Assembly (NCBI RefSeq): GCF_000383975.1
Contig: NZ_KB913017.1
Coordinates: 186,001-250,000 of the forward strand
DNA: 64,000 bases
Direction of reading: 5' to 3'
Source: Natronorubrum tibetense GA33
Lineage (GTDB): Archaea; Halobacteriota; Halobacteria; Halobacteriales; Natrialbaceae
How positions within the stretch are numbered: position 1 is the first letter of the stretch; every line of letters starts with the position of its first letter. The notes under the pieces were generated by a model, which saw only the letters and a program-made list of their open reading frames with translations, ran no database searches and was not told where the DNA came from. The position numbers and the translations under genes were made by a program. Of this stretch, positions 1 through 64,000 are shown in pieces.

Positions 1-1
1 A

Positions 2-2650
2 GTACTCGAGGAGCAGGGGCTCTGTGACCTCGAGAAACTGCCGGTGAGTATCCGCGTGCTGCTCGAGGCGGTCCTCCGAAATGCGGACGGCGACATGATC
101 TCGGCACAGGACGTCGAAAACGCGGCCTCCTGGCAGCCCGAGGTTCCGGACGTCGAGGTTCCTTTCCAGCCGTCCCGCGTGGTTCTTCAGGACCTGACCG
201 GCGTTCCGGCGGTCGTCGACCTCGCGGCGCTCCGATCGGCCGCGGACCGCGCGGACAAGGACCCCTCGATCGTCGAACCCGAAGTGCCCTGTGACCTCGT
301 GATCGACCACAGCGTACAGGTCGACTACTTCGGCAGCGAGGACGCCTACGAACAGAACGTCGAACTCGAGTACGAGCGAAACGAAGAGCGATATCGTGCG
401 ATCAAGTGGGCCGAACAGGCCTTCGAGGACTTCAACGTCGTCCCGCCGGGGACGGGGATCGTTCACCAGGTCAACTTGGAGCACCTCGGCGAGGTCGTCC
501 ACGCGCGCGAAGAGGACGGCGAGCAGTGGCTCCTGCCCGACACCCTCGTCGGCACGGACAGCCACACGCCGATGATCAACGGCATCGGCGTCGTCGGCTG
601 GGGCGTCGGCGGGATCGAGGCCGAAGCAGCCCTTCTGGGCCAGCCGATCACCATGACCCTCCCCGAGGTCGTCGGAGTCGAACTCACGGGTGAACTCCCC
701 GAGGGCGCAACCGCGACGGACCTCGTGCTCCACATCACGGAGAAGCTCCGCCAAGTCGGCGTCGTCGACAAGTTCGTCGAATTCTACGGCGACGGCGTCT
801 CTCAGCTCTCGGTCGCCGACCGCGCGACCATCTCGAACATGTCGCCCGAGCACGGCTGTACAATCTCTATGTTCCCCGTCGACGAGAAGACGCTCGACTA
901 CCTCGAGCTGACCGGTCGCGACGAGGACCACATCGAACTCGTCCGCGAGTATTTGGAAGCACAGGGCCTGTTCGGCGACCACGATCCGGAGTTTACCGAG
1001 ACGGTCGAGTTCGACCTCGGCTCCGTCGAGCCCAGCCTCGCGGGCCACAAGAAGCCCCACGCTCGCATCCCGATGGGCGACTTAGACGAGCACTTCCCGA
1101 CGCTGCTCGAAGAGCAGGGCGTCATTCCCTCGGGTGCCGCAGAGAGCGACGGCGGACTCGTCGCGAAAGAACAGCCCGGACTCGACGAGAAGATCCCCGT
1201 CACGCTCGAGGACGGCACCGAGGTCGAGATCGGCCACGGCTCCGTCCTCGTCAGCGCGATCACGAGCTGTACGAACACCTCGAACCCGTCCGTAATGGTC
1301 GCGGCCGGCCTGCTCGCACGCAACGCACTCGAACAGGGCCTCGACGTCCCCGACTACGTCAAGACCAGTCTCGCACCCGGCAGCAAGGTCGTCACGGAGT
1401 ACCTCAAACAGGCCGACCTGCTCGAGGACCTCGAGGGCTTGGGCTACCACGTCGTCGGCTACGGCTGTACGACCTGTATCGGTAATGCTGGCCCGCTGGC
1501 GGAGCCGATCGAGGCCGCCATCGACGAACACGACCTCTGGACGACCAGCGTCCTCTCGGGTAACCGGAACTTCGAGGCCCGAATCCACCCGAAAATCCGC
1601 GCGAACTACCTCGCCAGCCCGCCGCTGGTCGTCGCCTACGGCCTCGCGGGCAAGATGGACATCGACCTCGAGACCGAGCCGATCGGCACGAACGACGACG
1701 GCGAGGAAATCTTCCTCGAAGATATCTGGCCGGATCCGGAAGAGGTTCGCCAAACGATCCACGAGAGCGTCTCCGCCGAACTGTTCAAAGACAAGTACGC
1801 GAGCGTCTTCGAAGGCGACGACCGCTGGGAAGCGCTCGACGCACCCACCGGCGACGTCTACGAGTGGGATTCGGAGTCGACCTACATCCGCGAGCCGCCG
1901 TTCTTCCAGGACTTCCCGCTCGAGGAACCCGGCGTCGAAGACATCGCGGACGCGCGCTGTTTACTCACGCTCGGTGACACGGTCACGACCGACCACATCA
2001 GTCCGGCCGGACCGTTCAGCGAGGATCTGCCCGCCGGCCAGTGGCTCTCCGAGCGCGGCGTCGAACCGTACGAGTTCAACACCTACGGCTCCCGCCGCGG
2101 GAACCACGAGGTCATGATGCGTGGCACCTTCGCGAACGTCCGCATCGAGAACCAGTTGTTAGACGGGAAGGAGGGTGGCTACACGATTCACCACCCGACC
2201 GAAGAAGAGACCACCGTCTTCGAAGCCTCCGAGCGCTACCGCGACGAGGACACGCCGCTCATCGTCATGGCCGGCGAAGAGCTCGGGACCGGCTCGAGTC
2301 GCGACTGGGCAGCCAAAGGGACCGACCTGCTCGGCATCCGCGCGACCATCGGTCAGAGCTACGAGCGGATCTACCGTGACAACCTCCTCGGCATGGGCGT
2401 CCTGCCGCTGCAGTTCGAGGACGGTGAGGGCTGGGAGGAACTCGGCCTCGACGGCTCGGAGTACTTCGACATCAAGGGACTCGACGACGGCCTCGAGCCG
2501 AACGCCGAACTCACCGTCGTCGCCGAGGACGACGACGGCGAGACGACCGAGTTCGACGTGACCGCACAGGTCGGCACCCCCGCCGCAGTCAAGTACGTCG
2601 AAAACGGCGGCGTACTTCACCTCGTGCTCCGCCGCATGCTGACGGAGTAA
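2..2650 (+). CDS. acnA: aconitate hydratase, 5' end outside window
   Basis: Aconitase of the AcnA/IRP1 type, which interconverts citrate and isocitrate in the cytoplasmic TCA cycle. The frame is open to the first bases of the window, and the residues before the GTG at 44 (EEQGL...KLP) continue the conserved aconitase N-terminus, so the true start lies upstream and the gene is only 5'-partial here. The three [4Fe-4S] cysteines are visible in SCTNTSNP (codon at 1268) and GCTTCIGN (codons at 1466 and 1475). The C-terminal swivel domain has GSRRGNHEVMMRG and GTGSSRDWAAKG, the substrate-binding Arg/Ser regions. No internal stop. About 880 residues are visible, close to the full family length. Confidence 0.97.
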   Translation, partial: VLEEQGLCDLEKLPVSIRVLLEAVLRNADGDMISAQDVENAASWQPEVPDVEVPFQPSRVVLQDLTGVPAVVDLAALRSAADRADKDPSIVEPEVPCDLVIDHSVQVDYFGSEDAYEQNVELEYERNEERYRAIKWAEQAFEDFNVVPPGTGIVHQVNLEHLGEVVHAREEDGEQWLLPDTLVGTDSHTPMINGIGVVGWGVGGIEAEAALLGQPITMTLPEVVGVELTGELPEGATATDLVLHITEKLRQVGVVDKFVEFYGDGVSQLSVADRATISNMSPEHGCTISMFPVDEKTLDYLELTGRDEDHIELVREYLEAQGLFGDHDPEFTETVEFDLGSVEPSLAGHKKPHARIPMGDLDEHFPTLLEEQGVIPSGAAESDGGLVAKEQPGLDEKIPVTLEDGTEVEIGHGSVLVSAITSCTNTSNPSVMVAAGLLARNALEQGLDVPDYVKTSLAPGSKVVTEYLKQADLLEDLEGLGYHVVGYGCTTCIGNAGPLAEPIEAAIDEHDLWTTSVLSGNRNFEARIHPKIRANYLASPPLVVAYGLAGKMDIDLETEPIGTNDDGEEIFLEDIWPDPEEVRQTIHESVSAELFKDKYASVFEGDDRWEALDAPTGDVYEWDSESTYIREPPFFQDFPLEEPGVEDIADARCLLTLGDTVTTDHISPAGPFSEDLPAGQWLSERGVEPYEFNTYGSRRGNHEVMMRGTFANVRIENQLLDGKEGGYTIHHPTEEETTVFEASERYRDEDTPLIVMAGEELGTGSSRDWAAKGTDLLGIRATIGQSYERIYRDNLLGMGVLPLQFEDGEGWEELGLDGSEYFDIKGLDDGLEPNAELTVVAEDDDGETTEFDVTAQVGTPAAVKYVENGGVLHLVLRRMLTE

Positions 2651-2751
2651 AGGACTCGAGTCTCGGCCTTTCGCGTTCATTTTTCCGCCGATCGATCATC
2701 GCGGTATCTTACCGGTCCGTTTCCTGATTTATTCCTAAATAATGAGTGTAG

Positions 2752-2758
2752 TATATAT
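2752..2758 (+). promoter_or_regulatory. TATA-like box of the HdeD-type gene
   Basis: TATATAT lies 33 bases before the ATG at 2791 in a short AT-rich stretch, consistent with a haloarchaeal promoter with a very short leader. Confidence 0.5.
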
Positions 2759-2790
2759 CCGCTGGAAGCGTTCATACTACCTGAGGAATA

Positions 2791-3390
2791 ATGTCAACAG
2801 AAACTACTGAGGAGTCGTACGCCGAGTTCCCGCTCGATGTCGACTGGCAACTGATCGGGATCACCGGCGGTATCGTGGCAGTACTCGGCGTACTCGCAAT
2901 CGCGTTCCCCCTCGCGACAGGGCTCTCCGTAACCTACGCGCTGAGTGCCCTCCTCATCGTGAGTGGACTCGTTCACGGGGCGGCCGCGTTCTCGAACCGC
3001 GGCTGGAGCGGCACGGTCTGGCAACTCGTGCTCGCCGCCGTCGCCGTCCTCGCGGGTATCGTCCTCCTCGCGAATCCGGTCCTCGGACTCGCGTCGCTTA
3101 CCGTCCTCGTCATCGGCTACTTGCTCGTCGACGGACTGGTGGAACTCGCCGCGAGCATCCGGATGAGCGGGCAGGAGGGGAGAGGCTACATCGCAGCTAG
3201 CGGGGTCCTCTCGCTCGTCCTCGCCGGATTCCTCTGGGCCGGATTCCCCGCTGACTCGGCCTGGGTCGTCGGGCTGCTCGTCGGCGTGAGTCTGCTCATG
3301 ACCGGGTTCTCGATGGTCCTCGTCTCCATGTCCGGTCGCCGGATCGAGAAAGACCTCGATGCGGGCGTGGTCGGATCGCGAAAGGCTTGA
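2791..3390 (+). CDS. HdeD-family (DUF308) membrane protein
   Basis: A 199-residue integral membrane protein with about six hydrophobic helices between residues 20 and 180. They form two DUF308-like repeats (for example IAFPLATGLSVTYALSALL, then LLANPVLGLASLTVLVIGY). Family members are called HdeD after the E. coli acid-resistance membrane protein, but no biochemical activity is established for the archaeal ones. An acidic N-terminal tail and a basic C-terminal tail flank the membrane part. The gene stands alone with its own TATA-like box. A stress or membrane-homeostasis role is inference only. Confidence 0.85.
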   Translation: MSTETTEESYAEFPLDVDWQLIGITGGIVAVLGVLAIAFPLATGLSVTYALSALLIVSGLVHGAAAFSNRGWSGTVWQLVLAAVAVLAGIVLLANPVLGLASLTVLVIGYLLVDGLVELAASIRMSGQEGRGYIAASGVLSLVLAGFLWAGFPADSAWVVGLLVGVSLLMTGFSMVLVSMSGRRIEKDLDAGVVGSRKA

Positions 3391-3547
3391 ATCGCCATTT
3401 TTTCGTCGAACCGATTTCGACGTGCCGTCTCGGTTGCTCGTCAGCCAGATTGTTGTCGGCGGGGCGATCGAGCCAAAAATTGATGTCCGGCTCCGTGACG
3501 GGTTCGCGTACCCCGCGTTTTTACAATCGCCGTTCGTAGAAGACCCT

Positions 3548-5725
3548 ATGACCAACCCGACCCAGCGCAATCGGCTCGATGAAGAGGAGAGCCCCTATCT
3601 GCGCCAGCACGCGGACAACCCCGTCAACTGGCAGCCGTGGGACGACCAGGCCCTCGAGGAAGCCAGAGAACGCGACGTGCCGATCTTCCTCTCGATCGGC
3701 TACTCGGCGTGTCACTGGTGTCACGTCATGGAAGACGAGAGCTTCGCGGACGAGGAGGTCGCCGACCTGCTCAACGAGAACTTCGTCCCGATCAAGGTCG
3801 ATCGCGAGGAGCGCCCGGACGTCGACAGCATCTACATGACCGTCGCCCAGCTCGTCACCGGTCGGGGCGGCTGGCCCCTCTCCGCGTGGCTCACGCCCCA
3901 GGGAAAGCCGTTCTACGTCGGGACCTACTTCCCGAAGGAGGCCAAGCGAGGCCAGCCCGGCTTCCTCGACGTCCTCGAGCAACTCGCGAACTCCTGGGAG
4001 CAGGACCGAGACGAGGTCGAGAACCGCGCCCAGCAGTGGACCGACGCGGCGAAAGACCGACTCGAGGAGACGCCCGACTCCGTGGCCCAGGCGGAGCCGC
4101 CCTCGAGCGAGGTGCTCACTACGGCGGCCGACGCCGCGCTCCGGAGTGCGGACCGCCAGCACGGCGGTTTCGGCTCCGGCGGGCCGAAATTCCCTCAGCC
4201 CTCGAGACTCCACGTCCTCGCCCGCGCGTACGACCGGACGGGTCGCGAACAGTTTCGCGAGGTACTCGAGGAGTCCTTAGACGCGATGGCCGCGGGCGGG
4301 CTATACGACCACGTCGGCGGTGGCTTTCACCGCTACTGCGTCGACGCCGACTGGACGGTCCCGCACTTCGAGAAGATGCTGTACGACAACGCGGAGATTC
4401 CGCGCGCGTTCCTTGCGGGCTATCAGCTGACGGGCGACGACAGGTACGCCGAGGTGACGGCGGAAACCCTCGAGTTCGTCGATCGAGAGCTGACCCACGA
4501 GGAGGGCGGCTTCTTCAGTACGCTCGACGCCCAGAGCAAGACGGAAGACGGCGAGAAAGAGGAGGGCGTCTTCTACGTGTGGACACCGGACGAAATAAGC
4601 GAGGTGCTCGAGGAAGAGACGGACGCGGAACTGTTCTGCGCCCGCTACGACATTACCGAGTCGGGCAACTTCGAGGGGACGAACCAGCCCAACCGCGTCC
4701 GTTCGATTCCGGATCTCGCCGACGAGTTCGACCTCGCGGAAGACGATACCGAACAGCGACTCGAGTCCGCCCGCAAAGCACTGTTCGAAGCCCGCGAACG
4801 ACGCCCGCGCCCCAACCGCGACGAGAAGGTACTCGCGAGCTGGAACGGCCTGCTGATTAACACCTGCGCCGAAGCGGCGCTCGTCCTGGGCGAGGACGAG
4901 TACGCCGAGATGGGCGTTGACGCCCTCGATTTCGTCCGAGAACGGCTCTGGGATGCGGACGAGGGGCGTCTCGCACGGCGCTACAAGGACGGGGATGTCA
5001 AGGTCGACGGCTACCTCGAGGACTACGCCTTCCTCGCTCGCGGTGCCCTCCGGTGTTACGAGGCGACCGGAGACGTGGATCACCTCGCGTTCGCGCTCGA
5101 CCTCGCGCGAACCATCGAGGCCGAGTTCTGGGACGAGGAACGCGGAACGCTCTACTTTACCCCCGAGAGCGGCGAGTCGCTCGTCACCCGACCCCAGGAA
5201 CTCGACGACCAGTCGACGCCGTCCGCGACCGGCGTCGCGCTCGAAACCCTGCTCGCACTCGACGGTTTTGCCGCCGACGAAAACTTCGAGAAGATCGCGT
5301 CGACCGTCCTCGAGACCCACGCAAACCGGATCGAGGCGAACTCGCTCCAGCACGCCTCGCTCTGTCTCGCCGCGGATCGACTCGAGGCGGGCGCACTCGA
5401 GATCACCATCGCCGCGGACGAACTCCCCGCGGCGTGGCGCGACCGCTTTGCGGCGGAGTACCGTCCCGATCGGCTGTTCGCCCTTCGACCGCCGACCGCG
5501 GAAGGGCTGGAGTCCTGGCTCGAGCAATTAGGACTCGAAGAGGCCCCCGCGATCTGGGCCGGTCGCGAGGCCCGCGACGGCGAGCCAACGCTGTACGTCT
5601 GCCGAGATCGGACGTGTTCGCCGCCGACGCACGATATCGAGGACGCGCTCGAGTGGTTGGGCGACAACGCTAACGCTGTCGAATCGGATAGCACATCGCT
5701 CGACGAGCCGGAGAGTCCGTTCTAA
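3548..5725 (+). CDS. thioredoxin-domain protein, DUF255 / YyaL (SPATA20) family
   Basis: A 725-residue protein. The N-terminal thioredoxin-like domain has the family motif SACHWCHVM (Cys-His-Trp-Cys, residues about 54-62). It is followed by an (alpha/alpha)6-barrel-like region seen in cellobiose 2-epimerase-type folds (HVGGGFHRYCVD, PHFEKMLYDNA, and SWNGLLI further on). I chose the ATG at 3548 because MTNPTQRNRLDEEESPYLRQH is the conserved family N-terminus. The frame is open upstream but that extension is not conserved-looking. The family is widespread and cytoplasmic, with no settled substrate. Redox-linked sugar metabolism is a guess from the fold combination. Confidence 0.93.
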   Translation: MTNPTQRNRLDEEESPYLRQHADNPVNWQPWDDQALEEARERDVPIFLSIGYSACHWCHVMEDESFADEEVADLLNENFVPIKVDREERPDVDSIYMTVAQLVTGRGGWPLSAWLTPQGKPFYVGTYFPKEAKRGQPGFLDVLEQLANSWEQDRDEVENRAQQWTDAAKDRLEETPDSVAQAEPPSSEVLTTAADAALRSADRQHGGFGSGGPKFPQPSRLHVLARAYDRTGREQFREVLEESLDAMAAGGLYDHVGGGFHRYCVDADWTVPHFEKMLYDNAEIPRAFLAGYQLTGDDRYAEVTAETLEFVDRELTHEEGGFFSTLDAQSKTEDGEKEEGVFYVWTPDEISEVLEEETDAELFCARYDITESGNFEGTNQPNRVRSIPDLADEFDLAEDDTEQRLESARKALFEARERRPRPNRDEKVLASWNGLLINTCAEAALVLGEDEYAEMGVDALDFVRERLWDADEGRLARRYKDGDVKVDGYLEDYAFLARGALRCYEATGDVDHLAFALDLARTIEAEFWDEERGTLYFTPESGESLVTRPQELDDQSTPSATGVALETLLALDGFAADENFEKIASTVLETHANRIEANSLQHASLCLAADRLEAGALEITIAADELPAAWRDRFAAEYRPDRLFALRPPTAEGLESWLEQLGLEEAPAIWAGREARDGEPTLYVCRDRTCSPPTHDIEDALEWLGDNANAVESDSTSLDEPESPF

Positions 5726-5793
5726 CGTCGATCGCTGCTGTCACTCGCGAGCATGTGAAAAAACGGTACCGAAACGGCGGTCTCGAGTCGAGT

Positions 5794-6165
5794 CTAGAGC
5801 TCTTTCTCAAGTTGCTCGGCTAACCAGATCGCCGGCGGGAGATCCTCCGACTCGACAAATCGCGTCACTGCTTCTCCGTCGTCGGTCTCGACGACGACGG
5901 TCGGGATGTACTCGATGTCGTATTCGGAGACGCCGGGGCCCTGTTTGTCCTTGTCGAGCGCAAACTCCTCGATTCGGTCGTCTGGGACGCCGGCAGCCTC
6001 GAGTGCGGCCCCCAGATCCGGAAGCAGTTTCCGGCAGTCCTTACACCAGTCGCCGCCCCATACCTTGTATACCAGTTCGTCGTTGTGCGCTGTGAGCGTG
6101 TCGACAGCCTCCTGGTAGGAGGCTTCGTCCCACGTCGGATTCGGCTGCATGGTCTCGAGACTCAT
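5794..6165 (-). CDS. thioredoxin-family protein
   Basis: A 123-residue cytoplasmic thioredoxin-fold protein. The active site is WCKDC (residues about 40-44), and the cis-proline segment is YIPTVVV. There is no signal peptide, so a cytosolic disulfide reductase or peroxide-response partner is likely. The CxxC contains Lys-Asp rather than the Gly-Pro of classical thioredoxin, so its redox potential and partner may differ. It faces the leucine-dehydrogenase-type gene head to head across about 160 bases that must hold both promoters. Confidence 0.85.
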   Translation of the reverse strand: MSLETMQPNPTWDEASYQEAVDTLTAHNDELVYKVWGGDWCKDCRKLLPDLGAALEAAGVPDDRIEEFALDKDKQGPGVSEYDIEYIPTVVVETDDGEAVTRFVESEDLPPAIWLAEQLEKEL

Positions 6166-6324
6166 AGCCGGAGGTAGTGAGTCCGGGGGCTTAACGACGG
6201 TGTTTGTGGCAGGCCGTTCGCTCGGGACGACGGCGTTCGTCCGATATCTCGTACGGAAGAGACGGGTCGAGGACCCGACCGACAGTCCGAAGCAATTTTC
6301 ACACTAACCACAAACATTATCACT

Positions 6325-7377
6325 ATGGTATTCGACTCGACCGCTCACTCGGATCACGAGCAGGTATCGTACTTTACGGACCCCGAAACCGGGCTACAGG
6401 CGATCGTTGCGATCCACGACACGACGCTCGGACCGAGCCTCGGCGGGACGCGAATGCTCGATTACGCCTCCGAAGATGCCGCCCTCGAGGACGTGTTGCG
6501 ACTCTCCCACGCGATGACGTACAAAGCGGCCGCGGCCGACCTCCCGCTGGGCGGCGGAAAAGCGGTTATCCTCGGCGATCCCGACGATCTCTCGAGCGAG
6601 GCCCTGTTCGAGGCCTACGGCCGGGCCGTCGACTGTCTCGCGGGCCGCTACATCACGTCGGTCGACGTCAACTCCGGCGTCGAGGATATGGACGTGGTCG
6701 CTCGAGAGACCGACCACGTCGTCGGAACGAGCGATGGGTTGGGCGATCCGTCGCCGATCACGGCTCACGGCGTCTTTCACGGAATCAGAGCCTGCGCGGA
6801 GTCCGTCTACGGAACGCGGTCGATGGACGGCCGCGATGTCGTGATCCAGGGGCTCGGTAAAGTCGGCCGATCGCTCGCCGAGGAACTGCTCGCCGACGGA
6901 GCCTCGGTAACGGTTACCGACGTCGACACCGAGGCCGTCGATGCATTCGCCGAGGAGTACGACGTCGAAACTATCGATCCAGAAGCGGTCTACAGCCAGT
7001 CTTGCGATGTCTTTGCACCCTGTGCCGTCGGCGGTGTTGTCAACGACGAGACGATCCCGCAACTCGACTGTGACATCGTCGCAGGCGGGGCGAACAACAT
7101 CCTCGCCGAACGACGACACGCGGCCGTGCTTCGGGAGCAGGACATTCTGTACGCCCCGGACTACGTGATCAACGGTGCCGGGCTGATCACGGTCGCCAAG
7201 GAGTATCTTGGCGGGACCCGCGAGGAAGCCTACGAGGAGGCGGCCGCACTCGGTGACCGGCTGCTCGAGATGATCGAACTCGCCGACGAGCGGGACACGA
7301 CGGTGCTCGACGCGGCCGACGCGTACGCCGAAAACCGCATCGAGGGCGGCGAACGGATGCCGACGATTCCGACGTAA
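6325..7377 (+). CDS. Glu/Leu/Phe/Val dehydrogenase, leucine dehydrogenase-like
   Basis: A 350-residue NAD-dependent amino-acid dehydrogenase, shorter than the roughly 420-450 residues of glutamate dehydrogenases and matching leucine/valine dehydrogenases. The substrate domain has GPSLGGTRM and DLPLGGGKAVI, where the Lys is the catalytic or substrate-binding residue. The dinucleotide domain has IQGLGKVGRSLAEEL followed by an acidic residue (TVTDVD), which favours NAD. The C-terminal NGAGLITVA element is also typical. Expected reaction: reversible oxidative deamination of a branched-chain amino acid to the 2-keto acid. Monocistronic. The exact substrate cannot be told from sequence. Confidence 0.9.
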   Translation: MVFDSTAHSDHEQVSYFTDPETGLQAIVAIHDTTLGPSLGGTRMLDYASEDAALEDVLRLSHAMTYKAAAADLPLGGGKAVILGDPDDLSSEALFEAYGRAVDCLAGRYITSVDVNSGVEDMDVVARETDHVVGTSDGLGDPSPITAHGVFHGIRACAESVYGTRSMDGRDVVIQGLGKVGRSLAEELLADGASVTVTDVDTEAVDAFAEEYDVETIDPEAVYSQSCDVFAPCAVGGVVNDETIPQLDCDIVAGGANNILAERRHAAVLREQDILYAPDYVINGAGLITVAKEYLGGTREEAYEEAAALGDRLLEMIELADERDTTVLDAADAYAENRIEGGERMPTIPT

Positions 7378-7494
7378 CTCGACTTCATTTTCGCGATCGC
7401 GTTTCGAGACCGTGCCGATCCCGATATCCGATACACCGGCACGTCCTGCCAGTGTCCAGCATCGGTTTATGGCTCGACTCCCTAGGTGTTGGCA

Positions 7495-8472
<978 letters not shown>

Positions 8473-8596
8473 AAACGCCTCGAGCGGGGCGAACACCCCC
8501 GACTGGTTGCACGATGAAATGGGGTGCCCCAAACACCAAAACCGCTCTTTCACCTTGGCCAACGTACTTTACCCGTCTCCGTCTACGTCATCAGTG

Positions 8597-9244
8597 ATGA
8601 CGGAGTCCTCCAGACGAACGCTACTGTGTGCTAGTGCCGGCCTGCTCACCCTCTCAGCCGGCTGTCTCGACGAATTCGGCGGCGCGACGAGCGACGACAG
8701 CCCGGCGGACGACGATTCCGATGGGAACGGTCCGGGGTCCAGTGGTAATGAGACCGACTCCACTGCTACCGGGGATCTCGAGAGCACGGACAACGTGTCC
8801 TTCGACCACACGGACGTGCCGATGGAGCCCGAAGCGACGCTCGTCACCAGCGCGGACCGCGCCGACAGATGGCTCGACGACCACGAGTTCGCCGACGACG
8901 TGATTCCCGAGTTCGTCGAGGAAACGTTGTTCGAGGAGTCGGTGCTGATCGCCCTCGAGAGCGACGCGCCGACCCTCTGTTATGAGATGGTACTCGAGGA
9001 GGTAACGCTCGAGGAGACCGACGAATCCGACGACGGCGACGCTCAACTCTCGCTCGACGCAGCGGTGATCGACGAATCCGACGACGATGAGGTGTGTGCA
9101 CAGCAGATGATCGCCGTCGGTCAACTCGTCCGCGCGACGTTCGACGGCGAACCCGCGACCAGCGCGTCGGTGACGATCGACGATGCCGACGGTGAGACAC
9201 ACGAATTTACCATCGACGTCGAGAGCGATAGCGACGAGTCTTGA
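8597..9244 (+). CDS. Tat-exported lipoprotein of unknown function
   Basis: A 215-residue protein starting at ATG 8597. Twin arginines (SSRRTLL) are followed by a hydrophobic stretch and the lipobox LSAGC, so it is probably exported by Tat and lipid-anchored at the outside face. A Ser/Asp/Gly-rich linker follows (residues about 28-60), then a compact acidic domain containing two cysteines (TLCYEM and EVCAQQM) that could pair. No known domain recognised. It ends 27 bases from the convergent DUF5804 gene. Confidence 0.8.
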   Translation: MTESSRRTLLCASAGLLTLSAGCLDEFGGATSDDSPADDDSDGNGPGSSGNETDSTATGDLESTDNVSFDHTDVPMEPEATLVTSADRADRWLDDHEFADDVIPEFVEETLFEESVLIALESDAPTLCYEMVLEEVTLEETDESDDGDAQLSLDAAVIDESDDDEVCAQQMIAVGQLVRATFDGEPATSASVTIDDADGETHEFTIDVESDSDES

Positions 9245-9271
9245 TCGGACCGACTCCGTCTGGATGACAGC

Positions 9272-9910
9272 TCAAGGTGCGTGTTCGGCTTCGGTGAGTC
9301 GAACGACCAGCGTCTCCTCGACATCACGAAGGTCGTACTCCGGAAGTTCGCCGTCGGTTCGGCGGACGTACAGCGGTTCGACGAGACGCCACTGCGAGCC
9401 GACGAACCCTACAGTATCGCTCGACTCGGTTCCGTCGGCCGGACTCGAGTCGGACTCGCCGTCGGCATCCGGGTCACTCGTCTCAGCCGACTCGGCCGAT
9501 GCCGTCGCCGCTCCGGCAGGGGTCCCACCGTCGCTCGCCGCGCTCGACTGTTCCGTGCCGTCCGGCTCCGGTCCGACTCGCTCGAGACCGTAGATCTTGC
9601 AGAACTCGGCCGTTTCGGCCGATTCGACGGCGCCGTTGCGGAGTTCCGTGGCGAGCGGCCGCGAGAGCCACTCGTCGTCGCTGACGCTGGGTTCCTGGAC
9701 GAGCGCTTCGTCGACGAAGCGAGTGAGATACCAGTTCAGGTCGTTCAACAGCGAGATAGCAGCGCCGACGCTGACCGTCTGGAGGGCGATCGAGTTCTCG
9801 AAGGGGCGCTCGAGGTCGTACGTCGAGAGCGCCTCGCGGGACGTCTCCCGGGAGAGGAGTTCGTACTGGAGGTTACAGTCGGCCGTCCCGATGAGACAGA
9901 CGCGCGTCAC
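9272..9910 (-). CDS. DUF5804-like haloarchaeal protein
   Basis: I chose the GTG at 9910, giving 212 residues beginning (M)TRVCLIGTADCNLQYELLSRE, because this matches the conserved haloarchaeal family start and the upstream in-frame extension is Arg-rich and unlike a halophile protein. Residues 1-105 form a conserved-looking domain. Residues about 115-160 are a low-complexity Ser/Ala/Asp linker, and the C-terminal 50 residues form a second small domain (VGSQWRLVEPLYVRRTDGELP). No enzymatic motif seen and the function is unknown. It follows the zinc-ribbon gene by 71 bases on the same strand. Confidence 0.75.
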   Translation of the reverse strand: MTRVCLIGTADCNLQYELLSRETSREALSTYDLERPFENSIALQTVSVGAAISLLNDLNWYLTRFVDEALVQEPSVSDDEWLSRPLATELRNGAVESAETAEFCKIYGLERVGPEPDGTEQSSAASDGGTPAGAATASAESAETSDPDADGESDSSPADGTESSDTVGFVGSQWRLVEPLYVRRTDGELPEYDLRDVEETLVVRLTEAEHAP

Positions 9911-9981
9911 TGGTTTTCCTTCGGTGCGTCGGCGTAATGTGGGTTTCGCTCCCCGTCGGGAGGGAAGCGAACCGAAGTCGA

Positions 9982-10188
9982 TCAGTCGTCGCTCGCGAAC
10001 CTGTCGATGTGTTCGACATCGAGGTTGCTGACCGGTACGTCCTGCCCGATCGTGAACTCGGAGGTCGCGCCGCAGTCGTAACATTCGATGACGATCTCGG
10101 TTTCGTGAGCGAGAATCCCAGCGTCCGTGTCGCCGCTGCAGGCCGGACACGAAAGCCAGTCCTGAAATCGGTAATCGACTTCTGTCAT
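9982..10188 (-). CDS. small zinc-ribbon protein
   Basis: A 68-residue protein with two CxxC knuckles, CPAC near residue 14 and CYDC near residue 36, the geometry of a single zinc ribbon. The rest is acidic with no membrane segment. Such proteins are common in haloarchaea and are thought to bind nucleic acid or protein partners, but no role is known for this one. It sits upstream of the DUF5804 gene on the same strand and could be co-transcribed. Confidence 0.75.
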   Translation of the reverse strand: MTEVDYRFQDWLSCPACSGDTDAGILAHETEIVIECYDCGATSEFTIGQDVPVSNLDVEHIDRFASDD

Positions 10189-10270
10189 GCGCTTCTATCG
10201 AGCGGGTAATCACTCGAAATCCGAGTAGTCCGCCGTTGACCGATCAATTCGTTTTTGTGGGGTGGGCTAC

Positions 10271-10933
10271 TCAGTCGAAATCCGCGACAGACGATAACAA
10301 TACTCGCCGAAGAATCTTTTCGTTGCCGCGGCGAATCCGATCGGAGAGCGCTTGACGGCTGATGTCGAGCTCCGCCCCCAGTTCGTCGAGATCGGCCTCG
10401 CTCGGCGTCTCGAAGTAGCCGTTTCGGAGCGCGAGGACGAGCGCCTCGCGCTGTTCTTCGGAGAGGCCAAAGCGGTGGCCGCGATCCGAGTCCTCGGTCA
10501 GCGTGTACGTTCGCTCGACGTGGACGGTGATCTCGTGGTCCGTCAGATAGTTGTAGAGCGTCGTGAGCTTCTCGTGGTCGTTGAACCGCAGGCGGAACAT
10601 CCAGTTCCCGTTCGCGCGGCCCTCGAGGACGGTCGCCTCCGTGGCGGCGATGCCCGTCAGCAGGCCGTCGTCGTCGTGGTCCTCCCATTCGATGCGGTAG
10701 AGGCCGCTCTTGCCGATCCTGTCGACGGCTAACAGCTCCTTGACGTACTTGCTCCCCCGAACCGTCGACTCGAACGACGGCAGGTCGTTGCCGGTCGCCC
10801 AGACGAACGGCATGATCTCGTTCTCGGTCGGGACGATGCGCTCGAGTTCGAGGACGACGTTCGGCGTGCTCGACAGGGCCTGCCCGAGAACGAACTCCTC
10901 CGGTTCGATGGAAAACTCCAGAATAACGCTCAT
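10271..10933 (-). CDS. Bat-type HTH_10 transcriptional regulator
   Basis: A 220-residue regulator of the bacterioopsin-activator (Bat) type. The C-terminal HTH_10 domain runs through residues about 155-208 (GLSEEQREALVLALRNGYF, then DISRQALSDRIRRG as the recognition-helix region). The N-terminal 150 residues are the small-ligand or protein-sensing domain usually paired with it. DNA-binding protein, target unknown. Monocistronic, divergent from nothing obvious. A paralogue of the same architecture lies at 30255-30923. Confidence 0.88.
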   Translation of the reverse strand: MSVILEFSIEPEEFVLGQALSSTPNVVLELERIVPTENEIMPFVWATGNDLPSFESTVRGSKYVKELLAVDRIGKSGLYRIEWEDHDDDGLLTGIAATEATVLEGRANGNWMFRLRFNDHEKLTTLYNYLTDHEITVHVERTYTLTEDSDRGHRFGLSEEQREALVLALRNGYFETPSEADLDELGAELDISRQALSDRIRRGNEKILRRVLLSSVADFD

Positions 10934-10988
10934 ACCGACTCAACCCGCGCCACCATCGTAGCCGTTGCTATCGTGGCGATGCGTGAGA

Positions 10989-12167
10989 CTACGGCTCGAC
11001 CAGTTCGGCGTTTCGAGCGGCTTCTTCGGCCCGCTCGAGCAGGTCCTCGGGTTCCGCGTTCAGGAGCGGCTCCAGACGAGCGTTCGTCTCGACGCGATCC
11101 GGTGCGACACGATTACAGCCGGCGTTGATCGTCGAGTCGGTGTAGGTGCCGATCTCACGGGCCCTCGCAACGATGTCCTGCTTGTCCAACGTCAGCAGCG
11201 GGCGGTGGATCGGCAGGCGAGCGGCGCGACTCGTCACGCCGAGGTTCCGGACGGTCTGGCTGGACTTCTGTCCCACGGCTTCGCCGGTGACGATCCCGTT
11301 AGCGTTGACGCGCTCCGCCAGTGTCTCGGCGGCCCGGTAGAAAAAGCGACGCAGGGAGAGCATTCGCCCCTGCTCCATCTCGCTGACCAGCAGATCCACC
11401 GTCTCGCCCCCCGGAATCTTGTACACTTGCATGTCGAAATTGGGCGCGTACCGCGAGAGCTTCCGTACGGTTTCCATCGCACGCGCCTCGTGGTCGATAC
11501 CGCCGTAGGCCCCGAGATCGACGTACGCCGGCACGATGGGACAGCCGCGTTTCATCATCTCGTAGGCCGCGACCGGCGAGTCGATGCCGCCGCTGACAAG
11601 CGCGATCACCGGCTCTTGAGCGCCGAGTGGCAATCCGCCAGGACCCGGAACGTGCTCGAGGTAGACGAACGCGAACTCCTCGCGTACCTCGACGCCGAAG
11701 GTGATGTCCGGATCGTCGAGGTCAACTTCGGGGTGGAACTCGTCTTCGACGGCCTTCCAGATGGCCGTCCCGCCCTCGCGGGCGAGGTCCTCGCTGTCGT
11801 AGGGGAGCGTCTTATCGGCCCGTCGGGCGTCGATCGCAAAGGTTCCGCCGGTGTACCGTTCGCGGGCCGTCTCGACGAGTGCCTCGAGGATGCGATCCTT
11901 TTCGGTACTGACGACCAGTGCGGGGCTCGCGGAGACGATTCCGAACGCGTCCGTTGCGGCCGCGGTCGCCTCCGCGACGGACGCTTCAGTGGTGTGAATC
12001 AACGGTCGGTTCCACCGCTGTTCGACGTCGCCGGGGATCGAGCGGTCGGCCAACAGGGCCTCGAGGTTTTCGACGAGGATCTCCTCCATGTACCGCTTGA
12101 CGGTGTTGCTCTTGGTGTTGACGTCACCGTGACGGAGGAGGACGGTGTCGGCTCCCGGCGGGTGCAT
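10989..12167 (-). CDS. thiI: tRNA 4-thiouridine synthase ThiI
   Basis: A 392-residue ThiI. The N-terminal ferredoxin-like and THUMP RNA-binding parts cover residues about 1-165, and the PP-loop ATPase follows with the signature SGGIDSP near residue 192. Expected role: adenylation of U8 in tRNA and sulfur transfer, possibly also thiazole sulfur supply for thiamine. No C-terminal rhodanese domain is present, as in most archaea, so sulfur must come from a separate donor. The tail has a cysteine in NAGCNRVAPD. Start at MHPPGADTVLLRHGDVNTKS fits the family. Confidence 0.93.
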   Translation of the reverse strand: MHPPGADTVLLRHGDVNTKSNTVKRYMEEILVENLEALLADRSIPGDVEQRWNRPLIHTTEASVAEATAAATDAFGIVSASPALVVSTEKDRILEALVETARERYTGGTFAIDARRADKTLPYDSEDLAREGGTAIWKAVEDEFHPEVDLDDPDITFGVEVREEFAFVYLEHVPGPGGLPLGAQEPVIALVSGGIDSPVAAYEMMKRGCPIVPAYVDLGAYGGIDHEARAMETVRKLSRYAPNFDMQVYKIPGGETVDLLVSEMEQGRMLSLRRFFYRAAETLAERVNANGIVTGEAVGQKSSQTVRNLGVTSRAARLPIHRPLLTLDKQDIVARAREIGTYTDSTINAGCNRVAPDRVETNARLEPLLNAEPEDLLERAEEAARNAELVEP

Positions 12168-12273
12168 AGGCGGAATAGACGGGCGGGGCTATAAGGGGAT
12201 TACGAGGGACGGACGAGAGCCGAGTCACGGAGTCGAGTCAGCTGACATCTCGGACGGACGGATGACCCGTGAG

Positions 12274-12759
12274 CTACCGGCGGCCGGTGAGCTTTCGGTA
12301 GGCCAGTTTCGGGAGCTGTCCGACGACTGCCGGAAACTCGAGTCCCAACTGGGCGTTTCCGTCCGCCGTATCCCAGTAGGTCCGGCCGGTGGTCAGCTTT
12401 CCGCCCTCGAGACGGACGGTCGACATCCCTCTGAGGATCAGCTGACGGCCGGTCGGCGGAATGCCCTCGAGCGGCCCGTCATGGGTTCCCGTGAGCGTCC
12501 ACTCCACCAGCACGACGTCGTCGTCGGCGACGACCGACTCGGGCAGGACGTGAAAGTCAGGAAAGGCGGCTTCCGTCGCTCGGAGATACTCGCGGAACTC
12601 GCGGGGCCCGCGAACTGGTTCTGAGAGCATCGGATCCGTGTACGTGAACGCGTCGTCGACGAACTCCGGGACCCTGTCGAACTCGTGGTCCTGCCAGAGT
12701 GCGGTCACGTAGTCGTGGACGATGCGTTCGTTCTGTTGGGGGATAGCGTCTACTTCCAT
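12274..12759 (-). CDS. SnoaL-like ester cyclase family protein
   Basis: A 161-residue protein with a SnoaL/NTF2-like cone fold: VHDYVTALWQDHEFDRVPEFV, then EFREYLRATEAAFPDF and a C-terminal TYWD. I chose the ATG at 12759 (MEVDAIPQQNE...), since the GTG-initiated extension upstream is not family-like. These proteins often bind or isomerise small polyketide-like or aromatic ligands, and many have no assigned function. Monocistronic. Confidence 0.82.
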   Translation of the reverse strand: MEVDAIPQQNERIVHDYVTALWQDHEFDRVPEFVDDAFTYTDPMLSEPVRGPREFREYLRATEAAFPDFHVLPESVVADDDVVLVEWTLTGTHDGPLEGIPPTGRQLILRGMSTVRLEGGKLTTGRTYWDTADGNAQLGLEFPAVVGQLPKLAYRKLTGRR

Positions 12760-12907
12760 AATTTCATTCGGGTACGTTCGGGTTTCTCGCGGGCTCTCGG
12801 CGGCGAACGGCCGCTCGAGGAACGTCACGGGGCGACGAGAACGTACACGTCTACAGGCGCTCTGAAGCGTTAACCCTTCCTTCGGAGAGCCGCATCCGTC
12901 GCGTCGG

Positions 12908-14137
12908 CTAGCTAACCGATTCGCTGATCGTCGGACTCAGGCGTCCGGTGTGGGAGTAAATTCCGACGAGCAAGACGACGCCCGCGAGCATCGGCACGAC
13001 CGCGCTGACGCCGTAGATAATCTCGAAGCCGACGACGTCGACCAGCGGGAGCGAGACGAGCGGGCCGAGCCCGCCCCCGACGTCGCCGAGGACGTTGTTC
13101 GTCCCCATCGCACGACCGACGCGCTCCTCGGGCGTCAGGTCCGCGAGCAACGCTGTCAACGGCCCGCCGACGCCGCCCTGTCCGGCACCGATCAGGAGAC
13201 ACGCGAGGACCAGCACCTCGAAACTCGAGCCGAACGCCAGAATCACGAAGCCGACGCAGGACGTGATCAGAAAGCCGATCATGACGGGGACGCGCGCGCC
13301 GACCGAGTCGCTCAGGTAGCCGCCGCCGAGCGTGAACACCGCGCCGGCCAGCACCGTCAGCCCCATCAGCATCCCCGATGAACCCTGCGCGTCGAGTCCG
13401 AAGATGGAGACGGCACGGACGTCGAGCAACAGGACGAGCGTCGAGAAGAGGACGCCGATGTACGCGAAGTAGAGCCCGAAGTTGACGAGCCCGATCGTCA
13501 GCGCCGGGACGCTCGTATCCACGTCCCAGGGCTTGACCGACGTCTGTTCTTCATCGACGTGGGTCTCGGGAACGATCAGATAGGCGATGATGCTCGCGAA
13601 ACCGGCGAAGGCGGCCGCGAGGACGAACGCTTCGACGTTTCCCCAGACGTCGCTGACGACGCCGCCGAGGACGAGTCCGGCGGGGAAGCCGAAAGTGATG
13701 CCCGCCCGGACGATGCCCATGCTGGTCCCCCTCGAGTCGGCCTCGCTCACGTCGGCGGTGATCGTGTACGCGGTCGCGAAGACGAGCGCACTGCCGATCC
13801 CCCAGAGGATGCGGGCGATCATGAACCAGAACTCGGGCATCGGCGAGAGGATCGCGACGACGTACATGAACGTCGCGACGCCCTCGATCGCCAGTCCCGC
13901 GACGAACGGTTTTCGGGTGCCGATCCGGTCGACGAGGATCCCGGCCGGCGCGTTCGCGACGAGGCGCGTGAACCGATTCGCGCTCAGAATGAGGCCGACC
14001 ATGAACGCCGAGATGCCGAGCACCTCGCCCAGATTCGGCAGGATCGGGAAGATGACGCCGCCGCCGAAGCCGACGAAGAAGGTACTCGCGACGACGGCGA
14101 GGACGATCCGGTTCGAACTGACAGAGGGGGTGCTCAC
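12908..14137 (-). CDS. MFS transporter
   Basis: A 409-residue major facilitator with about 12 transmembrane helices. The conserved loop between helices 2 and 3 reads GILVDRIGTRKP, with a second-half counterpart YLSDSVGARVP. A short charged central loop (VPETHVDEEQTSVKPWD) separates the halves. It resembles multidrug/DHA1-type exporters, but the substrate cannot be inferred and no regulator sits beside it. Inner (cytoplasmic) membrane. Confidence 0.92.
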   Translation of the reverse strand: MSTPSVSSNRIVLAVVASTFFVGFGGGVIFPILPNLGEVLGISAFMVGLILSANRFTRLVANAPAGILVDRIGTRKPFVAGLAIEGVATFMYVVAILSPMPEFWFMIARILWGIGSALVFATAYTITADVSEADSRGTSMGIVRAGITFGFPAGLVLGGVVSDVWGNVEAFVLAAAFAGFASIIAYLIVPETHVDEEQTSVKPWDVDTSVPALTIGLVNFGLYFAYIGVLFSTLVLLLDVRAVSIFGLDAQGSSGMLMGLTVLAGAVFTLGGGYLSDSVGARVPVMIGFLITSCVGFVILAFGSSFEVLVLACLLIGAGQGGVGGPLTALLADLTPEERVGRAMGTNNVLGDVGGGLGPLVSLPLVDVVGFEIIYGVSAVVPMLAGVVLLVGIYSHTGRLSPTISESVS

Positions 14138-14369
14138 TGGCGATCGCTCTCGAGTGCTGTGTCGATCCGTAACTCGCTCGGTTGTGCGAACGGGGCTGTG
14201 GCTAAAGGGCCTATCGAAACCGGTGATCCCTCGGGGCGAAGGCGTCCTCCTCGTTGTGCTCTCTGTGCCCTCGAGACCGAGTGCAGTGTTGGAGATCCAG
14301 CTGCCCGGTCCCAGTCACTCGGAGTCGACTATTCGTTATATACGTTGCCTCGGTGACAGAACGGGTACG

Positions 14370-15053
14370 ATGTTCACACAGCGAGGCGACCGGTTCTGGA
14401 CCTACGAGGAACCCCTCCGGTTTTTCGGCGTCGAACTCGGGCGGATCATGTCCGTAATGAAGCTCTCGAGCGGCGGCCTCTTCGTCCAGTCGCCGGCGGA
14501 ACTGACTCCGGAACTGAAAAGAGCGCTCGACGACCTCGGCGAGGTCCGGTTCGTCGCAGCGACGAGCAAACTCCACGGTCACCTGTACATGGAACAGTAC
14601 AGGGCCGCGTATCCGGACGTCGAACTACTGGCCGCCCCCGGCCTCGCCGCACGTCGGACCGATCTGCAATTCGATCACCTACTGGGCGATACGCCCGATC
14701 CGCGGTGGGGTACTGATATCGATCAGGCGGCGATCGTCGGCCACCGGTGGCTCACCGAAATCGCCTTTTTTCACCGTCCGAGCCGGACGCTCATTCTCGG
14801 CGATGTCGGCTTCCACATCGGCGAACGCAGCCCACTGAAGACCCGTCTCGTGGCCCGCACCCTGCGCATCTACGAGCGGATCAGCCCGCCGATCGAGCTC
14901 CGGCTCACGATCACGAACGAGGCGACGTTCCGGCGTTCGATACGGGACGTTCTCGCGTGGGACTTCGACCGCGTCGTGCCCGGTCACGGCGAGATCGTCG
15001 ATTCCGGGGGAAAACGGGCGGTTCTCGATGGCTACGACTGGCTGCTCGAGTAA
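14370..15053 (+). CDS. DUF4336 protein (metallo-beta-lactamase-like fold)
   Basis: A 227-residue protein starting at ATG 14370 (MFTQRGDRFWTYEEP). The DUF4336 family is thought to have a metallo-beta-lactamase-like fold. Here the visible possible ligand residues are HGHLYMEQY, LGDVGFHIGE and RVVPGHGEIVD. The classical HxHxDH metal motif is missing, so catalytic activity is doubtful. The long open frame upstream of the chosen start is antisense to the MFS gene and is not coding. It is convergent with the MAT gene. Confidence 0.82.
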   Translation: MFTQRGDRFWTYEEPLRFFGVELGRIMSVMKLSSGGLFVQSPAELTPELKRALDDLGEVRFVAATSKLHGHLYMEQYRAAYPDVELLAAPGLAARRTDLQFDHLLGDTPDPRWGTDIDQAAIVGHRWLTEIAFFHRPSRTLILGDVGFHIGERSPLKTRLVARTLRIYERISPPIELRLTITNEATFRRSIRDVLAWDFDRVVPGHGEIVDSGGKRAVLDGYDWLLE

Positions 15054-15086
15054 CGGTCGGAAAAACGCGACTCTCGGGACCGACGC

Positions 15087-16292
15087 TTAGAACGTCGTCA
15101 GTTCGCCGTCGATCACGCGACGCGTGATTCCGGTGACATCGGCGAGTTCGGCGTCGACGATCGCGTTGACCTCGTCCTCGACGTCGCCGAGCGCGACGCC
15201 CTCTTCGGTGACGACGTGGACGTCGGCGACGTGTGGCTGGTCGATCGGACGGCCGATCTGGGAGAGCAATCGGACGCGCAGGTCGCGGATGCCGTCGACC
15301 TCGCCGACGACCTCCTCGGCGATTTCGGTCGAGAGCAGGTTGTAGATCTTCCCGATGTGATTGACCGGGTTCTTCCCACTCGTGGCTTCCATCGACATCG
15401 AGCGGTTGGGTGTGATGAGTCCGTTCGCGCGGTTGCCGCGGCCGACGGAGCCGTCGTCGCCCTGCTCGGCGGAGGTGCCCGTCACCGTGAGATAAATCGA
15501 GCCTTCGTCGTAGTCGTCGGCCGTGTTGACGTGGACGTCGACCGCGCGGTCGGTGTGTTCGTTCGCGACCCCCTCGACGAACTCGCGGACGGACTCGACG
15601 GCGTCGATATAGGCGTCCAGATCTGCGATGTGCTCGTCGACCATCGCCGCGGCGACGGTGACGTCGATCTCGTCGCCCTCGCGTTTGCCCATGATTTTGA
15701 CGTCCGAACCGACGTACGGATTCTTCTCGGCGAACTCGCCGTTGAGTCGGTGTTCGGCCTCGAGGACGATCTGTTCGGTTTCGGTCAGGGGCGCGTGGCC
15801 GACGCCGAAACTCGTGTCGTTGGCCATCGGGACGCTCACTTCGTCCTCGCCGAAGACCTCCTGCAGATCGCCGCTTCCCTCGCCGAGTTTAACGTCGACG
15901 ATGATGTCTTCCCCGAAGGTCAGCTGGGGGATCGTCTCCTCCAGGTACTCGCGTGCGGCGCGCAGCGCGATGGGCTCGGCCGGGATGGTCTGGCCTTCGT
16001 AGTGTTTGGTCGCGCGGCCGACGATCAGCAGATAGATGGGATCGACGACTTCACCGCCGCCAAACGCGGGTGCGGCCTCGCCGGCGACGAGCTGTGTCTC
16101 GTCGGTGTTGAAGTGCAACACTTCGCCCACGCGGTCGATGTACTCGCGAGCCAGTGCGCCGGCGACGGCCTCGGCGATGCCGTCACAGATCGAGTCCGGG
16201 TGTCCGATTCCCTTCCGCTCGACGATCTCGACTTCCTGGTCCTCTACTGCCTGACGGTCGATCGGCTCGACCCGAATATTCCGCTCACTCAT
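15087..16292 (-). CDS. mat: archaeal S-adenosylmethionine synthetase
   Basis: A 401-residue methionine adenosyltransferase of the archaeal class (distinct from bacterial MetK), making SAM from ATP and methionine. The N-terminal [14 protein letters not shown] motif carries the ATP/Mg-binding His-Pro-Asp. Other conserved stretches are [24 protein letters not shown] and the glycine/serine-rich [13 protein letters not shown]. Monocistronic and a core gene. A long open frame on the opposite strand is a shadow. Confidence 0.96.
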
Positions 16293-16417
16293 TACCGGGA
16301 ATTGGGGGACAGGCGTTCTATAACTTGCGGAAACAAAATCGAAACGAAAATGTTTGGAAGTAATACGGGTTGCCCGTCCGAGCGCCGGATACGTGCATCT
16401 ACCGTGACTCGGCGATG

Positions 16418-16975
16418 TCAGGACTCGAGCAACAGTCCCAAATACGACGTCCGAAGCTGCTCGCCGGGATCCAGTTCGAGTCGCTCGAGGACGTCGTACG
16501 CCCCGTCGCGCGCCGACTCGAGGTCGGCCTCCGTCTCCACCTCGGTCTCGACCTCGACGTACTCGCCGACGCCGTCAACGGAGTCGAGGGTGATCGTGTA
16601 GTCGTACTCGCCGTTTTCGAGGGCGAAGCGCTCGCGTTCCTTGCGGACCGTCGCGGCGGGCTCGAAGCCGAGGTTCGTCAGGACGGCGTTCATCGTCTCG
16701 CCGTCCTCGACTGCCGTTTCGTGTTCCTCGCGGCTCTTGGATTGCTCGTCCAGCAGGGGTCCCTTATACGTGATACGCGTCTCGTCGCTGCCAGCCTCGG
16801 GATTCGACTCCCGACGGATTCGAAGGGCTTCGTCGGTCTCGACGAACGAGCGGTGGGGCGCGTCGTAGTACGTATCCTCCTGGACGATTGCCCGCTCGCG
16901 GGTTCCATCGCGGGCCTCGAGCCGAGTCCTGACCGCCTCGAGGTCCGCCGGAACCTTCACTTCGACTTCGTACAT
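16418..16975 (-). CDS. CYTH-domain protein (CyaB / triphosphatase family)
   Basis: A 185-residue CYTH protein. The N-terminal MYEVEVKV contains the ExExK signature that coordinates metal and triphosphate. Alternating Arg/Lys and Glu residues (RIRRES, ITYKGP, VRKERERF, VEVETEVE) line the expected tunnel barrel. Archaeal members were first named class IV adenylate cyclase, but related enzymes are inorganic or thiamine triphosphatases, so triphosphate hydrolysis is the safer prediction. Head to head with the FKBP gene, 94 bases apart. Confidence 0.88.
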   Translation of the reverse strand: MYEVEVKVPADLEAVRTRLEARDGTRERAIVQEDTYYDAPHRSFVETDEALRIRRESNPEAGSDETRITYKGPLLDEQSKSREEHETAVEDGETMNAVLTNLGFEPAATVRKERERFALENGEYDYTITLDSVDGVGEYVEVETEVETEADLESARDGAYDVLERLELDPGEQLRTSYLGLLLES

Positions 16976-17069
16976 GGACGGAGAGACGAAAAGCGGTCGT
17001 AAGTATCGGTCGCTCTCCGTCTCGCATGAAAACGTGTACCTTAAATGTAGACGGCGGGACGTACAACGT

Positions 17070-18032
17070 ATGACCGAGGAACAGGAGGCCGAGCTCGAGG
17101 AGCAGGCCGATGACGCCGACGCAGAAGGAGACGAGAGCGCCGAGGAAGCCGAGGGGCTTCAACACGGCGACTTCGTCGAGATCGACTACACCGCCTACAC
17201 CGCAGAGGGTGACCAGCTGGTCGACACGACCGACCCCGAAGTCGCCGAGGAGGAGGGTGTCGACGACCAAGGTCAGGAGTTCAAGCCGCGAACGATCGTG
17301 CTGGGTGAGGGCCACATCTTCGAGGGCGTCGAAGACGCACTCACCGGCAGCGAAACCGGTGACACCGGTAGCGTAACGATCCCCGCCGAGGAGGCCTTCG
17401 GCGAGCACGACCCCGACGACGTCCAGACCGTCAGCGCCGAGAAAATCGACGAGGACGACCGCTACCCCGGTGCGAACGTGCAGATCGACGGCCAACAGGG
17501 CTACATCAGCACGATCATCGGCGGTCGCGCCCGCGTCGACTTCAACCACCCGCTGGCCGGCGAGGACGTCGAGTACGAGTTCGAGATTCTCGAGGAAGTC
17601 GACGACCGCGAACAGCAGGCCGCCGGCCTGTTCGAGATGTACCTCGGGATGGAGCCCGAACTCTGGATCCAGACCGATGAAGTCGAAGAGGAAGTTCCCG
17701 TCGAGCCCGACGAGGACGACGAGGACGCCGAGCCCGAGTTCGAGACCGAGACCGTCGAGAAGGAGACGGTCTACCTCGAGGCCACGCCCCAGATGACCAT
17801 GAACCAGCAGTGGATGATGGGCAAACAGCAGATCGGCCAGCAGATCATCGACCAGATCGGTGTCGACCGCGTCATCGTCCAGGAGACCATCGACGGGATG
17901 GGCATGGGCGGAATGGGCGGCATGATGGGCGGTATGGGTGGCATGGGCGGCGGCGACATCGAGGAGGCCCTCGAAGACGCCGACGTCGACGCTGACGAAA
18001 TCGTCGAAGAGCTCGAAGGCGCCGAAGAGTAA
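17070..18032 (+). CDS. long FKBP-type peptidyl-prolyl isomerase (SlyD-like)
   Basis: A 320-residue FKBP starting at ATG 17070. An acidic N-terminal tail (residues 1-28) leads into the FKBP core (DFVEIDYTAYTAEGDQLVDT, then ILGEG-type flap VLGEGHIFEGVEDAL) with an insert-in-flap chaperone domain around AFGEHDPDD to GRARVDFNHPLAG. Residues about 170-320 are an unusual C-terminal extension: an acidic linker, then a Met/Gln stretch, then a run of Gly and Met, then an acidic helix. Expected role: cytosolic folding helper. The Met/Gly-rich segment could bind metal or client proteins (inference). A repeat element begins 26 bases after the stop. Confidence 0.93.
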   Translation: MTEEQEAELEEQADDADAEGDESAEEAEGLQHGDFVEIDYTAYTAEGDQLVDTTDPEVAEEEGVDDQGQEFKPRTIVLGEGHIFEGVEDALTGSETGDTGSVTIPAEEAFGEHDPDDVQTVSAEKIDEDDRYPGANVQIDGQQGYISTIIGGRARVDFNHPLAGEDVEYEFEILEEVDDREQQAAGLFEMYLGMEPELWIQTDEVEEEVPVEPDEDDEDAEPEFETETVEKETVYLEATPQMTMNQQWMMGKQQIGQQIIDQIGVDRVIVQETIDGMGMGGMGGMMGGMGGMGGGDIEEALEDADVDADEIVEELEGAEE

Positions 18033-18057
18033 CGTCGTTCGTCCGGTTCGATTTTCG

Positions 18058-18198
18058 TATAGTAACAACTGGAACTGGTTACACACCGATCGCACTATCC
18101 GCGGTTCTCGCTCACTCCGTACGCTCCGAACCGCTTACGCTCCGAACCGCGCGGCCGTCGTGCGATCGGGTGTGCACTGACTTCCAGTGGCTACTATA
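18058..18198. mobile_element. MITE-like inverted-repeat element, copy 1 (141 bp)
   Basis: The ends are inverted: the left end reads TATAGTAACAACTGGAA and the complement of the right end reads TATAGTAGCCACTGGAA. The similarity continues inward through a CACACC-GATCGCAC block on both sides for about 40 bases. The centre is a palindrome, GCGGTTC to GAACCGC, shared with copy 2. It has no coding capacity. Three more copies lie in the window. Confidence 0.75.
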
Positions 18199-18500
18199 TT
18201 TTCCCGCTCGAGCACCGGCTCCCGATCCGATCGGCACTCCGGGCACAGAGTCGAATCGGTTCGCGCCTTCACTCTCGCTTTCGTTGGACCCTGTCACAAC
18301 CTGAAATCGTTGGTTACTCGATAGCCGATTCTCATGTCGTCCAGTCAGATCGCACAACTCAGCGGCCCTGCTGAAGTAAGCCTCTTTTGTTCACGGAATA
18401 AACAATAAGTTGTTTCGTCGGTACCTGTAAGGTCTAATTACTTCAGTGACGAATACCTTGAGTTAATTATATTATCCTACTCGATCAAGGAACAGTCGCA
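18199..18500. other. non-coding gap with promoter of the small peptide gene
   Basis: About 300 bases without a convincing gene between repeat copy 1 and the 44-residue peptide gene. The last 140 bases are AT-rich and include ATTATATTAT at 18466-18475, 25 bases before the ATG at 18501 and a plausible TATA box. I see nothing else in it. Confidence 0.5.
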
Positions 18501-18635
18501 ATGTCCGAAAGCAAATCCCAGATCCGAACGTTCTTCGCCGAGCATCCGCGACTGATGGGCGTCCTGTTCGCAGCGTGCGTACTACTTTCACAGGCCGGCA
18601 CCGCCGTTGCCGGGAACGGTGGCGGAACGTACTGA
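18501..18635 (+). CDS. 44-residue membrane peptide, DUF7503-like
   Basis: Translation from ATG 18501 gives 44 residues: an N-terminal charged part (MSESKSQIRTFFAEHPRLM), one hydrophobic helix (GVLFAACVLLSQAGTAV) and a short Gly-rich tail ending AGNGGGTY. It resembles the haloarchaeal DUF7503 small proteins (name from memory). One membrane pass or an uncleaved signal is likely. It ends 22 bases from the 3' end of the convergent CHAT-protease gene and has its own AT-rich promoter. Whether it is a partner, substrate or unrelated neighbour of the protease is unknown. Confidence 0.75.
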   Translation: MSESKSQIRTFFAEHPRLMGVLFAACVLLSQAGTAVAGNGGGTY

Positions 18636-18657
18636 GAGTCGAGACAGCGTTCTTTTG

Positions 18658-20745
18658 TCACATGTAGCTAAACCGGTCGTCGGTCGACCAGCAGTGCTCA
18701 CCGTCGTACTCGACCGCGATCTCCTCGAGTCCTAAAAACCGAGCGAGTGCGTCTCCTGAGAGGTCGATCGGGGGTAGTTCCTTGCCCGCGAGATAGTGTC
18801 GATCGACGCCGTCGAGGTAGGGAATGTACTGGGCGCCGACGCCGCTGTCGACGTGGTAGAGCTGGAGGAAGAGCCGATAGCGCCCGTCGTCGATCGGTTC
18901 GATGCGACAGCTGTTCGGAACGATGCTTCCGGATTGTCCGACGGCCAGGCCACCGTCTCCGACGACGATGTACTGGTTGCCGACGAGTCGGTACGACCGC
19001 GCCATCGCGACCGCGGACCGAAGCGTGAACCCGTTGTTCAGGAGTCGGGCGACGAACTGTCCCACGGCGATCGCGTCCTGATTTCCGACCTCGCTGAGCG
19101 TGACGATGCCCCCGACGCCGCCGCTCTCGATCACTTGCGTTCCGATCTCGTACGATTGACAGCCGTTGATGAGAAAGGCGTCGACGCCGACATCCGCGAG
19201 GGTACTCGGGTCGAGCATGCCGTCGCGACAGACGAACGCGTCGTCCTCGACGTGGCCGACGTAGTGCAAGAAGTCGACGTCCTCGGCGAAGAGCCGCCGC
19301 AGTTCGTCGCCGCTGACGTTCCGATGGACGGTTGCGTCGAAGGGAAGTTCCTCGCGGTCGCCGTACAGGCCGTCGTCGGTCGCCTCGAGTTCGGCCGCCA
19401 TTCGCTCGTCGTTACAGACGATCGTTACCTCGACGCCGTCACCCGACGGGGTCCTCTCGAGTCCGTTCTCGAAGCCGGCTTGGAGGAGTTTGTTCGCGCC
19501 GATCGGGATCCCCTCGCCGAGCCACGCCCGCTCGAAGGCGTCGACCTCGGGGATCGAAACGTACGAATCGATTCCCCGGTCGGCCGCTGACTCGCCCTCT
19601 CCGGAGCGGGGAGTCGATCTGGTGAAAGCCTCGATCTCGCTCGGGATCGACGGCGCCGTAGCTGGCTCCGGATTCGTGGGCAGCGACCGAACGCTCGCGA
19701 GTTCGTAGGCCAGATACGGGAGCGCGGTCGCGTTCTCGGCAGCTGACGACGTGTACGTGACCAGCCGCCATCGGGGAACGAGATCCGCGACGGCGTCGAA
19801 CGGAATCGAGAGGGCCGTGGCGAGTCGGTCGGCCAGTGGCTGCTCGTAGAGGTCGTCGAACGCCAGTTCGAGGCGGTCCGCGACGCACTGGCGCTCGTAC
19901 AGTTCGACCGGATAGAACCCCTCCGTTCGGGTCACGCAGTCGATAAAAAAGACGTGCTTGAGAACGCGGTCGACCAGCCGATCGAACGTGTACTCGGGGC
20001 GGTCCAGCGAGTACTCGAAGCCGCGGTCGGTCTCGATTCGCGGCCGAGAACCCGTCTCGACCGTTGCGCCGAGATAGTAGCCGAGCGAGCAGATCGTATA
20101 GAGGGCCGATCGCTCCGGTGGAACGACGATCCTGACGCCCGTGTCGGGGGTCTCGAGTGCGTCAGGAATTCGAACGTCGTCGGCCAGTGCGAGCCGCGGC
20201 GGGTGACCCCGGAACGACGGCAGCGAGCGCTCGGGGCTGGTCGTCTTCAGCGCGGAGCCAAAGGTCGATACGGCCCGCGCCAGATCGTCCGGATCGGCGG
20301 TCGTCTCGACCGTGGTTGCGGGCCGTTCGTGGCGCGAACGCGCACCCAGTCGGACGGTCGTCGCCTCGCCGAAGTGAAACGCCAGGCGGTCGTCGGACGA
20401 CGCGATGGTCAACTCGCCGTGGACGCGAACGTAGAGTTTGATCGGCGCCATCAACTCGACGAGGTACGTCCCGTCGGGCAGCGTTTCGTAGGCGTAGTGT
20501 TCGGTCTCGAGCAGCATCTTCCCCTCCGGATCGCGAACGTACGTCGGAACGACGAAGGGGAGGACCAGTCGTTCGGTCGTCACCGCGACAGCGGCGTCGA
20601 CCGGGAAGTAGAAGTCGTCCGTTTCGACCGCGGTCGGCGTGACCCGTTCCGACAGCCGGATCGGGCACTGTCGGTTCTCGATCGGATCGACGACCGTGAG
20701 TCCCGGTCTGTCGTCGGCCGGCTGAAACGTCGGTGTCAGTGTCAT
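18658..20745 (-). CDS. CHAT-domain (caspase-like) cysteine protease
   Basis: A 695-residue protein. The C-terminal region has the CHAT peptidase layout: the His motif LHYVGH (His498) after a hydrophobic strand, then FLINGCQSYE (Cys529), then GGVGGIVTLSEV and QDAIAVGQFVARLLNNGFTLRSAVAMAR, which match the GxxxVIG...D..A..F...L..G.S...A..AR pattern that follows the cysteine in CHAT proteins. The N-terminal 350 residues contain beta-rich segments and no domain I recognise. There are no membrane helices or signal. CHAT proteases elsewhere act in regulated proteolysis and cell-death or defence pathways. The target here is unknown. The next gene upstream (HalOD1/RecA-like) lies 87 bases away on the same strand. 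Confidence 0.85.
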   Translation of the reverse strand: MTLTPTFQPADDRPGLTVVDPIENRQCPIRLSERVTPTAVETDDFYFPVDAAVAVTTERLVLPFVVPTYVRDPEGKMLLETEHYAYETLPDGTYLVELMAPIKLYVRVHGELTIASSDDRLAFHFGEATTVRLGARSRHERPATTVETTADPDDLARAVSTFGSALKTTSPERSLPSFRGHPPRLALADDVRIPDALETPDTGVRIVVPPERSALYTICSLGYYLGATVETGSRPRIETDRGFEYSLDRPEYTFDRLVDRVLKHVFFIDCVTRTEGFYPVELYERQCVADRLELAFDDLYEQPLADRLATALSIPFDAVADLVPRWRLVTYTSSAAENATALPYLAYELASVRSLPTNPEPATAPSIPSEIEAFTRSTPRSGEGESAADRGIDSYVSIPEVDAFERAWLGEGIPIGANKLLQAGFENGLERTPSGDGVEVTIVCNDERMAAELEATDDGLYGDREELPFDATVHRNVSGDELRRLFAEDVDFLHYVGHVEDDAFVCRDGMLDPSTLADVGVDAFLINGCQSYEIGTQVIESGGVGGIVTLSEVGNQDAIAVGQFVARLLNNGFTLRSAVAMARSYRLVGNQYIVVGDGGLAVGQSGSIVPNSCRIEPIDDGRYRLFLQLYHVDSGVGAQYIPYLDGVDRHYLAGKELPPIDLSGDALARFLGLEEIAVEYDGEHCWSTDDRFSYM

Positions 20746-20832
20746 TCGTCGAGGATCGTCGTCTCGTCGGCTTCGGATCGTTCGTTCCGGTCGATCAGCG
20801 ACCGTCGACGGGCCGGTCGGGTCGTCACGTTG

Positions 20833-22101
20833 CTACCGCGAGTCCCGCAACGCGAACCAGTCGGTCGTGTAGTTGCTCTCGTGGAGGTGCCAGCGCTGTT
20901 CGGCGCCGGACTCCCCGACACGGAGTTCAACCGTCGCGTCGAACAGTGCCTCGAGTTGCCGAACAGTCTTCGACGATCGCTCGATCGGAAGGACGTAGTG
21001 TCCCAGCGCTGAGACCGCTTTGACCGACTGGCAGACGGACTCGAGAAACCGCTCGGTCACCTCGACGTCTCGGTCTTCGACGATCGGGCGCAACGAGTCG
21101 ACGCAGAGACGGATTGTAGCTGGGTTCGGCTCAGTTTCGGCTGCCGTGATCATCCGGAGCGCCGAATCGATGGCGTCCTCGAGACCGTCGATGTCGTCGG
21201 GTTCGGCGGCGATTCTGGGCGTCGGACCGATATCAACAGTGGAATGGCTGCCCACAGCAGACCGTGCGGTTGCCGCGTAGTCGACGACCTGCGCCGTCGA
21301 TGCGTCTTCGGGGGAGAGTCGCGTGTAGACGACGTCGATATCGCGATCGAGCAGGGCGAACAGGCGGCGTCGGTCGCGTCCTCGGTCGCCCATGAGGCTG
21401 GTGCTCGCGACGTCGACGAGGTCGTCCGGGACGGCACCGACGACCAGTACGTTGCCCCCGACTCGTTTCAGTCGCCTGAGCGTCGAGCCGGCAGCGATCG
21501 TTCCGTCCGGGCGCACGACGACATCGTATCCGAGCGTCGAGAGCCCGACGGTCGCGCCCGACCGCGGTGCGCCGTTCCGTCGGCGTCCGTTGAGTCGTTC
21601 GACAGCGTCGAGATCGATGGTGTCCGCAATCGCCGACCGGATGTACGCCCGATCGTGATCGGTCTGCGCGGCGACCGCCGAGACGACCCGAACCGTTGTG
21701 TCGTTCTCACGGGCGACGTCGACGTCGGATACGTGGGACCAGTCGTCGATCGCCGGCAGTTCGTCCGAGTCGGAGAGAGTCACTCGGCCGTCGGCGGTCA
21801 TCCGAACACGCTGGTTCGCGTAGGAAAACGTGACAACCGGCCACGCGCCGCGATTCGACTGGTCGCCGCTCTCGAGGAGGTCGTCGAGCGCGTCCGGATC
21901 GACGGTCTCGTTCAACTGCGGGAGTTCCATCGGTGAGACGCCGGTTTCGTCCGCGACCCGTTTCACCACCGCCACACCGGACCGCATCTGCACTCCCCCG
22001 TCCATAACCCGGCGACGGGAGAACTGGTCCCTCCCGCCCCGAGAGGTATCCTTCGTCATCTGGATCTGCGTAGGCGTGGCGCGTACGAATAGTTCGTGCA
22101 T
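20833..22101 (-). CDS. HalOD1 plus DUF7504-like (degenerate RecA fold) protein
   Basis: A 422-residue protein. A HalOD1 output domain covers residues about 40-110 (SGVAVVKRVADETGVSPMEL, then a VTFSYANQRVRMTADG-type strand pair). A RecA/KaiC-like region follows from about residue 180 (NVLVVGAVPDDLVDVASTSL in place of a P-loop, IRLCVDSLRPIVE in the Walker B position). No GKT/GKS is present, so ATP binding is doubtful. The combination resembles the haloarchaeal DUF7504 family. Alternative starts are ATG 22059 and 22005. It is probably co-transcribed with the CHAT-protease gene, which suggests it controls or targets the protease (inference). Confidence 0.75.
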   Translation of the reverse strand: MHELFVRATPTQIQMTKDTSRGGRDQFSRRRVMDGGVQMRSGVAVVKRVADETGVSPMELPQLNETVDPDALDDLLESGDQSNRGAWPVVTFSYANQRVRMTADGRVTLSDSDELPAIDDWSHVSDVDVARENDTTVRVVSAVAAQTDHDRAYIRSAIADTIDLDAVERLNGRRRNGAPRSGATVGLSTLGYDVVVRPDGTIAAGSTLRRLKRVGGNVLVVGAVPDDLVDVASTSLMGDRGRDRRRLFALLDRDIDVVYTRLSPEDASTAQVVDYAATARSAVGSHSTVDIGPTPRIAAEPDDIDGLEDAIDSALRMITAAETEPNPATIRLCVDSLRPIVEDRDVEVTERFLESVCQSVKAVSALGHYVLPIERSSKTVRQLEALFDATVELRVGESGAEQRWHLHESNYTTDWFALRDSR

Positions 22102-22103
22102 AG

Positions 22104-22129
22104 TTTCACGGAGAACATGAACCGTGAAA
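22104..22129. promoter_or_regulatory. perfect palindrome between divergent genes
   Basis: TTTCACGG, 10 bases, then CCGTGAAA forms a perfect 8-base inverted repeat. It lies 2 bases before the start codon of the HalOD1/RecA-like gene and 120 bases before the winged-helix gene on the other strand. Position and symmetry fit an operator for a dimeric regulator, possibly the adjacent winged-helix protein. Confidence 0.5.
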
Positions 22130-22248
22130 ATTAGGAAACGGGTGAAACGTACTGTACGTCACGTCGTTTCGTCTCTTTTCCTTTCGGATACGTCAATTCG
22201 GTATTCTCCTAGTACGTTTATTACCGTCCCGGGACTGGCTACGAATAT

Positions 22249-22716
22249 ATGGTCGATTTCAGCCCGGAGGATACGGGCGGGCGATCCTCGACGCGTGACC
22301 GCCGCTTCGACCCCCCATCCCGGTCCGAACGCGGGTCGCCGATCGACGAGTTGCTCGTCCTCCTCAGTCATCAGCGCCGGCGCGACGTGCTGTACTACCT
22401 CAGCGATCATGAGGTCGCCAGTCTCGAGTCGCTGGCGGCGACGATCGCCGCGAACGAAGCGGGGGTGGCTGCGGAACGAGTCTCCGCCGAGCGGCGCGAG
22501 TCCGTCCTCATCGATCTCTACCACAACCACCTGCCGAAACTGACGGATCGAAAGCTGGTCGAGTACGACCACCGTAGCGGGGCAATCAGGTGGTCTTCGC
22601 CACCGGCGCTGTTCGACGAACTCCTCGAGTGCTGTTACTCCCTCGAGTCGACCGACGGGTCAGCGACGGATGACGGGTCGGAGACGGACGACGAGTCCGA
22701 CACGAACGGCACCTGA
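22249..22716 (+). CDS. winged-helix DNA-binding protein, DUF7344-like
   Basis: A 155-residue protein. Residues about 30-120 form an ArsR-like winged helix of the haloarchaeal DUF7344 type: IDELLVLLSHQRRRDVLYYL (helix 1), the ASLESLAATIAANEAG helix-turn-helix region, LYHNHLPKLTDRKLVEYDHR (recognition helix into the wing). The N-terminal 30 residues and the C-terminal Asp/Ser/Thr tail are low complexity. It is divergent from the HalOD1/RecA-like gene, with a perfect palindrome in the shared promoter region, and is the natural candidate to regulate the island. Confidence 0.82.
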   Translation: MVDFSPEDTGGRSSTRDRRFDPPSRSERGSPIDELLVLLSHQRRRDVLYYLSDHEVASLESLAATIAANEAGVAAERVSAERRESVLIDLYHNHLPKLTDRKLVEYDHRSGAIRWSSPPALFDELLECCYSLESTDGSATDDGSETDDESDTNGT

Positions 22717-22791
22717 CGACCGCTGTCGCCGGCCCGCTCGCTCGGCAGGTACGGCCCAATAGCGACCGGGAGGTGTCCGCGTTAGGTCTAC

Positions 22792-23418
22792 TCAGGCGAT
22801 ATCCCGGCTCGTGTCGATCGCCACCTCTTCGGTCAACTCGAGTTTGATCGCCTCGGTCGGCTGGGCGCCGCCGCGGAACTTGGGAATCGTGAGGTGATTC
22901 TCGAGTTCGCTGCCGGCCGTCTTGGTCCGGAGATGGAAAACGGCGTCGGCGGCGTGGATCGTCCGCGTCCGCCCGTTGGGGACATCGGTGCCTTCCAGAC
23001 AGTGTAACACTGCGATCGAACCGGTCTCGAGCATCTGTGACTTGAGTTCGTTGAGAAAGGTGACGTACTCGTCGGTGTCGGCGTGTTCCAAAACGTCTAT
23101 CGTGTCGATGATGAGATTTGCCCCGTCGGGGAGTGCACCGATGAGACGGGTCGCCTCCTCGAGCGGGTCGTCGCTGGTGACGTGTCGGACGGTCGGACTG
23201 CCGACCTCGGAGGGTGAGGCCTCGATCGCGTGACGGACGGCGTCGTCCGATCGCTCGGTCGAGAGATACAGGGTGCCGCGGGCGGCCGTGAGTTCGTAGA
23301 GGAGCAGCTCCGATTGGCTGGCCGGCTGGGCGGTGTATGCGACGATACACCCCGGCGGTAACCCGCCGTCGAGTTTCCGATCCAGCACGTCGATCCCGGT
23401 ATCCAGTCGACCGACCAT
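22792..23418 (-). CDS. KaiC/RAD55-like protein with degenerate P-loop
   Basis: A 208-residue RecA-fold protein from ATG 23418. It opens with MVGRLDTGIDVLDRKLDGGL, the classical KaiC/RAD55 lead-in. The following Walker A position reads AYTAQPASQSELL, lacking the Gly-Lys-Thr, while the Walker B-like strand is intact (ANLIIDTIDVLE). So it looks like a non-hydrolysing sensor or scaffold of the haloarchaeal HTR-like RAD55 group. It is the last gene of the island before repeat copy 2 (85 bases upstream of its start) and is transcribed away from it. Confidence 0.8.
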   Translation of the reverse strand: MVGRLDTGIDVLDRKLDGGLPPGCIVAYTAQPASQSELLLYELTAARGTLYLSTERSDDAVRHAIEASPSEVGSPTVRHVTSDDPLEEATRLIGALPDGANLIIDTIDVLEHADTDEYVTFLNELKSQMLETGSIAVLHCLEGTDVPNGRTRTIHAADAVFHLRTKTAGSELENHLTIPKFRGGAQPTEAIKLELTEEVAIDTSRDIA

Positions 23419-23502
23419 ACAATTGTGACCAGTAGCCACAGCGCCCGCATAACTCTTTGGCTTCGAATTAGTTCTTAGAAACAAATCAGTTTGTCCTGTA
23501 AA

Positions 23503-23823
23503 TATAGTAGCCACTGAAAGGCAATGCGCGCCTGATCGCACGATGGCAGCGCGGTTCGGAGCGAACGAAGTGAGCGAGAACCGCGGGAATGCGAATACGC
23601 GGGATCAAAGATCTCGCGGACCATGCGAACGAGCAGTGCGCGGCGCTACGCGCCGCGACTGCCGAGACGAGCGCGGAACCGAAGGTTCCGCGAGCAGTCG
23701 AACGGGTGCGTGGCACCCGTGAGACGACAGCGGGGCCGTCTCGCAGCGCCCGTGAGCAGACGATGAGCCCTGCGAGCCGTGAGCTGTGCGATCAGTGTGT
23801 AAATTGTTTCAGTTGTTACTATA
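23503..23823. mobile_element. MITE-like inverted-repeat element, copy 2 (321 bp)
   Basis: Left end TATAGTAGCCACTGAAA, right end (complement) TATAGTAACAACTGAAA. Near the left end is an inner palindrome (GCGGTTC...GAACCGC) that is the reverse complement of the core of copy 1, followed by several smaller hairpins such as GGCGCTACGCGCC and GGTGCGTGGCACC. No coding potential. It separates the promoter of the KaiC-like gene from pyrB. Together with copy 1 it brackets the CHAT island. Confidence 0.75.
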
Positions 23824-24011
23824 TACTGGTGTTCGCCTCTCCACCGACGCCCGAGCGCAGCGCTGCGGGCTGCCATCGACGCGCTCTGTGGATGTTCGAT
23901 ACGCAGCGAACTGATCGACGGTTGACCCTGCAAGAGATGGTCCGTCCCGGGGTCGTCCTGACGACGCCGAATGGAGAGATTCAAGGGCTCGGCAGGAGCC
24001 AACACGAACGA
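23824..24011. other. pyrB leader region
   Basis: 188 bases between repeat copy 2 and the pyrB start. The pyrB frame stays open through it, but the sequence does not look like aspartate carbamoyltransferase. With copy 2 it makes a gene-free stretch of about 590 bases. I see no clear promoter box. Confidence 0.4.
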
Positions 24012-24941
24012 ATGCGACACGATCACCTCATCACGAGCAAACAACTCTCGCGGGCGGACATCGAGACCGTCCTCGACCGGGCGGCCGAAATCGACGCCGA
24101 TCCGTCGGCCGTCGCCGACCGTCACGCGAACCGATTGCTCGGCCTGCTCTTTTTCGAACCGAGTACGCGGACGAAGATGAGCTTCGAAACCGCGATGAAA
24201 CGCCTCGGCGGCGACGTCGTCGACATGGGTTCGGTCGAATCCTCGAGCGTCAAAAAAGGCGAGACGCTCGCCGACACCGTCCGAGTCATCGAGGGCTACG
24301 CCGACGCGCTCGTCTTGCGCCACCCCAAGCAGGGCGCGGCGACGATGGCCAGCGAGTTCGTCGACATCCCGCTGCTGAACGCCGGCGACGGCGCGGGCCA
24401 CCACCCCACGCAGACGCTGCTCGACCTCTACACGATCCGCGAGAACGCCGGGCTCGACGACCTCACCATCGGCGTCATGGGCGATTTAAAGTACGGTCGG
24501 ACCGTCCACTCGCTGGCCTACGCGCTGACGAACTTCGACGCGCGCCAGCACTTCGTCAGCCCCGAGAGCCTCCAGTTGCCTCGCGAGGTCGTCTACGACC
24601 TCCATCAGGCCGACGGCGCCGGCATCCGCGAACACGACTCGCTCGAGGAGGTCCTCCCCTCGCTCGACGTCCTCTACGTCACCCGCATCCAGCGCGAGCG
24701 GTTCCCGGACGAACAGGAGTACCAGAAAGTCGCCGGCGAGTACCAGATTGACATGGAGACGCTCGAGGCCGCAAGCGACGACCTGACCATCATGCATCCG
24801 CTGCCGCGGGTCGACGAAATCGCGCCGACAATCGACGAGACCGAGTACGCGGCCTACTTCGAGCAGGCGCACAACGGGGTGCCGGTACGGATGGCGCTGC
24901 TCGATCTGTTCCTGCAAGACGGAGGTGATGGCGATGAGTAA
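24012..24941 (+). CDS. pyrB: aspartate carbamoyltransferase catalytic subunit
   Basis: A 309-residue ATCase catalytic chain, catalysing carbamoyl phosphate plus aspartate to carbamoyl-aspartate in pyrimidine synthesis. The carbamoyl-phosphate site is [13 protein letters not shown]. Other signatures are [25 protein letters not shown] (His/Gln active-site loop) and [10 protein letters not shown] chose ATG 24012 because [18 protein letters not shown] is the family start, and the frame upstream runs through the repeat element. It overlaps pyrI by 8 bases, so the two subunits are translationally coupled. Confidence 0.96.
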
Positions 24942-25440
24942 TGGAGGTGACGAGCGCACGAACGCCGGCGACTCCGACGGCGGCAACGATCACCAGTTGC
25001 GCGTCAGCAAGATCCGCAGCGGCACCGTGATCGACCACGTCCGCGGCGGACAGGCGCTGAACGTGCTCGCGATTCTCGGCATCGACGGCAGCGAGGGCGA
25101 GGAGCTCTCGGTCGGAATGAACGTCCCGTCGGATCGACTCGCGCGCAAAGATATCGTGAAGGTCGAGGGTCGGGAACTCAGTCAGGACGAGGTCGACGTG
25201 CTCTCGTTGATCGCGCCGGACGCGACGATCAACATCGTCCGAGACTACGAAGTGATCGAGAAACACCGCGTCGATCGCCCCGAGATCGTCGAAGACGTGC
25301 TCTCCTGTCCCAACGCGGGCTGTATCACGACCGGCGACGAACCGGTGACGTCCCAGTTCGAGGTGCTCGACGACGGCGTTCGCTGTGCGTACTGCGGAAC
25401 GATCGTCCGCGAGGAGATCGCGTCGCTGATCGACACCTGA
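24934..25440 (+). CDS. pyrI: aspartate carbamoyltransferase regulatory subunit
   Basis: A 168-residue regulatory chain. The allosteric nucleotide-binding domain ([18 protein letters not shown]) is followed by the zinc domain with CPNAGC and CAYCG, giving the four Cys ligands that contact PyrB. I prefer ATG 24934, because GGAGGTG at 24921-24927 is a well-placed ribosome site 6 bases before it, inside the end of pyrB. ATG 24928 and GTG 24925 are also in frame. Forms the allosteric ATCase with PyrB. The N-terminal 20 residues are a Gly/Asp-rich haloarchaeal tail. Confidence 0.95.
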
Positions 25441-25542
25441 CGGGTGAAATTTGCCGACGACTGAAATCCGGTAAACCGTTCTTCATTTCTAGAGAACTAT
25501 CCAGAATATCTAAGTGGGCTGCAATGTAGTGTCTACGTGTAC

Positions 25543-25662
25543 ATGTCTCGTACAGTCAAAATCCTGGTCGCCCTGTTCGTTATCGCCGTCCTCTGGAAAG
25601 TCGTGCTCAGCGGCTCCTCCGACGTCGATATCGAAGAGGTCGACTACGATCCAGTCGAGTAA
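25543..25662 (+). CDS. 39-residue single-pass membrane protein
   Basis: Translation from ATG 25543 gives MSRTVKILVALFVIAVLWKV plus a 19-residue acidic tail rich in Asp, Glu and Val. There is one membrane helix at residues 6-22 and an acidic exposed end. An AT-rich stretch about 40 bases upstream (AGAATATCTAAG) could be its promoter. It appears to be a normal small haloarchaeal gene with halophilic composition, function unknown. Repeat copy 3 starts 2 bases after the stop. Confidence 0.65.
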   Translation: MSRTVKILVALFVIAVLWKVVLSGSSDVDIEEVDYDPVE

Positions 25663-25664
25663 GG

Positions 25665-25748
25665 TATAGTAGCCACTGAACGTCACTGCATATCTGACCG
25701 CACGACCGCTGTGCGATCAGCGTGTACATCGTTTCAGTTGGTACTATC
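25665..25748. mobile_element. MITE-like inverted-repeat element, copy 3 (84 bp)
   Basis: Short form. Left end TATAGTAGCCACTGAA; the right-end complement is GATAGTACCAACTGAAA. The interior has CCGCAC and GTGCGATC halves flanking a small centre, without the long palindromic core of copies 1 and 2. It begins 2 bases after the stop of the 39-residue gene. Confidence 0.7.
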
Positions 25749-25800
25749 GAGAACCGTTCGATTCCGAACGGCTTACGGATGCGGCGCCGTACTCTGAAGT

Positions 25801-26640
25801 ATGTACGGCGTCGTCACGCGCAACGCAGACGAAGTCCGCTGGCCGGAGTTCGACCGCGGCTTTTACGAGGTCAAAGATGTCACCGGCCGGTCCGCCGAAC
25901 CGATCGAAGACGGCGTGAACATGGTGTCCTGTTTCGGCGACAACGCCGCCGCGGACGCCGACCCGTCGCTGGTCGCCGTCGACGACCTCGGACGGCCGGC
26001 CACGCGTGACCGGACGTACTTCGATTGGGCCTACATCTGCCCCAGTCGACAGGACTACCGGGAAGGCCTGTTCGAAATTATCGACGACTGCGTCTCGGCC
26101 AACGAGGACGTTCGTCTCGACGATATCGGCTTCCCGCGGGCCGAATACTGTCGCTGTGGCGTCTGCGAGGAATCGTTCAAGGCAAGCGAGTACGACGACC
26201 GCTTCGAGTGGCGCGCCGCCGTCATCACCGAGTTCGTCGAGGAAGCCGTCGAGCGCATCCCCGGCACCGTCTACATGACGCTCTACCCCGATCCCTACCC
26301 CGGTCACCTCTACGAGCGAGCGGGGATCGACCTCGAGGCGCTCGAAGAACACGTCGACGAGTTCGTCGTCCCGCTGTACGACATGGCCTACGAAACGACC
26401 TACTGGCTCGAGACCATCGCTCGGGGCTTTGAGAGCGCGCTCGAGACGCCATTCAATATCGAATTGTACGCGGTAAACATCGATATCGACAACCTGATCC
26501 ACGCCACCGAAGTCGCTGACGCCTACGGGAAGGACGTGTTCTTCGGCTACGAGGCGAGCAACGCCCGGGGGGCGCTGCGACGCATGCAGGCCGACGAGCG
26601 CGACGGCGTCACCCACGGCGAGCCGGATTCGGACTCCTAA
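25801..26640 (+). CDS. conserved hypothetical protein, possible TIM-barrel glycosidase-like
   Basis: A 279-residue soluble protein. Alternating beta-strand and helix segments, with DWAYICPSRQDYREGLFEII, VRLDDIGFPRAEYC and a later MTLYPDPYPGHLYER, suggest a TIM barrel like those of uncharacterised glycoside-hydrolase-type families. LDDIGFPR could hold an active-site Asp. CRCGVC (residues about 117-122) offers three closely spaced cysteines, unusual in a glycosidase and possibly a metal site. No signal peptide. Function not assigned. Confidence 0.65.
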   Translation: MYGVVTRNADEVRWPEFDRGFYEVKDVTGRSAEPIEDGVNMVSCFGDNAAADADPSLVAVDDLGRPATRDRTYFDWAYICPSRQDYREGLFEIIDDCVSANEDVRLDDIGFPRAEYCRCGVCEESFKASEYDDRFEWRAAVITEFVEEAVERIPGTVYMTLYPDPYPGHLYERAGIDLEALEEHVDEFVVPLYDMAYETTYWLETIARGFESALETPFNIELYAVNIDIDNLIHATEVADAYGKDVFFGYEASNARGALRRMQADERDGVTHGEPDSDS

Positions 26641-26918
26641 CCGAGCTATCGAGACGCGTCAACGGACAATTACTGCGTGGTTCGCCCGTGTCGTTCACGG
26701 TGACACGCGAGCACGCACGGAATCGCGATGGTTCGAACTGCTCGAAGTGACAGTCGGTGCTCGTGATCATTGTCTATCGTTTCTCGCAGTCTCTGGAGTG
26801 TGGCGCGTCGTTTCGATAGTTCGTCTCACTCTTCCGCGTGGAACTGACGGCGACCTTTATTGGAGCCTCCGTCTCCCTGCTGGGTGAGCGAGGATCGACG
26901 ATCCTCGAGTGATTTCCG

Positions 26919-28064
26919 ATGAGAGACAACCAGCAATCCGCCCAGTCCCAGCACGAACCGACCGAACAGCTTCAGCAGTCGACGATGAACCAGGGCCAGG
27001 CGGCCATCGAACAGGCGATCGACCTCCAGCGGAACATCGCGCGAATGACCCTGAGCGCGATGCAGTGGCAGGACACGGCCCAGAAGCAGGGTTTCGAAAT
27101 CACGAAGTCGATGATGCAGGGGTTCCCAGGCCGGCGGTTCACCCAGTCGATGATGGAGAGCTATCTGCAGGGGCTCGAGGCCGTCATGCCGGAGATGGAA
27201 CGCGCGATGGAGAAGGGAATGCAGGCGGCCACGCAAGCCCAGCCGGGGCAGGGCCAGCAGATTGGAACTCGGCACCAGTCCAGTCAACGGATGGGGCAAT
27301 CGGGCCAACAGTACGAAAGCCAGCAGCCGATGGGCGGTCAGCACCAGTCGGGACAGCAGTTCGGCGGCCAGATGGGCGACCAGCGGTCGACTGAACGGAT
27401 GAGTGGCCAGCAGATGGGCGGCCAACCCCAGTTCAGCCAACCGACGAGCCAGCACACCCACCAGCAAGAGCAGCAGTACCCCCAGACTGGCGAGTGGGTC
27501 TCGCAAGCGGGGACGTACGGCGGTGAAGCGTCTGGATCGGCCAGCCAGCAACGATCCCAGCAGATGGGCCCCGGCAGCCACTCCGACCAGGAATCCCAGC
27601 CTCACGCCGAGCGTCAATCTCAGCCTCGGCCCGACGAGTCCCAGTCCCAGCCGACCGACGCGGGCTCCCAACAGGGACAGTTCGGCCACGAGACACGACA
27701 GGGATCGCAGCCGCAGCAACACGGCGGTGACCAGCCGACTCGAGGACGCGAGCAAGAACACCGTCAGGATCGGGGGTTCGGCCAGTCGATGCCGCCACAG
27801 CAGTCGTCGCAGCCTCGCAACGAACGAGGCCGGTACTCACAGCGAATCGATACGGGCCACCATGAGTCCGAGCGGGGTCGGCAGCGACAGCCGATCGCTC
27901 AGGGACAGCGCGACGGTGGCTCCGATTCGGGCGAGTTCGACTCGTCCGACGAGGAGATCGACCGCGACTTCGACCAGGAGGAGATGCCACAGGACGACAT
28001 GGAGGTCTCCGCCGAGCGAGGACGGGACGACACCGACGACGAAGCCGACGAACAGGAAGAGTAG
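26919..28064 (+). CDS. Gln-rich, largely disordered protein with helical N-terminus
   Basis: A 381-residue protein. Residues about 20-105 are amphipathic helix-forming (AIEQAIDLQRNIARMTLSAM, then MMESYLQGLEAVMPEMERAM), similar in style to phasin-type granule-coating proteins. Residues about 105-330 are dominated by Gln, Gly, Ser, His and Pro with many SQQ/QMGGQ-like motifs, and the last 50 residues are strongly acidic. No signal or membrane segment. Such prion-like composition is rare in haloarchaea. A granule-surface or condensate-forming role is inference. A TATA-like CTTTATT sits about 65 bases upstream. Monocistronic. Confidence 0.75.
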   Translation: MRDNQQSAQSQHEPTEQLQQSTMNQGQAAIEQAIDLQRNIARMTLSAMQWQDTAQKQGFEITKSMMQGFPGRRFTQSMMESYLQGLEAVMPEMERAMEKGMQAATQAQPGQGQQIGTRHQSSQRMGQSGQQYESQQPMGGQHQSGQQFGGQMGDQRSTERMSGQQMGGQPQFSQPTSQHTHQQEQQYPQTGEWVSQAGTYGGEASGSASQQRSQQMGPGSHSDQESQPHAERQSQPRPDESQSQPTDAGSQQGQFGHETRQGSQPQQHGGDQPTRGREQEHRQDRGFGQSMPPQQSSQPRNERGRYSQRIDTGHHESERGRQRQPIAQGQRDGGSDSGEFDSSDEEIDRDFDQEEMPQDDMEVSAERGRDDTDDEADEQEE

Positions 28065-28283
28065 CGACGCCCGCCGCTTCCACCTGCGTTAGTCCTGTCG
28101 ACGGACTTCCTCGGCTCTCACTCTTTTTTAATGGGCTCGGTGGGTCGAACCGTCATACCGTTCGTCCTCTCGTGAGACGTTAGTCTCCTCGAGCGGTCGA
28201 TCGACAGTCGTTGTCCAGTCGAACAAAAAGAACGGGTTCGAAGGCGGCTCCCGATGGTGACTCGAAACGATACGGGATCGGAA

Positions 28284-29180
28284 CTACCGGGTGTCTCGGT
28301 CGTCGAGGACATCGTCATCGTCGTCGTCCCCGATGAGGTCGTCATCGTCGTCAGTGAGTCCCTCGTCGTCGTCCCCGATCAGATCGTCATCGTCGTCACC
28401 AATGAGATCGTCATCGTTGTCGTCGGTGAGGCCATCGTCGTCGTCACCGATCAGGCTGTCATCATCGTCGGTAAGGCCGTCGTCATCGTCACCAATGAGA
28501 TCGTCATCGTTGTCGTCACCGATCAGACCATCATCGTCGTCGGTGAGCCCATCATCGTCGTCACCGATGAGGTCGTCATCGCTGTCGTCGGTAAGGCCAT
28601 CGTCGTCGTCACCGATCAGGCTGTCATCATCGTCGGTAAGGCCGTCGTCATCGTCGCCGATGAGATCGTCGTCGCTGTCGTCGGTAAGACCATCATCGTC
28701 GTCGCCGATCAGGCTGTCATCGTCGTCAGTGAATCCGTCGTCGTCATCGTCACCGATGAGGCCGTCATCGTCGTCACCGATGAGGTCGTCGTCGCCTGCC
28801 CCAGTTCCGTGATCCGTATCGGTGCCGGCGCCCGCCGCGCCAGCACCGGTTCCGGTATCCGTGTCGTCCGATCTGGTCGAGCCGGCGTCCAGGTCCGAGG
28901 CGCCGCCGGTACTGGTCGAGCCGCCGCCGGAGCTGCCGGCGAGGTCGCTCTCGAGGTGGACCTCGTCGCTCGTCACCTGGGCTACCGAGCCCTCCTGGAG
29001 CGGGTACGTGTCTTCGTCGGTACCACCCCAGCCGAGTTTCGCTTTGATCGTGTCTGCGATTCCGGGGTCCGGTTCGACGTGGGCTGTGCCGTGTTCGACG
29101 TCCGCGACGAGACCGACTTCTTCGCCGTTTGCGTTCACAACGGTCTTGCCGATGTCGTCGTCGGTAAACTCTGGAGACAT
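28284..29180 (-). CDS. PRC-barrel-like protein with long Asp-rich tandem repeat
   Basis: A 298-residue protein. Residues 1-75 resemble a PRC-barrel (TVVNANGEEVGLVADVEHGTA, then YPLQEGSVAQVTSDEVHLES). A Ser/Thr/Gly/Asp linker follows, then from about residue 130 to the end tandem repeats of a roughly 15-residue unit with consensus DDDLIGDDDDGLTDD. LIGDD occurs about 12 times, and a 31-residue higher-order period (93 bp) is visible. The tail is extremely acidic. Calcium or other cation binding, or simple charged spacing, are possible. The reading direction is certain because the opposite frame would be a Val/Ile-only repeat without a start domain. Confidence 0.8.
   Translation of the reverse strand: MSPEFTDDDIGKTVVNANGEEVGLVADVEHGTAHVEPDPGIADTIKAKLGWGGTDEDTYPLQEGSVAQVTSDEVHLESDLAGSSGGGSTSTGGASDLDAGSTRSDDTDTGTGAGAAGAGTDTDHGTGAGDDDLIGDDDDGLIGDDDDDGFTDDDDSLIGDDDDGLTDDSDDDLIGDDDDGLTDDDDSLIGDDDDGLTDDSDDDLIGDDDDGLTDDDDGLIGDDNDDDLIGDDDDGLTDDDDSLIGDDDDGLTDDNDDDLIGDDDDDLIGDDDEGLTDDDDDLIGDDDDDDVLDDRDTR
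28290..28790. repeat. tandem repeat encoding the LIGDDDD/GLTDD units
   Basis: About 500 bases built from a unit of about 45 bp with a 93 bp higher-order period, all in phase with the coding frame. The copies differ mostly at synonymous positions (for example GTCATC or GTCGTC), which shows selection on the peptide as well as repeat expansion. Confidence 0.75.
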
Positions 29181-29300
29181 TACACTCTACTAGACGGCGA
29201 ACCCGTGGAAGTTGGTGGTGCTTGCGGTGGCTTGCGGTTCGAGTAGTGACACGTTCCGTGTCGGCTCCGATCGAACTCCGGATCCGACGTATTGGTCCGT

Positions 29301-30068
29301 TTACGTATCGAATTCGGGATCGCGGCCTTCGAGGAACGCCGAGACGCCTTCCTCGTGTGCCTCGGAGGTTCGAGCCTGCACCTGCAGGAGGTTCTCGTAG
29401 TCGAGGGCCTCCGACCAGTGGCGACCCATGTTCTCGTGCATCGCCTGTTTCATCATGCCGACGATCTCCGTCGGCCGGTTTCGCAGTTGGTCGACGGTCT
29501 CCTCGACGTGCTCGTCCAGTTCGTCGGCCGGGACGGTCTCGTTGACTAACTCGAGGTCTGCCGCCCGCTCGGCACCGAAGAACTCGCCGGTGAACGCGAG
29601 TTTCTTCGCGGCCCGGAGACCGATAATGTGTGGCAACATGAACGTCCCGCCGGTGTCGGGAATGAGGCCGACGCGGACGAACGCACAGGAGAACGTCGCG
29701 TCCTCGGCGGCGTAGGCGATGTCCGCGAGCGCGACGACCGCCAACCCGGCACCGATGGCGTCGCCGTTGACCTTCGCGACGATTGGGACGGACGACTCGA
29801 GCATCGCTTCGACGACCCGTCCAAAGCTATCGGTGACGGATTCGTAGGCGTCCCGCGCCGAAGCCGGGCCCTCGGACAGCGCCTGCAGATCGCCGCCGGC
29901 GCTGAACGCGTCGCCCTCGCCCGTGAGGACGATCACGTGGTGTTCTTCCGGCGAGGCGTCGTCGATCGTCTCGGCGAGCGTGACGGCGGTCTCTCTCGTC
30001 ATGGCGTTGAGCGCACCTGGTCGGTCGAACGCGATCCGCAGGATTCCGTCGTCGGTGTCGACGTGCAT
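29301..30068 (-). CDS. enoyl-CoA hydratase/isomerase family protein
   Basis: A 255-residue crotonase. I chose ATG 30068 (MHVDTDDGILRIAFDRP), the typical family start. ATG 30095 is also in frame. The oxyanion-hole segments are GDAFSAGGDLQAL and VNGDAIGAGLAV, and the catalytic-acid region is IPDTGGTFMLPHIIG, with Asp where many hydratases have Glu. The tail EGVSAFLEGRDPEF is typical. Expected role: hydration or isomerisation in fatty-acid or amino-acid beta-oxidation. Monocistronic, substrate unknown. Confidence 0.9.
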   Translation of the reverse strand: MHVDTDDGILRIAFDRPGALNAMTRETAVTLAETIDDASPEEHHVIVLTGEGDAFSAGGDLQALSEGPASARDAYESVTDSFGRVVEAMLESSVPIVAKVNGDAIGAGLAVVALADIAYAAEDATFSCAFVRVGLIPDTGGTFMLPHIIGLRAAKKLAFTGEFFGAERAADLELVNETVPADELDEHVEETVDQLRNRPTEIVGMMKQAMHENMGRHWSEALDYENLLQVQARTSEAHEEGVSAFLEGRDPEFDT

Positions 30069-30254
30069 GACTCGACAGTGATTGGCGCGCGACATAACGG
30101 TACTCGTTCGCAGCCGTGGCATCGGCCGCCGGAGCGCAGTCGCTGAGCGATCGGCTGGGAACGAACGTTCGTGAAAACATCGACTGTCGGAATGCCGGAT
30201 GGAAGCCGGCGTCGTGCAGTCTCGAGCGATAGCTGTCGGCTACCCGGGGTCGGT

Positions 30255-30923
30255 TCAGTCGGACGGCATCGGCGGGGCGACGGTCTCGTCTTCGGAGACG
30301 TTCAGCTCCGAAGTGACGAGGGCCCGGTAGGCGCGGCGGAGTCGCTCCGAGAGCGCCTGATGGGAGATCCCCAACTCCTCGGAAAGCTCCTGCATCGATA
30401 CCTCGCGCGGGATCTCGAAGTAGCCGTGGTCGATCGCCGCGACGAGCGTCTCGTACTGGCGAGCGGTGAGACCACACTGGGAGTGGCTCTCCTCCGCCAG
30501 ATCGAACAGCCGAACGATCGTCGGCGCGACATCCTCCTCGTCGAGTCGGTCGTAGAGTGAACTCACGCTCTCCCGGTCGGTGAACCGAATGCTCAGCAGC
30601 CACGTGCCATTCGAGGCCGACGCGCTCAGTATCGTCCCGCGCTCCTCGATGACGAGATCGAAGACATCGGCCGTGTCCGGTTCGAACTCGATGTCGTATA
30701 GCCACCGATCCTCGTCGCTGTTGATCAACGCGTGGCCACCGATCGCGGTGGCGTCGTCCAGTGCCTCCTCGACGGCGTCCTGTGACGGACCCGACAGCCA
30801 GAGGCCGTGACCGCTCGAGGCGATCACTCGCTCCATCTCACAGGTGAGCGATGGGACGGCCTCGAACAGCTCGCCGGCGCCAGTTCCCTCCGCGGGAATC
30901 TCGATGTCTGCAATCGATGTCAT
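30255..30923 (-). CDS. Bat-type HTH_10 transcriptional regulator (second)
   Basis: A 222-residue regulator from ATG 30923, with the same architecture as the one at 10271-10933. The N-terminal sensor-like domain covers residues about 20-150, and the C-terminal HTH_10 covers residues about 155-205 (LTARQYETLVAAIDHGYFEI, then ELGISHQALSERLRRAY). The two paralogues share the spacing of these motifs but differ in the sensor half, which implies different signals. DNA targets unknown. Monocistronic. Confidence 0.87.
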   Translation of the reverse strand: MTSIADIEIPAEGTGAGELFEAVPSLTCEMERVIASSGHGLWLSGPSQDAVEEALDDATAIGGHALINSDEDRWLYDIEFEPDTADVFDLVIEERGTILSASASNGTWLLSIRFTDRESVSSLYDRLDEEDVAPTIVRLFDLAEESHSQCGLTARQYETLVAAIDHGYFEIPREVSMQELSEELGISHQALSERLRRAYRALVTSELNVSEDETVAPPMPSD

Positions 30924-31192
30924 GATTCTCAATCACTGCTACAACGACGATCCCAATAACCCCACTTCCAAAGGGATTAGCCGCGACGAAGCCGAATTAC
31001 AGTTCGAATGGTTGGTTCCGAACCGAGGTTATTCACGCTATCTTATCAGAAAACTAGTACTGGTGACGAGACGTCCCGACGCGTGGGAGTACAGCGACGG
31101 GTGGGACAGTACCGAACCCCCATCGAATGATCGGGATCTGATCGGTCGCGATAGAGTCGGCTGCCAGAAGGTCCAACCTGAACGAATCGTCG

Positions 31193-31765
31193 TTAGCGTT
31201 CGTCACGTTTGAGCGACTCGTCGTCGGAACGGTCGTGAGCAGAAATCGGCTCGAGCGAGCGGATCGTCGCCACGAGGTCGTCGACGGCATCCGATCCGCG
31301 ACCGACGATCTCGCCGCCGACGGCGGACGGGTCTCGGTCACCGACGAGAATCGTCGGCAACGGAGCCGCCGAGAAGCCCTCGACGACGACGAACGTGTAG
31401 CCCCGGCGCTCGAGGCGCGCGAGCGTGCTCTCGAGCGCTTGCAGTTCGGAGTCGTCGGCGTCGGCATCGTCCGTACCGAAGAGGTCGCTACCGTCGAGCG
31501 AATCGAGCGGGTCGCGTTTCCCGCGCGTGCTGATATCGAAGGTGAGTTCGGGGGTAACACCGACGACCGTTTCGGCACCCGCAGTTCTGTGGCGATGCGT
31601 ATCGGTGCCGGGCGTATCGATCTCGATATCGTGATGGATCGATTTGACGGTCGCGATGCGCCCGTGCTCGGCCAGTTCCGGAACGAGGGCCTCGACGAGC
31701 GTCGTCTTGCCGGAATCGCTCGGGCCGGCGAGACAGACGATTCGGAGCGACGACCCGTGACTCAT
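31193..31765 (-). CDS. mobB: molybdopterin-guanine dinucleotide biosynthesis protein MobB
   Basis: A 190-residue P-loop GTPase-like protein. The Walker A is GPSDSGKTTL at residues about 14-23, followed by VKSIHHDIEIDTPGTDTHRH and GAETVVGVTPEL, the MobB pattern, and a late VVVEGFSAAPLPTI. Expected role: helping guanylylation of molybdenum cofactor for molybdoenzymes. A haloarchaeal acidic insert (DDADADDSELQ) sits in the middle. No other moco gene lies in the window. Confidence 0.9.
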   Translation of the reverse strand: MSHGSSLRIVCLAGPSDSGKTTLVEALVPELAEHGRIATVKSIHHDIEIDTPGTDTHRHRTAGAETVVGVTPELTFDISTRGKRDPLDSLDGSDLFGTDDADADDSELQALESTLARLERRGYTFVVVEGFSAAPLPTILVGDRDPSAVGGEIVGRGSDAVDDLVATIRSLEPISAHDRSDDESLKRDER

Positions 31766-31967
31766 ACACTCACACGCTCGATTAGAGACACGAACACAAG
31801 AGACGTTCGACAGGACCGTCGGGAAATTGCAAGCTACCTGACTCGAGTGTCCGTGTCGCCCGCTCGGTCAGTACGGCCCGTTGCGATCGCCTCGTGGCGG
31901 CTGTGGTTCCGGCGACCCCTGACCGCCCTGTTGTCCGTCCGTCGGCGACGGCGTCGTTCCGCAGATC

Positions 31968-32114
31968 TCACACGAAATCACCCTCGTCGGTATCGGTGAA
32001 GCCCTCGAGCAGTTGCTCACTGATCGGGTCGCTGCTGGGGATCTGGACCTCCCGCACGCGGTCGACGACCGCGCGTCTGATCTCATCGTCGGTCTCGGGT
32101 GGCTCGGCAGACAT
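31968..32114 (-). CDS. small acidic protein, possibly truncated by a frameshift
   Basis: A 48-residue product from ATG 32114, MSAEPPETDDEIRRAVVDRV to a C-terminal TDTDEGDFV, with halophile-like acidic composition. The stop is reached at TTCGTGTGA. In the +1 frame the DNA continues directly with SCEICGTTPSP and a Gln/Gly/Pro-rich tail to a stop at 31868-31870. A CxxC following DEGDF would look like one half of a zinc site. A loss of one GT unit in a short GTGTG tract would explain it, but a natural end is also possible. No family recognised. Confidence 0.45.
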   Translation of the reverse strand: MSAEPPETDDEIRRAVVDRVREVQIPSSDPISEQLLEGFTDTDEGDFV

Positions 32115-32237
32115 AGGTGAGCGCTCGACCCGGAGCGACCAATCCGCACGCACCCGCTCGGGTAGCCGCGTTCGGTCCCAGCGATCGCTCACGACAGCGA
32201 TACAAAAAATCGGTAGAACGCGGTCCGTAATCGCTCC

Positions 32238-32546
32238 CTACGTCGGCGCGAGGTGATCACCGTTGCGAACACAGACGCAGTCGCGGTGGGTGACGACGAC
32301 TGTGTGATCGTCAGTCGCGAATTCGACGCTGACAGTACTCTCAGTCCCCTCCGCGTGGGTGAGGAGACTGTCCAACGCTTCGGTCTCGACCTGTTCGTAG
32401 AGCGGCTCGAGTTCCCTAATCGGAACGTTCTTTATGACAGATAGTCCCCGCAAAATCATGTGTGTGACCGATTCTGATTCGTCACGCACGGTCCGAATCT
32501 CCACACGGTCGTCGTCCGGCCGACGGCTGTGGTTGTGGTGGACCAT
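32238..32546 (-). CDS. HalOD1-domain protein
   Basis: A 102-residue protein from ATG 32546, consisting almost only of a HalOD1 output domain: ILRGLSVIKNVPIRELEPLY (helix and loop), then EALDSLL and the strand pair TVSVEFATDDHTVVVTHRDCVCV. HalOD1 is a haloarchaeal output domain usually attached to signalling proteins. Stand-alone copies like this are frequent and of unknown action. Three HalOD1 proteins lie in this window. Confidence 0.8.
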   Translation of the reverse strand: MVHHNHSRRPDDDRVEIRTVRDESESVTHMILRGLSVIKNVPIRELEPLYEQVETEALDSLLTHAEGTESTVSVEFATDDHTVVVTHRDCVCVRNGDHLAPT

Positions 32547-32670
32547 ATCACTTCTCGTGACCGTCCGGGAAAGAGGCTTGTCCCAAATTGAACGGGTATC
32601 GGTTCGATTCGGGTGACAGAATTGGGAAGCCACAGCGTCAAAACGCCAGCATACCAGTTCCGTTGTGAAG

Positions 32671-33336
32671 TTAGAACAATTCGACGCGGATGCCGTCGTC
32701 CTCGAGTTCCGCGGCGAACGCCTCGGCGTCGGTTTCGATCGGCTCGAAGGTGTCGTAATGCTCCGGCAACACCAGGTCGGGCTCGACGCTGCGAGCGAAG
32801 TCCGCGGCCTCGTGGCGGTCCATCGTGAAGTGACCGCCGATCGGCGGCACGAACACGTCCGCCGTGATCGACTCGTGGTGATCGAGGAAGTCCGTGTCCG
32901 ACGGGCAGAAGATCGTCGTCTCCTCGAGGTTGAGGAGGAGTCCGATCACTTCGCCCTCGGCGTGGAACGGGGAGCCGTCGTCGTCGACGTGTTCGCCCTC
33001 AGGGTCGTTGTAGGCGGGTACCGACTGCACGTCGATCCCTTCGACGGTCGTCTCGCCCTCGTGGGGGAGGTCGACTACGTCGTACGAGAGGTCGCTCGTG
33101 TCGACGGCCTCGAAGACCGCGACCGTGACGGCGTCGCCGGCGACCGCCTCGATCGCCTCCGGATCGTAGTGATCGAAGTCGTCGTGGGTGACGAAGATGA
33201 TGTCTCCGTCACCCGGTTCGTCTTCGAGGACTTCGCTCCACGGATCGATGTAGATGATTCGCCCGTCCTCCGTCTCGAGTCGCTTGCTCGCGTGGCCGAT
33301 CCGCTCGAACGTGAGTCCCTCGTAGGTGGTGGACAT
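32671..33336 (-). CDS. metal-dependent hydrolase, metallo-beta-lactamase fold
   Basis: A 221-residue protein of the UPF0173/UlaG-like group from ATG 33336. The metal-binding motif is THDDFDHYD (HxxxxDH form, residues about 51-59). Later candidate ligands are PSDTDFLDHH, PIGGHFTMD and LPEHYDTFEP. The substrate is unknown; related proteins act on cyclic phosphoesters or lactones. The fold and motif are clear but the first His of HxHxDH is replaced (THDDFDH), so the metal site may be altered. Confidence 0.85.
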   Translation of the reverse strand: MSTTYEGLTFERIGHASKRLETEDGRIIYIDPWSEVLEDEPGDGDIIFVTHDDFDHYDPEAIEAVAGDAVTVAVFEAVDTSDLSYDVVDLPHEGETTVEGIDVQSVPAYNDPEGEHVDDDGSPFHAEGEVIGLLLNLEETTIFCPSDTDFLDHHESITADVFVPPIGGHFTMDRHEAADFARSVEPDLVLPEHYDTFEPIETDAEAFAAELEDDGIRVELF

Positions 33337-33479
33337 GGTCACTCGAGTGTACGCGGGTTTCGGCCTTATAGGTCGGTGGCTCCGGCAGAAGAGTGTGTTC
33401 GTGTGCGGATCTGTTATCCCGCTGACCGTCACTCGACAGCTAATCGGGGTGTCGAGCCGAAAAAAGCGAAACTCGAGTG

Positions 33480-33905
33480 TCAGTCACCGCAGTCGTTCTG
33501 CTCGGTGACGATGCATCCGCTTGCGCTGCCGCCTACGGTCGTATCAGCGTCGTCATCGTCGCCGTTACCGCCGCCGATCGGTGGTCCGCTGCCGGCGTCG
33601 TCGTCATCTTTGTCGTCTTTCTCGTCTTCGTCACCGTCGTCTTCACCCTTCTCATCGTCGTCCTTCCAGTCGTCTTTGTCCGACTTGGAGTCATCATCCT
33701 TCTCGTCGTCATCCTTCGCATCGTCGTCCTTCTCACCATCTGTCGGCTCTACCGTACCGTCCGGGTCCGGTTCGTCGTCCCCATCCGGGCTATCGTCCAT
33801 CTCCGGTTCCGGGTCGTCAGAACCCGTGATGGTGGTGTAGACAACGGCGCCCGATATCGTGACTAAGACCACGACGAGCCCGACTATCAGGCTCTGTCGT
33901 CGCAT
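33480..33905 (-). CDS. membrane-anchored Asp/Lys-rich protein
   Basis: A 141-residue protein: an N-terminal membrane helix (residues 5-27, LIVGLVVVLVTISGAVVY), then an extreme low-complexity Asp/Lys/Glu region to about residue 105, then a short C-terminal part with two cysteines (SGCIVTEQNDCGD) that may pair. It starts 1 base after the stop codon of the upstream Tat-secreted protein, so the two are an operon. A surface-exposed charged spacer is likely. No family recognised. Confidence 0.75.
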   Translation of the reverse strand: MRRQSLIVGLVVVLVTISGAVVYTTITGSDDPEPEMDDSPDGDDEPDPDGTVEPTDGEKDDDAKDDDEKDDDSKSDKDDWKDDDEKGEDDGDEDEKDDKDDDDAGSGPPIGGGNGDDDDADTTVGGSASGCIVTEQNDCGD

Positions 33906-33906
33906 C

Positions 33907-34995
33907 TTAACCGTCGTACTCGTCTACTTCAGTCTCGGAGACGTCGACTGTGATGAAGTACTCGCTCGACGTCCAGTCCTTTTCTTCAGACCAGGCGTTC
34001 TCTCCGTCGGCAGACACGTTTGCGTGCGTGGATCCACCGTAGCTCGAGTTTGCGACGAAATCGAACGTGTCGCCGTCGAACTCGTCTTCGTCGACGTAGA
34101 ACACGAGCGTCTCGCCGTCTTTCGTACCATCGAACTCTGGAACCTCGTCGAAGTCGTCCCGCTCTTCGTTTTCGCTGAAGAAGCCTTCTTCAGAGGACCA
34201 GTTGACCTGGAAGTCCCAGGTGCCACCCTGATCTACGTCGAATCCGAGGCCGAGGTTGGCTTCGTTTTCGTCTTCATCGGACCATGGCTCTTCGAGTTCG
34301 ACCGTAAAGACGCGCTCGCCTTCATCGTGACGCCCGTAGACCGAGAGAACGCCCTCTTGATCAGCGTCGTTACCGTTCTCGGATTCGTTGTTCGGCGACG
34401 TCCCGATAAACTCGCTACTGACGACTTCACCACTCGCGTCTCCGCCGGTGTTAGCATCCTGATGGAGGTTGTTCATGATGACTTCGAGGTCTGCGTCAGT
34501 GTTTCCAACGACGTTATCGTCAGCGTTGGTCGTGACCGTAACCTCGAGGCGGAGATCGACGTCTTCTGTCGTGTTTGATTCGCCGTTGTTGTCTTCCTCG
34601 AAGTGATCAGCACTGATTCCGGAGTGTTCGAGAACGTCTCCTTCGAGCGTTTCATCGAGAGAAACATTGTTCTGGCTTTGGCCACCGATACTCGCGATAG
34701 TATGGCGCCCGTCTTCGCCACCGATCGCTTCGGCGTTGCCGTCAGGGTCGATAGCCTGGAGTTCGACAGTAGCTTCGACAGCAGGGTCATTGAGCCCTTC
34801 GTATGAGAACTCGATGTTGTCTGCCCATACTTTGATCTTGTCGATCGATCCGTCGTCGCTCGTTCCTTCGATTGTTTCTGCGGAGAACGTGTGATCGCCG
34901 ACTTCTGCGACGGCACTCCCCGGCATGAGGACTGCGCCACCGATTGCTGCTGCGCCAATACTCCCCGTTCCGATCATGAATTTGCGTCTATTCAT
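33907..34995 (-). CDS. Tat-exported acidic protein
   Basis: A 362-residue protein from ATG 34995. The signal is MNRRKFMIGTGSIGAAAIGG with the RRKFM Tat motif and a likely cleavage after PGSAVA. The mature part is beta-rich, Asp/Asn/Glu-rich and free of cysteine, with repeated short strands (FSYEGLNDPAVEATVELQA, TVELEEPWSDEDENEANLGL). No known domain. Its AT content and Asn use are higher than in neighbouring genes. It is the first gene of a pair with the membrane-anchored Asp/Lys-rich protein, so both probably work at the cell surface. Confidence 0.8.
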   Translation of the reverse strand: MNRRKFMIGTGSIGAAAIGGAVLMPGSAVAEVGDHTFSAETIEGTSDDGSIDKIKVWADNIEFSYEGLNDPAVEATVELQAIDPDGNAEAIGGEDGRHTIASIGGQSQNNVSLDETLEGDVLEHSGISADHFEEDNNGESNTTEDVDLRLEVTVTTNADDNVVGNTDADLEVIMNNLHQDANTGGDASGEVVSSEFIGTSPNNESENGNDADQEGVLSVYGRHDEGERVFTVELEEPWSDEDENEANLGLGFDVDQGGTWDFQVNWSSEEGFFSENEERDDFDEVPEFDGTKDGETLVFYVDEDEFDGDTFDFVANSSYGGSTHANVSADGENAWSEEKDWTSSEYFITVDVSETEVDEYDG

Positions 34996-35747
34996 TGTTT
35001 GTTCGGTATTTGTGTCATCGCGCCCCCCAGCGCTCGACAACTCGAGTCCTGCGTGACCAGGGTGGAGTCGAAACCCGCTCGAGCCCACTGCGATCCCGAT
35101 AGTCAGATTTGGTGACTATCTTTTTCTCATGATTGCCATCGGCGACTAGCAATGGAACGAACCCATACTTATCACTCGGTCTGCAGTTCTGCTGATGATA
35201 TTCAGGAAAAGATATTAATACAGCTAGCAATGATCGAGCGCGTTTCTGCTTCCGAATCAACGCGAATCGTCGACAGCTGCTACGTACCCGGTAAAAGAGG
35301 GTTTGCACTACCGACCGCTACTTGTGGCTGGTTCGCCAGTGGAGGCTGTCCCCCGCTTCGCAATCGCTCGGTGATGCTGTCACTCGAGCGTCTCCTACAC
35401 CTCCACATCCGTGGTCGACGCGGGCTCGAGTGTCGTCGGCCGGCCACGGACGCCGGGTTCGGGCCGACGAGCAACGGGCCAACGGCCGTCGACCGAACCG
35501 TAGGCGGTGCGCTAACCGAGACGTGATTCCTGCTGAATCGGTCCTCCACGTCAGCACAACTGTTTCGTTCCCCGCGTGAGTCCGCCTATTCGCTTAGTGC
35601 TGGGGTAAGTGCTCGAGCAACCGCGACGCCGAAATCGCTTCGACCGTCCGAGAACCCACCGGAGACCGTTGTTCGACCCGTTCGAAAACTGCGACAGTTT
35701 CGGGACGGATTACGTCGAATATACGTAATAACCCCCGTTGTGGAGCG
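34996..35747. other. 752-base gene-poor region
   Basis: No frame here has halophile-like composition or a recognisable domain. The first 200 bases are AT-rich and hold a hairpin at 35098-35120 (GATAGTCA, 7-base loop, TGACTATC) followed by TTTTT. On the + strand it resembles an intrinsic terminator but there is no + strand gene ahead of it. On the - strand it lies about 100 bases upstream of the Tat-exported gene. The rest is GC-rich and featureless, possibly a decayed gene. Confidence 0.45.
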
Positions 35748-37364
35748 GTGGACGTGACTTCAGACGATTCACGCAGTCGGCGGATTGGGCGGCGATCGTA
35801 TCTGAGAGGGAGTCTCGTCGGATTCGGGATGCTATCGGTCACCGGCGTGGCGGTCGCAGACGAGTCCGAGGACCAGTGTCCCGTCGACGAACCGGACGAG
35901 TCCGGAGAGCGGGAGGAACCGAACGAAACCGAAGAACGGGAGGAGACCGAGGAGTCGGACGAAACCGAAGACCAAGACGCGATCGAGGCGCAGTACGAGA
36001 CCGTCGTCGACGTCGTCGAAGCGGGCGCGGATCCCGAGGGGAACGAATCGATCACACCGGTGTTACGGGAGGTCGTCGACGACGATACGCTCCTCGAGTT
36101 CCCGAATGGACGATACTACGTGGACGAGCAATTACGGTTCACCGGGTTCGAAAACGTCGGGTTCGTCGGCGAGAACGCGACGCTGGTTCCGGCAACGTAC
36201 CACGAGTTCGACGGGCCGCAGTATCGCCTGTTCCGACTGGGGACGAGCGACGCTCCCGGTCGCGACCTCCGGTTCGAGGGCTTCGATGTCGACCAGACGG
36301 CCGACGAAACGGGGATCCGGGTCATCAACGCCGAAGTCGAAGACGGTCTCCTCGTCCGGGACGTCACCATCCATGGCGTCCACGACAGCGGGACCTGGGG
36401 GCCGGGACTGTTCAACGTTACCGAACCCGACGGCGAAGGGGTGGTCACCCGGTTCCGCGCGGAGGACGGTGCCGTCCACGTCGACGAGACGCCAAACGCG
36501 GGGAACAGGTGGCGCGGCGCGACCGGCATCATCGTCAACCCGGCCCACCGCGGAACGATCGTCTTTGAGGACTGCAACCTGGGCGGGTTCCCCGACAACG
36601 GGTTGTACTCGTCGAACGAGACCGGGCGCGTCGGTGTCGACGGCGGCCGGTTCCGGAACAGCACCACCGCGTCGATCCGCCTCAGCGGGACGGAGGGCCG
36701 GATCAGGGACGCGACAGTCATCGTTGACGATGACCCACACGACTCGAAGGGCCAGCACGCGATTCGACTCGACGGCGGGGGTCAGGCACTCGAGAACGTC
36801 ACCGTCGACGTCCCACAGCCCAACGGCGACGCGATCAGAATCATGAACGACGTCAACAACGCCTCGATCTCGAACTCCGAACTCACCGTCGGCGAGCGGC
36901 CGAACGCCGGAGTTCGAATCGATCCCGAAGCGGGAGCGACGACTCTCGAGGACGTCGCTATCGACATCGACGGCAGTGCCAACGCGGTCCGAATCCTCGG
37001 CGGGGATGCCGACCCCGTCGTCCTCGAGGACGTCCGGATCACCGGCGACGCGGCGGGAACCCGAAACCGCCACGCGATCTTCTGTGAACGATCCGGCTGC
37101 CGGTTCGTCGGTCTCGACGTCGAACAGGTGGGCGGCGACAGTCGACGCGGCCTCGAACTGCGGGGATCGGAGTACGTCGTCGCCGACAGCGAGTTCGTGA
37201 CGACGCACACGCCGATCGTCGTCAACGGCGGAGACGACGTCACGATCGAGGACACCGTCGGACGATCCGTCGGTGATGGGTACTCCCTTCGTATCACCCG
37301 TGATTCCGGGATCGTCGGCCTCGAGGGCAACGAGTTCCCCGACGGCGTTCGAGACGACCGGTAA
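35748..37364 (+). CDS. secreted right-handed beta-helix protein
   Basis: A 538-residue protein. GTG 35748 or GTG 35754 starts a Tat signal (RRSYLRGSLVGFGMLSVTGV with cleavage near VAVA). Residues about 40-75 are an Asp/Glu/Thr stalk. From about residue 120 to the end, short repeated strands with Asn/Gly/Asp turns (VTIHGVHDSGTW, VRVINAEVEDGLLVRDV and similar) are typical of a parallel beta-helix as in pectate-lyase-like proteins. It may act on or bind polysaccharide, but no catalytic triad is clear. Monocistronic. Confidence 0.8.
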   Translation: MDVTSDDSRSRRIGRRSYLRGSLVGFGMLSVTGVAVADESEDQCPVDEPDESGEREEPNETEEREETEESDETEDQDAIEAQYETVVDVVEAGADPEGNESITPVLREVVDDDTLLEFPNGRYYVDEQLRFTGFENVGFVGENATLVPATYHEFDGPQYRLFRLGTSDAPGRDLRFEGFDVDQTADETGIRVINAEVEDGLLVRDVTIHGVHDSGTWGPGLFNVTEPDGEGVVTRFRAEDGAVHVDETPNAGNRWRGATGIIVNPAHRGTIVFEDCNLGGFPDNGLYSSNETGRVGVDGGRFRNSTTASIRLSGTEGRIRDATVIVDDDPHDSKGQHAIRLDGGGQALENVTVDVPQPNGDAIRIMNDVNNASISNSELTVGERPNAGVRIDPEAGATTLEDVAIDIDGSANAVRILGGDADPVVLEDVRITGDAAGTRNRHAIFCERSGCRFVGLDVEQVGGDSRRGLELRGSEYVVADSEFVTTHTPIVVNGGDDVTIEDTVGRSVGDGYSLRITRDSGIVGLEGNEFPDGVRDDR

Positions 37365-37586
37365 CGGCGGCTCGAATCGCCGTCCCGAGCCGGTGAGTTG
37401 CAGTCCCGATTCGGCACCGCTCTGGAGAAATTCGCGGCCTCGTAGAGCGTTGACTGTATCGAGTGGGTGAGGATAATTGTTCGGTTGACACTCATTTTTA
37501 GCTGCTATTTGGAGGTAATAGAATCCAGATACAGTCGATTGATTATATAACCGCCGAAGAATTGGACACGCTTTTATAGAAGAATA

Positions 37587-37910
37587 ATGGCGTTAGGACA
37601 AGTAGTCATGGAGCCAGAACCACGCCTCGACGCTACCGCCGGAAGTAACTCACCGACCAGCGTCCACCACGATTTCACGGAGGTCCAGACGGCTTCTCTC
37701 GCGGTCATCGAGACCGTCGCGGCCGTCACAGGGACGGACCCGATCGAGCTACCGCCTCTCTACGACGCCATCGATCCGGATGCACTGAACTCGCTTTTCG
37801 AACCGCACGAGCGTCGAACTGACTCGGATCTCTGCGTCGAATTTTCGTACAACGGGTTCGACCTCGTCGTTCGCGAGGGTCCGGAGGTTGTCGTTCGACT
37901 CGAGGACTGA
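37587..37910 (+). CDS. HalOD1-domain protein
   Basis: A 107-residue protein with a HalOD1 domain over residues about 30-105: SLAVIETVAAVTGTDPIEL, then DAIDPDALNSLF and CVEFSYNGFDLVVREGPEVVV. Two TATA-like boxes compete: TTATATAA at 37543 fits the ATG at 37587, whereas TTTTATAG at 37572 would fit ATG 37608 (MEPEPRLD). Stand-alone HalOD1 output domain, likely a signalling adaptor or regulator. Monocistronic. Confidence 0.8.
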   Translation: MALGQVVMEPEPRLDATAGSNSPTSVHHDFTEVQTASLAVIETVAAVTGTDPIELPPLYDAIDPDALNSLFEPHERRTDSDLCVEFSYNGFDLVVREGPEVVVRLED

Positions 37911-37991
37911 GCAGTTTTGATGCGGTCATCGTAGGTGCCGGATCGCTTTTCGCGTACGTGCTCGAAGCAGGAGCGAGCCAGCTGGGATTGT

Positions 37992-38373
37992 GAATATGCT
38001 CAGCAACGCTCGCTACGCTGTGCCGTTTTCGTCTAGTTCAAATCACGACTGATCCACGACCCGCCCCTCGCGAATTTGTGCGCAGCAGAGTAGCGGGGCG
38101 GGCGCGATTATGAACTACGCCGAGACGGTCCTGCTCGCTCGTTTCACTCGCTGCGCGGGCTGCGACTCGTCTAGTTCAAATCGCTCTAGCCGCTTTGCTC
38201 CTCGCGTGATTGCTCGGAGCAAAAGCGGGCCGGGCGCGATTATGAACACACGGTCACACGGTCGCTCACTCCGTTCGCGCTGCGTGTTCCCTGCGTTCAA
38301 ATCACGCCGGTTCCGTTGCTGTCGGCTCACGATTTTGTTCGCCGACAGAAAGCGGGCCGGGCGCGATTTGAAC
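37992..38373. repeat. three tandem palindromic repeats copying the tRNA-Lys 3' end
   Basis: Three units spaced about 130 bases apart end in nearly the same block at 38091-38115, 38223-38247 and 38352-38373, consensus GCGGGCCGGGCGCGATTATG followed by AAC. That block equals the T arm and acceptor 3' strand of the neighbouring tRNA-Lys on the - strand; the third copy is the tRNA itself. Each unit opens with an inverted T-arm fragment (GTTCAAATC on the + strand), so each folds back on itself, with inner inverted repeats such as GCTTTGCTCC/GGAGCAAAAGC and TGTCGGC/GCCGACA. The 443-base gap before the tRNA holds nothing else. Confidence 0.7.
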
Positions 38374-38427
38374 ACGCGACCGTCTGATTAAGAGTCAGAC
38401 GCTCTCCCTAACTGAGCTACCGGCCCT
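38354..38427 (-). tRNA. tRNA-Lys (CTT anticodon)
   Basis: The 74-base - strand sequence folds as a standard cloverleaf. The acceptor stem pairs GGGCCGG with CCGGCCC plus discriminator G. The D arm is AGCTCAGTTAGGGAGAGC. The anticodon stem TCTGA/TCAGA encloses CTCTTAA, so the anticodon is CTT. The T loop is GTTCAAATC. CCA is not encoded and there is no intron. Its 3' end is duplicated twice in the repeats just downstream. Confidence 0.93.
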
Positions 38428-38615
38428 GTACCTGCGACTTTTTCGTGGGCAGGGATATACGTTTCCCTTAGACGGCGTTGTGGCAGGCGTAACCATACGT
38501 CAACCGGCTCACAGCGTACGTGCCCGCCGTACGACGGCGGTTCCGCCACGAACGCACATTCGCTACGTAACAATCTTCGGGAGCGTTAAGTGCGGTCGGT
38601 CCGACCACACGTTCA

Positions 38616-40064
38616 ATGAGTACGGGGGTTACGATCTCGTCGATCTCTGACTACGCGATCTTGGGCTGTGGGAGCGTCGGCTACGCCGTCGCGGAGGAAC
38701 TCGTCGAACAGGGCAAGGACGTCCTGATCATCGACCGCGACGAGAGCCGCGTCGAGTCGCTCCGCGATCAGGACTTAGACGCTCGCACGGCCGACATCCG
38801 CGAACCCGAAACCGCCGACCTCGTCGCCGACCGCGACGTCGTCCTCATCCTCGCCTCCGACGTCGAATCCAACAAACAGGCGGTCGAACACGTCCGCGCC
38901 GTCGACGACACCCAGTTTCTCGTCGCCCGCGCGAGCGATCCCGTCTCCGGCGACGAACTCGAGGAGCTCGGTGCCGACATCGTCATCAACCCCTCCTCGG
39001 TGATCGCCGAGTCCGCGCTTCGGGCCCTCGAGTCGGGCGAACTCGAGTACAACGCAGGGAAGCTCGCCCAGTTGTTGGAGGAGACCTCCGAACGTCTGGC
39101 CATCGTCACGCAGGACAGTCCGGATCCGGACTCGATCGCGAGCGCGGCGGCCTTACAGGCCATTGCCAGCCATCTCGGCCTCGAGTCCGACATCATCTAT
39201 CTGGGTGACGTCGGTCACCAGGAGAACCGCGCGTTCGTCAATCTGCTGGGGATTGATCTGGTCCAGTGGGACGAGATCGAGGATCACACGGTGTACGACA
39301 CCGTCGCGCTGGTGGACCACGCGACGTCCTCGGAGATGGATCTCTCGGTGGACATCATCGTCGACCACCACGAACCCGAGGAGGAGTACGAACCCGAGTT
39401 CGTCGACATCCGGCCGAATATGTCCTCGACGTCGACGATCATGACGAAGTACATCCAGGAGTTCGACATGAACGTCTCAGAGGAGGTCGCGACCGCGCTC
39501 CTCTACGGCATTCGGGCTGAGACGTTGGATTTCAAACGCGACACTACCCCCGCCGATCTCACCGCTGCGGCGTATCTCTACCCCTTCGCGAACCACGACA
39601 CGTTAGAGCAGGTCGAGTCGCCGTCGATGTCCCCCGAGACGTTGGACGTTCTCGCCGAGGCGATCACCAACCGGGACGTTCAGGGGAGCCATCTGGTCTC
39701 AAATGCCGGACTGGTTCGCGACCGCGAGGCGCTAACCCAGGCCGCCAGCCACCTACTGGACCTCGAGGGTGTCACCACCACGGCGGTCTTCGGCATCGCT
39801 GACGAAACCATCTTTCTCGCCGGTCGCTCGAAGGATATCCGCATCAACATCGGCAAAGTGCTCGAGGACGCCTACGGCGAGATGGGCGAGACGGCGGGCC
39901 ACTCGACGCAGGCCAGCGCGGAGATCCCGCTTGGCATCTTCACCGGCATCGAAATCTCGGAGGATACGCGGGATACGCTGCTCGAGTTAACCGAAGAAGC
40001 GGTCAAACGGACGCTGTTCGACGCGATGGGCGTCGAGGGCAGTGAAGGGTCGAACGGGAACTGA
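38616..40064 (+). CDS. DHH-family phosphoesterase with TrkA_N domain
   Basis: A 482-residue protein. An N-terminal TrkA_N/RCK nucleotide-binding domain (residues about 10-135, LGCGSVGYAVAEEL with DRDES after strand 2) is fused to a DHH phosphoesterase. The DHH metal motifs are DSPDPDSIAS, ALVDHA and IIVDHHEPEEE. The DHHA1 part follows with GRSKDIRINIGKVL near residue 405. Such fusions are common in haloarchaea. Cleavage of nanoRNA, pAp or cyclic dinucleotides is plausible and the RCK part suggests NAD(H) or nucleotide sensing. Monocistronic, 188 bases past the tRNA. Confidence 0.9.
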   Translation: MSTGVTISSISDYAILGCGSVGYAVAEELVEQGKDVLIIDRDESRVESLRDQDLDARTADIREPETADLVADRDVVLILASDVESNKQAVEHVRAVDDTQFLVARASDPVSGDELEELGADIVINPSSVIAESALRALESGELEYNAGKLAQLLEETSERLAIVTQDSPDPDSIASAAALQAIASHLGLESDIIYLGDVGHQENRAFVNLLGIDLVQWDEIEDHTVYDTVALVDHATSSEMDLSVDIIVDHHEPEEEYEPEFVDIRPNMSSTSTIMTKYIQEFDMNVSEEVATALLYGIRAETLDFKRDTTPADLTAAAYLYPFANHDTLEQVESPSMSPETLDVLAEAITNRDVQGSHLVSNAGLVRDREALTQAASHLLDLEGVTTTAVFGIADETIFLAGRSKDIRINIGKVLEDAYGEMGETAGHSTQASAEIPLGIFTGIEISEDTRDTLLELTEEAVKRTLFDAMGVEGSEGSNGN

Positions 40065-40184
40065 CGAGTCGATTCCGGTTGAAGTAGCCGTTCTTCGATC
40101 TCTCATTGCCGACAGCGGTACGCACGAAACGGATGCGAGTCGCTCACCGTGCTATCGACGGGCAACGAACAGTGTGAACCGCGC

Positions 40185-40490
40185 TTAAGCGATTAGTTCG
40201 TCCTCTTCCTCGTCGGGCTTGCGGACGCGCTCGACGACGTCGTTGATCAGAATAACGTCACCGACGGCACGGACCCAGCGGTAAGGGACGATGACGCCCT
40301 GTCCGCCGCGGGATGCGTCGGTGAACAGCTGGTTGTTCAGGTCGCCGAGTGCGAGCCCGGTGACGGTCTGGCCGTCGACGTTCAGGCGGAGGTCCTCGAC
40401 TTCGCCGACGAAGACGCCGTTGTTCGAGTACACCTCGCGTCCGACGAGAGAGGTAATTTCTTGCGGAGTGTCGTCCATGTCTGGGTTCAT
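40185..40490 (-). CDS. PRC-barrel domain protein
   Basis: A 101-residue PRC-barrel protein. ITSLVGREVYSNNGVFVGEV (first strands), LRLNVDGQTVTGLALGDLN and VIVPYRWVRAVGDVILI fit the single-domain haloarchaeal type, followed by an acidic tail. PRC barrels bind RNA or protein partners, for example in ribosome maturation or cell-division proteins. An internal ATG (MDDTPQEI) is an alternative start. Cytoplasmic, monocistronic. Confidence 0.87.
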   Translation of the reverse strand: MNPDMDDTPQEITSLVGREVYSNNGVFVGEVEDLRLNVDGQTVTGLALGDLNNQLFTDASRGGQGVIVPYRWVRAVGDVILINDVVERVRKPDEEEDELIA

Positions 40491-40605
40491 GCGTGGTGGA
40501 CTCTTAACTTTTGGTCAGACATGACAGTCATCGGGAGCGGGTCACACGGGGTGGCCGGCTACCGGTCGGATCGAGTGCTGGCAAAAACGGAGAAGGGGCG
40601 TCTCG

Positions 40606-41802
40606 CTACTCGAGGTCGAGAATCTCGTCGATGGCCGCGTGATCGGACAGCAGGTCCTCCATCCGATCGACCGTCTCCGCGTCGCGCGTGCGCCCGCTCC
40701 GGACGATGTCCTCGGCCCGCTCGACCGTCGTAAGCGTGTCCGTCTGCACCGAGAGAATCGGTAGCCCCTGGTCCGTGGCTTGCCCGATGATCGCGCCGGA
40801 CGGTCGGTGGCCGCCAGTCAGAATGAGACAGCGAACGCCGGGGGCCTCGAGCGCGGCCGTGTGGATCTCCGCGCGGTCGCCACCCGTGATCACGGCCGCG
40901 TCCTTCGTCCGCCGGAAGTGACGCAGGGCGCTATCCGGCCCCATCGCGCCGACGCTGAACCGTTCGACGTAGCCGTCCGTGTCACCCTCGACGAGCGTCG
41001 TCGCGCCGAGTGCGTCCGCCAGACCGGCGACCGTAACGCCCGACAGCGTCCGTTCGCTCGGCACGACACCGAAGACCGGAACCCCTCGGCTCTCGAGGAA
41101 TGGGACGACATCGGTCTCGAGCGGATCGTACGCCGCGTCCGCGACATCGTTGAAAACGACGCCTGCCAGCCGGTCGCCGAAGGTATCAGCCGCGGCCAGC
41201 ACGTCGTCGATGTCCCCGGGAACCGCGTAGGGGGCGACGAGGACGACGCGAGCGTCCAGCAACGCGGCGATGTCGACGTCGGTAAGGTCGACGATCCCAC
41301 CGATATCGTACTCGCCACCGCCCTCGAGAAACAGCCGGTCGCGGTCGGCCGCGAGCGTCTCGAACGCCTCGACGACGCGCTCGCGGAGCTCAGCGGGATC
41401 TTCGCGGCCGCGCATCGCCTGTTCGACAAATGTCGGCGAGTAGACAATCGGCTCAAGATCGTGCATCTCGGCCTCGAGATCGAGCAGCTCTCGAGCGAGC
41501 ATCGGATCCTCGTCGAGCGTCTTCCCGACGTTGCTCTGCAGTCGGGTCCCCTTGGGCTTCATGTAGCCGACGCTGTCGCCCTCTCGCTGGGCGATGCGGG
41601 CCAGCGCGAGCGTGATCGCCGTCTTGCCGGTGCTCTCCGCGAGCGAGGCGACGAGGATCGCGTCGGTGTCTCGCTCGCTCGCGGCGTCGCTCGTTGCGGC
41701 CGCGGTCGATTCGTTGTCGGTCGTCTCCGGGTCGGTGCCGGTTTCTGGGTCGGTACGGGTCTCGGGGTCAGTGGGTGGGTCCGTGGGTTCGGTGTCGGTC
41801 AT
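40606..41802 (-). CDS. BioD-like P-loop / DRTGG phosphotransacetylase-family protein
   Basis: A 398-residue protein. A low-complexity Thr/Asp/Glu head (residues 1-45) precedes a BioD-like P-loop domain (VASLAESTGKTAITLALA, residues about 50-67, then LFLEGGGEYD), and a DRTGG domain covers residues about 225-340 (GAMGPDSALRHFRR region). This architecture matches the N-terminal half of bacterial phosphotransacetylase Pta, without the catalytic transferase half. Its start overlaps the stop of the acyl-CoA synthetase by 4 bases (ATGA), so the two are coupled. A regulatory role in acetyl-CoA metabolism is likely (inference). Confidence 0.87.
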   Translation of the reverse strand: MTDTEPTDPPTDPETRTDPETGTDPETTDNESTAAATSDAASERDTDAILVASLAESTGKTAITLALARIAQREGDSVGYMKPKGTRLQSNVGKTLDEDPMLARELLDLEAEMHDLEPIVYSPTFVEQAMRGREDPAELRERVVEAFETLAADRDRLFLEGGGEYDIGGIVDLTDVDIAALLDARVVLVAPYAVPGDIDDVLAAADTFGDRLAGVVFNDVADAAYDPLETDVVPFLESRGVPVFGVVPSERTLSGVTVAGLADALGATTLVEGDTDGYVERFSVGAMGPDSALRHFRRTKDAAVITGGDRAEIHTAALEAPGVRCLILTGGHRPSGAIIGQATDQGLPILSVQTDTLTTVERAEDIVRSGRTRDAETVDRMEDLLSDHAAIDEILDLE

Positions 41803-43919
41803 GCTTTCTCCGTATCGTCCGTCTCGAGCGTCTCCGTGTCGACGGTTAGTCTGAGATCGATCGCCTGTACGCCGTTCGGTCCTGCCACGAGCGGGTTCAC
41901 GTCGAGTTCGAGGATCGACGGAAAGTCGGTCACGAGCTGTGAGAGCCGCTGGATCGTCTCGACGACCTGCTCAGTGTCCGCCGGCTCGCGGCCGCGAGCG
42001 CCGCGTAACAGCGGAGCGGCCTGAATCTCGTCGACCATCGCCCGAGCTTCGTCGGCTCCGATCGGGGCGACGCGAACCGAGGTGTCCTCCAGGATTTCGA
42101 CGAAGATGCCGCCGAGACCGAACAGCAGGAGGGGACCGAACTGCGGATCGCGATTCACGCCGACGATCGTCTCCGTAGCGGTGTCGAGATCGACCAGTTC
42201 CTGGACCTGTACGCCGAGGATCGCCGCGTCGGGTTGGTAGTTACGCGCTCGAGCGACGAGATCCTCGTAGGCGTCGTAGACGTCGTCGTTCGCGACGCCG
42301 ACTTTGACGCCGCCGATGTCGGACTTGTGGCTGATGTCGGGGCTGACGATCTTCATGACGACGTCGCCCTCGATCGACGCGGCAATCTCGCGCGCCCGCT
42401 CCGGATCGTCGACGATCTCGCCGGCCGGGATTGGAATGCCGTACGCCTCGAGCAGGTCCATCGACTCGACGCCGAGTCGGTTGTCGTCACGTCGCGTGGC
42501 CCGCTCGAGGATCTCGCGGGCCCGTTCGCGGTCGACATCGAAGCGTTGGGGGTCGTCGATCGTTCGCTCGCGAATATCCCGGAAGCGGGCGAGCGCGTCG
42601 AGCCCCGAAACCGCCCGCGCGGGATCGAAGTAGTTCGGAATGCCAAACTCCCGGAGGACCTCCTCGGCGGCCCGCGCCCGCTCGCCGCCCATCAGACAGG
42701 TGACGACGGGCGTGTCGTGGTCTTCGCGTTTCTCGATCACCGTCTCGGCGAGTTTGTCGTACTGGAGGACAGCAGTTGGCGCGCTGACGACGACGGCGCT
42801 GCCGACGTTCGGATCGCCGAGTGCGATGTCGAGCGCCTCACCGAAGCGTTCGACGTCCGCGTCCCCGATGGCGTCGATCGGGTTGTAGACGTTGGCCTCC
42901 TCGGGCATTCGTTCGGTCAACGCGGCGATCGTCTCGTCGGTAAAGGTCGCCATCTCAAGGCGCGAGTCGCCAACCGCGTCGGTCGTGAGCACGCCGGGGC
43001 CGCCCGCGTTCGTGACCACGGCGACGCCGTCGTGGTCGGGTTCGGGAAGCCCCGACAGCGCCCGCGCGTAGTCGAACAGCTCCTGGACGGAGTTCGCGCG
43101 GATCACGCCGGCCTGCTCAAGCCCCGCCTCGTAGGCGCGCTCGCTGCCGGCGATCGCACCCGTGTGTGAGGAGGCTGCCTGTGCGCCGGCGTCCGTTCGT
43201 CCCGACTTGACGAGGACAATCGGTGTATTGTCGGTTACCTCGCGAGCGGCGTCGATGAACTCGTCGCCGTCGTCGATTCCTTCGAGGTAGCCGATGATGA
43301 CGTCGGTCTCCGGATCCTCGCCCCACTCGCGGACGAAGTCGGTTTCGTCGAGGACGGCCTTGTTACCGAGCGAGACGACGTCTTGAAAGCCGATCTCCTG
43401 TTCGTTGGCCCAGTCGAGGACGGCAGTGATGAACGCCCCCGACTGGCTCATAAAGGAGATCGACCCCTCGAGCGCGTTCTCGGGACCGAACGTGGCGTTC
43501 ATGCCGTTCGGCGTCGACATGATACCGAGGCTGTTGGGGCCGACAACGTTGAGATCGTACTCGTCGGCGACCGCGCGGAGTTCGCGTTCGCGCGTGGCCC
43601 CCTCACTCCCCGTCTCGGCAAAGCCGGCCGTGATAACGACGACGTTCTCCGTTCCGGCCTCGCCGGCGTCCCGCAAGGTTTCGATCACGGCGTCGGGGGG
43701 AACCACGACGACCGCCAGATCGATCGGCGGCGCGCTCGACACGTCTGCGTAGCACTCGATCCCCAGTACCTCGTCGCGCGTCGGGTGGATCGGTACGACC
43801 TCGCCGTCGAACTCGTCGCGCAAGTTCTCGAGGATCGCACGACCGACGGCACCCTCGCGGTCGGTCGCACCGACTACGGCGACGGATTGGGGATCGAAGA
43901 GTGCGGATAACCGTCCCAT
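41799..43919 (-). CDS. ADP-forming acetate/acyl-CoA synthetase, alpha-beta fusion
   Basis: A 706-residue NDP-forming acyl-CoA synthetase that makes ATP from acyl-CoA plus ADP and phosphate, the archaeal route to acetate. The CoA-binding domain is at residues 1-130 (SVAVVGATDREGAVGRAI). The succinyl-CoA-ligase-like domains follow, with the phospho-His region SSHTGAIAGSE. The ATP-grasp domain is C-terminal, from about residue 470 (VVMKIVSPDISHKSDIGGVK). Both subunits of some archaeal enzymes are fused here, as in other haloarchaea. The substrate could be acetate or a branched-chain or aryl acid. First gene of a two-gene operon with the DRTGG protein. Confidence 0.93.
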   Translation of the reverse strand: MGRLSALFDPQSVAVVGATDREGAVGRAILENLRDEFDGEVVPIHPTRDEVLGIECYADVSSAPPIDLAVVVVPPDAVIETLRDAGEAGTENVVVITAGFAETGSEGATRERELRAVADEYDLNVVGPNSLGIMSTPNGMNATFGPENALEGSISFMSQSGAFITAVLDWANEQEIGFQDVVSLGNKAVLDETDFVREWGEDPETDVIIGYLEGIDDGDEFIDAAREVTDNTPIVLVKSGRTDAGAQAASSHTGAIAGSERAYEAGLEQAGVIRANSVQELFDYARALSGLPEPDHDGVAVVTNAGGPGVLTTDAVGDSRLEMATFTDETIAALTERMPEEANVYNPIDAIGDADVERFGEALDIALGDPNVGSAVVVSAPTAVLQYDKLAETVIEKREDHDTPVVTCLMGGERARAAEEVLREFGIPNYFDPARAVSGLDALARFRDIRERTIDDPQRFDVDRERAREILERATRRDDNRLGVESMDLLEAYGIPIPAGEIVDDPERAREIAASIEGDVVMKIVSPDISHKSDIGGVKVGVANDDVYDAYEDLVARARNYQPDAAILGVQVQELVDLDTATETIVGVNRDPQFGPLLLFGLGGIFVEILEDTSVRVAPIGADEARAMVDEIQAAPLLRGARGREPADTEQVVETIQRLSQLVTDFPSILELDVNPLVAGPNGVQAIDLRLTVDTETLETDDTEKA

Positions 43920-44082
43920 CGTTCGACGAGTCGGGCCGCGACGGATTAAAAGCGTCCCCTGCTCCCACGGTCGGGGAGTCGGTCCCGATCTGCTGGCGGC
44001 TCATGCGGTGTGCTGTACGTCATTTCCGGCGGGACCGCGAGCGTCCTGCGGTTGCACCGATACGTCGGTACAGCAAACCGTA

Positions 44083-45243
44083 TCAGTGCATCGAGAGCGC
44101 GGCCGATCGTTCCGAGAAGACGACTGCGAACACGTAGATGAGGATCGCGACGACGATGATCGATCCGCCCGACGGGAGGCTCTGGCTGATCGCGAACGCG
44201 AAGCCGCCGAGTACCGAAACCTGTCCGATCAGGATCGAGAGGTAGAGCGTCTCCCGAAAGCTGCGAGCGATCTGCGAGGCCGCTGCGACGGGAATCACGA
44301 GCATTCCGGCGACGAGGATCACGCCCAGTACCTGCATCGCGCCGACGACCACGACCGCGGTCATGACGACGAGCAGGGTGTTGTACCAACCGACGTTGAG
44401 CTGGGCGACCCGTGCGGCCTGTTCGTCGAACGTGATAAAGAGCAGCTGTTTGTACGTGAGCGCGACCACGCCGACGACGACGACGCTCAACACGGCCATC
44501 AGGCGGGCACCGCCCGCGGTGACGACCGCGAGGCTACCGAAGAGGTAGGCCTCGATGTCGATGGAGACCGGAACGGTGCCCCGGCCCCAACTGATGAGCA
44601 AGGTCCCGACGGCGAAGCTCCCGCTGAGCATGATCGCGATCGGCACGTCGCCGAACGTATTCGTGCGTTCGGTGAGCCACTGGACGGCCAGCGCGCCGAG
44701 GATACTCACGACGAGCGCGATGAACAGCAACGATCCCTCGAGTCCCGTACTCCCCGATCCGAGCCCGGTTACGCCGATTACGATGAGCCCGACTGCGACG
44801 CCGGCGAATGCCGTGTGCGCGAGCGTCTCACCGATCAGGGCCATCTGCCGGTGGACCAGATAGGTGCCGACCAGGGGCGCGACGATCCCGATGAGAACGC
44901 CGGTCGCGATCGATCGCCACATGAACGGGTGCTGGAAGACGTTCGTTCCGAACCCGTAGTCCATCCACTGGCCGACGATCATGACCTGTTCGAAGACGAA
45001 CCCGATGCCGGGATCGATCCCCGTCGCCGAGTAGAACGTCTCGACGACGGAGTACGAGTCGGCGTACGGATACAGCCGGAGCCAGTCGAGCGCGATGAAC
45101 CCGATCATCACCGCTGCCAGTAGGCCAACCACGACGATCCCGAGCAGTTGGAGCAGGCGGAACGGATCGGCCGCAGCAGCCGGTGTCGTAGTGGTCGTAC
45201 TCGAGACATCGGGGTCGACGGCGTGGTCTTCGCCTTGACTCAT
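44083..45243 (-). CDS. metal ABC transporter permease, ZnuB-type
   Basis: A 386-residue ABC-3 family permease with about nine membrane helices. GIVAPLVGTYLVHRQMALIGE and GVILVAGMLVIPVAAA are the family signatures. The N-terminal 115 residues add an extra helix and a periplasm-like loop (DWLRLYPYADSYSVVETFYS) not found in minimal ZnuB proteins. It lies 14 bases downstream of the ATPase gene in the same operon. Imports zinc or manganese with the ATPase and binding protein. Confidence 0.9.
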   Translation of the reverse strand: MSQGEDHAVDPDVSSTTTTTPAAAADPFRLLQLLGIVVVGLLAAVMIGFIALDWLRLYPYADSYSVVETFYSATGIDPGIGFVFEQVMIVGQWMDYGFGTNVFQHPFMWRSIATGVLIGIVAPLVGTYLVHRQMALIGETLAHTAFAGVAVGLIVIGVTGLGSGSTGLEGSLLFIALVVSILGALAVQWLTERTNTFGDVPIAIMLSGSFAVGTLLISWGRGTVPVSIDIEAYLFGSLAVVTAGGARLMAVLSVVVVGVVALTYKQLLFITFDEQAARVAQLNVGWYNTLLVVMTAVVVVGAMQVLGVILVAGMLVIPVAAASQIARSFRETLYLSILIGQVSVLGGFAFAISQSLPSGGSIIVVAILIYVFAVVFSERSAALSMH

Positions 45244-45257
45244 TGCTCACTCATCGG

Positions 45258-45998
45258 TCAGTGGTGGTGGTGGACGACCGTGCCCGTCGTCCCGTACGCT
45301 TCGGCCAGCGCGTCGCTCTCGACGAACGACTCGGTGTCGCCGTGGTGGTACAGTTCGGTGTTGATACAGGCGATACGATTCGCGCGGTCCGTGACGACGC
45401 CGATGTCGTGTTCGATCAGGACGATCGTGATGCCCGAGTCGTTGAGCGAGTCCAGCAGCTGGTAGAAGGCGTCTCGAGACTCGGCGTCGACGCCGACGGT
45501 CGGCTCGTCCAGAGCGAGCAGGTCCGCCTCCGACGCCAGCGCCCGCGCAATGTAGGCGCGCTGGCGTTGGCCGCCCGAAAGCTGGTTGACTCGGCGGTCG
45601 GCCAGGTTTGTAATACCGACCGTCTCGAGCGCTTCGTCGGCGATTTCGCGGTCCTCGTGGGTCATTCTCGAGTGACCGACGTGAGCGAATCGACCCATCC
45701 GAACGCACTCGCGGACGGTGACCGGCATGGTGCCGCCGCCGCTTGTCGCCTGCTGGGAGACGTAGCCGATCCGTTCGCCCTGATCGAACTCGTCGACGGG
45801 CTGGCCGAACAGCTCGATCTCTCCGCTGTCGGGCGAGTGTAGCCCGAGCATGAGGTGTAATAGCGTCGTTTTGCCGGAGCCGTTGGGACCGATCAGGCCA
45901 AGGAAGTCGCCCTCCTCGATGGTCAGCGACACGTCCTTGACCGCGGGCTGTGTGCCGTAGGCGAACGACACGTCCCGAACGTCGACGACCGAGTTCAC
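45258..45998 (-). CDS. metal ABC transporter ATPase, ZnuC-type
   Basis: A 246-residue ABC ATPase from GTG 45998 ((M)NSVVDVRDVSFAYGTQPAV). Walker A is GPNGSGKTTL, the signature is LSGGQRQR, Walker B is LLALDEPTVGVD, and the switch His is in LIEHDIG. The C-terminus ends VVHHHH, a His run that could sense metal. The start GTG sits near the end of a 112-base gap after the binding-protein gene, and the frame upstream of it is Arg-rich and not coding. Confidence 0.92.
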   Translation of the reverse strand: MNSVVDVRDVSFAYGTQPAVKDVSLTIEEGDFLGLIGPNGSGKTTLLHLMLGLHSPDSGEIELFGQPVDEFDQGERIGYVSQQATSGGGTMPVTVRECVRMGRFAHVGHSRMTHEDREIADEALETVGITNLADRRVNQLSGGQRQRAYIARALASEADLLALDEPTVGVDAESRDAFYQLLDSLNDSGITIVLIEHDIGVVTDRANRIACINTELYHHGDTESFVESDALAEAYGTTGTVVHHHH

Positions 45999-46110
45999 TG
46001 TGTATTCACTCCGGTTTCGGACGCGGATGCGCTTAGTTCTTCCAGTTTCGATGCAGCCACCGTTCCGGTCAGTCCGCTCGACCGTCCGACCGTCCCGTGC
46101 GACGCCGCGA

Positions 46111-47493
46111 TCATTCCGCACCGAGCGCTTTTCGCAGTGACGGCAGGTTCAGTTCCTCCATCTGTTCGACCCATCCCCAGCCGTCGTCCTCCCACTCCTG
46201 GGTCGTCCCCTCCGCGGGGCTGATCGGTTCCGCGTTCTCCGCATCGCTGTTCTCGAGGAGGTGCTCGACGTCGGTCGGCAGGGCCCCCTCGTCGCCCTCG
46301 AACGGGTCGTAGAGGATCGTCTCGATGTCGTTGTCGTCGATGATCTCGATCGTGTTGGCGAGATCGCCCGACGTGACGCCGGCGTCCGGCGAGATGTCCT
46401 GTGCCGTGTGGATCTCGAACCCGTACCGGTGCTCGATGTACTGGAACGAGTCGTGTCCGGCGAGGACGGCGACGTCGCGCTCTGCGTTCGCGGAGAGCTC
46501 GTCGAACTGCTGGTGGACTGCCTCGAGGCGGTCGACGTACTCCGCGGCGTTTTCCTCGTATACCTCGGCACTGTCCGGATCGGCTTCGGCGAGTCCGTCG
46601 GCGATCGTCTCGACGATCTCTCCTGCGAGGACTGGATCGACCCAGACGTGCGGGTCGTAGGACTCCGGCGGTTCGGCGTCCTCGACGACGTCCGCGCTCA
46701 TGTTGTCCGCGCTCGTGTCCCAGACGACCTCCCCGTCGGCGACGAGTTCGAAGACGATCCGCGTTCGCCCGATCTCGAGGCCGCGGAAGACGACGTGATC
46801 GCCTTCGGACTCGATCTCGAGGACGTCCTCGTCCGCGCCGTCGACGACTCGCGCGTCGAGCTGGAACGGCTCGTCCTCGCCCAGCGGCAGGACGCGACCG
46901 TCGGCGTCCTCGAACACGCCGTCGACCGCGGTCGTGCCGCCGACGGGAATCTCGGGAAGCTCGCCGTGCCAGTGGTCGGCGCTGGTGTGCCAGTAGGCGA
47001 CCTCGGTGCCCGACGGACGGTGGTAGACATCGAAGGTTCTAACGGAGACATCGGCTGGATCGTCGTCGTACTCGTCGGGCTGGCGGTCGGCACCATCGCT
47101 ATCGTCGTCGCCGAGCGGCAGCAACTGGCTCTCGAGCCCCGCCATGCCGTCGATCAGCGTGACGTGGTCGTAGTCGGTCTCGATGTCGGCGGCGATGTCC
47201 TGTGCCCAGTCGAACTCGACGGTGTCGAGGTAGACGAAGACGTCGCCGTCGACGATGTCGCGCTGGATGTCGGCGGGTGGTTCCTCGCCGTGTCCCATCT
47301 CGCCGGTCGGGATGGGGTTCTCGAACGACATCTCGTCGCCGGCAACCTGTTCGGCCCAGTCCTGGAGGGCGAAGAAGGCGGCGTAGCCGCCTCCCGCGGT
47401 ATCGCTGTCGGGCTCGCTCAAACAGCCGGCGAGCGTACTGAGGGCGAGCACGCCGGCCCCCGATTGCAGCACCGAACGGCGTGTACGGTTCAT
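46111..47493 (-). CDS. zinc-type ABC substrate-binding lipoprotein with inserted domain
   Basis: A 460-residue ZnuA-like protein from ATG 47493. Tat signal with lipobox LAGC (Cys24). Candidate metal ligands are His68 (GEMGHGEEP), His282 (DPHVWVDP), His347 (AGHDSFQYIEH) and Asp396 (LYDPFEGD). Where other ZnuA proteins have a short His-rich loop, residues about 150-265 hold a separate domain with YHRPSGTEVAYWHTSADHWH, FEDADG, LGED and GADED motifs. The same pattern recurs in the lipoprotein gene just upstream. First gene of the operon with the ATPase and permease. Confidence 0.9.
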   Translation of the reverse strand: MNRTRRSVLQSGAGVLALSTLAGCLSEPDSDTAGGGYAAFFALQDWAEQVAGDEMSFENPIPTGEMGHGEEPPADIQRDIVDGDVFVYLDTVEFDWAQDIAADIETDYDHVTLIDGMAGLESQLLPLGDDDSDGADRQPDEYDDDPADVSVRTFDVYHRPSGTEVAYWHTSADHWHGELPEIPVGGTTAVDGVFEDADGRVLPLGEDEPFQLDARVVDGADEDVLEIESEGDHVVFRGLEIGRTRIVFELVADGEVVWDTSADNMSADVVEDAEPPESYDPHVWVDPVLAGEIVETIADGLAEADPDSAEVYEENAAEYVDRLEAVHQQFDELSANAERDVAVLAGHDSFQYIEHRYGFEIHTAQDISPDAGVTSGDLANTIEIIDDNDIETILYDPFEGDEGALPTDVEHLLENSDAENAEPISPAEGTTQEWEDDGWGWVEQMEELNLPSLRKALGAE

Positions 47494-47644
47494 ACCGGAC
47501 GAAGTCGATGCGTGGTTAAAAGTATTATTATTTCTAGGAAGCCGTTTAATAACTCCTGCTACCGGGTTGTCGAGTGTTAGCAACGAGTAAACTCGGCGGG
47601 AGACGCTGGATCGAAACCGAAGCGCGGCTCAGTGAGCGACGACG

Positions 47645-48283
47645 CTAGTGGTCGTCGTCGTGGTCGTGATCGTCATCGTGGTCGTGATCATCATCATGAT
47701 CGTCGTCGTGGTCATGGTCGTGATCGTGGTCGTGATCGTCGTCCATGTCGACGTGTTCCTGCTCGCCGTCGCCGACCTCGACCTCGAGTTCGGGCGTCTC
47801 GTAGACCACTTCGTCGTCCTCGACTAACTGGAAGACGATGTCGGTGAACCCCTCCTCTTCGCCCTCGACGTGGAGGTGGTCACCGTGGGTGTCGACGGAG
47901 ACGATCTCGTCAGCCCCCTCGTAGACCTCGGCGTCGAGTTCGATGTCCTCGCCAAGTGCGACCTCGTCGCCGTCGGCGTCTTCGACGTGTGCACCGAGCG
48001 AGACGTGGTCGCCGTCCGGGACCATCAGGGGACCGTGGTCCCAGTGGTCGCCGTGGACGTAGGCGATGACGTCCTCGTCGTGGTCTCGGTCGAGCAGGTG
48101 GAACTCCTCGATCTCGAGGGATTCCGGCTCGTCCCCACCGTTGTCGCCGTTGTCGCCGTCACCGTTGTCGTCACTCCCGTCGTCATCGTCGCCGCCGAGA
48201 CAGCCGGCGAGACCAGCGAGTGCGATCGAACCGGACGTTGCGAGCAGTGTTCGGCGAGTCGCCGATCGTGGATCTGCGGTCAT
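47645..48283 (-). CDS. His-tailed Tat lipoprotein sharing the ZnuA insert domain
   Basis: A 212-residue lipoprotein from ATG 48283. Twin arginines (ATRRTLLATSG) and lipobox LAGC (Cys28) precede a Gly/Asp linker (to residue 55). Residues about 60-170 repeat the inserted domain of the neighbouring ZnuA-like protein: AYVHGDHWDHG, EDADGDEVALGED, LDAEVYEGADE, GDH and IVFQLVEDDEVV. The last 30 residues alternate His and Asp with about 11 His, a strong metal-binding tail. A surface zinc scavenger or buffer delivering to the ABC importer is the best guess. It lies 152 bases upstream of the binding-protein gene on the same strand. Confidence 0.88.
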   Translation of the reverse strand: MTADPRSATRRTLLATSGSIALAGLAGCLGGDDDDGSDDNGDGDNGDNGGDEPESLEIEEFHLLDRDHDEDVIAYVHGDHWDHGPLMVPDGDHVSLGAHVEDADGDEVALGEDIELDAEVYEGADEIVSVDTHGDHLHVEGEEEGFTDIVFQLVEDDEVVYETPELEVEVGDGEQEHVDMDDDHDHDHDHDHDDDHDDDHDHDDDHDHDDDH

Positions 48284-48310
48284 GATAGTTACCAACGGAG
48301 AGTTGCGACT

Positions 48311-48321
48311 CATTAGTAATG
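48311..48321. promoter_or_regulatory. palindrome upstream of the His-tailed lipoprotein gene
   Basis: CATTAGTAATG is a perfect 11-base palindrome centred 33 bases upstream of the start codon, with an AT-rich stretch (TTAATAATAG) just beyond it. It could be an operator of a metal-responsive repressor. I do not see the same palindrome before the ZnuA-like gene. Confidence 0.35.
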
Positions 48322-48445
48322 AAACTGACGATCTTAATAATAGAGAACAACCGAAATCGGGGAGATGCTAAACGCTCGTCGAAACGGATCGCTGTGACCG
48401 CGAGGCGCGAATACGAGTGTCGACGGTTCGAAAAGTGGGTTCGGT

Positions 48446-48922
48446 TCAGTCGGTGACGATCGTTGGCTCGGCGTCCGCGAGCCGTCGTAGCTCGTCGGGG
48501 TCGATGGGGAAGACCGCCTCTGGCGTCCCTGCGGCCGCCCAGACGGTCTCGTGCTCGAGCAACGTTTCGTCGACGACGACGGGAACGGATCGGTCGTGAC
48601 AGAACGGTGGCACGCCGCCGATCGACCAGCCGAGTTCGTCTTTGATCTCCCCGGCGTCGGCCATCGAGACGGCGTCGCCGCGTACGTCGAACGCGTCGCC
48701 GAGTGCGGCCTCGTCGACCCGGTTCGCACCGCTCGTCACCGAAACGACGAGCGAGCCGTCGACGTCGAACACGAGCGAACTGGCGATCTGGGCGACGTCA
48801 CAGCCGACCGCCTCGGCCGCGTCGGCTGCCGTTTTCGTCCCTTCGGGGAACTCCTCGACCTCGGGGTCGAACTCGTACTCGTCGCGGGCGCGTTCTGCGA
48901 ATGCCGTCGCACGTGGATGCAT
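48446..48922 (-). CDS. YbaK/EbsC-type aminoacyl-tRNA deacylase
   Basis: A 158-residue editing-domain protein (YbaK/ProX family). The conserved stretches are the N-terminal VEEFPEGTKTAADAAEA, then IASSLVFDVDGSLVVSV, and GGVPPFCH in the active-site loop. The usual catalytic Lys position is not obvious in the IASSLVF segment. Expected role: hydrolysis of mischarged tRNA, such as Cys-tRNAPro or Ala-tRNAPro. Trans-acting, cytoplasmic. Monocistronic or co-transcribed with the next gene upstream (33 bases). Confidence 0.87.
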   Translation of the reverse strand: MHPRATAFAERARDEYEFDPEVEEFPEGTKTAADAAEAVGCDVAQIASSLVFDVDGSLVVSVTSGANRVDEAALGDAFDVRGDAVSMADAGEIKDELGWSIGGVPPFCHDRSVPVVVDETLLEHETVWAAAGTPEAVFPIDPDELRRLADAEPTIVTD

Positions 48923-48955
48923 GGACTCTTGTTACGATCAGGGCCACAAAAACGT

Positions 48956-49378
48956 TCACTCGAGCGAGACCGAGAGCCGAACCCCGTTTCGGCGTCGGTA
49001 CGCCGGTAGCTGTCCCGTCTCGTGGTCGCGGACAACGTCGAAGACATCGAATCGGATGACCAGCCGTCCAGGATCGATCGTCGCCCGCAGGACCGGTCCG
49101 CGACTCGTGACGACGACGTACGGCGGTGCGGCGACCGGCTGGGCCCGCAGCCTGTAGCCCGTCGCGTCGACGGCGTCGTCGAGCACGAGCGGTAGCTGCT
49201 CGAGCAGCGCGGTCGCCTCGAGCGCCCCTCGAAGCCCCTCGACCACGGCGTCGCGGTCGGTCGTGCGGGCCGTGTCCCAGGGGTCGGCGACCTGCGTCGC
49301 GCAGTGATCGATCCCGTCGACGATCGCGGCGTGCTCGTCTTGAATCCGGCGTCGAGCGTCTCGGACCGGGTACGACAC
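48956..49378 (-). CDS. conserved haloarchaeal hypothetical protein
   Basis: A 140-residue soluble protein. The first half is predicted helical (RRRIQDEHAAIVDGIDHC, EGLRGALEATALLEQLP) and the second half is beta-rich (PPYVVVTSRGPVLRATIDPG, LVIRFDVFDVV). No known domain recognised. It reads in the same direction as the YbaK and YihY genes with short gaps (33 and 48 bases), so it is probably part of that transcription unit. Function unknown. Confidence 0.7.
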   Translation of the reverse strand: MSYPVRDARRRIQDEHAAIVDGIDHCATQVADPWDTARTTDRDAVVEGLRGALEATALLEQLPLVLDDAVDATGYRLRAQPVAAPPYVVVTSRGPVLRATIDPGRLVIRFDVFDVVRDHETGQLPAYRRRNGVRLSVSLE

Positions 49379-49426
49379 GGCTACGACTGCGAGTGGGAGT
49401 CACTAAGGTGTCCCGACTCGCCCCGG

Positions 49427-50599
49427 CTACTCTCGCCGACGTTCGACGGTCCCGATCTTCAGCGTCTGCACGCGGTGTGCCACCGTTCGTATCGCCCGTC
49501 GCCACGCTGGGTTCTCCGACGCCGTACGCCGGTGGTCCTCGAGTTCGCGTCGCAGGCGTTCGTTCGCGTCCGACAGGTCGCGATTTGTCATCTCGAGATC
49601 GTCGACGCGGTCCTCGAGTCGGTAGCGACGATCCCGCTGAGCCTCGAGATCGAGCCGTAACTGATTCCGCTCGCGCTCTAAGTTATCGGCGCGGTCGGCG
49701 AGCCGCTCGCGTTCGCGCTTCCCGTCGTCGACGAACGGCTCGCGCTCCGTCGCGGCGATAGACTCTTCGGAGAGATCCACTTCCTCGTCGTCGGTCTCGG
49801 ACTCCTCCTCGGGGACGAGATAGCCGGCCCCGATGGCGTTGACGACGGCGCCCGAGAGCAGGATGAGGCCACCGAAGTAGAGCCACGTCAGCAACAGGAG
49901 GATGGCACCGACTGCTCCACCTCCTGAATCGGCGGCGAAAGCGACGTACACGCGAAAGAGCGACTGCAGTGCCATCCAGCCGACGGCCGCGACGATGACA
50001 CCGGGAATCACCTCGCGTTTGGAGATTCCTTCGATGTCAGGGAAGTAGTAGTACATCGGATAGAACGCAGCCGCGAGCACGATGACGAGCAGGAGCGACT
50101 GCAACAGACCGAAGCCGGGAATGCTCGGCAGGAACGCGAAAACGATCCCCATGCCGGCCGCCGCGACCACCGCGCCGCCGATCGCACCGAAGACGAGCAG
50201 AGCGTCGCGCAGCTGTTCGACGAACGAGTTCTCGCCGGCAGTCCCGTAAATCTCGGAGAAAGCCGTGTCCAACCCCCTGAAAATTTTCAACGACCCCCAG
50301 ACGAGGATGACGACGCCGATGACCGTCGACCCCGCCGTCGCGGGTGAGTCCTCGAGCGACTCCTCGACGAGCAGCTGACCGCTCTCCGGGAGGGTACCCT
50401 GGGTCGTCTCCGTAACCTGCGTCGCGAACTGCTCGTCCGGGACAAGCGTCACGAGGAAGAAGACGAGAACGAGCAACGGGATCAGCGAGATGAACGCCTG
50501 ATACGCGATGCTCGCGGCCATGAAGGGCACATTTTTCTCCTGAATACCGTCGACGATCGTCTTTCCGAAGGCGATGCCGTCCCGAACGTCCGTAGACAT
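49427..50599 (-). CDS. YihY/BrkB-family membrane protein
   Basis: A 390-residue protein from ATG 50599. Six membrane helices span residues about 25-275, with the family signature VPFMAASIAYQAFISLIPLL and later LKIFRGLDTAFSEIYG. The family was once called RNase BN, but the nuclease assignment does not belong to this fold and transport is considered more likely. The C-terminal 110 residues are cytosolic and coiled-coil forming (REREADLNERER-like heptads), ending in a basic tail. The haloarchaeal coiled coil suggests a partner protein. Confidence 0.88.
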   Translation of the reverse strand: MSTDVRDGIAFGKTIVDGIQEKNVPFMAASIAYQAFISLIPLLVLVFFLVTLVPDEQFATQVTETTQGTLPESGQLLVEESLEDSPATAGSTVIGVVILVWGSLKIFRGLDTAFSEIYGTAGENSFVEQLRDALLVFGAIGGAVVAAAGMGIVFAFLPSIPGFGLLQSLLLVIVLAAAFYPMYYYFPDIEGISKREVIPGVIVAAVGWMALQSLFRVYVAFAADSGGGAVGAILLLLTWLYFGGLILLSGAVVNAIGAGYLVPEEESETDDEEVDLSEESIAATEREPFVDDGKRERERLADRADNLERERNQLRLDLEAQRDRRYRLEDRVDDLEMTNRDLSDANERLRRELEDHRRTASENPAWRRAIRTVAHRVQTLKIGTVERRRE

Positions 50600-50665
50600 A
50601 CGATAGAAACGGCACCGGACCACGATAGGCCGTTGGCTTGCAGCGACCGTGTCCCTTAACCCGTC

Positions 50666-51745
50666 TCAGCTATCGCTCGGGGGGCTCTCGGCGCCGTCTT
50701 CGAGAATCGAATCGACCGCATCTCGAGTCGGCAGCGATGTCATCGCTCCCGTCCCGGTTGTGGTCGTCGCCGCGACCGCGTTCGCGAACGCGAGTGTCGC
50801 CTCGAGCGATCGATCGTCGCGTAACGCGGCGATTACGCCCGCGACGAACGCATCCCCTGCGCCGGTCGTGTCGACGACGTCGACATCGAATCCGGGGTGG
50901 CCGGCGAGTCGAAGATCGGTTTCGGCCGCAGTCGACCTCGAACCGGCCGTCGTCCACGGCGCACATGGGGACGAGACCACGACGGCTCCCTCGCCCCCGC
51001 GCGTCACGAACACGGTATGCGGGCCGTCTTCCGCTCCACTGTCCTCGAGTACGGCTCGGGCGAGCGCCTCCGGCTTTGCCGACGACTCAGCGTCCGGTGA
51101 CGAGTCGGACTCCGTCGACGCCGAATCGGCCTCGAATCCGAGCCGTTCGAGCTCCTCGACGGTCGCCTTGCAGACGTCGACGCGGGCGAGCGCGTCGCGG
51201 CCGACGCGGGTGAAGGTCTCCGTGTCGGGCCACAGCTCCGGCCGGAAATTCGGATCGAACGAGGTGGTACACCCCGCCGCGGACGCCCGCTCGAGCAGAT
51301 CCAGCGTCGCCTCCCGCGACGCGCCGCTCGCGAGGGTGACGCCGCCGGTGTGAACCCACTCGAACTCCGCGAGCGTCGCGTCGTCCACTCGTCCGGACTC
51401 GAGACGCGTATCCGCGGTTCCATCGCGATAGAAGCTGAACTCGCGGTCGCCCGTCTCGTCGTGGGTGACGAACGCCAGCGTCGTCTTCGCGCCGGGATCA
51501 CGTTCGACGAATCGGGTCGGAAGCCCCGCCTCCGAGAGCGTCGACTCGAGGTAGCGACCGAACGGATCGTCACCGACGCGGGTCCAGAACTGGGGCGTCT
51601 GCTCGAGGCGAGCGAGACCGACGGCGACGTTCGCCGGCGCACCGCCGGGCCGACGCTCGAAGCCCGGGACCTCCTCGAGTGGCCCCGGACGTTCGGGCAA
51701 GAAATCGATCAGCGTCTCGCCGGCCACGAGTACGTCGTACGTCAT
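50666..51745 (-). CDS. PfkB-family carbohydrate kinase
   Basis: A 359-residue ribokinase-like kinase from ATG 51745. The N-terminal substrate motif is RRPGGAPANVAVGLARL and the C-terminal catalytic and anion-hole motif is DTTGAGDAFVAGV, with the Asp as base. The pattern resembles fructokinase and 2-keto-3-deoxygluconate kinase. An acidic insert (SASTESDSSPDAESS) around residue 210 is a halophile addition. The exact sugar is unknown. It is oriented like the neighbouring aldehyde dehydrogenase, separated by about 170 bases. Confidence 0.9.
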   Translation of the reverse strand: MTYDVLVAGETLIDFLPERPGPLEEVPGFERRPGGAPANVAVGLARLEQTPQFWTRVGDDPFGRYLESTLSEAGLPTRFVERDPGAKTTLAFVTHDETGDREFSFYRDGTADTRLESGRVDDATLAEFEWVHTGGVTLASGASREATLDLLERASAAGCTTSFDPNFRPELWPDTETFTRVGRDALARVDVCKATVEELERLGFEADSASTESDSSPDAESSAKPEALARAVLEDSGAEDGPHTVFVTRGGEGAVVVSSPCAPWTTAGSRSTAAETDLRLAGHPGFDVDVVDTTGAGDAFVAGVIAALRDDRSLEATLAFANAVAATTTTGTGAMTSLPTRDAVDSILEDGAESPPSDS

Positions 51746-51913
51746 GGCTCTCTTTCTCGCAGCCGGCAAGTTAGGCGTACCTGTGTCGGTCGATCGCTCT
51801 CGAGAATGGCGGCGCTGGATGGGGGGATGAACGAGAGCGGAGCGGTCGCAAGCGATCAGCGGGAACGTGCCGACCGGCGAGGACGCGGATGGGAGAGTTC
51901 GTCTGCGGTCGGA

Positions 51914-53383
51914 TCAGAGCACGATACTCTTCTTGCGGAGCATCGCGTGGATGGAGGCGTCGAGACCCTCGCGGCCGATACCGGAGTCCTTGTTGCCGCC
52001 GAACGGAATGTCGCCGAGTCCGTGACTTGGCGCGCCGTTGATTCGCACCGCACCGGCGTCGACGCGGTTTGCGACGTCCATCGCGCGGTTGTGGTCGCTG
52101 GTGAAGACGGCGGCGTCGAGTGCGAGGTCGGAGCCGTTGGCGATCTCGAGTGCTTCCGTCTCGTCTTCAAAGGTCGTGACAACGGCGACGGGACCGAACT
52201 GCTCTTCATCGACGATGCGGGCGTCGTGGGGGACGTTCGCGAGCAGCGTCGGTTCGAAGAACTGGTTGCCCAGTTCCTCGGGAACGCCTTCGGGTGCGCG
52301 GCGCTCGCCACCGCGGACAAGGTCTGCGCCCTTCTCGATGGCGTCCTCGACGAGTTCCTCGACCCAGTCGGCCTGGTCTTCGCTGATGAGTGGCCCGAGG
52401 GCGGTGTCCTCATCGAAGAGGTCGCCGGCCGCCCAGCTATCCATTTCGTCGTCGATCAGTTCGACGAGGTCGTCGTGAACCGACTCGTGGGCGAGCACGC
52501 GCGAGACGGCCGAGCAGCGCTGGCCGGCGTACTTGAACGAGCCCTTGGCGCAGTTGCCCGCGACGTCTTCGAGGTCGGCGTCGTCGAAGACGATCGCCGG
52601 CGCGTTGCCGCCGAGTTCCATGTGGAGGTTGACCATGCCGCTCTCGCGGGCGACGTGTTTGCCCGCGCCCGAGGAGCCGGTCATCGCGACGGCGTTGATG
52701 CGGTCATCGCCCGACAGCACGTCGCCGATCTCGCTGGCTTCGCCGGGGACGAAGTTGAACGCGCCGTCCGGAATGCCGTCGACGTCGGCGATGACGTCCG
52801 CGAGGATCGCGGCCGAGATCGGCGTCTTGCTCGCCGGTTTGAGCAGGACGCTGTTGCCGGCGGCGAGTGCAGGGGCAACCTGTAATGCTGTCGTGGCCAG
52901 CGGATAGTTGTACGGCGTGATACAGAGCACCGCACCGATCGGCTCGTGTTTGACGATGGCCTGCCAGCCCTCGTGGCCCTCCGTCGAGCCCTCGCGGTAC
53001 TCGCCTTTGCTAACGATGTTTCGGGCCTCCTCGGCCGCGCGATCGAATCGCTCTGCAGCCTGTCCGACCTCGCCGCGTGCCGAGGAGACCGGTTTGCCGG
53101 CCTCGCGGACGATGATCTCCGTCAGTTCCTCCTCGCGTTCCCGAAGCCCGTCGGCGATCTCCTCACACCAGGTAGCGCGCTCGACGACCGACGTCTCGCG
53201 CAGCTCCGGTTTGATCTCGTGGGCCGCCTCGAGCGCGGTCTGTGCCGTCGCCGGATCCGCGGCGTCGACCTGTGCGAAGGTGCCGCCGTCGGCGAGATCC
53301 GAGACCGTGATTACGTTCTCCATCTCGAGCCACTCCCCGTCGACGTAGATCCGCTCTCTCCGCTGTGCGACTCTCGTTGCCAT
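51914..53383 (-). CDS. NAD(P)-dependent aldehyde dehydrogenase, possibly GAPN-like
   Basis: A 489-residue aldehyde dehydrogenase from ATG 53383. The catalytic Cys is in YAGQRCSAVSRV, the general-base Glu in MELGGNAPAIVF, the Asn in ITPYNYPLA, and the nucleotide loop is TGSSGAGKHV. YAGQRC plus the following VLAHESVHDDLVELID resembles non-phosphorylating glyceraldehyde-3-phosphate dehydrogenases (GapN) and archaeal lactaldehyde dehydrogenases. With the nearby sugar kinase it could serve sugar-acid or triose catabolism. Substrate specificity cannot be read from sequence. Confidence 0.92.
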   Translation of the reverse strand: MATRVAQRRERIYVDGEWLEMENVITVSDLADGGTFAQVDAADPATAQTALEAAHEIKPELRETSVVERATWCEEIADGLREREEELTEIIVREAGKPVSSARGEVGQAAERFDRAAEEARNIVSKGEYREGSTEGHEGWQAIVKHEPIGAVLCITPYNYPLATTALQVAPALAAGNSVLLKPASKTPISAAILADVIADVDGIPDGAFNFVPGEASEIGDVLSGDDRINAVAMTGSSGAGKHVARESGMVNLHMELGGNAPAIVFDDADLEDVAGNCAKGSFKYAGQRCSAVSRVLAHESVHDDLVELIDDEMDSWAAGDLFDEDTALGPLISEDQADWVEELVEDAIEKGADLVRGGERRAPEGVPEELGNQFFEPTLLANVPHDARIVDEEQFGPVAVVTTFEDETEALEIANGSDLALDAAVFTSDHNRAMDVANRVDAGAVRINGAPSHGLGDIPFGGNKDSGIGREGLDASIHAMLRKKSIVL

Positions 53384-53512
53384 ACTAACGCGTAGGACGC
53401 CCACACTAAAAATGTTTACTCACTCTCGAAAAAACTACACTTCGTGGAGTGGTGACAGTTGACGATGGTGGGAATGCTGAACAACCCGAAATATAACGGT
53501 GCACTGGGAAAC

Positions 53513-53541
53513 AAATATTCCTGCATACGAAAAAAATATTT
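53513..53541. promoter_or_regulatory. AT-rich inverted repeat upstream of dpsA
   Basis: AAATATT and AATATTT are separated by 15 bases. A TATA-like CTTTAAG (53555-53561) follows 29 bases before the dpsA ATG, so the inverted repeat lies just upstream of the core promoter where an activator or metal regulator could bind. Confidence 0.4.
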
Positions 53542-53589
53542 TGGCATGGGCAATCTTTAAGTGGAACGCGCGTGTACTAGTGAAATACG

Positions 53590-54135
53590 ATGAGCACCCA
53601 GAAGACCGTCCGTCAACAGGCCGACGTCGTCGAGGAGAACGAACTTCGCCTCGATCAGGAGAAGGCCGAACAGATCGTCGAAGCGCTCAACACGGAGCTT
53701 GCGAACGCGTACGTGCTGTACCACCAGCTCAAAAAACACCACTGGGTCGTCGAGGGCGCGGAGTTCCTCCCGCTGCACGAATTCTTAGAGGAGGCCTACG
53801 AACACGTGGAGGAAGGCGCGGACGTTATCGCCGAGCGCACTCAGGCCCTCGGCGGCGTCCCCGTCTCCGGTCCGACCAACCAGGAGCGCCGCGCCACCGT
53901 CGAGTTCGAGGGCGAGGACGTCTACGACGTCCGGACGATGTTCCAGAACGACCTCGAGATGTACGGCGACATCATCGAGTCGATGCGCGACAGCATCGAA
54001 CTCGCAGAGAACCTCGGCGATTACGCCACCACCGAGATCCTGCGTGAGATCCTCGTGACGCTCGAGGAAGACGGTCACCACTTCGAGCACTACCTCGAGG
54101 ACGACACCCTCGTGCTCGAAGAGGCGACGAAGTAG
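53590..54135 (+). CDS. dpsA: DNA-protecting ferritin-like protein DpsA
   Basis: A 181-residue Dps. The N-terminal tail (MSTQKTVRQQADVVEENELR) leads into the four-helix ferritin-like bundle: ELANAYVLYHQLKKHHWVVEG holds the His of the inter-subunit ferroxidase site (HHW), and EFLEEAYEHVEEGADVIAERT the acidic ligands, with a later DDGHHFEHYLEDD-type end. It oxidises iron with peroxide and stores it as a 12-mer, protecting DNA. Haloarchaeal dpsA genes respond to iron and oxidative stress, and the AT-rich inverted repeat upstream fits that. Confidence 0.95.
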   Translation: MSTQKTVRQQADVVEENELRLDQEKAEQIVEALNTELANAYVLYHQLKKHHWVVEGAEFLPLHEFLEEAYEHVEEGADVIAERTQALGGVPVSGPTNQERRATVEFEGEDVYDVRTMFQNDLEMYGDIIESMRDSIELAENLGDYATTEILREILVTLEEDGHHFEHYLEDDTLVLEEATK

Positions 54136-54252
54136 CGCGGCCGACGACGACGGTAGTCCGCTTCGATTCTCGTATTTTTACCCGCCGTGAGCGATAGCTG
54201 TGCGCTCGAGCGGTCGCCAGCCGTCAGTCGCCCGAGTGCGGTATCGCGCCGC

Positions 54253-54645
54253 TCATCGACGCCGAGAGATAATTCCCGCAAGGAGGGCGACGCCAACGAG
54301 ACCGAGCAGCGGCCGGATCGGATCGACGTAGGTCGCCAGCCACGAGACGCTGAAGAGCGCGACGAGCACTGCGTTGCAGTGGGGACAGGCGACGGCGACG
54401 AACCCGCCCGCCGCACCACCGTACGCACAGCCGTCGCCGCCGCAGTCGTCGAGCGTCGCTCGCTGCGTGACGTACGCGCCGACCAGAATGGCCGTCAGCG
54501 ACAGCAGCGCGTAATCGATCGCGGTTCGAGGAACCATGCGGTCGAACAGTGACGTCTGGAGGAGACCAGTGACGATGCCGGTGAATAGGAAGAATCCGCC
54601 CGCAGCGAGAGCGCCCTTCAGGAGCGCCGCTCGAGTGGCCTGCAT
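54253..54645 (-). CDS. small membrane protein with cysteine pairs
   Basis: A 130-residue membrane protein from ATG 54645. Four hydrophobic segments (for example LLKGALAAGGFFLFTGIVTG and LSLTAILVGAYV) alternate with two cysteine groups: CGGDGC near residue 70 and ACPHC near residue 87. A CPHC facing one side of the membrane recalls thioredoxin-like or quinone-linked redox sites, but no family is recognised. The upstream Arg-rich in-frame extension is not likely to be coding. Convergent with dpsA. Confidence 0.7.
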   Translation of the reverse strand: MQATRAALLKGALAAGGFFLFTGIVTGLLQTSLFDRMVPRTAIDYALLSLTAILVGAYVTQRATLDDCGGDGCAYGGAAGGFVAVACPHCNAVLVALFSVSWLATYVDPIRPLLGLVGVALLAGIISRRR

Positions 54646-54819
54646 GGGATCCGGTTTGGGAGCGGCGTACAAATCCTCTGTGGCTGTGCGTTCGGGAAGG
54701 GGGGAATCGATTCGGGCCGACGAGCGGCGCTCGTTTCGAGCGAACGGGGACGAACGCGTTCGCTGCACACGGTCCCGAAGCGGCTATCGATCAGTGGGAA
54801 ACAGATTCGGCGCTCCGAC

Positions 54820-54984
54820 TCACCGCTGGAGGTCGACGGCGCAATCGGCGGCGATCCAGCCGTCGGTGTTGCCGCGTTCGGTGATGATGAGTTTGCCGGG
54901 GCGGGGCACGTGGCTGCTCACGACCGCCGACGGCTCCTCGAGCGTCTCGGAGTCGGAATCCTTCCTGCGGGCGGGTACGTCCAT
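54820..54984 (-). CDS. 54-residue protein, DUF7331-like
   Basis: A 54-residue product from ATG 54984. The start MDVPARRKDSDSETLEEPSA is charged, and the second half (RPGKLIITERGNTDGWIAAD, then C) is beta-like. It resembles the haloarchaeal DUF7331 small proteins (name from memory). A DtxR-box-like palindrome lies 9 to 23 bases upstream of the start codon, so it is probably metal-regulated. No signal or membrane segment. Function unknown. Confidence 0.7.
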   Translation of the reverse strand: MDVPARRKDSDSETLEEPSAVVSSHVPRPGKLIITERGNTDGWIAADCAVDLQR

Positions 54985-54993
54985 CACGTGTTG

Positions 54994-55008
54994 TTAGGTG
55001 AGCCTAAA
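54994..55008. promoter_or_regulatory. DtxR/IdeR-type iron-box palindrome
   Basis: TTAGGTGAGCCTAAA is a perfect 5-base inverted repeat with a 4-base spacer and matches the start of the DtxR/IdeR consensus TTAGGTTAGCCTAACC closely. A second half-site (GGCCTAAG) follows at about 55033-55040. On the - strand the TATA-like CTTTTTAG lies just upstream (55009-55016), so a bound repressor would sit over the transcription start of the 54-residue gene. Confidence 0.65.
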
Positions 55009-55114
55009 TCTAAAAAGGTTTTGGTCGGCCTAAGATCGTGGGAGTCGGCGGGACTGGTTGGCTCGAGCAGTGGCATGGGTTACTTTCACACTGATCGCGA
55101 CCGTAGCCGCACGC

Positions 55115-55654
55115 ATGGAGTACGACGTCGTCCAGGGCGATATCGCCACACAGCCCGCCGACGCACTCGCCAACGCCGCCGGCACGAGCCTTCGAATGGG
55201 GTCGGGCGTCGCCGGCGCGCTCAGGCGGGGCGCGGGCGAAGAGATCACCGAGGAAGCCACGCGGAAGGGACCGGTCGACCTCGGCGCAGTCGCGGTCACC
55301 GACGCCTACGGCTTAGACGCCGAGTACGTGATCCATGCGGCCGCGATGCCCCACTACGGAGATGGGCAGGCGACCGCGGAGAGTATTCGTGACGCGACCC
55401 GGAACGCACTCGAGTGCGCCGACGACCTCGGCTGTCGGTCGCTCGTGATTCCGGCGCTCGGCTGTGGCGTCGCCGGCTTCGACCTCGCGGACGGAGCCGA
55501 GATCATCGACGAGGAGATTCGCAACTACGACCCCGACGCGCTCGAGGACGTCCGGTTCATCGCCTACAGCGACGAGGAGTACGACGCAGTCCGCGCTGCG
55601 ACCGGAAAGGCGGAGCAGTCGGAACTGAAGGAAGGGAGCAAGGCGGATCGGTGA
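55115..55654 (+). CDS. macro-domain protein
   Basis: A 179-residue stand-alone macro domain from ATG 55115. VQGDIATQPADALANAAGT (ADP-ribose binding loop), GSGVAGALRRGAG, then SLVIPALGCGVAGF (distal loop) define the fold. Members bind or remove ADP-ribose or related nucleotides such as O-acetyl-ADP-ribose. It faces the DUF7331-like gene head to head, and the iron box lies in the shared promoter region, about 110 bases from this start. Cytoplasmic. Confidence 0.92.
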   Translation: MEYDVVQGDIATQPADALANAAGTSLRMGSGVAGALRRGAGEEITEEATRKGPVDLGAVAVTDAYGLDAEYVIHAAAMPHYGDGQATAESIRDATRNALECADDLGCRSLVIPALGCGVAGFDLADGAEIIDEEIRNYDPDALEDVRFIAYSDEEYDAVRAATGKAEQSELKEGSKADR

Positions 55655-55730
55655 CGGTACGGCCGAACCCCGCCGGCTCGGGGATCGGGCCGTCCGAAGG
55701 GACGATGTGCGCCGGTCGAACCGGGCTCGG

Positions 55731-56108
55731 TCACTCGACCGTAACCTGCGCGGACCCGCCGGTCACCGTCACCTCGTAGTAGCCGTCGGTCGGGATTTCG
55801 ACCTCGAACGTCTCCTCGCCCTCGACGGTTTCGTCGAGTACCGGTCCGGAGTACGCTCTGGCCCCATCCTCGTCGCCGTCCGCGTTCTCGACCGTTTCGT
55901 CGAGATCGTAGCTGATCCAGACGTCGACGGTGCCCCCCTCTTCGACGGTCACACTCACCTCGAGTTCGTCGCCCTCCTCGACCTCGAAGGATTTTCCATC
56001 GTCGTCCTCGAGCTCCGCGGATAGCTCCGCTTCGTCTCCGAACGCACAGCCGGCCAGCGCGGCTGTGGCGGCGGTCGCAACGCCTGCCACGAATCGTCGT
56101 CGGTCCAT
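55731..56108 (-). CDS. Tat-exported lipoprotein with beta domain
   Basis: A 125-residue lipoprotein from ATG 56108. RRRFVAGVATAATAALAGC combines the Tat signal and lipobox (Cys21). The mature part is acidic and beta-rich (DELEVSVTVEEGGTVDVWIS, ETFEVEIPTDGYYEVTVTGG), like a small emp24/GOLD- or Ig-like domain. No catalytic motif. Surface protein of unknown function. Monocistronic. Confidence 0.78.
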   Translation of the reverse strand: MDRRRFVAGVATAATAALAGCAFGDEAELSAELEDDDGKSFEVEEGDELEVSVTVEEGGTVDVWISYDLDETVENADGDEDGARAYSGPVLDETVEGEETFEVEIPTDGYYEVTVTGGSAQVTVE

Positions 56109-56250
56109 GGATCTGTGCTCAACGACGACAGTGTTAATATCACGGTTGTCACTCACGACAGGATACCGACCGATATGGAACGAGACGACGGCAGAACGAG
56201 ACTGACAGCAGAACCAAACGGTCAGTACCGAAACGGATCGCGATCGCGAG

Positions 56251-57246
56251 TTACTCGAGCGAGAGGCCGCGAATCTCCACGCTCTCGCCGTCCTCGACGC
56301 GACCGATGATCCGGCCGTCGGTGGCCGCGACGAGGTCGTCGGCTCGATCCTCGGGAACGGCGACGACGAAGCCGGTGCCCATATTGAACGTCCGGTGCAT
56401 CTCTTCGTCGGTCACGTTTCCTTCCTCCTGGACGAACTCGAAGATCGGCTGGGCCGGGAACGGCTCCTCGATCACGTACTCGCGATCGCCCATTCGGAGC
56501 AGGTTCGTCCAGCCACCGCCCGTGATGTGGGCCGCCGCACGGACGTCGTGTTCGCGCATCGGCTCGAGCAGATCCGTGTAGATCCGCGTCGGCCGGAGCA
56601 GTTCCTCGCCGATCGATCGCTCCGGGTTCGGCGGGAATTCGTCGGTGTACTCGTGTGCGCGCGTGACGGCCTCTCGAGCGAGCGTCAGCCCGTTCGAGTG
56701 GATCCCGTTGGAGGCGAAGCCGACGAGCACGTCGCCGACCGCGGCCTCGCCCTCGAGAATGTCGTCTTTCCCGGCGAGGCCGGCGCAGGTGCCAGCGAGG
56801 TCGAAGCCCGAGACGACCTCGGGCATGACGGCCGTCTCGCCGCCCAGCAGGGTCATGCCGGACTCCTCGAGACCGACGGCAAGCCCCTCTCCGATCTCGT
56901 TCGTCAGGTCGTCGTCCGGTTCGTCGATCGCGAGGTAGTCGACGAACGCGACGGGTTCGACGCCTGCGGCGACGAGATCGTTGACGTTCATCGCGATGCA
57001 GTCGATTCCGATCGTCGAGAAGTCCGAGATAGCCTCAGCAACGATGAGTTTCGTTCCAACGCCGTCGGTCGCGAGCGCGAGATAGCGGTCGCCGATGTCG
57101 AGCAAGCCGGCGTACTCGGTCGTCAGGTCGCTGCCGAAGGCCTCGAGCAGTGCCGCGGTCGCATCCTCGCTGGCATCGATGTCGACGCCCGTCTCGGCAT
57201 AGGTAAGCCGTTCCTCCTCGCTCCCGTCGTCCGCTGAGTCGGTCAT
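56251..57246 (-). CDS. purM: phosphoribosylaminoimidazole synthetase (AIR synthetase)
   Basis: A 331-residue PurM from ATG 57246, forming AIR from FGAM and ATP in purine synthesis. The ATP loop is LATDGVGTKL. Further signatures are GIDCIAMNVNDLVAAGVEP, LLGGETAVMPE and FASNGIHSNGLTL, and late HITGGGWTNLLR and FNMGTGF. The acidic N-terminal 15 residues are typical of haloarchaea. It lies 69 bases downstream of the S2P protease gene on the same strand, but the two have no known link. Confidence 0.96.
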   Translation of the reverse strand: MTDSADDGSEEERLTYAETGVDIDASEDATAALLEAFGSDLTTEYAGLLDIGDRYLALATDGVGTKLIVAEAISDFSTIGIDCIAMNVNDLVAAGVEPVAFVDYLAIDEPDDDLTNEIGEGLAVGLEESGMTLLGGETAVMPEVVSGFDLAGTCAGLAGKDDILEGEAAVGDVLVGFASNGIHSNGLTLAREAVTRAHEYTDEFPPNPERSIGEELLRPTRIYTDLLEPMREHDVRAAAHITGGGWTNLLRMGDREYVIEEPFPAQPIFEFVQEEGNVTDEEMHRTFNMGTGFVVAVPEDRADDLVAATDGRIIGRVEDGESVEIRGLSLE

Positions 57247-57315
57247 GTCTGAACGACCTCCCGGCGCGAGCAAAAGGTCACCGGTCCGCTCGAGGCACGG
57301 GCTCGTTCGTCGAAC

Positions 57316-57948
57316 TCAGAAGAGACCGACGAACAGCAACACGTATCCCGCGAGCGCCACGCTCGGGACGAAGACGAGCGCGAAGATCCCCTTGTTCCAG
57401 TCGTAGACGGACTTGCCATCCAGCGGCCCGAAGGGGATCATGTTGAACGCCGCCAGCAGGAGGTTGATCCAGACGCCCATCTGTCCGATGGTACCGAGCA
57501 GACCGGGGAAGAGCATCAGCGGCAGGAACATGAGCGCGAGCAGGTGGTTGGTGATCGGTCCGGCGAGGGCGATCATCGCGTTCTCCTTTTTCGTGATCCG
57601 GCCCCGGTGGTAGACGGCTCCCGGCGCGGCGAAGAGGAGCCCGATCAGCGCGCTCATGATCGCCAGAAACAGCATCTGGTAGTCCGCCCGAAACTCGGCG
57701 ATCTGGCCGTACTCGATCGCGACGACCTTGTGGGCGAGTTCGTGCAACAGGAAGGCGACGCCGACGGTGACGAAGCTCAGTCCGACCATCGCGCCGAAGT
57801 AGCCGACTCCGGCCAGTCCACGGTGAATCGGGGCGAACAGCAGCGCGAACGCGACCGAGAGCGTGACCCACGCCACCGCCAGATCGAACAGCTCCTTGCT
57901 GCTGAAGGTGATCTCTGGTTCGGGCTGTGTACGGGTTGGCGTACTCAT
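57316..57948 (-). CDS. site-2-protease-family membrane metalloprotease (M50)
   Basis: A 210-residue intramembrane protease from ATG 57948. HELAHKVVAIEYG near residue 69 holds the zinc-binding HExxH and NMIPFGPLDG near the end gives the third ligand (Asp). About five membrane helices. No PDZ domain. S2P enzymes cut membrane-bound regulators. Its ATG overlaps the stop of the TraB-family gene by 4 bases, so the two proteins are made together and probably share a process. Confidence 0.9.
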   Translation of the reverse strand: MSTPTRTQPEPEITFSSKELFDLAVAWVTLSVAFALLFAPIHRGLAGVGYFGAMVGLSFVTVGVAFLLHELAHKVVAIEYGQIAEFRADYQMLFLAIMSALIGLLFAAPGAVYHRGRITKKENAMIALAGPITNHLLALMFLPLMLFPGLLGTIGQMGVWINLLLAAFNMIPFGPLDGKSVYDWNKGIFALVFVPSVALAGYVLLFVGLF

Positions 57949-59714
57949 GTCACCAGCGCTCGAATCAATTCGAGCGTGTTCTCGGCGCCCCGAAGCAGTT
58001 CGCCCATCAGCGCGTCGACGCCACCGATCTCGGGGGCCAGCCACGGCACGACGACGATGAAGAACAGGAACGTGGCGATCATGCTCCCGATGTTCGTCAG
58101 CGCGACGATCATGATGAGCCGGAATAGCGGCACGTCGAACATCTCGGAGAGCGCGTCCTCCATCGGTCGATCGGCGTCGCCGACGATGTCGTTAAGCTGC
58201 TGGACGTCCCGTACGTTGACCGGTCGGTGTTTGAGTTCGACGTAGCCGGCGAACCAGCCGGGTGCCAACAGCGGGTTGATACTGGTCAACCAGGCGACGG
58301 AGCCACCGACGCCGGCACTGGTCCAGTGCGCACCGGCGAGGCGCGCGAGCGCGAACGCGAAGACGCCGTTGAACAGGAACCACGCGCCGAACAGCTGGAG
58401 CAAGAAGGTGTCCTGGACACCGGCCATAATCAGGAGGAAGAAAAAGCCGATGAAGCCGACCATAACCAGGTAGCCGAAAAGCTTGACCGGAGCGAATCGC
58501 CGCCCCGAGGCGGCTCCGGAGAGCGACTCGAGCGTCGGGATCTCCGTCGGGTTTGCCAAGTGACGCTCGATACCGGCTTTGTGGCCGGCACCGACGACGG
58601 CGACGACGTCGTACCCCTGGGTGCGCAACTGGTGGAGGTGGTTCGCGATGTAGGCGTCGCGTTCGTCGATCAGCGCGTTCGCCCCGCGGGGGCTAAACTG
58701 TCGGAACTCCTCCATCATCGCCCTGACGACGTCGCCGTCGGTCATCTCCTCGATGTCGACTTCCTCTATGTCCTCGACGTCGCTGCCGAGGGCGTCGAGG
58801 AAGACTCCGAGCACGGCACCGATCGCGACTCCGATACCGAGACCGGCGACGACGCCGACGGTCCCGCGGATCGCGTAGGTACCGGCGCTCTCGAAGGTCC
58901 CAGCCGAGAGCGGCCCGACGAACGTCTCGGTCGCGACCAGTGCGAGACAGCCGCCGACGCCCAGTACCGCTCCCGCGATGAGCCGTATCGAGAAGCCGCT
59001 GCGTATCCCGGTCGACTCGCCGACCGACTCGAGCGAGGGGAGAAAAAGCAGTCCGACGAGCGCTCCGCCGACGGCCCCGCCGATGGCAGCGCCGGCGTAC
59101 TGGAGCGTGGTGGCGTCGGAGATACCGAGCAACAGCGCGTCGCCGAGGCCGAGCATGGGTGCGAGGAACGCGGCGAAAACGAACCCGACGAAGAGACCGG
59201 CCGCGGCACCGAACGCGAGCCCAATGGTTCGCGGGTCGGTGACGCCGAGGGCGAGTCCGCCGATCATTTTCATCTTCTCGGTGAATGATAACCGACTCCA
59301 GAACCGCTGGATCGTCACCTGAATGTCCCGGTCGACGAGTGCGACGCCGCTCCCGTTGCGTTCTGCGGCTTCGATGGCGGCTCGCATGTCCGCACCGGGT
59401 TCGATGTCGAACTTCTCGCCGAGTCGCGACTGGACGTAAGAGAGCATCCAGTAAGCCAGAAACTGGAAGACGGTGTTGCCCGAGAGGAGGTCCTTGGCCT
59501 CGATATCGTCGGGGGTGCCGCCTTGCATCTGATTGTACCGGTCCTCGTCGAGCTCGACGGCGACGACGTCCGGCTGTTCCCGATCGATCGTTTCGTGGAC
59601 TTCGTCGACGCTCGCCTGCGAGACGTGTGCGGTCCCGAGAACGTGCACCGAGCCCTGTTCGTCAGCGGGGGGCTCCGGTGGCTCCGGCACGCCGGCGTCG
59701 CCTGCATCGCTCAT
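57945..59714 (-). CDS. TraB/PrgY-like membrane protein
   Basis: A 589-residue protein. The TraB/PrgY domain starts at residue about 20 (SVHVLGTAHVSQASVDEV with the conserved GxxH, then VVAVELDEDRY) and its C-terminal part is at about residues 355-400 (VVAVVGAGHKAGIERHL). Helical membrane segments are interleaved at residues 165-320 and 420-560. Bacterial PrgY limits pheromone activity, and related eukaryotic TraB domains sit in mitochondria. The domain is thought to be a metal-dependent peptidase-like fold. It is translationally coupled to the S2P protease. Target unknown. Confidence 0.88.
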   Translation of the reverse strand: MSDAGDAGVPEPPEPPADEQGSVHVLGTAHVSQASVDEVHETIDREQPDVVAVELDEDRYNQMQGGTPDDIEAKDLLSGNTVFQFLAYWMLSYVQSRLGEKFDIEPGADMRAAIEAAERNGSGVALVDRDIQVTIQRFWSRLSFTEKMKMIGGLALGVTDPRTIGLAFGAAAGLFVGFVFAAFLAPMLGLGDALLLGISDATTLQYAGAAIGGAVGGALVGLLFLPSLESVGESTGIRSGFSIRLIAGAVLGVGGCLALVATETFVGPLSAGTFESAGTYAIRGTVGVVAGLGIGVAIGAVLGVFLDALGSDVEDIEEVDIEEMTDGDVVRAMMEEFRQFSPRGANALIDERDAYIANHLHQLRTQGYDVVAVVGAGHKAGIERHLANPTEIPTLESLSGAASGRRFAPVKLFGYLVMVGFIGFFFLLIMAGVQDTFLLQLFGAWFLFNGVFAFALARLAGAHWTSAGVGGSVAWLTSINPLLAPGWFAGYVELKHRPVNVRDVQQLNDIVGDADRPMEDALSEMFDVPLFRLIMIVALTNIGSMIATFLFFIVVVPWLAPEIGGVDALMGELLRGAENTLELIRALVT

Positions 59715-59887
59715 TAGCGGATCAACTCGGCGGGGACTTTTACCAGTATCGAACTACAGAGAAATAATAAATTCGGTTCGCATCCTGTTGTATCTATATA
59801 CAGGAGGTGAAAACTGCCGGCCGATTGCGGTCCCGTTCGCGAACGGCGACGACAAGAGTGATTGGGGACGTCGCGCAAGAACGACCG

Positions 59888-60334
59888 ATGACGAATCTCA
59901 TGGAGACGCTGGTCGAGAATCGCGAGATGGTTCAACCCAACCACGCCAACATGCTCGACACGGCCCACGGCGGGAACGTAATGAAGTGGATGGACGAGGT
60001 GGGTGCCATGTCGGCCATGCTCTTCTCCGGCGAGACCTGCGTCACCGCACGGGTCAATCAGATGAACTTCGAGCGCCCGATTCGCGTCGGCGATACGGCT
60101 TACATCACGGCCTACGTCTACGACTCCGGGACCTCGAGCGTGAAGTTTCGACTGATCACCGAACGCGAGGACCTGCGAACTCGAGAGCGTGAGAAGACCA
60201 CCGAGTCCTACTTCGTCTACGTTGCCATCGACGAGCACAAGGAGCCGACGACGGTTCCCGACCTGACCGTCAGCAGCGAGGAGGCCGATCGGCTGCGACG
60301 GGAGGCGCTCGAGGGGGAAAACGGGAACTGTTGA
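59888..60334 (+). CDS. acyl-CoA thioesterase (hot-dog fold)
   Basis: A 148-residue hot-dog thioesterase from ATG 59888 (MTNLMETLVENREMVQPNHA). HGGNVMKWMDEVGAMSAM carries the conserved HGGxxM of the YciA/BFIT-type family, and FERPIRVGDTAYITAYVYD covers the central sheet. Expected reaction: acyl-CoA hydrolysis to free acid and CoA. The chain-length preference is unknown. Monocistronic. Confidence 0.9.
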   Translation: MTNLMETLVENREMVQPNHANMLDTAHGGNVMKWMDEVGAMSAMLFSGETCVTARVNQMNFERPIRVGDTAYITAYVYDSGTSSVKFRLITEREDLRTREREKTTESYFVYVAIDEHKEPTTVPDLTVSSEEADRLRREALEGENGNC

Positions 60335-60371
60335 CCACCGCCGTCGCAAATCGGAGCACGGCCGTTCGGCG

Positions 60372-61475
60372 TCAGTCGAACCGAATCGTCTCGGTCCGCG
60401 GATCGATCTCGACGCGACCTCCGATCGGGATCGGCGTCGTCGGATAGGTGTGTCCAAAGTCGACGTCGAAGACGATCGGTGCGTCGGGGTTGTAGCGGGC
60501 GAAGATGTCCGCGATCGTCTCGCGCTGAGTCGCCCGGTACCGCTCGCGCTGCTCCGGCGGCTTGTCCGCCAGATGCGAGCGCGCCGCGGGCCGACCGACG
60601 AGCACCCCGTCGAAGCGCTCGAGCAGTCCCCGCTGGCCGAACGCCTCGAGGACGCGCGCGACCCAGGAGTGGGGCGGGACCTCCTCGGACGTCTCGAGGG
60701 CGAGAATCGCCCCCTCGAGGGCGTCGTCGTCGGGACGGAACCGGTCGGCGAGCAGCCGCTGTGCGAGGATTTCGAGACAGCCGCCCCAGACGCGTCCCTC
60801 GACGGGGTCGTGTCCTCGCGGCTGCTCGCTGCTCGTATCGTTCGCGGCTGTCGCCTCGCTTTCGCCGCCGGCCCACTTCCAGCCCGGATTCGGCTCGGTT
60901 CCGCGGGGCGTCTCGAGCGAGTCTGGGTCCGCCCAGTCGCCGGGTTCGTCGGTGAACTCGGGAGCCGGCTCGAGTGCCCCGAACGAATCGTCGAAGAACG
61001 CGCGCTCGACGTACTCGACCGTGTGCTCGAAGAGCCGACCGTCCATCCCCAGTTCGACGATCACGCTCGGGCCGTAGTAGGAGACGATGCCGAGATTCCA
61101 CAGCGAGAGTGAGAGGTGTGTGTTATCACTGTAGCCGTAGAACCGGGTCGGATTCTCGCAGAGCACGTCGGGATCGAGGTGCTCGAGGATGCGTATCTGG
61201 TCGTTGCCCCCGAACGTGCTGATCACGCCGCCGATTTCGGGATCTTCAAACGCGTCCATCACGTCTCGAGCGCGCTCCGCGGGGTGGTCGGCGAGGGAGT
61301 CCGCGCTCTTCGACGCGGTGGGGTACTCGACCGGTTCGAGGTCGAACACTTCGCGCAGGCGCTCGAGCCCCAGTTCGTAAACGTGAGGAAAGTCGGTGGC
61401 CCGGTTCGACGCCGGCGCGACGACCGCGATTCGATCGCCGCGCTCGAGCGGCGGGGGCGTGTCGAATTCCGTCAT
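60372..61475 (-). CDS. S66-family peptidase (LD-carboxypeptidase / MccF-like)
   Basis: A 367-residue S66 peptidase. The N-terminal AVVAPASNRATDFPHVYELG and GFGG-equivalent STFGGNDQIR are family marks. The nucleophile Ser lies in FYGYSDNTHLSL, and EGRVWGGCLEIL and the C-terminal FGHTYP supply the Glu and His of the triad. Bacterial homologues trim murein tetrapeptides or inactivate microcin C (MccF). Haloarchaea have no murein, so another amide is the target, such as a toxic peptide or nucleotide-peptide conjugate. An acidic insert is present around residues 175-220. Monocistronic. Confidence 0.88.
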   Translation of the reverse strand: MTEFDTPPPLERGDRIAVVAPASNRATDFPHVYELGLERLREVFDLEPVEYPTASKSADSLADHPAERARDVMDAFEDPEIGGVISTFGGNDQIRILEHLDPDVLCENPTRFYGYSDNTHLSLSLWNLGIVSYYGPSVIVELGMDGRLFEHTVEYVERAFFDDSFGALEPAPEFTDEPGDWADPDSLETPRGTEPNPGWKWAGGESEATAANDTSSEQPRGHDPVEGRVWGGCLEILAQRLLADRFRPDDDALEGAILALETSEEVPPHSWVARVLEAFGQRGLLERFDGVLVGRPAARSHLADKPPEQRERYRATQRETIADIFARYNPDAPIVFDVDFGHTYPTTPIPIGGRVEIDPRTETIRFD

Positions 61476-61609
61476 GCACAGATCCTGTCGCTACGCCAGT
61501 AAATCAGTTCGGGGAACATTCGCGGCTAGTTCACAGTCCTCATGAACACTCGTATCCGTCTCTATAGGTCTGGAAATCGCAATAAAACGGCCCCTCGTCA
61601 AAACTGACT

Positions 61610-61855
61610 TCAGTTCTGGGGGCTGTCGCCGTCACCGTCGCTCGAGAGGGTTCCGAACTCGACCTCTCTGGCTTCCTCGAGATAGCTACTCGCGGAGTCG
61701 CGGGTGTCCGCGACGGTCATCCCAACCATCGCACCGATCGCACCGCCGGTGCTGGCTGCGTTTCGACTGAAGACTGAACCGATCGCGGCCCCGACCGCCG
61801 CGCCCATGGCTGCATACCGGGCGCGGAGCAGGACGCGTTTGAGACGTGCTTTCAT
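61610..61855 (-). CDS. small glycine-zipper protein
   Basis: An 81-residue protein from ATG 61855. A basic N-terminus (MKARLKRVLLRARYA) is followed by a glycine-zipper segment (MGAAVGAAIGSVFSRNA, then GGAIGAMVGM) and an acidic tail. Two short helices with GxxxG patterns suggest membrane insertion or oligomerisation. Function unknown. Normal codon use and halophile composition support a real gene. Confidence 0.65.
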   Translation of the reverse strand: MKARLKRVLLRARYAAMGAAVGAAIGSVFSRNAASTGGAIGAMVGMTVADTRDSASSYLEEAREVEFGTLSSDGDGDSPQN

Positions 61856-61950
61856 ACGTCTAGTAGCGTTACAGTTGCTGATAAATATGTCTCCCGGATG
61901 CACGATCTGCAGCGGATCGGTCGATATCGATGCAGAAACGACAGTCGCCC

Positions 61951-62730
61951 TTACAGCAGCGTCTCGATTTCGGCGAGGGACTCGAGGACGTGATCCGGTT
62001 GAACGGCCGCGGCCTCGAGATCGGCCTGCTCCGTGACGCCGGTACGGACGAGCACTGTCGTCATACCTGCCCGTTCACCCAGCGCGATATCGGTGTTCAG
62101 GCGGTCGCCGACGACGAGTGTCCGTTCGGGATCGCTCTCGAGGCGGTTCATCGCCGTCGCGGCGGCGATCGACGAGGGCTTACCCAGAATCGAATCGGCC
62201 TCGCGGTCGGCGACGGCTTCCATCGCGGCGATGATCGCGCCGGAACCGGGGATGAGTCCGCCGTCGATCGGAATCGTCGCGTCCGGATCGGTCCCGTAGA
62301 ACGGCACGTCGCCCTCGAGCGCCCGCAGGGATTCCCAGAGCGTCCCGTAGGAGAACTCCTTGTCGAACGACCCCAGCACGACCTCGGCGGCGTCCGGATC
62401 GTCGGTTACCTCGACGGCCGCGTCCTCGAGAATCGTCACGAGTCGGTCGCTGCCGACGAGGTAGACCCGTTCGTTCGGATGGGTCGTCGCGAGATACTCC
62501 GCCGACACCGTTGCGGAGGTGAGGACGGCGTTCGGATCGACCTCGATTCCGTAGGGCTCGAGCGTCTCGCCGTAGTGGTCGCTCCCGCGCGTCGGATTGT
62601 TCGAAAACAGGAGTCTGTCGATGCCTGCGTCCTCGAGCGCGTGCAGGCCGTCGGTCACGTTCGGCAGCAGTTCCTCGCCGCGGACGATCGTCCCGTCGAC
62701 ATCCAGGATCGCCGCCTCGTAGTCGGTCAT
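61951..62730 (-). CDS. HAD-IIA family phosphatase (NagD-like)
   Basis: A 259-residue HAD phosphatase. Motif I is DVDGTIVRG, motif II SNNPTRG, motif III ILGKPSS, motif IV VVGDRLNTDI. The C2 cap between II and III and the overall length match NagD/phosphoglycolate-phosphatase-like proteins (4-nitrophenylphosphatase family). Cytoplasmic sugar-phosphate or nucleotide phosphatase of unknown exact substrate. Repeat copy 4 lies 60 bases upstream of its start. Confidence 0.92.
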   Translation of the reverse strand: MTDYEAAILDVDGTIVRGEELLPNVTDGLHALEDAGIDRLLFSNNPTRGSDHYGETLEPYGIEVDPNAVLTSATVSAEYLATTHPNERVYLVGSDRLVTILEDAAVEVTDDPDAAEVVLGSFDKEFSYGTLWESLRALEGDVPFYGTDPDATIPIDGGLIPGSGAIIAAMEAVADREADSILGKPSSIAAATAMNRLESDPERTLVVGDRLNTDIALGERAGMTTVLVRTGVTEQADLEAAAVQPDHVLESLAEIETLL

Positions 62731-62790
62731 CGACCGTCTCTACGGTCGACCGGCGATTGAGTGTTGGGTTTGGGGAGGGTCTCGGTGAAC

Positions 62791-62874
62791 TATCGTAGCA
62801 ACTGAAAGACAATGCACACCCGACCGCAGAACGGCGTTGCGATCGATGTGCACACCGTTTCAGTTGTTACTATA
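62791..62874. mobile_element. MITE-like inverted-repeat element, copy 4 (84 bp)
   Basis: Left end TATCGTAGCAACTGAAAG, right-end complement TATAGTAACAACTGAAAC. The interior CACACCCGACCGCA and TGCGATCGATGTGCACACC halves match copies 1 and 3. Same length as copy 3 (84 bp), so both are the minimal form of the element. It lies between a HAD gene start and the end of the SHOCT gene. Confidence 0.7.
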
Positions 62875-62970
62875 CTCACAACGGTTGCGGTCAGCAGCGG
62901 ACGAAGCAGTACCGACGCGAACCCTCGTTTCGCGTTCCCCGTTTGCGGACGGAGCCCTTCCTGGCGAATG

Positions 62971-63360
62971 CTACCGAGAACGCTCGAGTTCGAGTTCCTC
63001 CGTCTCGATCCCGGCGGCTTCGGCCTGTTCGTTCGAATCGATCAGTCGGTCCAGTTTCGTCTCGAACTCCTCGTCGGAGAGTTCGCCGGCGGCGTATCGT
63101 TCCTGGAGTTTCGTGACGGGGTCAGGTTCGGCTTCCGACTCGTCAACTGTGGCATCGTCCGAACGCATCTCTTCCGTCTCCGAGCGCTCCACGAGATACC
63201 AGATGAGAAACGACGTCGCGACGAACAGGAGCGTGATCGCGAGGGCGAACCACGGGCCGGCCAACAGCAAGACGGCGATGATCACGATGTCGGCGAGGAC
63301 GAACTTGATGGCGAAGATCTCCGTGAGACTGTAACTCCGACCATCGCTCTCACTGCCCAT
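62971..63360 (-). CDS. membrane protein with SHOCT domain
   Basis: A 129-residue protein from ATG 63360. Two hydrophobic segments at residues about 15-55 (FAIKFVLADIVIIAVLLLAG, then ALAITLLFVATSFLIWYL) are followed by an acidic linker and a SHOCT domain (KLQERYAAGELSDEEFETKL). SHOCT is a short C-terminal oligomerisation domain. Typical haloarchaeal small membrane protein of unknown role. Divergent from the next gene. Confidence 0.83.
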   Translation of the reverse strand: MGSESDGRSYSLTEIFAIKFVLADIVIIAVLLLAGPWFALAITLLFVATSFLIWYLVERSETEEMRSDDATVDESEAEPDPVTKLQERYAAGELSDEEFETKLDRLIDSNEQAEAAGIETEELELERSR

Positions 63361-63528
63361 AGCCGACGTTCGGGGCGTCCGGAAATAATTGTAGGGATCG
63401 GTCACGACAAGTGACAGTATTGCCCCAAACCGCGATCGACGGGAGCAGCGATCGAGACGTTGCCGCCGACGACCGACAATCCGTGCGAGGTGGGAATTCT
63501 TTTGCACGCACCGTCCCTACGGTCGGCT

Positions 63529-63999
63529 ATGACACTCGAGGTCGAAGCCCCCGATCCGCCGGAACTGGACTTCGTCGATCCCAACGAGTACGAGGACGCC
63601 ACGATCAGTGCCGACGGCAACGAAGAGATCGACTACCGCCGCGAGGAACTTCAGGACTTCCTTGAGGAGGGCGCCTGGGAGGAAGCGATCGAGGAGTGGT
63701 TCGAGGACACCGATCTCGACGAGCGCGCGTACGGGATCGCTCGAGACCTCGATCTCTTCGCCGGCTTCGACTTCTTTTGGGACGATTTCGCCGACCGTGT
63801 CGGCTATCACGCTCCCGGGATTCCGGAGGACTGGCAGGAACGGGAGTACCATCCCGACCTCGATACGTGGGGCACTGTCTCGTCGATCAACGCCGAACTG
63901 ACGGAGTTCGGCCAGATCGTCTCGGTGATCCTCAAAGAGGAATACATCGACTGGGAAGCCGAGTACGAACCGCCGGAGGATCTGCCGGATTTCGACTGA
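63529..63999 (+). CDS. acidic conserved haloarchaeal protein
   Basis: A 156-residue very acidic soluble protein from ATG 63529, ending two bases before the window edge. DFLEEGAWEEAIEEWFED and AYGIARDLDLFAGFDFFWDD suggest helices with many aromatic residues. Tryptophans at several sites (WEEAIEEW, FFWDD, DWQERE) are unusual in number. No domain recognised. I chose ATG 63529 (MTLEVEAPDPPELDF) since the extension upstream is not acidic. Confidence 0.7.
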   Translation: MTLEVEAPDPPELDFVDPNEYEDATISADGNEEIDYRREELQDFLEEGAWEEAIEEWFEDTDLDERAYGIARDLDLFAGFDFFWDDFADRVGYHAPGIPEDWQEREYHPDLDTWGTVSSINAELTEFGQIVSVILKEEYIDWEAEYEPPEDLPDFD

Positions 64000-64000
64000 C

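Follow-up and report, generated by a model that had tools for sequence, protein, structure and literature searches.

Gene content of the interval between FKBP and pyrB

The stretch of DNA analysed here (the window: 64,000 nucleotides, contig C1:186001-250000 of a Natronorubrum genome) contains five genes between the FKBP gene and pyrB (Table 1), all of which had been predicted from the sequence and all of which were recovered at their expected positions, the CHAT gene by its fold and the others by Pfam. The original prediction read the five genes as a single accessory island bracketed and possibly mobilized by two inverted-repeat elements, and these repeats are likewise present, with inverted-complementary arms of 36-64 bp at 87-94%.

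Table 1. Genes and repeat elements of the FKBP-pyrB region and further repeat copies, in window coordinates
Feature	Position	Strand	Basis or remark
FKBP gene	about 17070-18032		left flank of the five-gene interval
MITE-like inverted-repeat element	18058-18198		no insertion at the corresponding position in N. texcoconense
DUF7503 membrane peptide, 44 aa	18501-18635	+	Pfam, 62.3 bits (cut-off 27)
CHAT cysteine protease, 695 aa	18658-20745	-	fold, not Pfam
HalOD1(x2)-DUF7504	20833-22101	-	Pfam
DUF7344 winged-helix protein	22249-22716	+	Pfam, 81.6 bits
DUF7125 KaiC-like pseudo-ATPase	22792-23418	-	Pfam DUF7125/KaiC; core gene, not an island member
Long member of the same inverted-repeat family	23503-23823		between DUF7125 and pyrB; absent in N. 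texcoconense
pyrB gene	24012-24941		right flank of the five-gene interval
Further inverted-repeat copy, 76-bp type	25665-25748		ends TATAGTAGC...; not flanking the island
Further inverted-repeat copy, 76-bp type	62791-62874		ends TATAGTAGC...; not flanking the island

The neighbourhood of pyrB was read in all ten Natronorubrum genomes, in each of which the gene was located. The order metK-CYTH-FKBP-DUF7125-pyrB-pyrI is found without the cassette in all eight of the other congeners, and the site is filled only in the present species and in N. texcoconense. Across the genus the FKBP-pyrB interval thus varies in the presence of the cassette, as had been expected, but is constant in the presence of DUF7125, and since all ten members examined have DUF7125 in that interval, this KaiC-like gene is a core gene that marks the right-hand boundary of the island instead of belonging to it. 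The predicted accessory block is borne out, the site being empty in eight of the ten Natronorubrum genomes, but it has four genes and not five: the island consists of the genes for DUF7503, CHAT, HalOD1-DUF7504 and DUF7344 (18501-22716). The gap between FKBP and DUF7125 in the empty sites measures 105-149 bp in five genomes, 175-178 bp in two and 940 bp in one (G104), where it holds different sequence that includes the apparent end of a halocyanin-type gene; this other content suggests that insertions may be tolerated here.

At the flanking genes the two carriers are closest to one another (pyrB 99% versus 87-93%), which makes a single acquisition the simplest history, and we infer that the cassette was acquired once, between FKBP and DUF7125, by the common ancestor of the present species and N. 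texcoconense. An ancestral presence of the cassette here, followed by independent losses in the eight congeners that lack it, would be compatible with the presence and absence pattern taken alone, but this history is very improbable in view of the proximity of the two carriers at the flanking genes and of the location of the next nearest CHAT orthologues, which are found in Natronococcus at a different locus. The island junctions show neither direct repeats nor an att site or a target duplication. Elsewhere in the window's genome (C1:1807754-1808650) there is a second carbamoyltransferase-like match, 33% to pyrB, that contains one in-frame TGA; the homologues listed in the nine congeners have no in-frame TGA.

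The repeats belong to a family of which the genome has dozens of copies (68 BLAST matches) and the window four. Its members have the ends GTA[AG]C[AC]ACTG, are flanked by TATA on either side and commonly take a 76-bp form; the element at 18058-18198 ends in TATAGTA...TACTATA. Like MITEs, the members are short, have inverted-repeat ends and TATA flanks and occur in many copies, and terminal inverted repeats, copy number, TATA flanks, empty sites and absence of coding capacity all agree with a MITE-like assignment, the TATA flanks being ambiguous between a target duplication and a part of the element ends. The alignment with N. texcoconense shows that this species lacks both repeats, with clean breakpoints (a clean ATATA at the right-hand junction). 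Because the repeats are absent from this species and their family is dispersed, their bracketing of the island is coincidental, and, judging from the aligned sequences, the two are later insertions of small mobile elements unrelated to the cassette. The view that they mobilized a five-gene island draws on the presence of two related repeats in inverted orientation, one on each side, but almost no credence can be given to it, since the closest island-bearing species carries the same cassette without them, the right-hand repeat is on the far side of the core gene DUF7125 and consequently does not border the island, and the dispersed family has two more copies in the window. The comparison with N. 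texcoconense and the core status of DUF7125 together rule out the repeats as island borders at this locus.

Recurrence of the cassette in haloarchaea

The loci of the 20 nearest CHAT homologues, which come from N. texcoconense and from other genera, contain all four genes in 19 cases, and in those 19 the order and orientation are identical: DUF7344 is divergent from HalOD1-DUF7504, which is followed by CHAT and then by a convergent DUF7503. In the other genera the flanking genes differ, which places the cassette at unrelated sites. The expectation that the five families would be found together elsewhere therefore holds for CHAT, HalOD1-DUF7504, the winged-helix protein and the small membrane peptide, and fails for the KaiC-like gene. 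A wider survey covered 80 named CHAT loci, which were taken as the query's best matches instead of being sampled at random; in it DUF7503 lies tail-to-tail with CHAT, 3-173 bp from the CHAT end, at 71 of the 80 loci, DUF7504 is directly upstream of CHAT and co-directional at 47, and the full set with a divergent DUF7344 is present at 17. Some of the Haladaptatus copies in this survey are on plasmids. Clustering of the neighbouring proteins revealed no further partner in common beyond local synteny, the four genes being the sole recurrent partners.

The 84 sequences of a CHAT tree include 21 from four-gene loci, every one of which belongs to a single supported group of 34 that spans Natrialbaceae and Haladaptataceae. 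The DUF7504 proteins associated with this group mostly carry one or two HalOD1 domains, while those of the other group consist of DUF7504 alone, and the window's own genome has a second CHAT unit of this stand-alone type. The distribution of the sequences suggests that the four genes form a transferable cassette, an accessory HalOD1-bearing version of a DUF7504-CHAT-DUF7503 unit which is widespread in the order. CHAT is present in all 125 genomes examined from the window's haloarchaeal family; across the order, 249 of 293 genomes have DUF7503, usually as one or two copies. The core triad also occurs in Haloferax species (two loci, L178 and L186), and the control genome of H. volcanii contains DUF7503 and DUF7504.

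The linkage between DUF7503 and CHAT is tight. In the window's family, among genomes with CHAT coordinates available for comparison, a CHAT gene lies tail-to-tail with 33 of 34 DUF7503 copies; the eight genomes taken from other families, several with expanded copy numbers, have CHAT next to 43 of 51 copies (about 0.02 would be expected by chance), so that a CHAT gene adjoins 76 of the 85 copies checked in both sets. The dependence is not symmetrical, and the 24 of 67 CHAT genes in the eight expanded genomes that have no DUF7503 partner imply that the peptide cannot be the sole CHAT substrate. Five of the eight unpaired DUF7503 copies come from one genome (G278:C1, at 777423, 1801088, 1929186, 2249148 and 2738757), in which the DUF7503-like matches are closely similar and the three examined sit in a dispersed repeat of about 170-290 bp. 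In another genome (G286:C1:1706069-1708003) a CHAT gene broken by stops has a truncated DUF7503 match beside it, which gives the impression of a pair in joint decay.

Predicted properties of the cassette proteins

The assignment of the 695-aa protein as a CHAT protease was originally made from His/Cys motifs, and it is upheld by fold matches and by retention of the His498/Cys529 dyad in 80 of 80 relatives. The protein has no significant profile match, no CHAT profile of Pfam or NCBIfam matches it up to E=1, and no sequence relatives of it were found in the PDB. Its AlphaFold model (mean pLDDT 74.8) has a beta-rich N-terminal domain, a middle domain, a disordered linker at approximately 357-436 and the CHAT domain at approximately 437-603. 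The top structure matches from Foldseek and VIA are SAVED-CHAT (8tl0), the TPR-CHAT of Craspase (7y85; VIA Z 13.2 over 147 residues, rmsd 2.5) and separase (5fc2), obtained with whole-protein models as queries, a procedure that barely probes the N-terminal half. On fold and motifs, the protein is thus a putative CHAT protease of clan CD with predicted activity.

DUF7503 is predicted to be a single-span membrane peptide in which an [HN]-P-[RK] motif precedes the hydrophobic segment and a glutamine lies near the end of that segment. In 74 DUF7503 peptides Pro16 is invariant, position 15 is His or Asn and position 17 is Arg or Lys, so that the motif is present in 74 of 74; Gln31 is 97% conserved, and the median best 19-residue hydropathy of the segment is 1.66. 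In comparison with N. texcoconense the peptide has a dN/dS of 0.04, close to the 0.03 of pyrB, which indicates strong purifying selection. Arg or Lys at P1 is common for clan CD proteases. The motif could alternatively be a positive-inside or helix-capping signal.

The HalOD1-DUF7504 protein has two output-type HalOD1 domains fused to a domain with a RecA fold, whose model (pLDDT 81.3) matches KaiC with a Z of 16.7 and an rmsd of 2.7 over 179 residues; sequence matches to it in the PDB are insignificant. The motif check agrees with the prediction that both RecA-like proteins of the interval lack a Walker A motif, and in the case of HalOD1-DUF7504 the P-loop is also absent from 16 relatives. 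A RecA fold that lacks this motif is referred to here as a pseudo-KaiC domain, and ATP hydrolysis is not expected of it. The HalOD1-DUF7504 gene is the fastest-evolving (dN/dS 0.41 versus N. texcoconense). Its first codons (22059-22101) are conserved as DNA and are broken by stops in some relatives, and comparison of the reading frames suggests that the true start may be an internal ATG at about 22059. DUF7344 is transcribed divergently from this gene, and the divergent promoter contains a perfect inverted repeat, TTTCACGG-N10-CCGTGAAA (22104-22129), which was rejected as a conserved operator because it is not kept in relatives, even in N. texcoconense.

Proposed working of the cassette and comparison with known systems

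The explanation that we consider best, with a probability of roughly 0.45, is that the locus is a once-acquired signalling cassette in which a HalOD1/pseudo-KaiC regulator gates a CHAT protease that works on or through DUF7503 at the membrane. A signal would be received by the two HalOD1 copies, and the pseudo-KaiC domain to which they are fused would change how it contacts CHAT, the product of the next gene downstream; once freed, the protease would act on DUF7503 on the cytoplasmic side of the membrane, with [HN]-P-[RK] as the probable site, or DUF7503 would instead tether it there, and the outcome would be a change in the state of the membrane or envelope. The divergent winged-helix protein DUF7344 would set the expression of the cassette.

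Two other accounts share the same components and differ in the role assigned to the peptide. If DUF7503 were a membrane anchor or an inhibitor of CHAT, with protease targets elsewhere such as regulators or envelope proteins, then the one-sided association in which almost all DUF7503 copies sit next to CHAT but some CHAT genes lack DUF7503 would be that of a dependent adaptor or inhibitor, and the convergent gene order, in which the two genes are not co-transcribed, also fits; a partner that is not cleaved leaves the invariant [HN]P[RK] by itself unexplained, and we regard this account as rather doubtful. By analogy with gasdermins activated by CHAT proteases or caspases, whose logic is comparable, the pairing of a caspase-type protease with a small membrane peptide could instead serve regulated cell death or abortive infection, CHAT releasing or activating DUF7503 as a membrane-permeabilizing peptide. 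The rapid evolution of the regulator gene, the multiplication of accessory copies in some genomes and the plasmid copies in Haladaptatus are consistent with such a role, which nevertheless appears somewhat unlikely, because a peptide held in one or two copies by most genomes of the order resembles a housekeeping or stress function and because the search for defence associations gave little. PADLOC matched none of the five proteins; no gasdermin or known defence partner is present in the operon; PADLOC and Pfam scans of ten neighbours found no convincing defence island, since a single ATPase had a candidate-defence match, PDC-S27, and HTH regulators resembled Csa3/CasR types weakly; and no match was found in viral contigs. 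The prevalence of DUF7503 in the order and of CHAT in the family favours a general stress or envelope role over pure defence, and the sequence distribution argues for accessory copies having been added to that role by transfer.

The preferred reading, a regulator-gated protease acting on or through the peptide, concerns parts that are known families and a combination that is undescribed as far as checked: the literature search found no paper mentioning DUF7503, DUF7504, DUF7344 or DUF7125 and none joining CHAT domains with haloarchaea. The importance of the locus lies in a micro-peptide that almost never occurs without CHAT and in a pseudo-KaiC regulator that adjoins a CHAT whose dyad is intact. 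Archaea were said to lack caspase homologues, and extracts of H. volcanii have strong caspase-like activity for which no gene homologue was known (PMC3615174). The CHAT proteins of DUF7504-CHAT-DUF7503 units could conceivably be an unrecognized haloarchaeal caspase system, with DUF7503 as dedicated substrate or effector, and the source of all or part of this activity; we consider this improbable, and the link is speculative but testable, since a genetic model is available.

A precedent for the proposed gating is the type III-E CRISPR system Craspase, in which a CHAT protease gated by its partner cuts a co-encoded protein once (PMC10028731). TPR-CHAT/Csx29 of Craspase shares the CHAT domain and its His/Cys dyad with the cassette protein, and in both a partner would control the protease and its substrate would be a protein encoded alongside it, but the cassette CHAT is only about 14% identical and has neither TPR nor a CRISPR effector, the partner being HalOD1-pseudo-KaiC and the small co-encoded protein a membrane peptide. 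SAVED-CHAT/CalpL-like proteases, which provide the best Foldseek match, likewise couple a sensor to a CHAT protease, but the cassette showed no SAVED domain, and its regulator, HalOD1-DUF7504, is encoded as a protein of its own. Separase and the caspases have the clan CD catalytic fold in common with the cassette CHAT, whose architecture is archaeal and whose N-terminal half is unrelated to theirs. The HalOD1-DUF7504 protein scores 95.6 bits (cut-off 70) against the NCBIfam model for DdfA, the disk-determining factor of Haloferax volcanii (HVO_2176), for which a HalOD1 domain and proximity to sph3/rdfA have been described, whereas the window protein has two HalOD1 domains fused to DUF7504 and lies beside CHAT and DUF7344. 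The three cassette proteins other than CHAT and the core DUF7125 protein are members, by curated cut-offs, of the Pfam families DUF7503, DUF7504, DUF7344 and DUF7125, which are families of unknown function and for which the present analysis supplies functional hypotheses.
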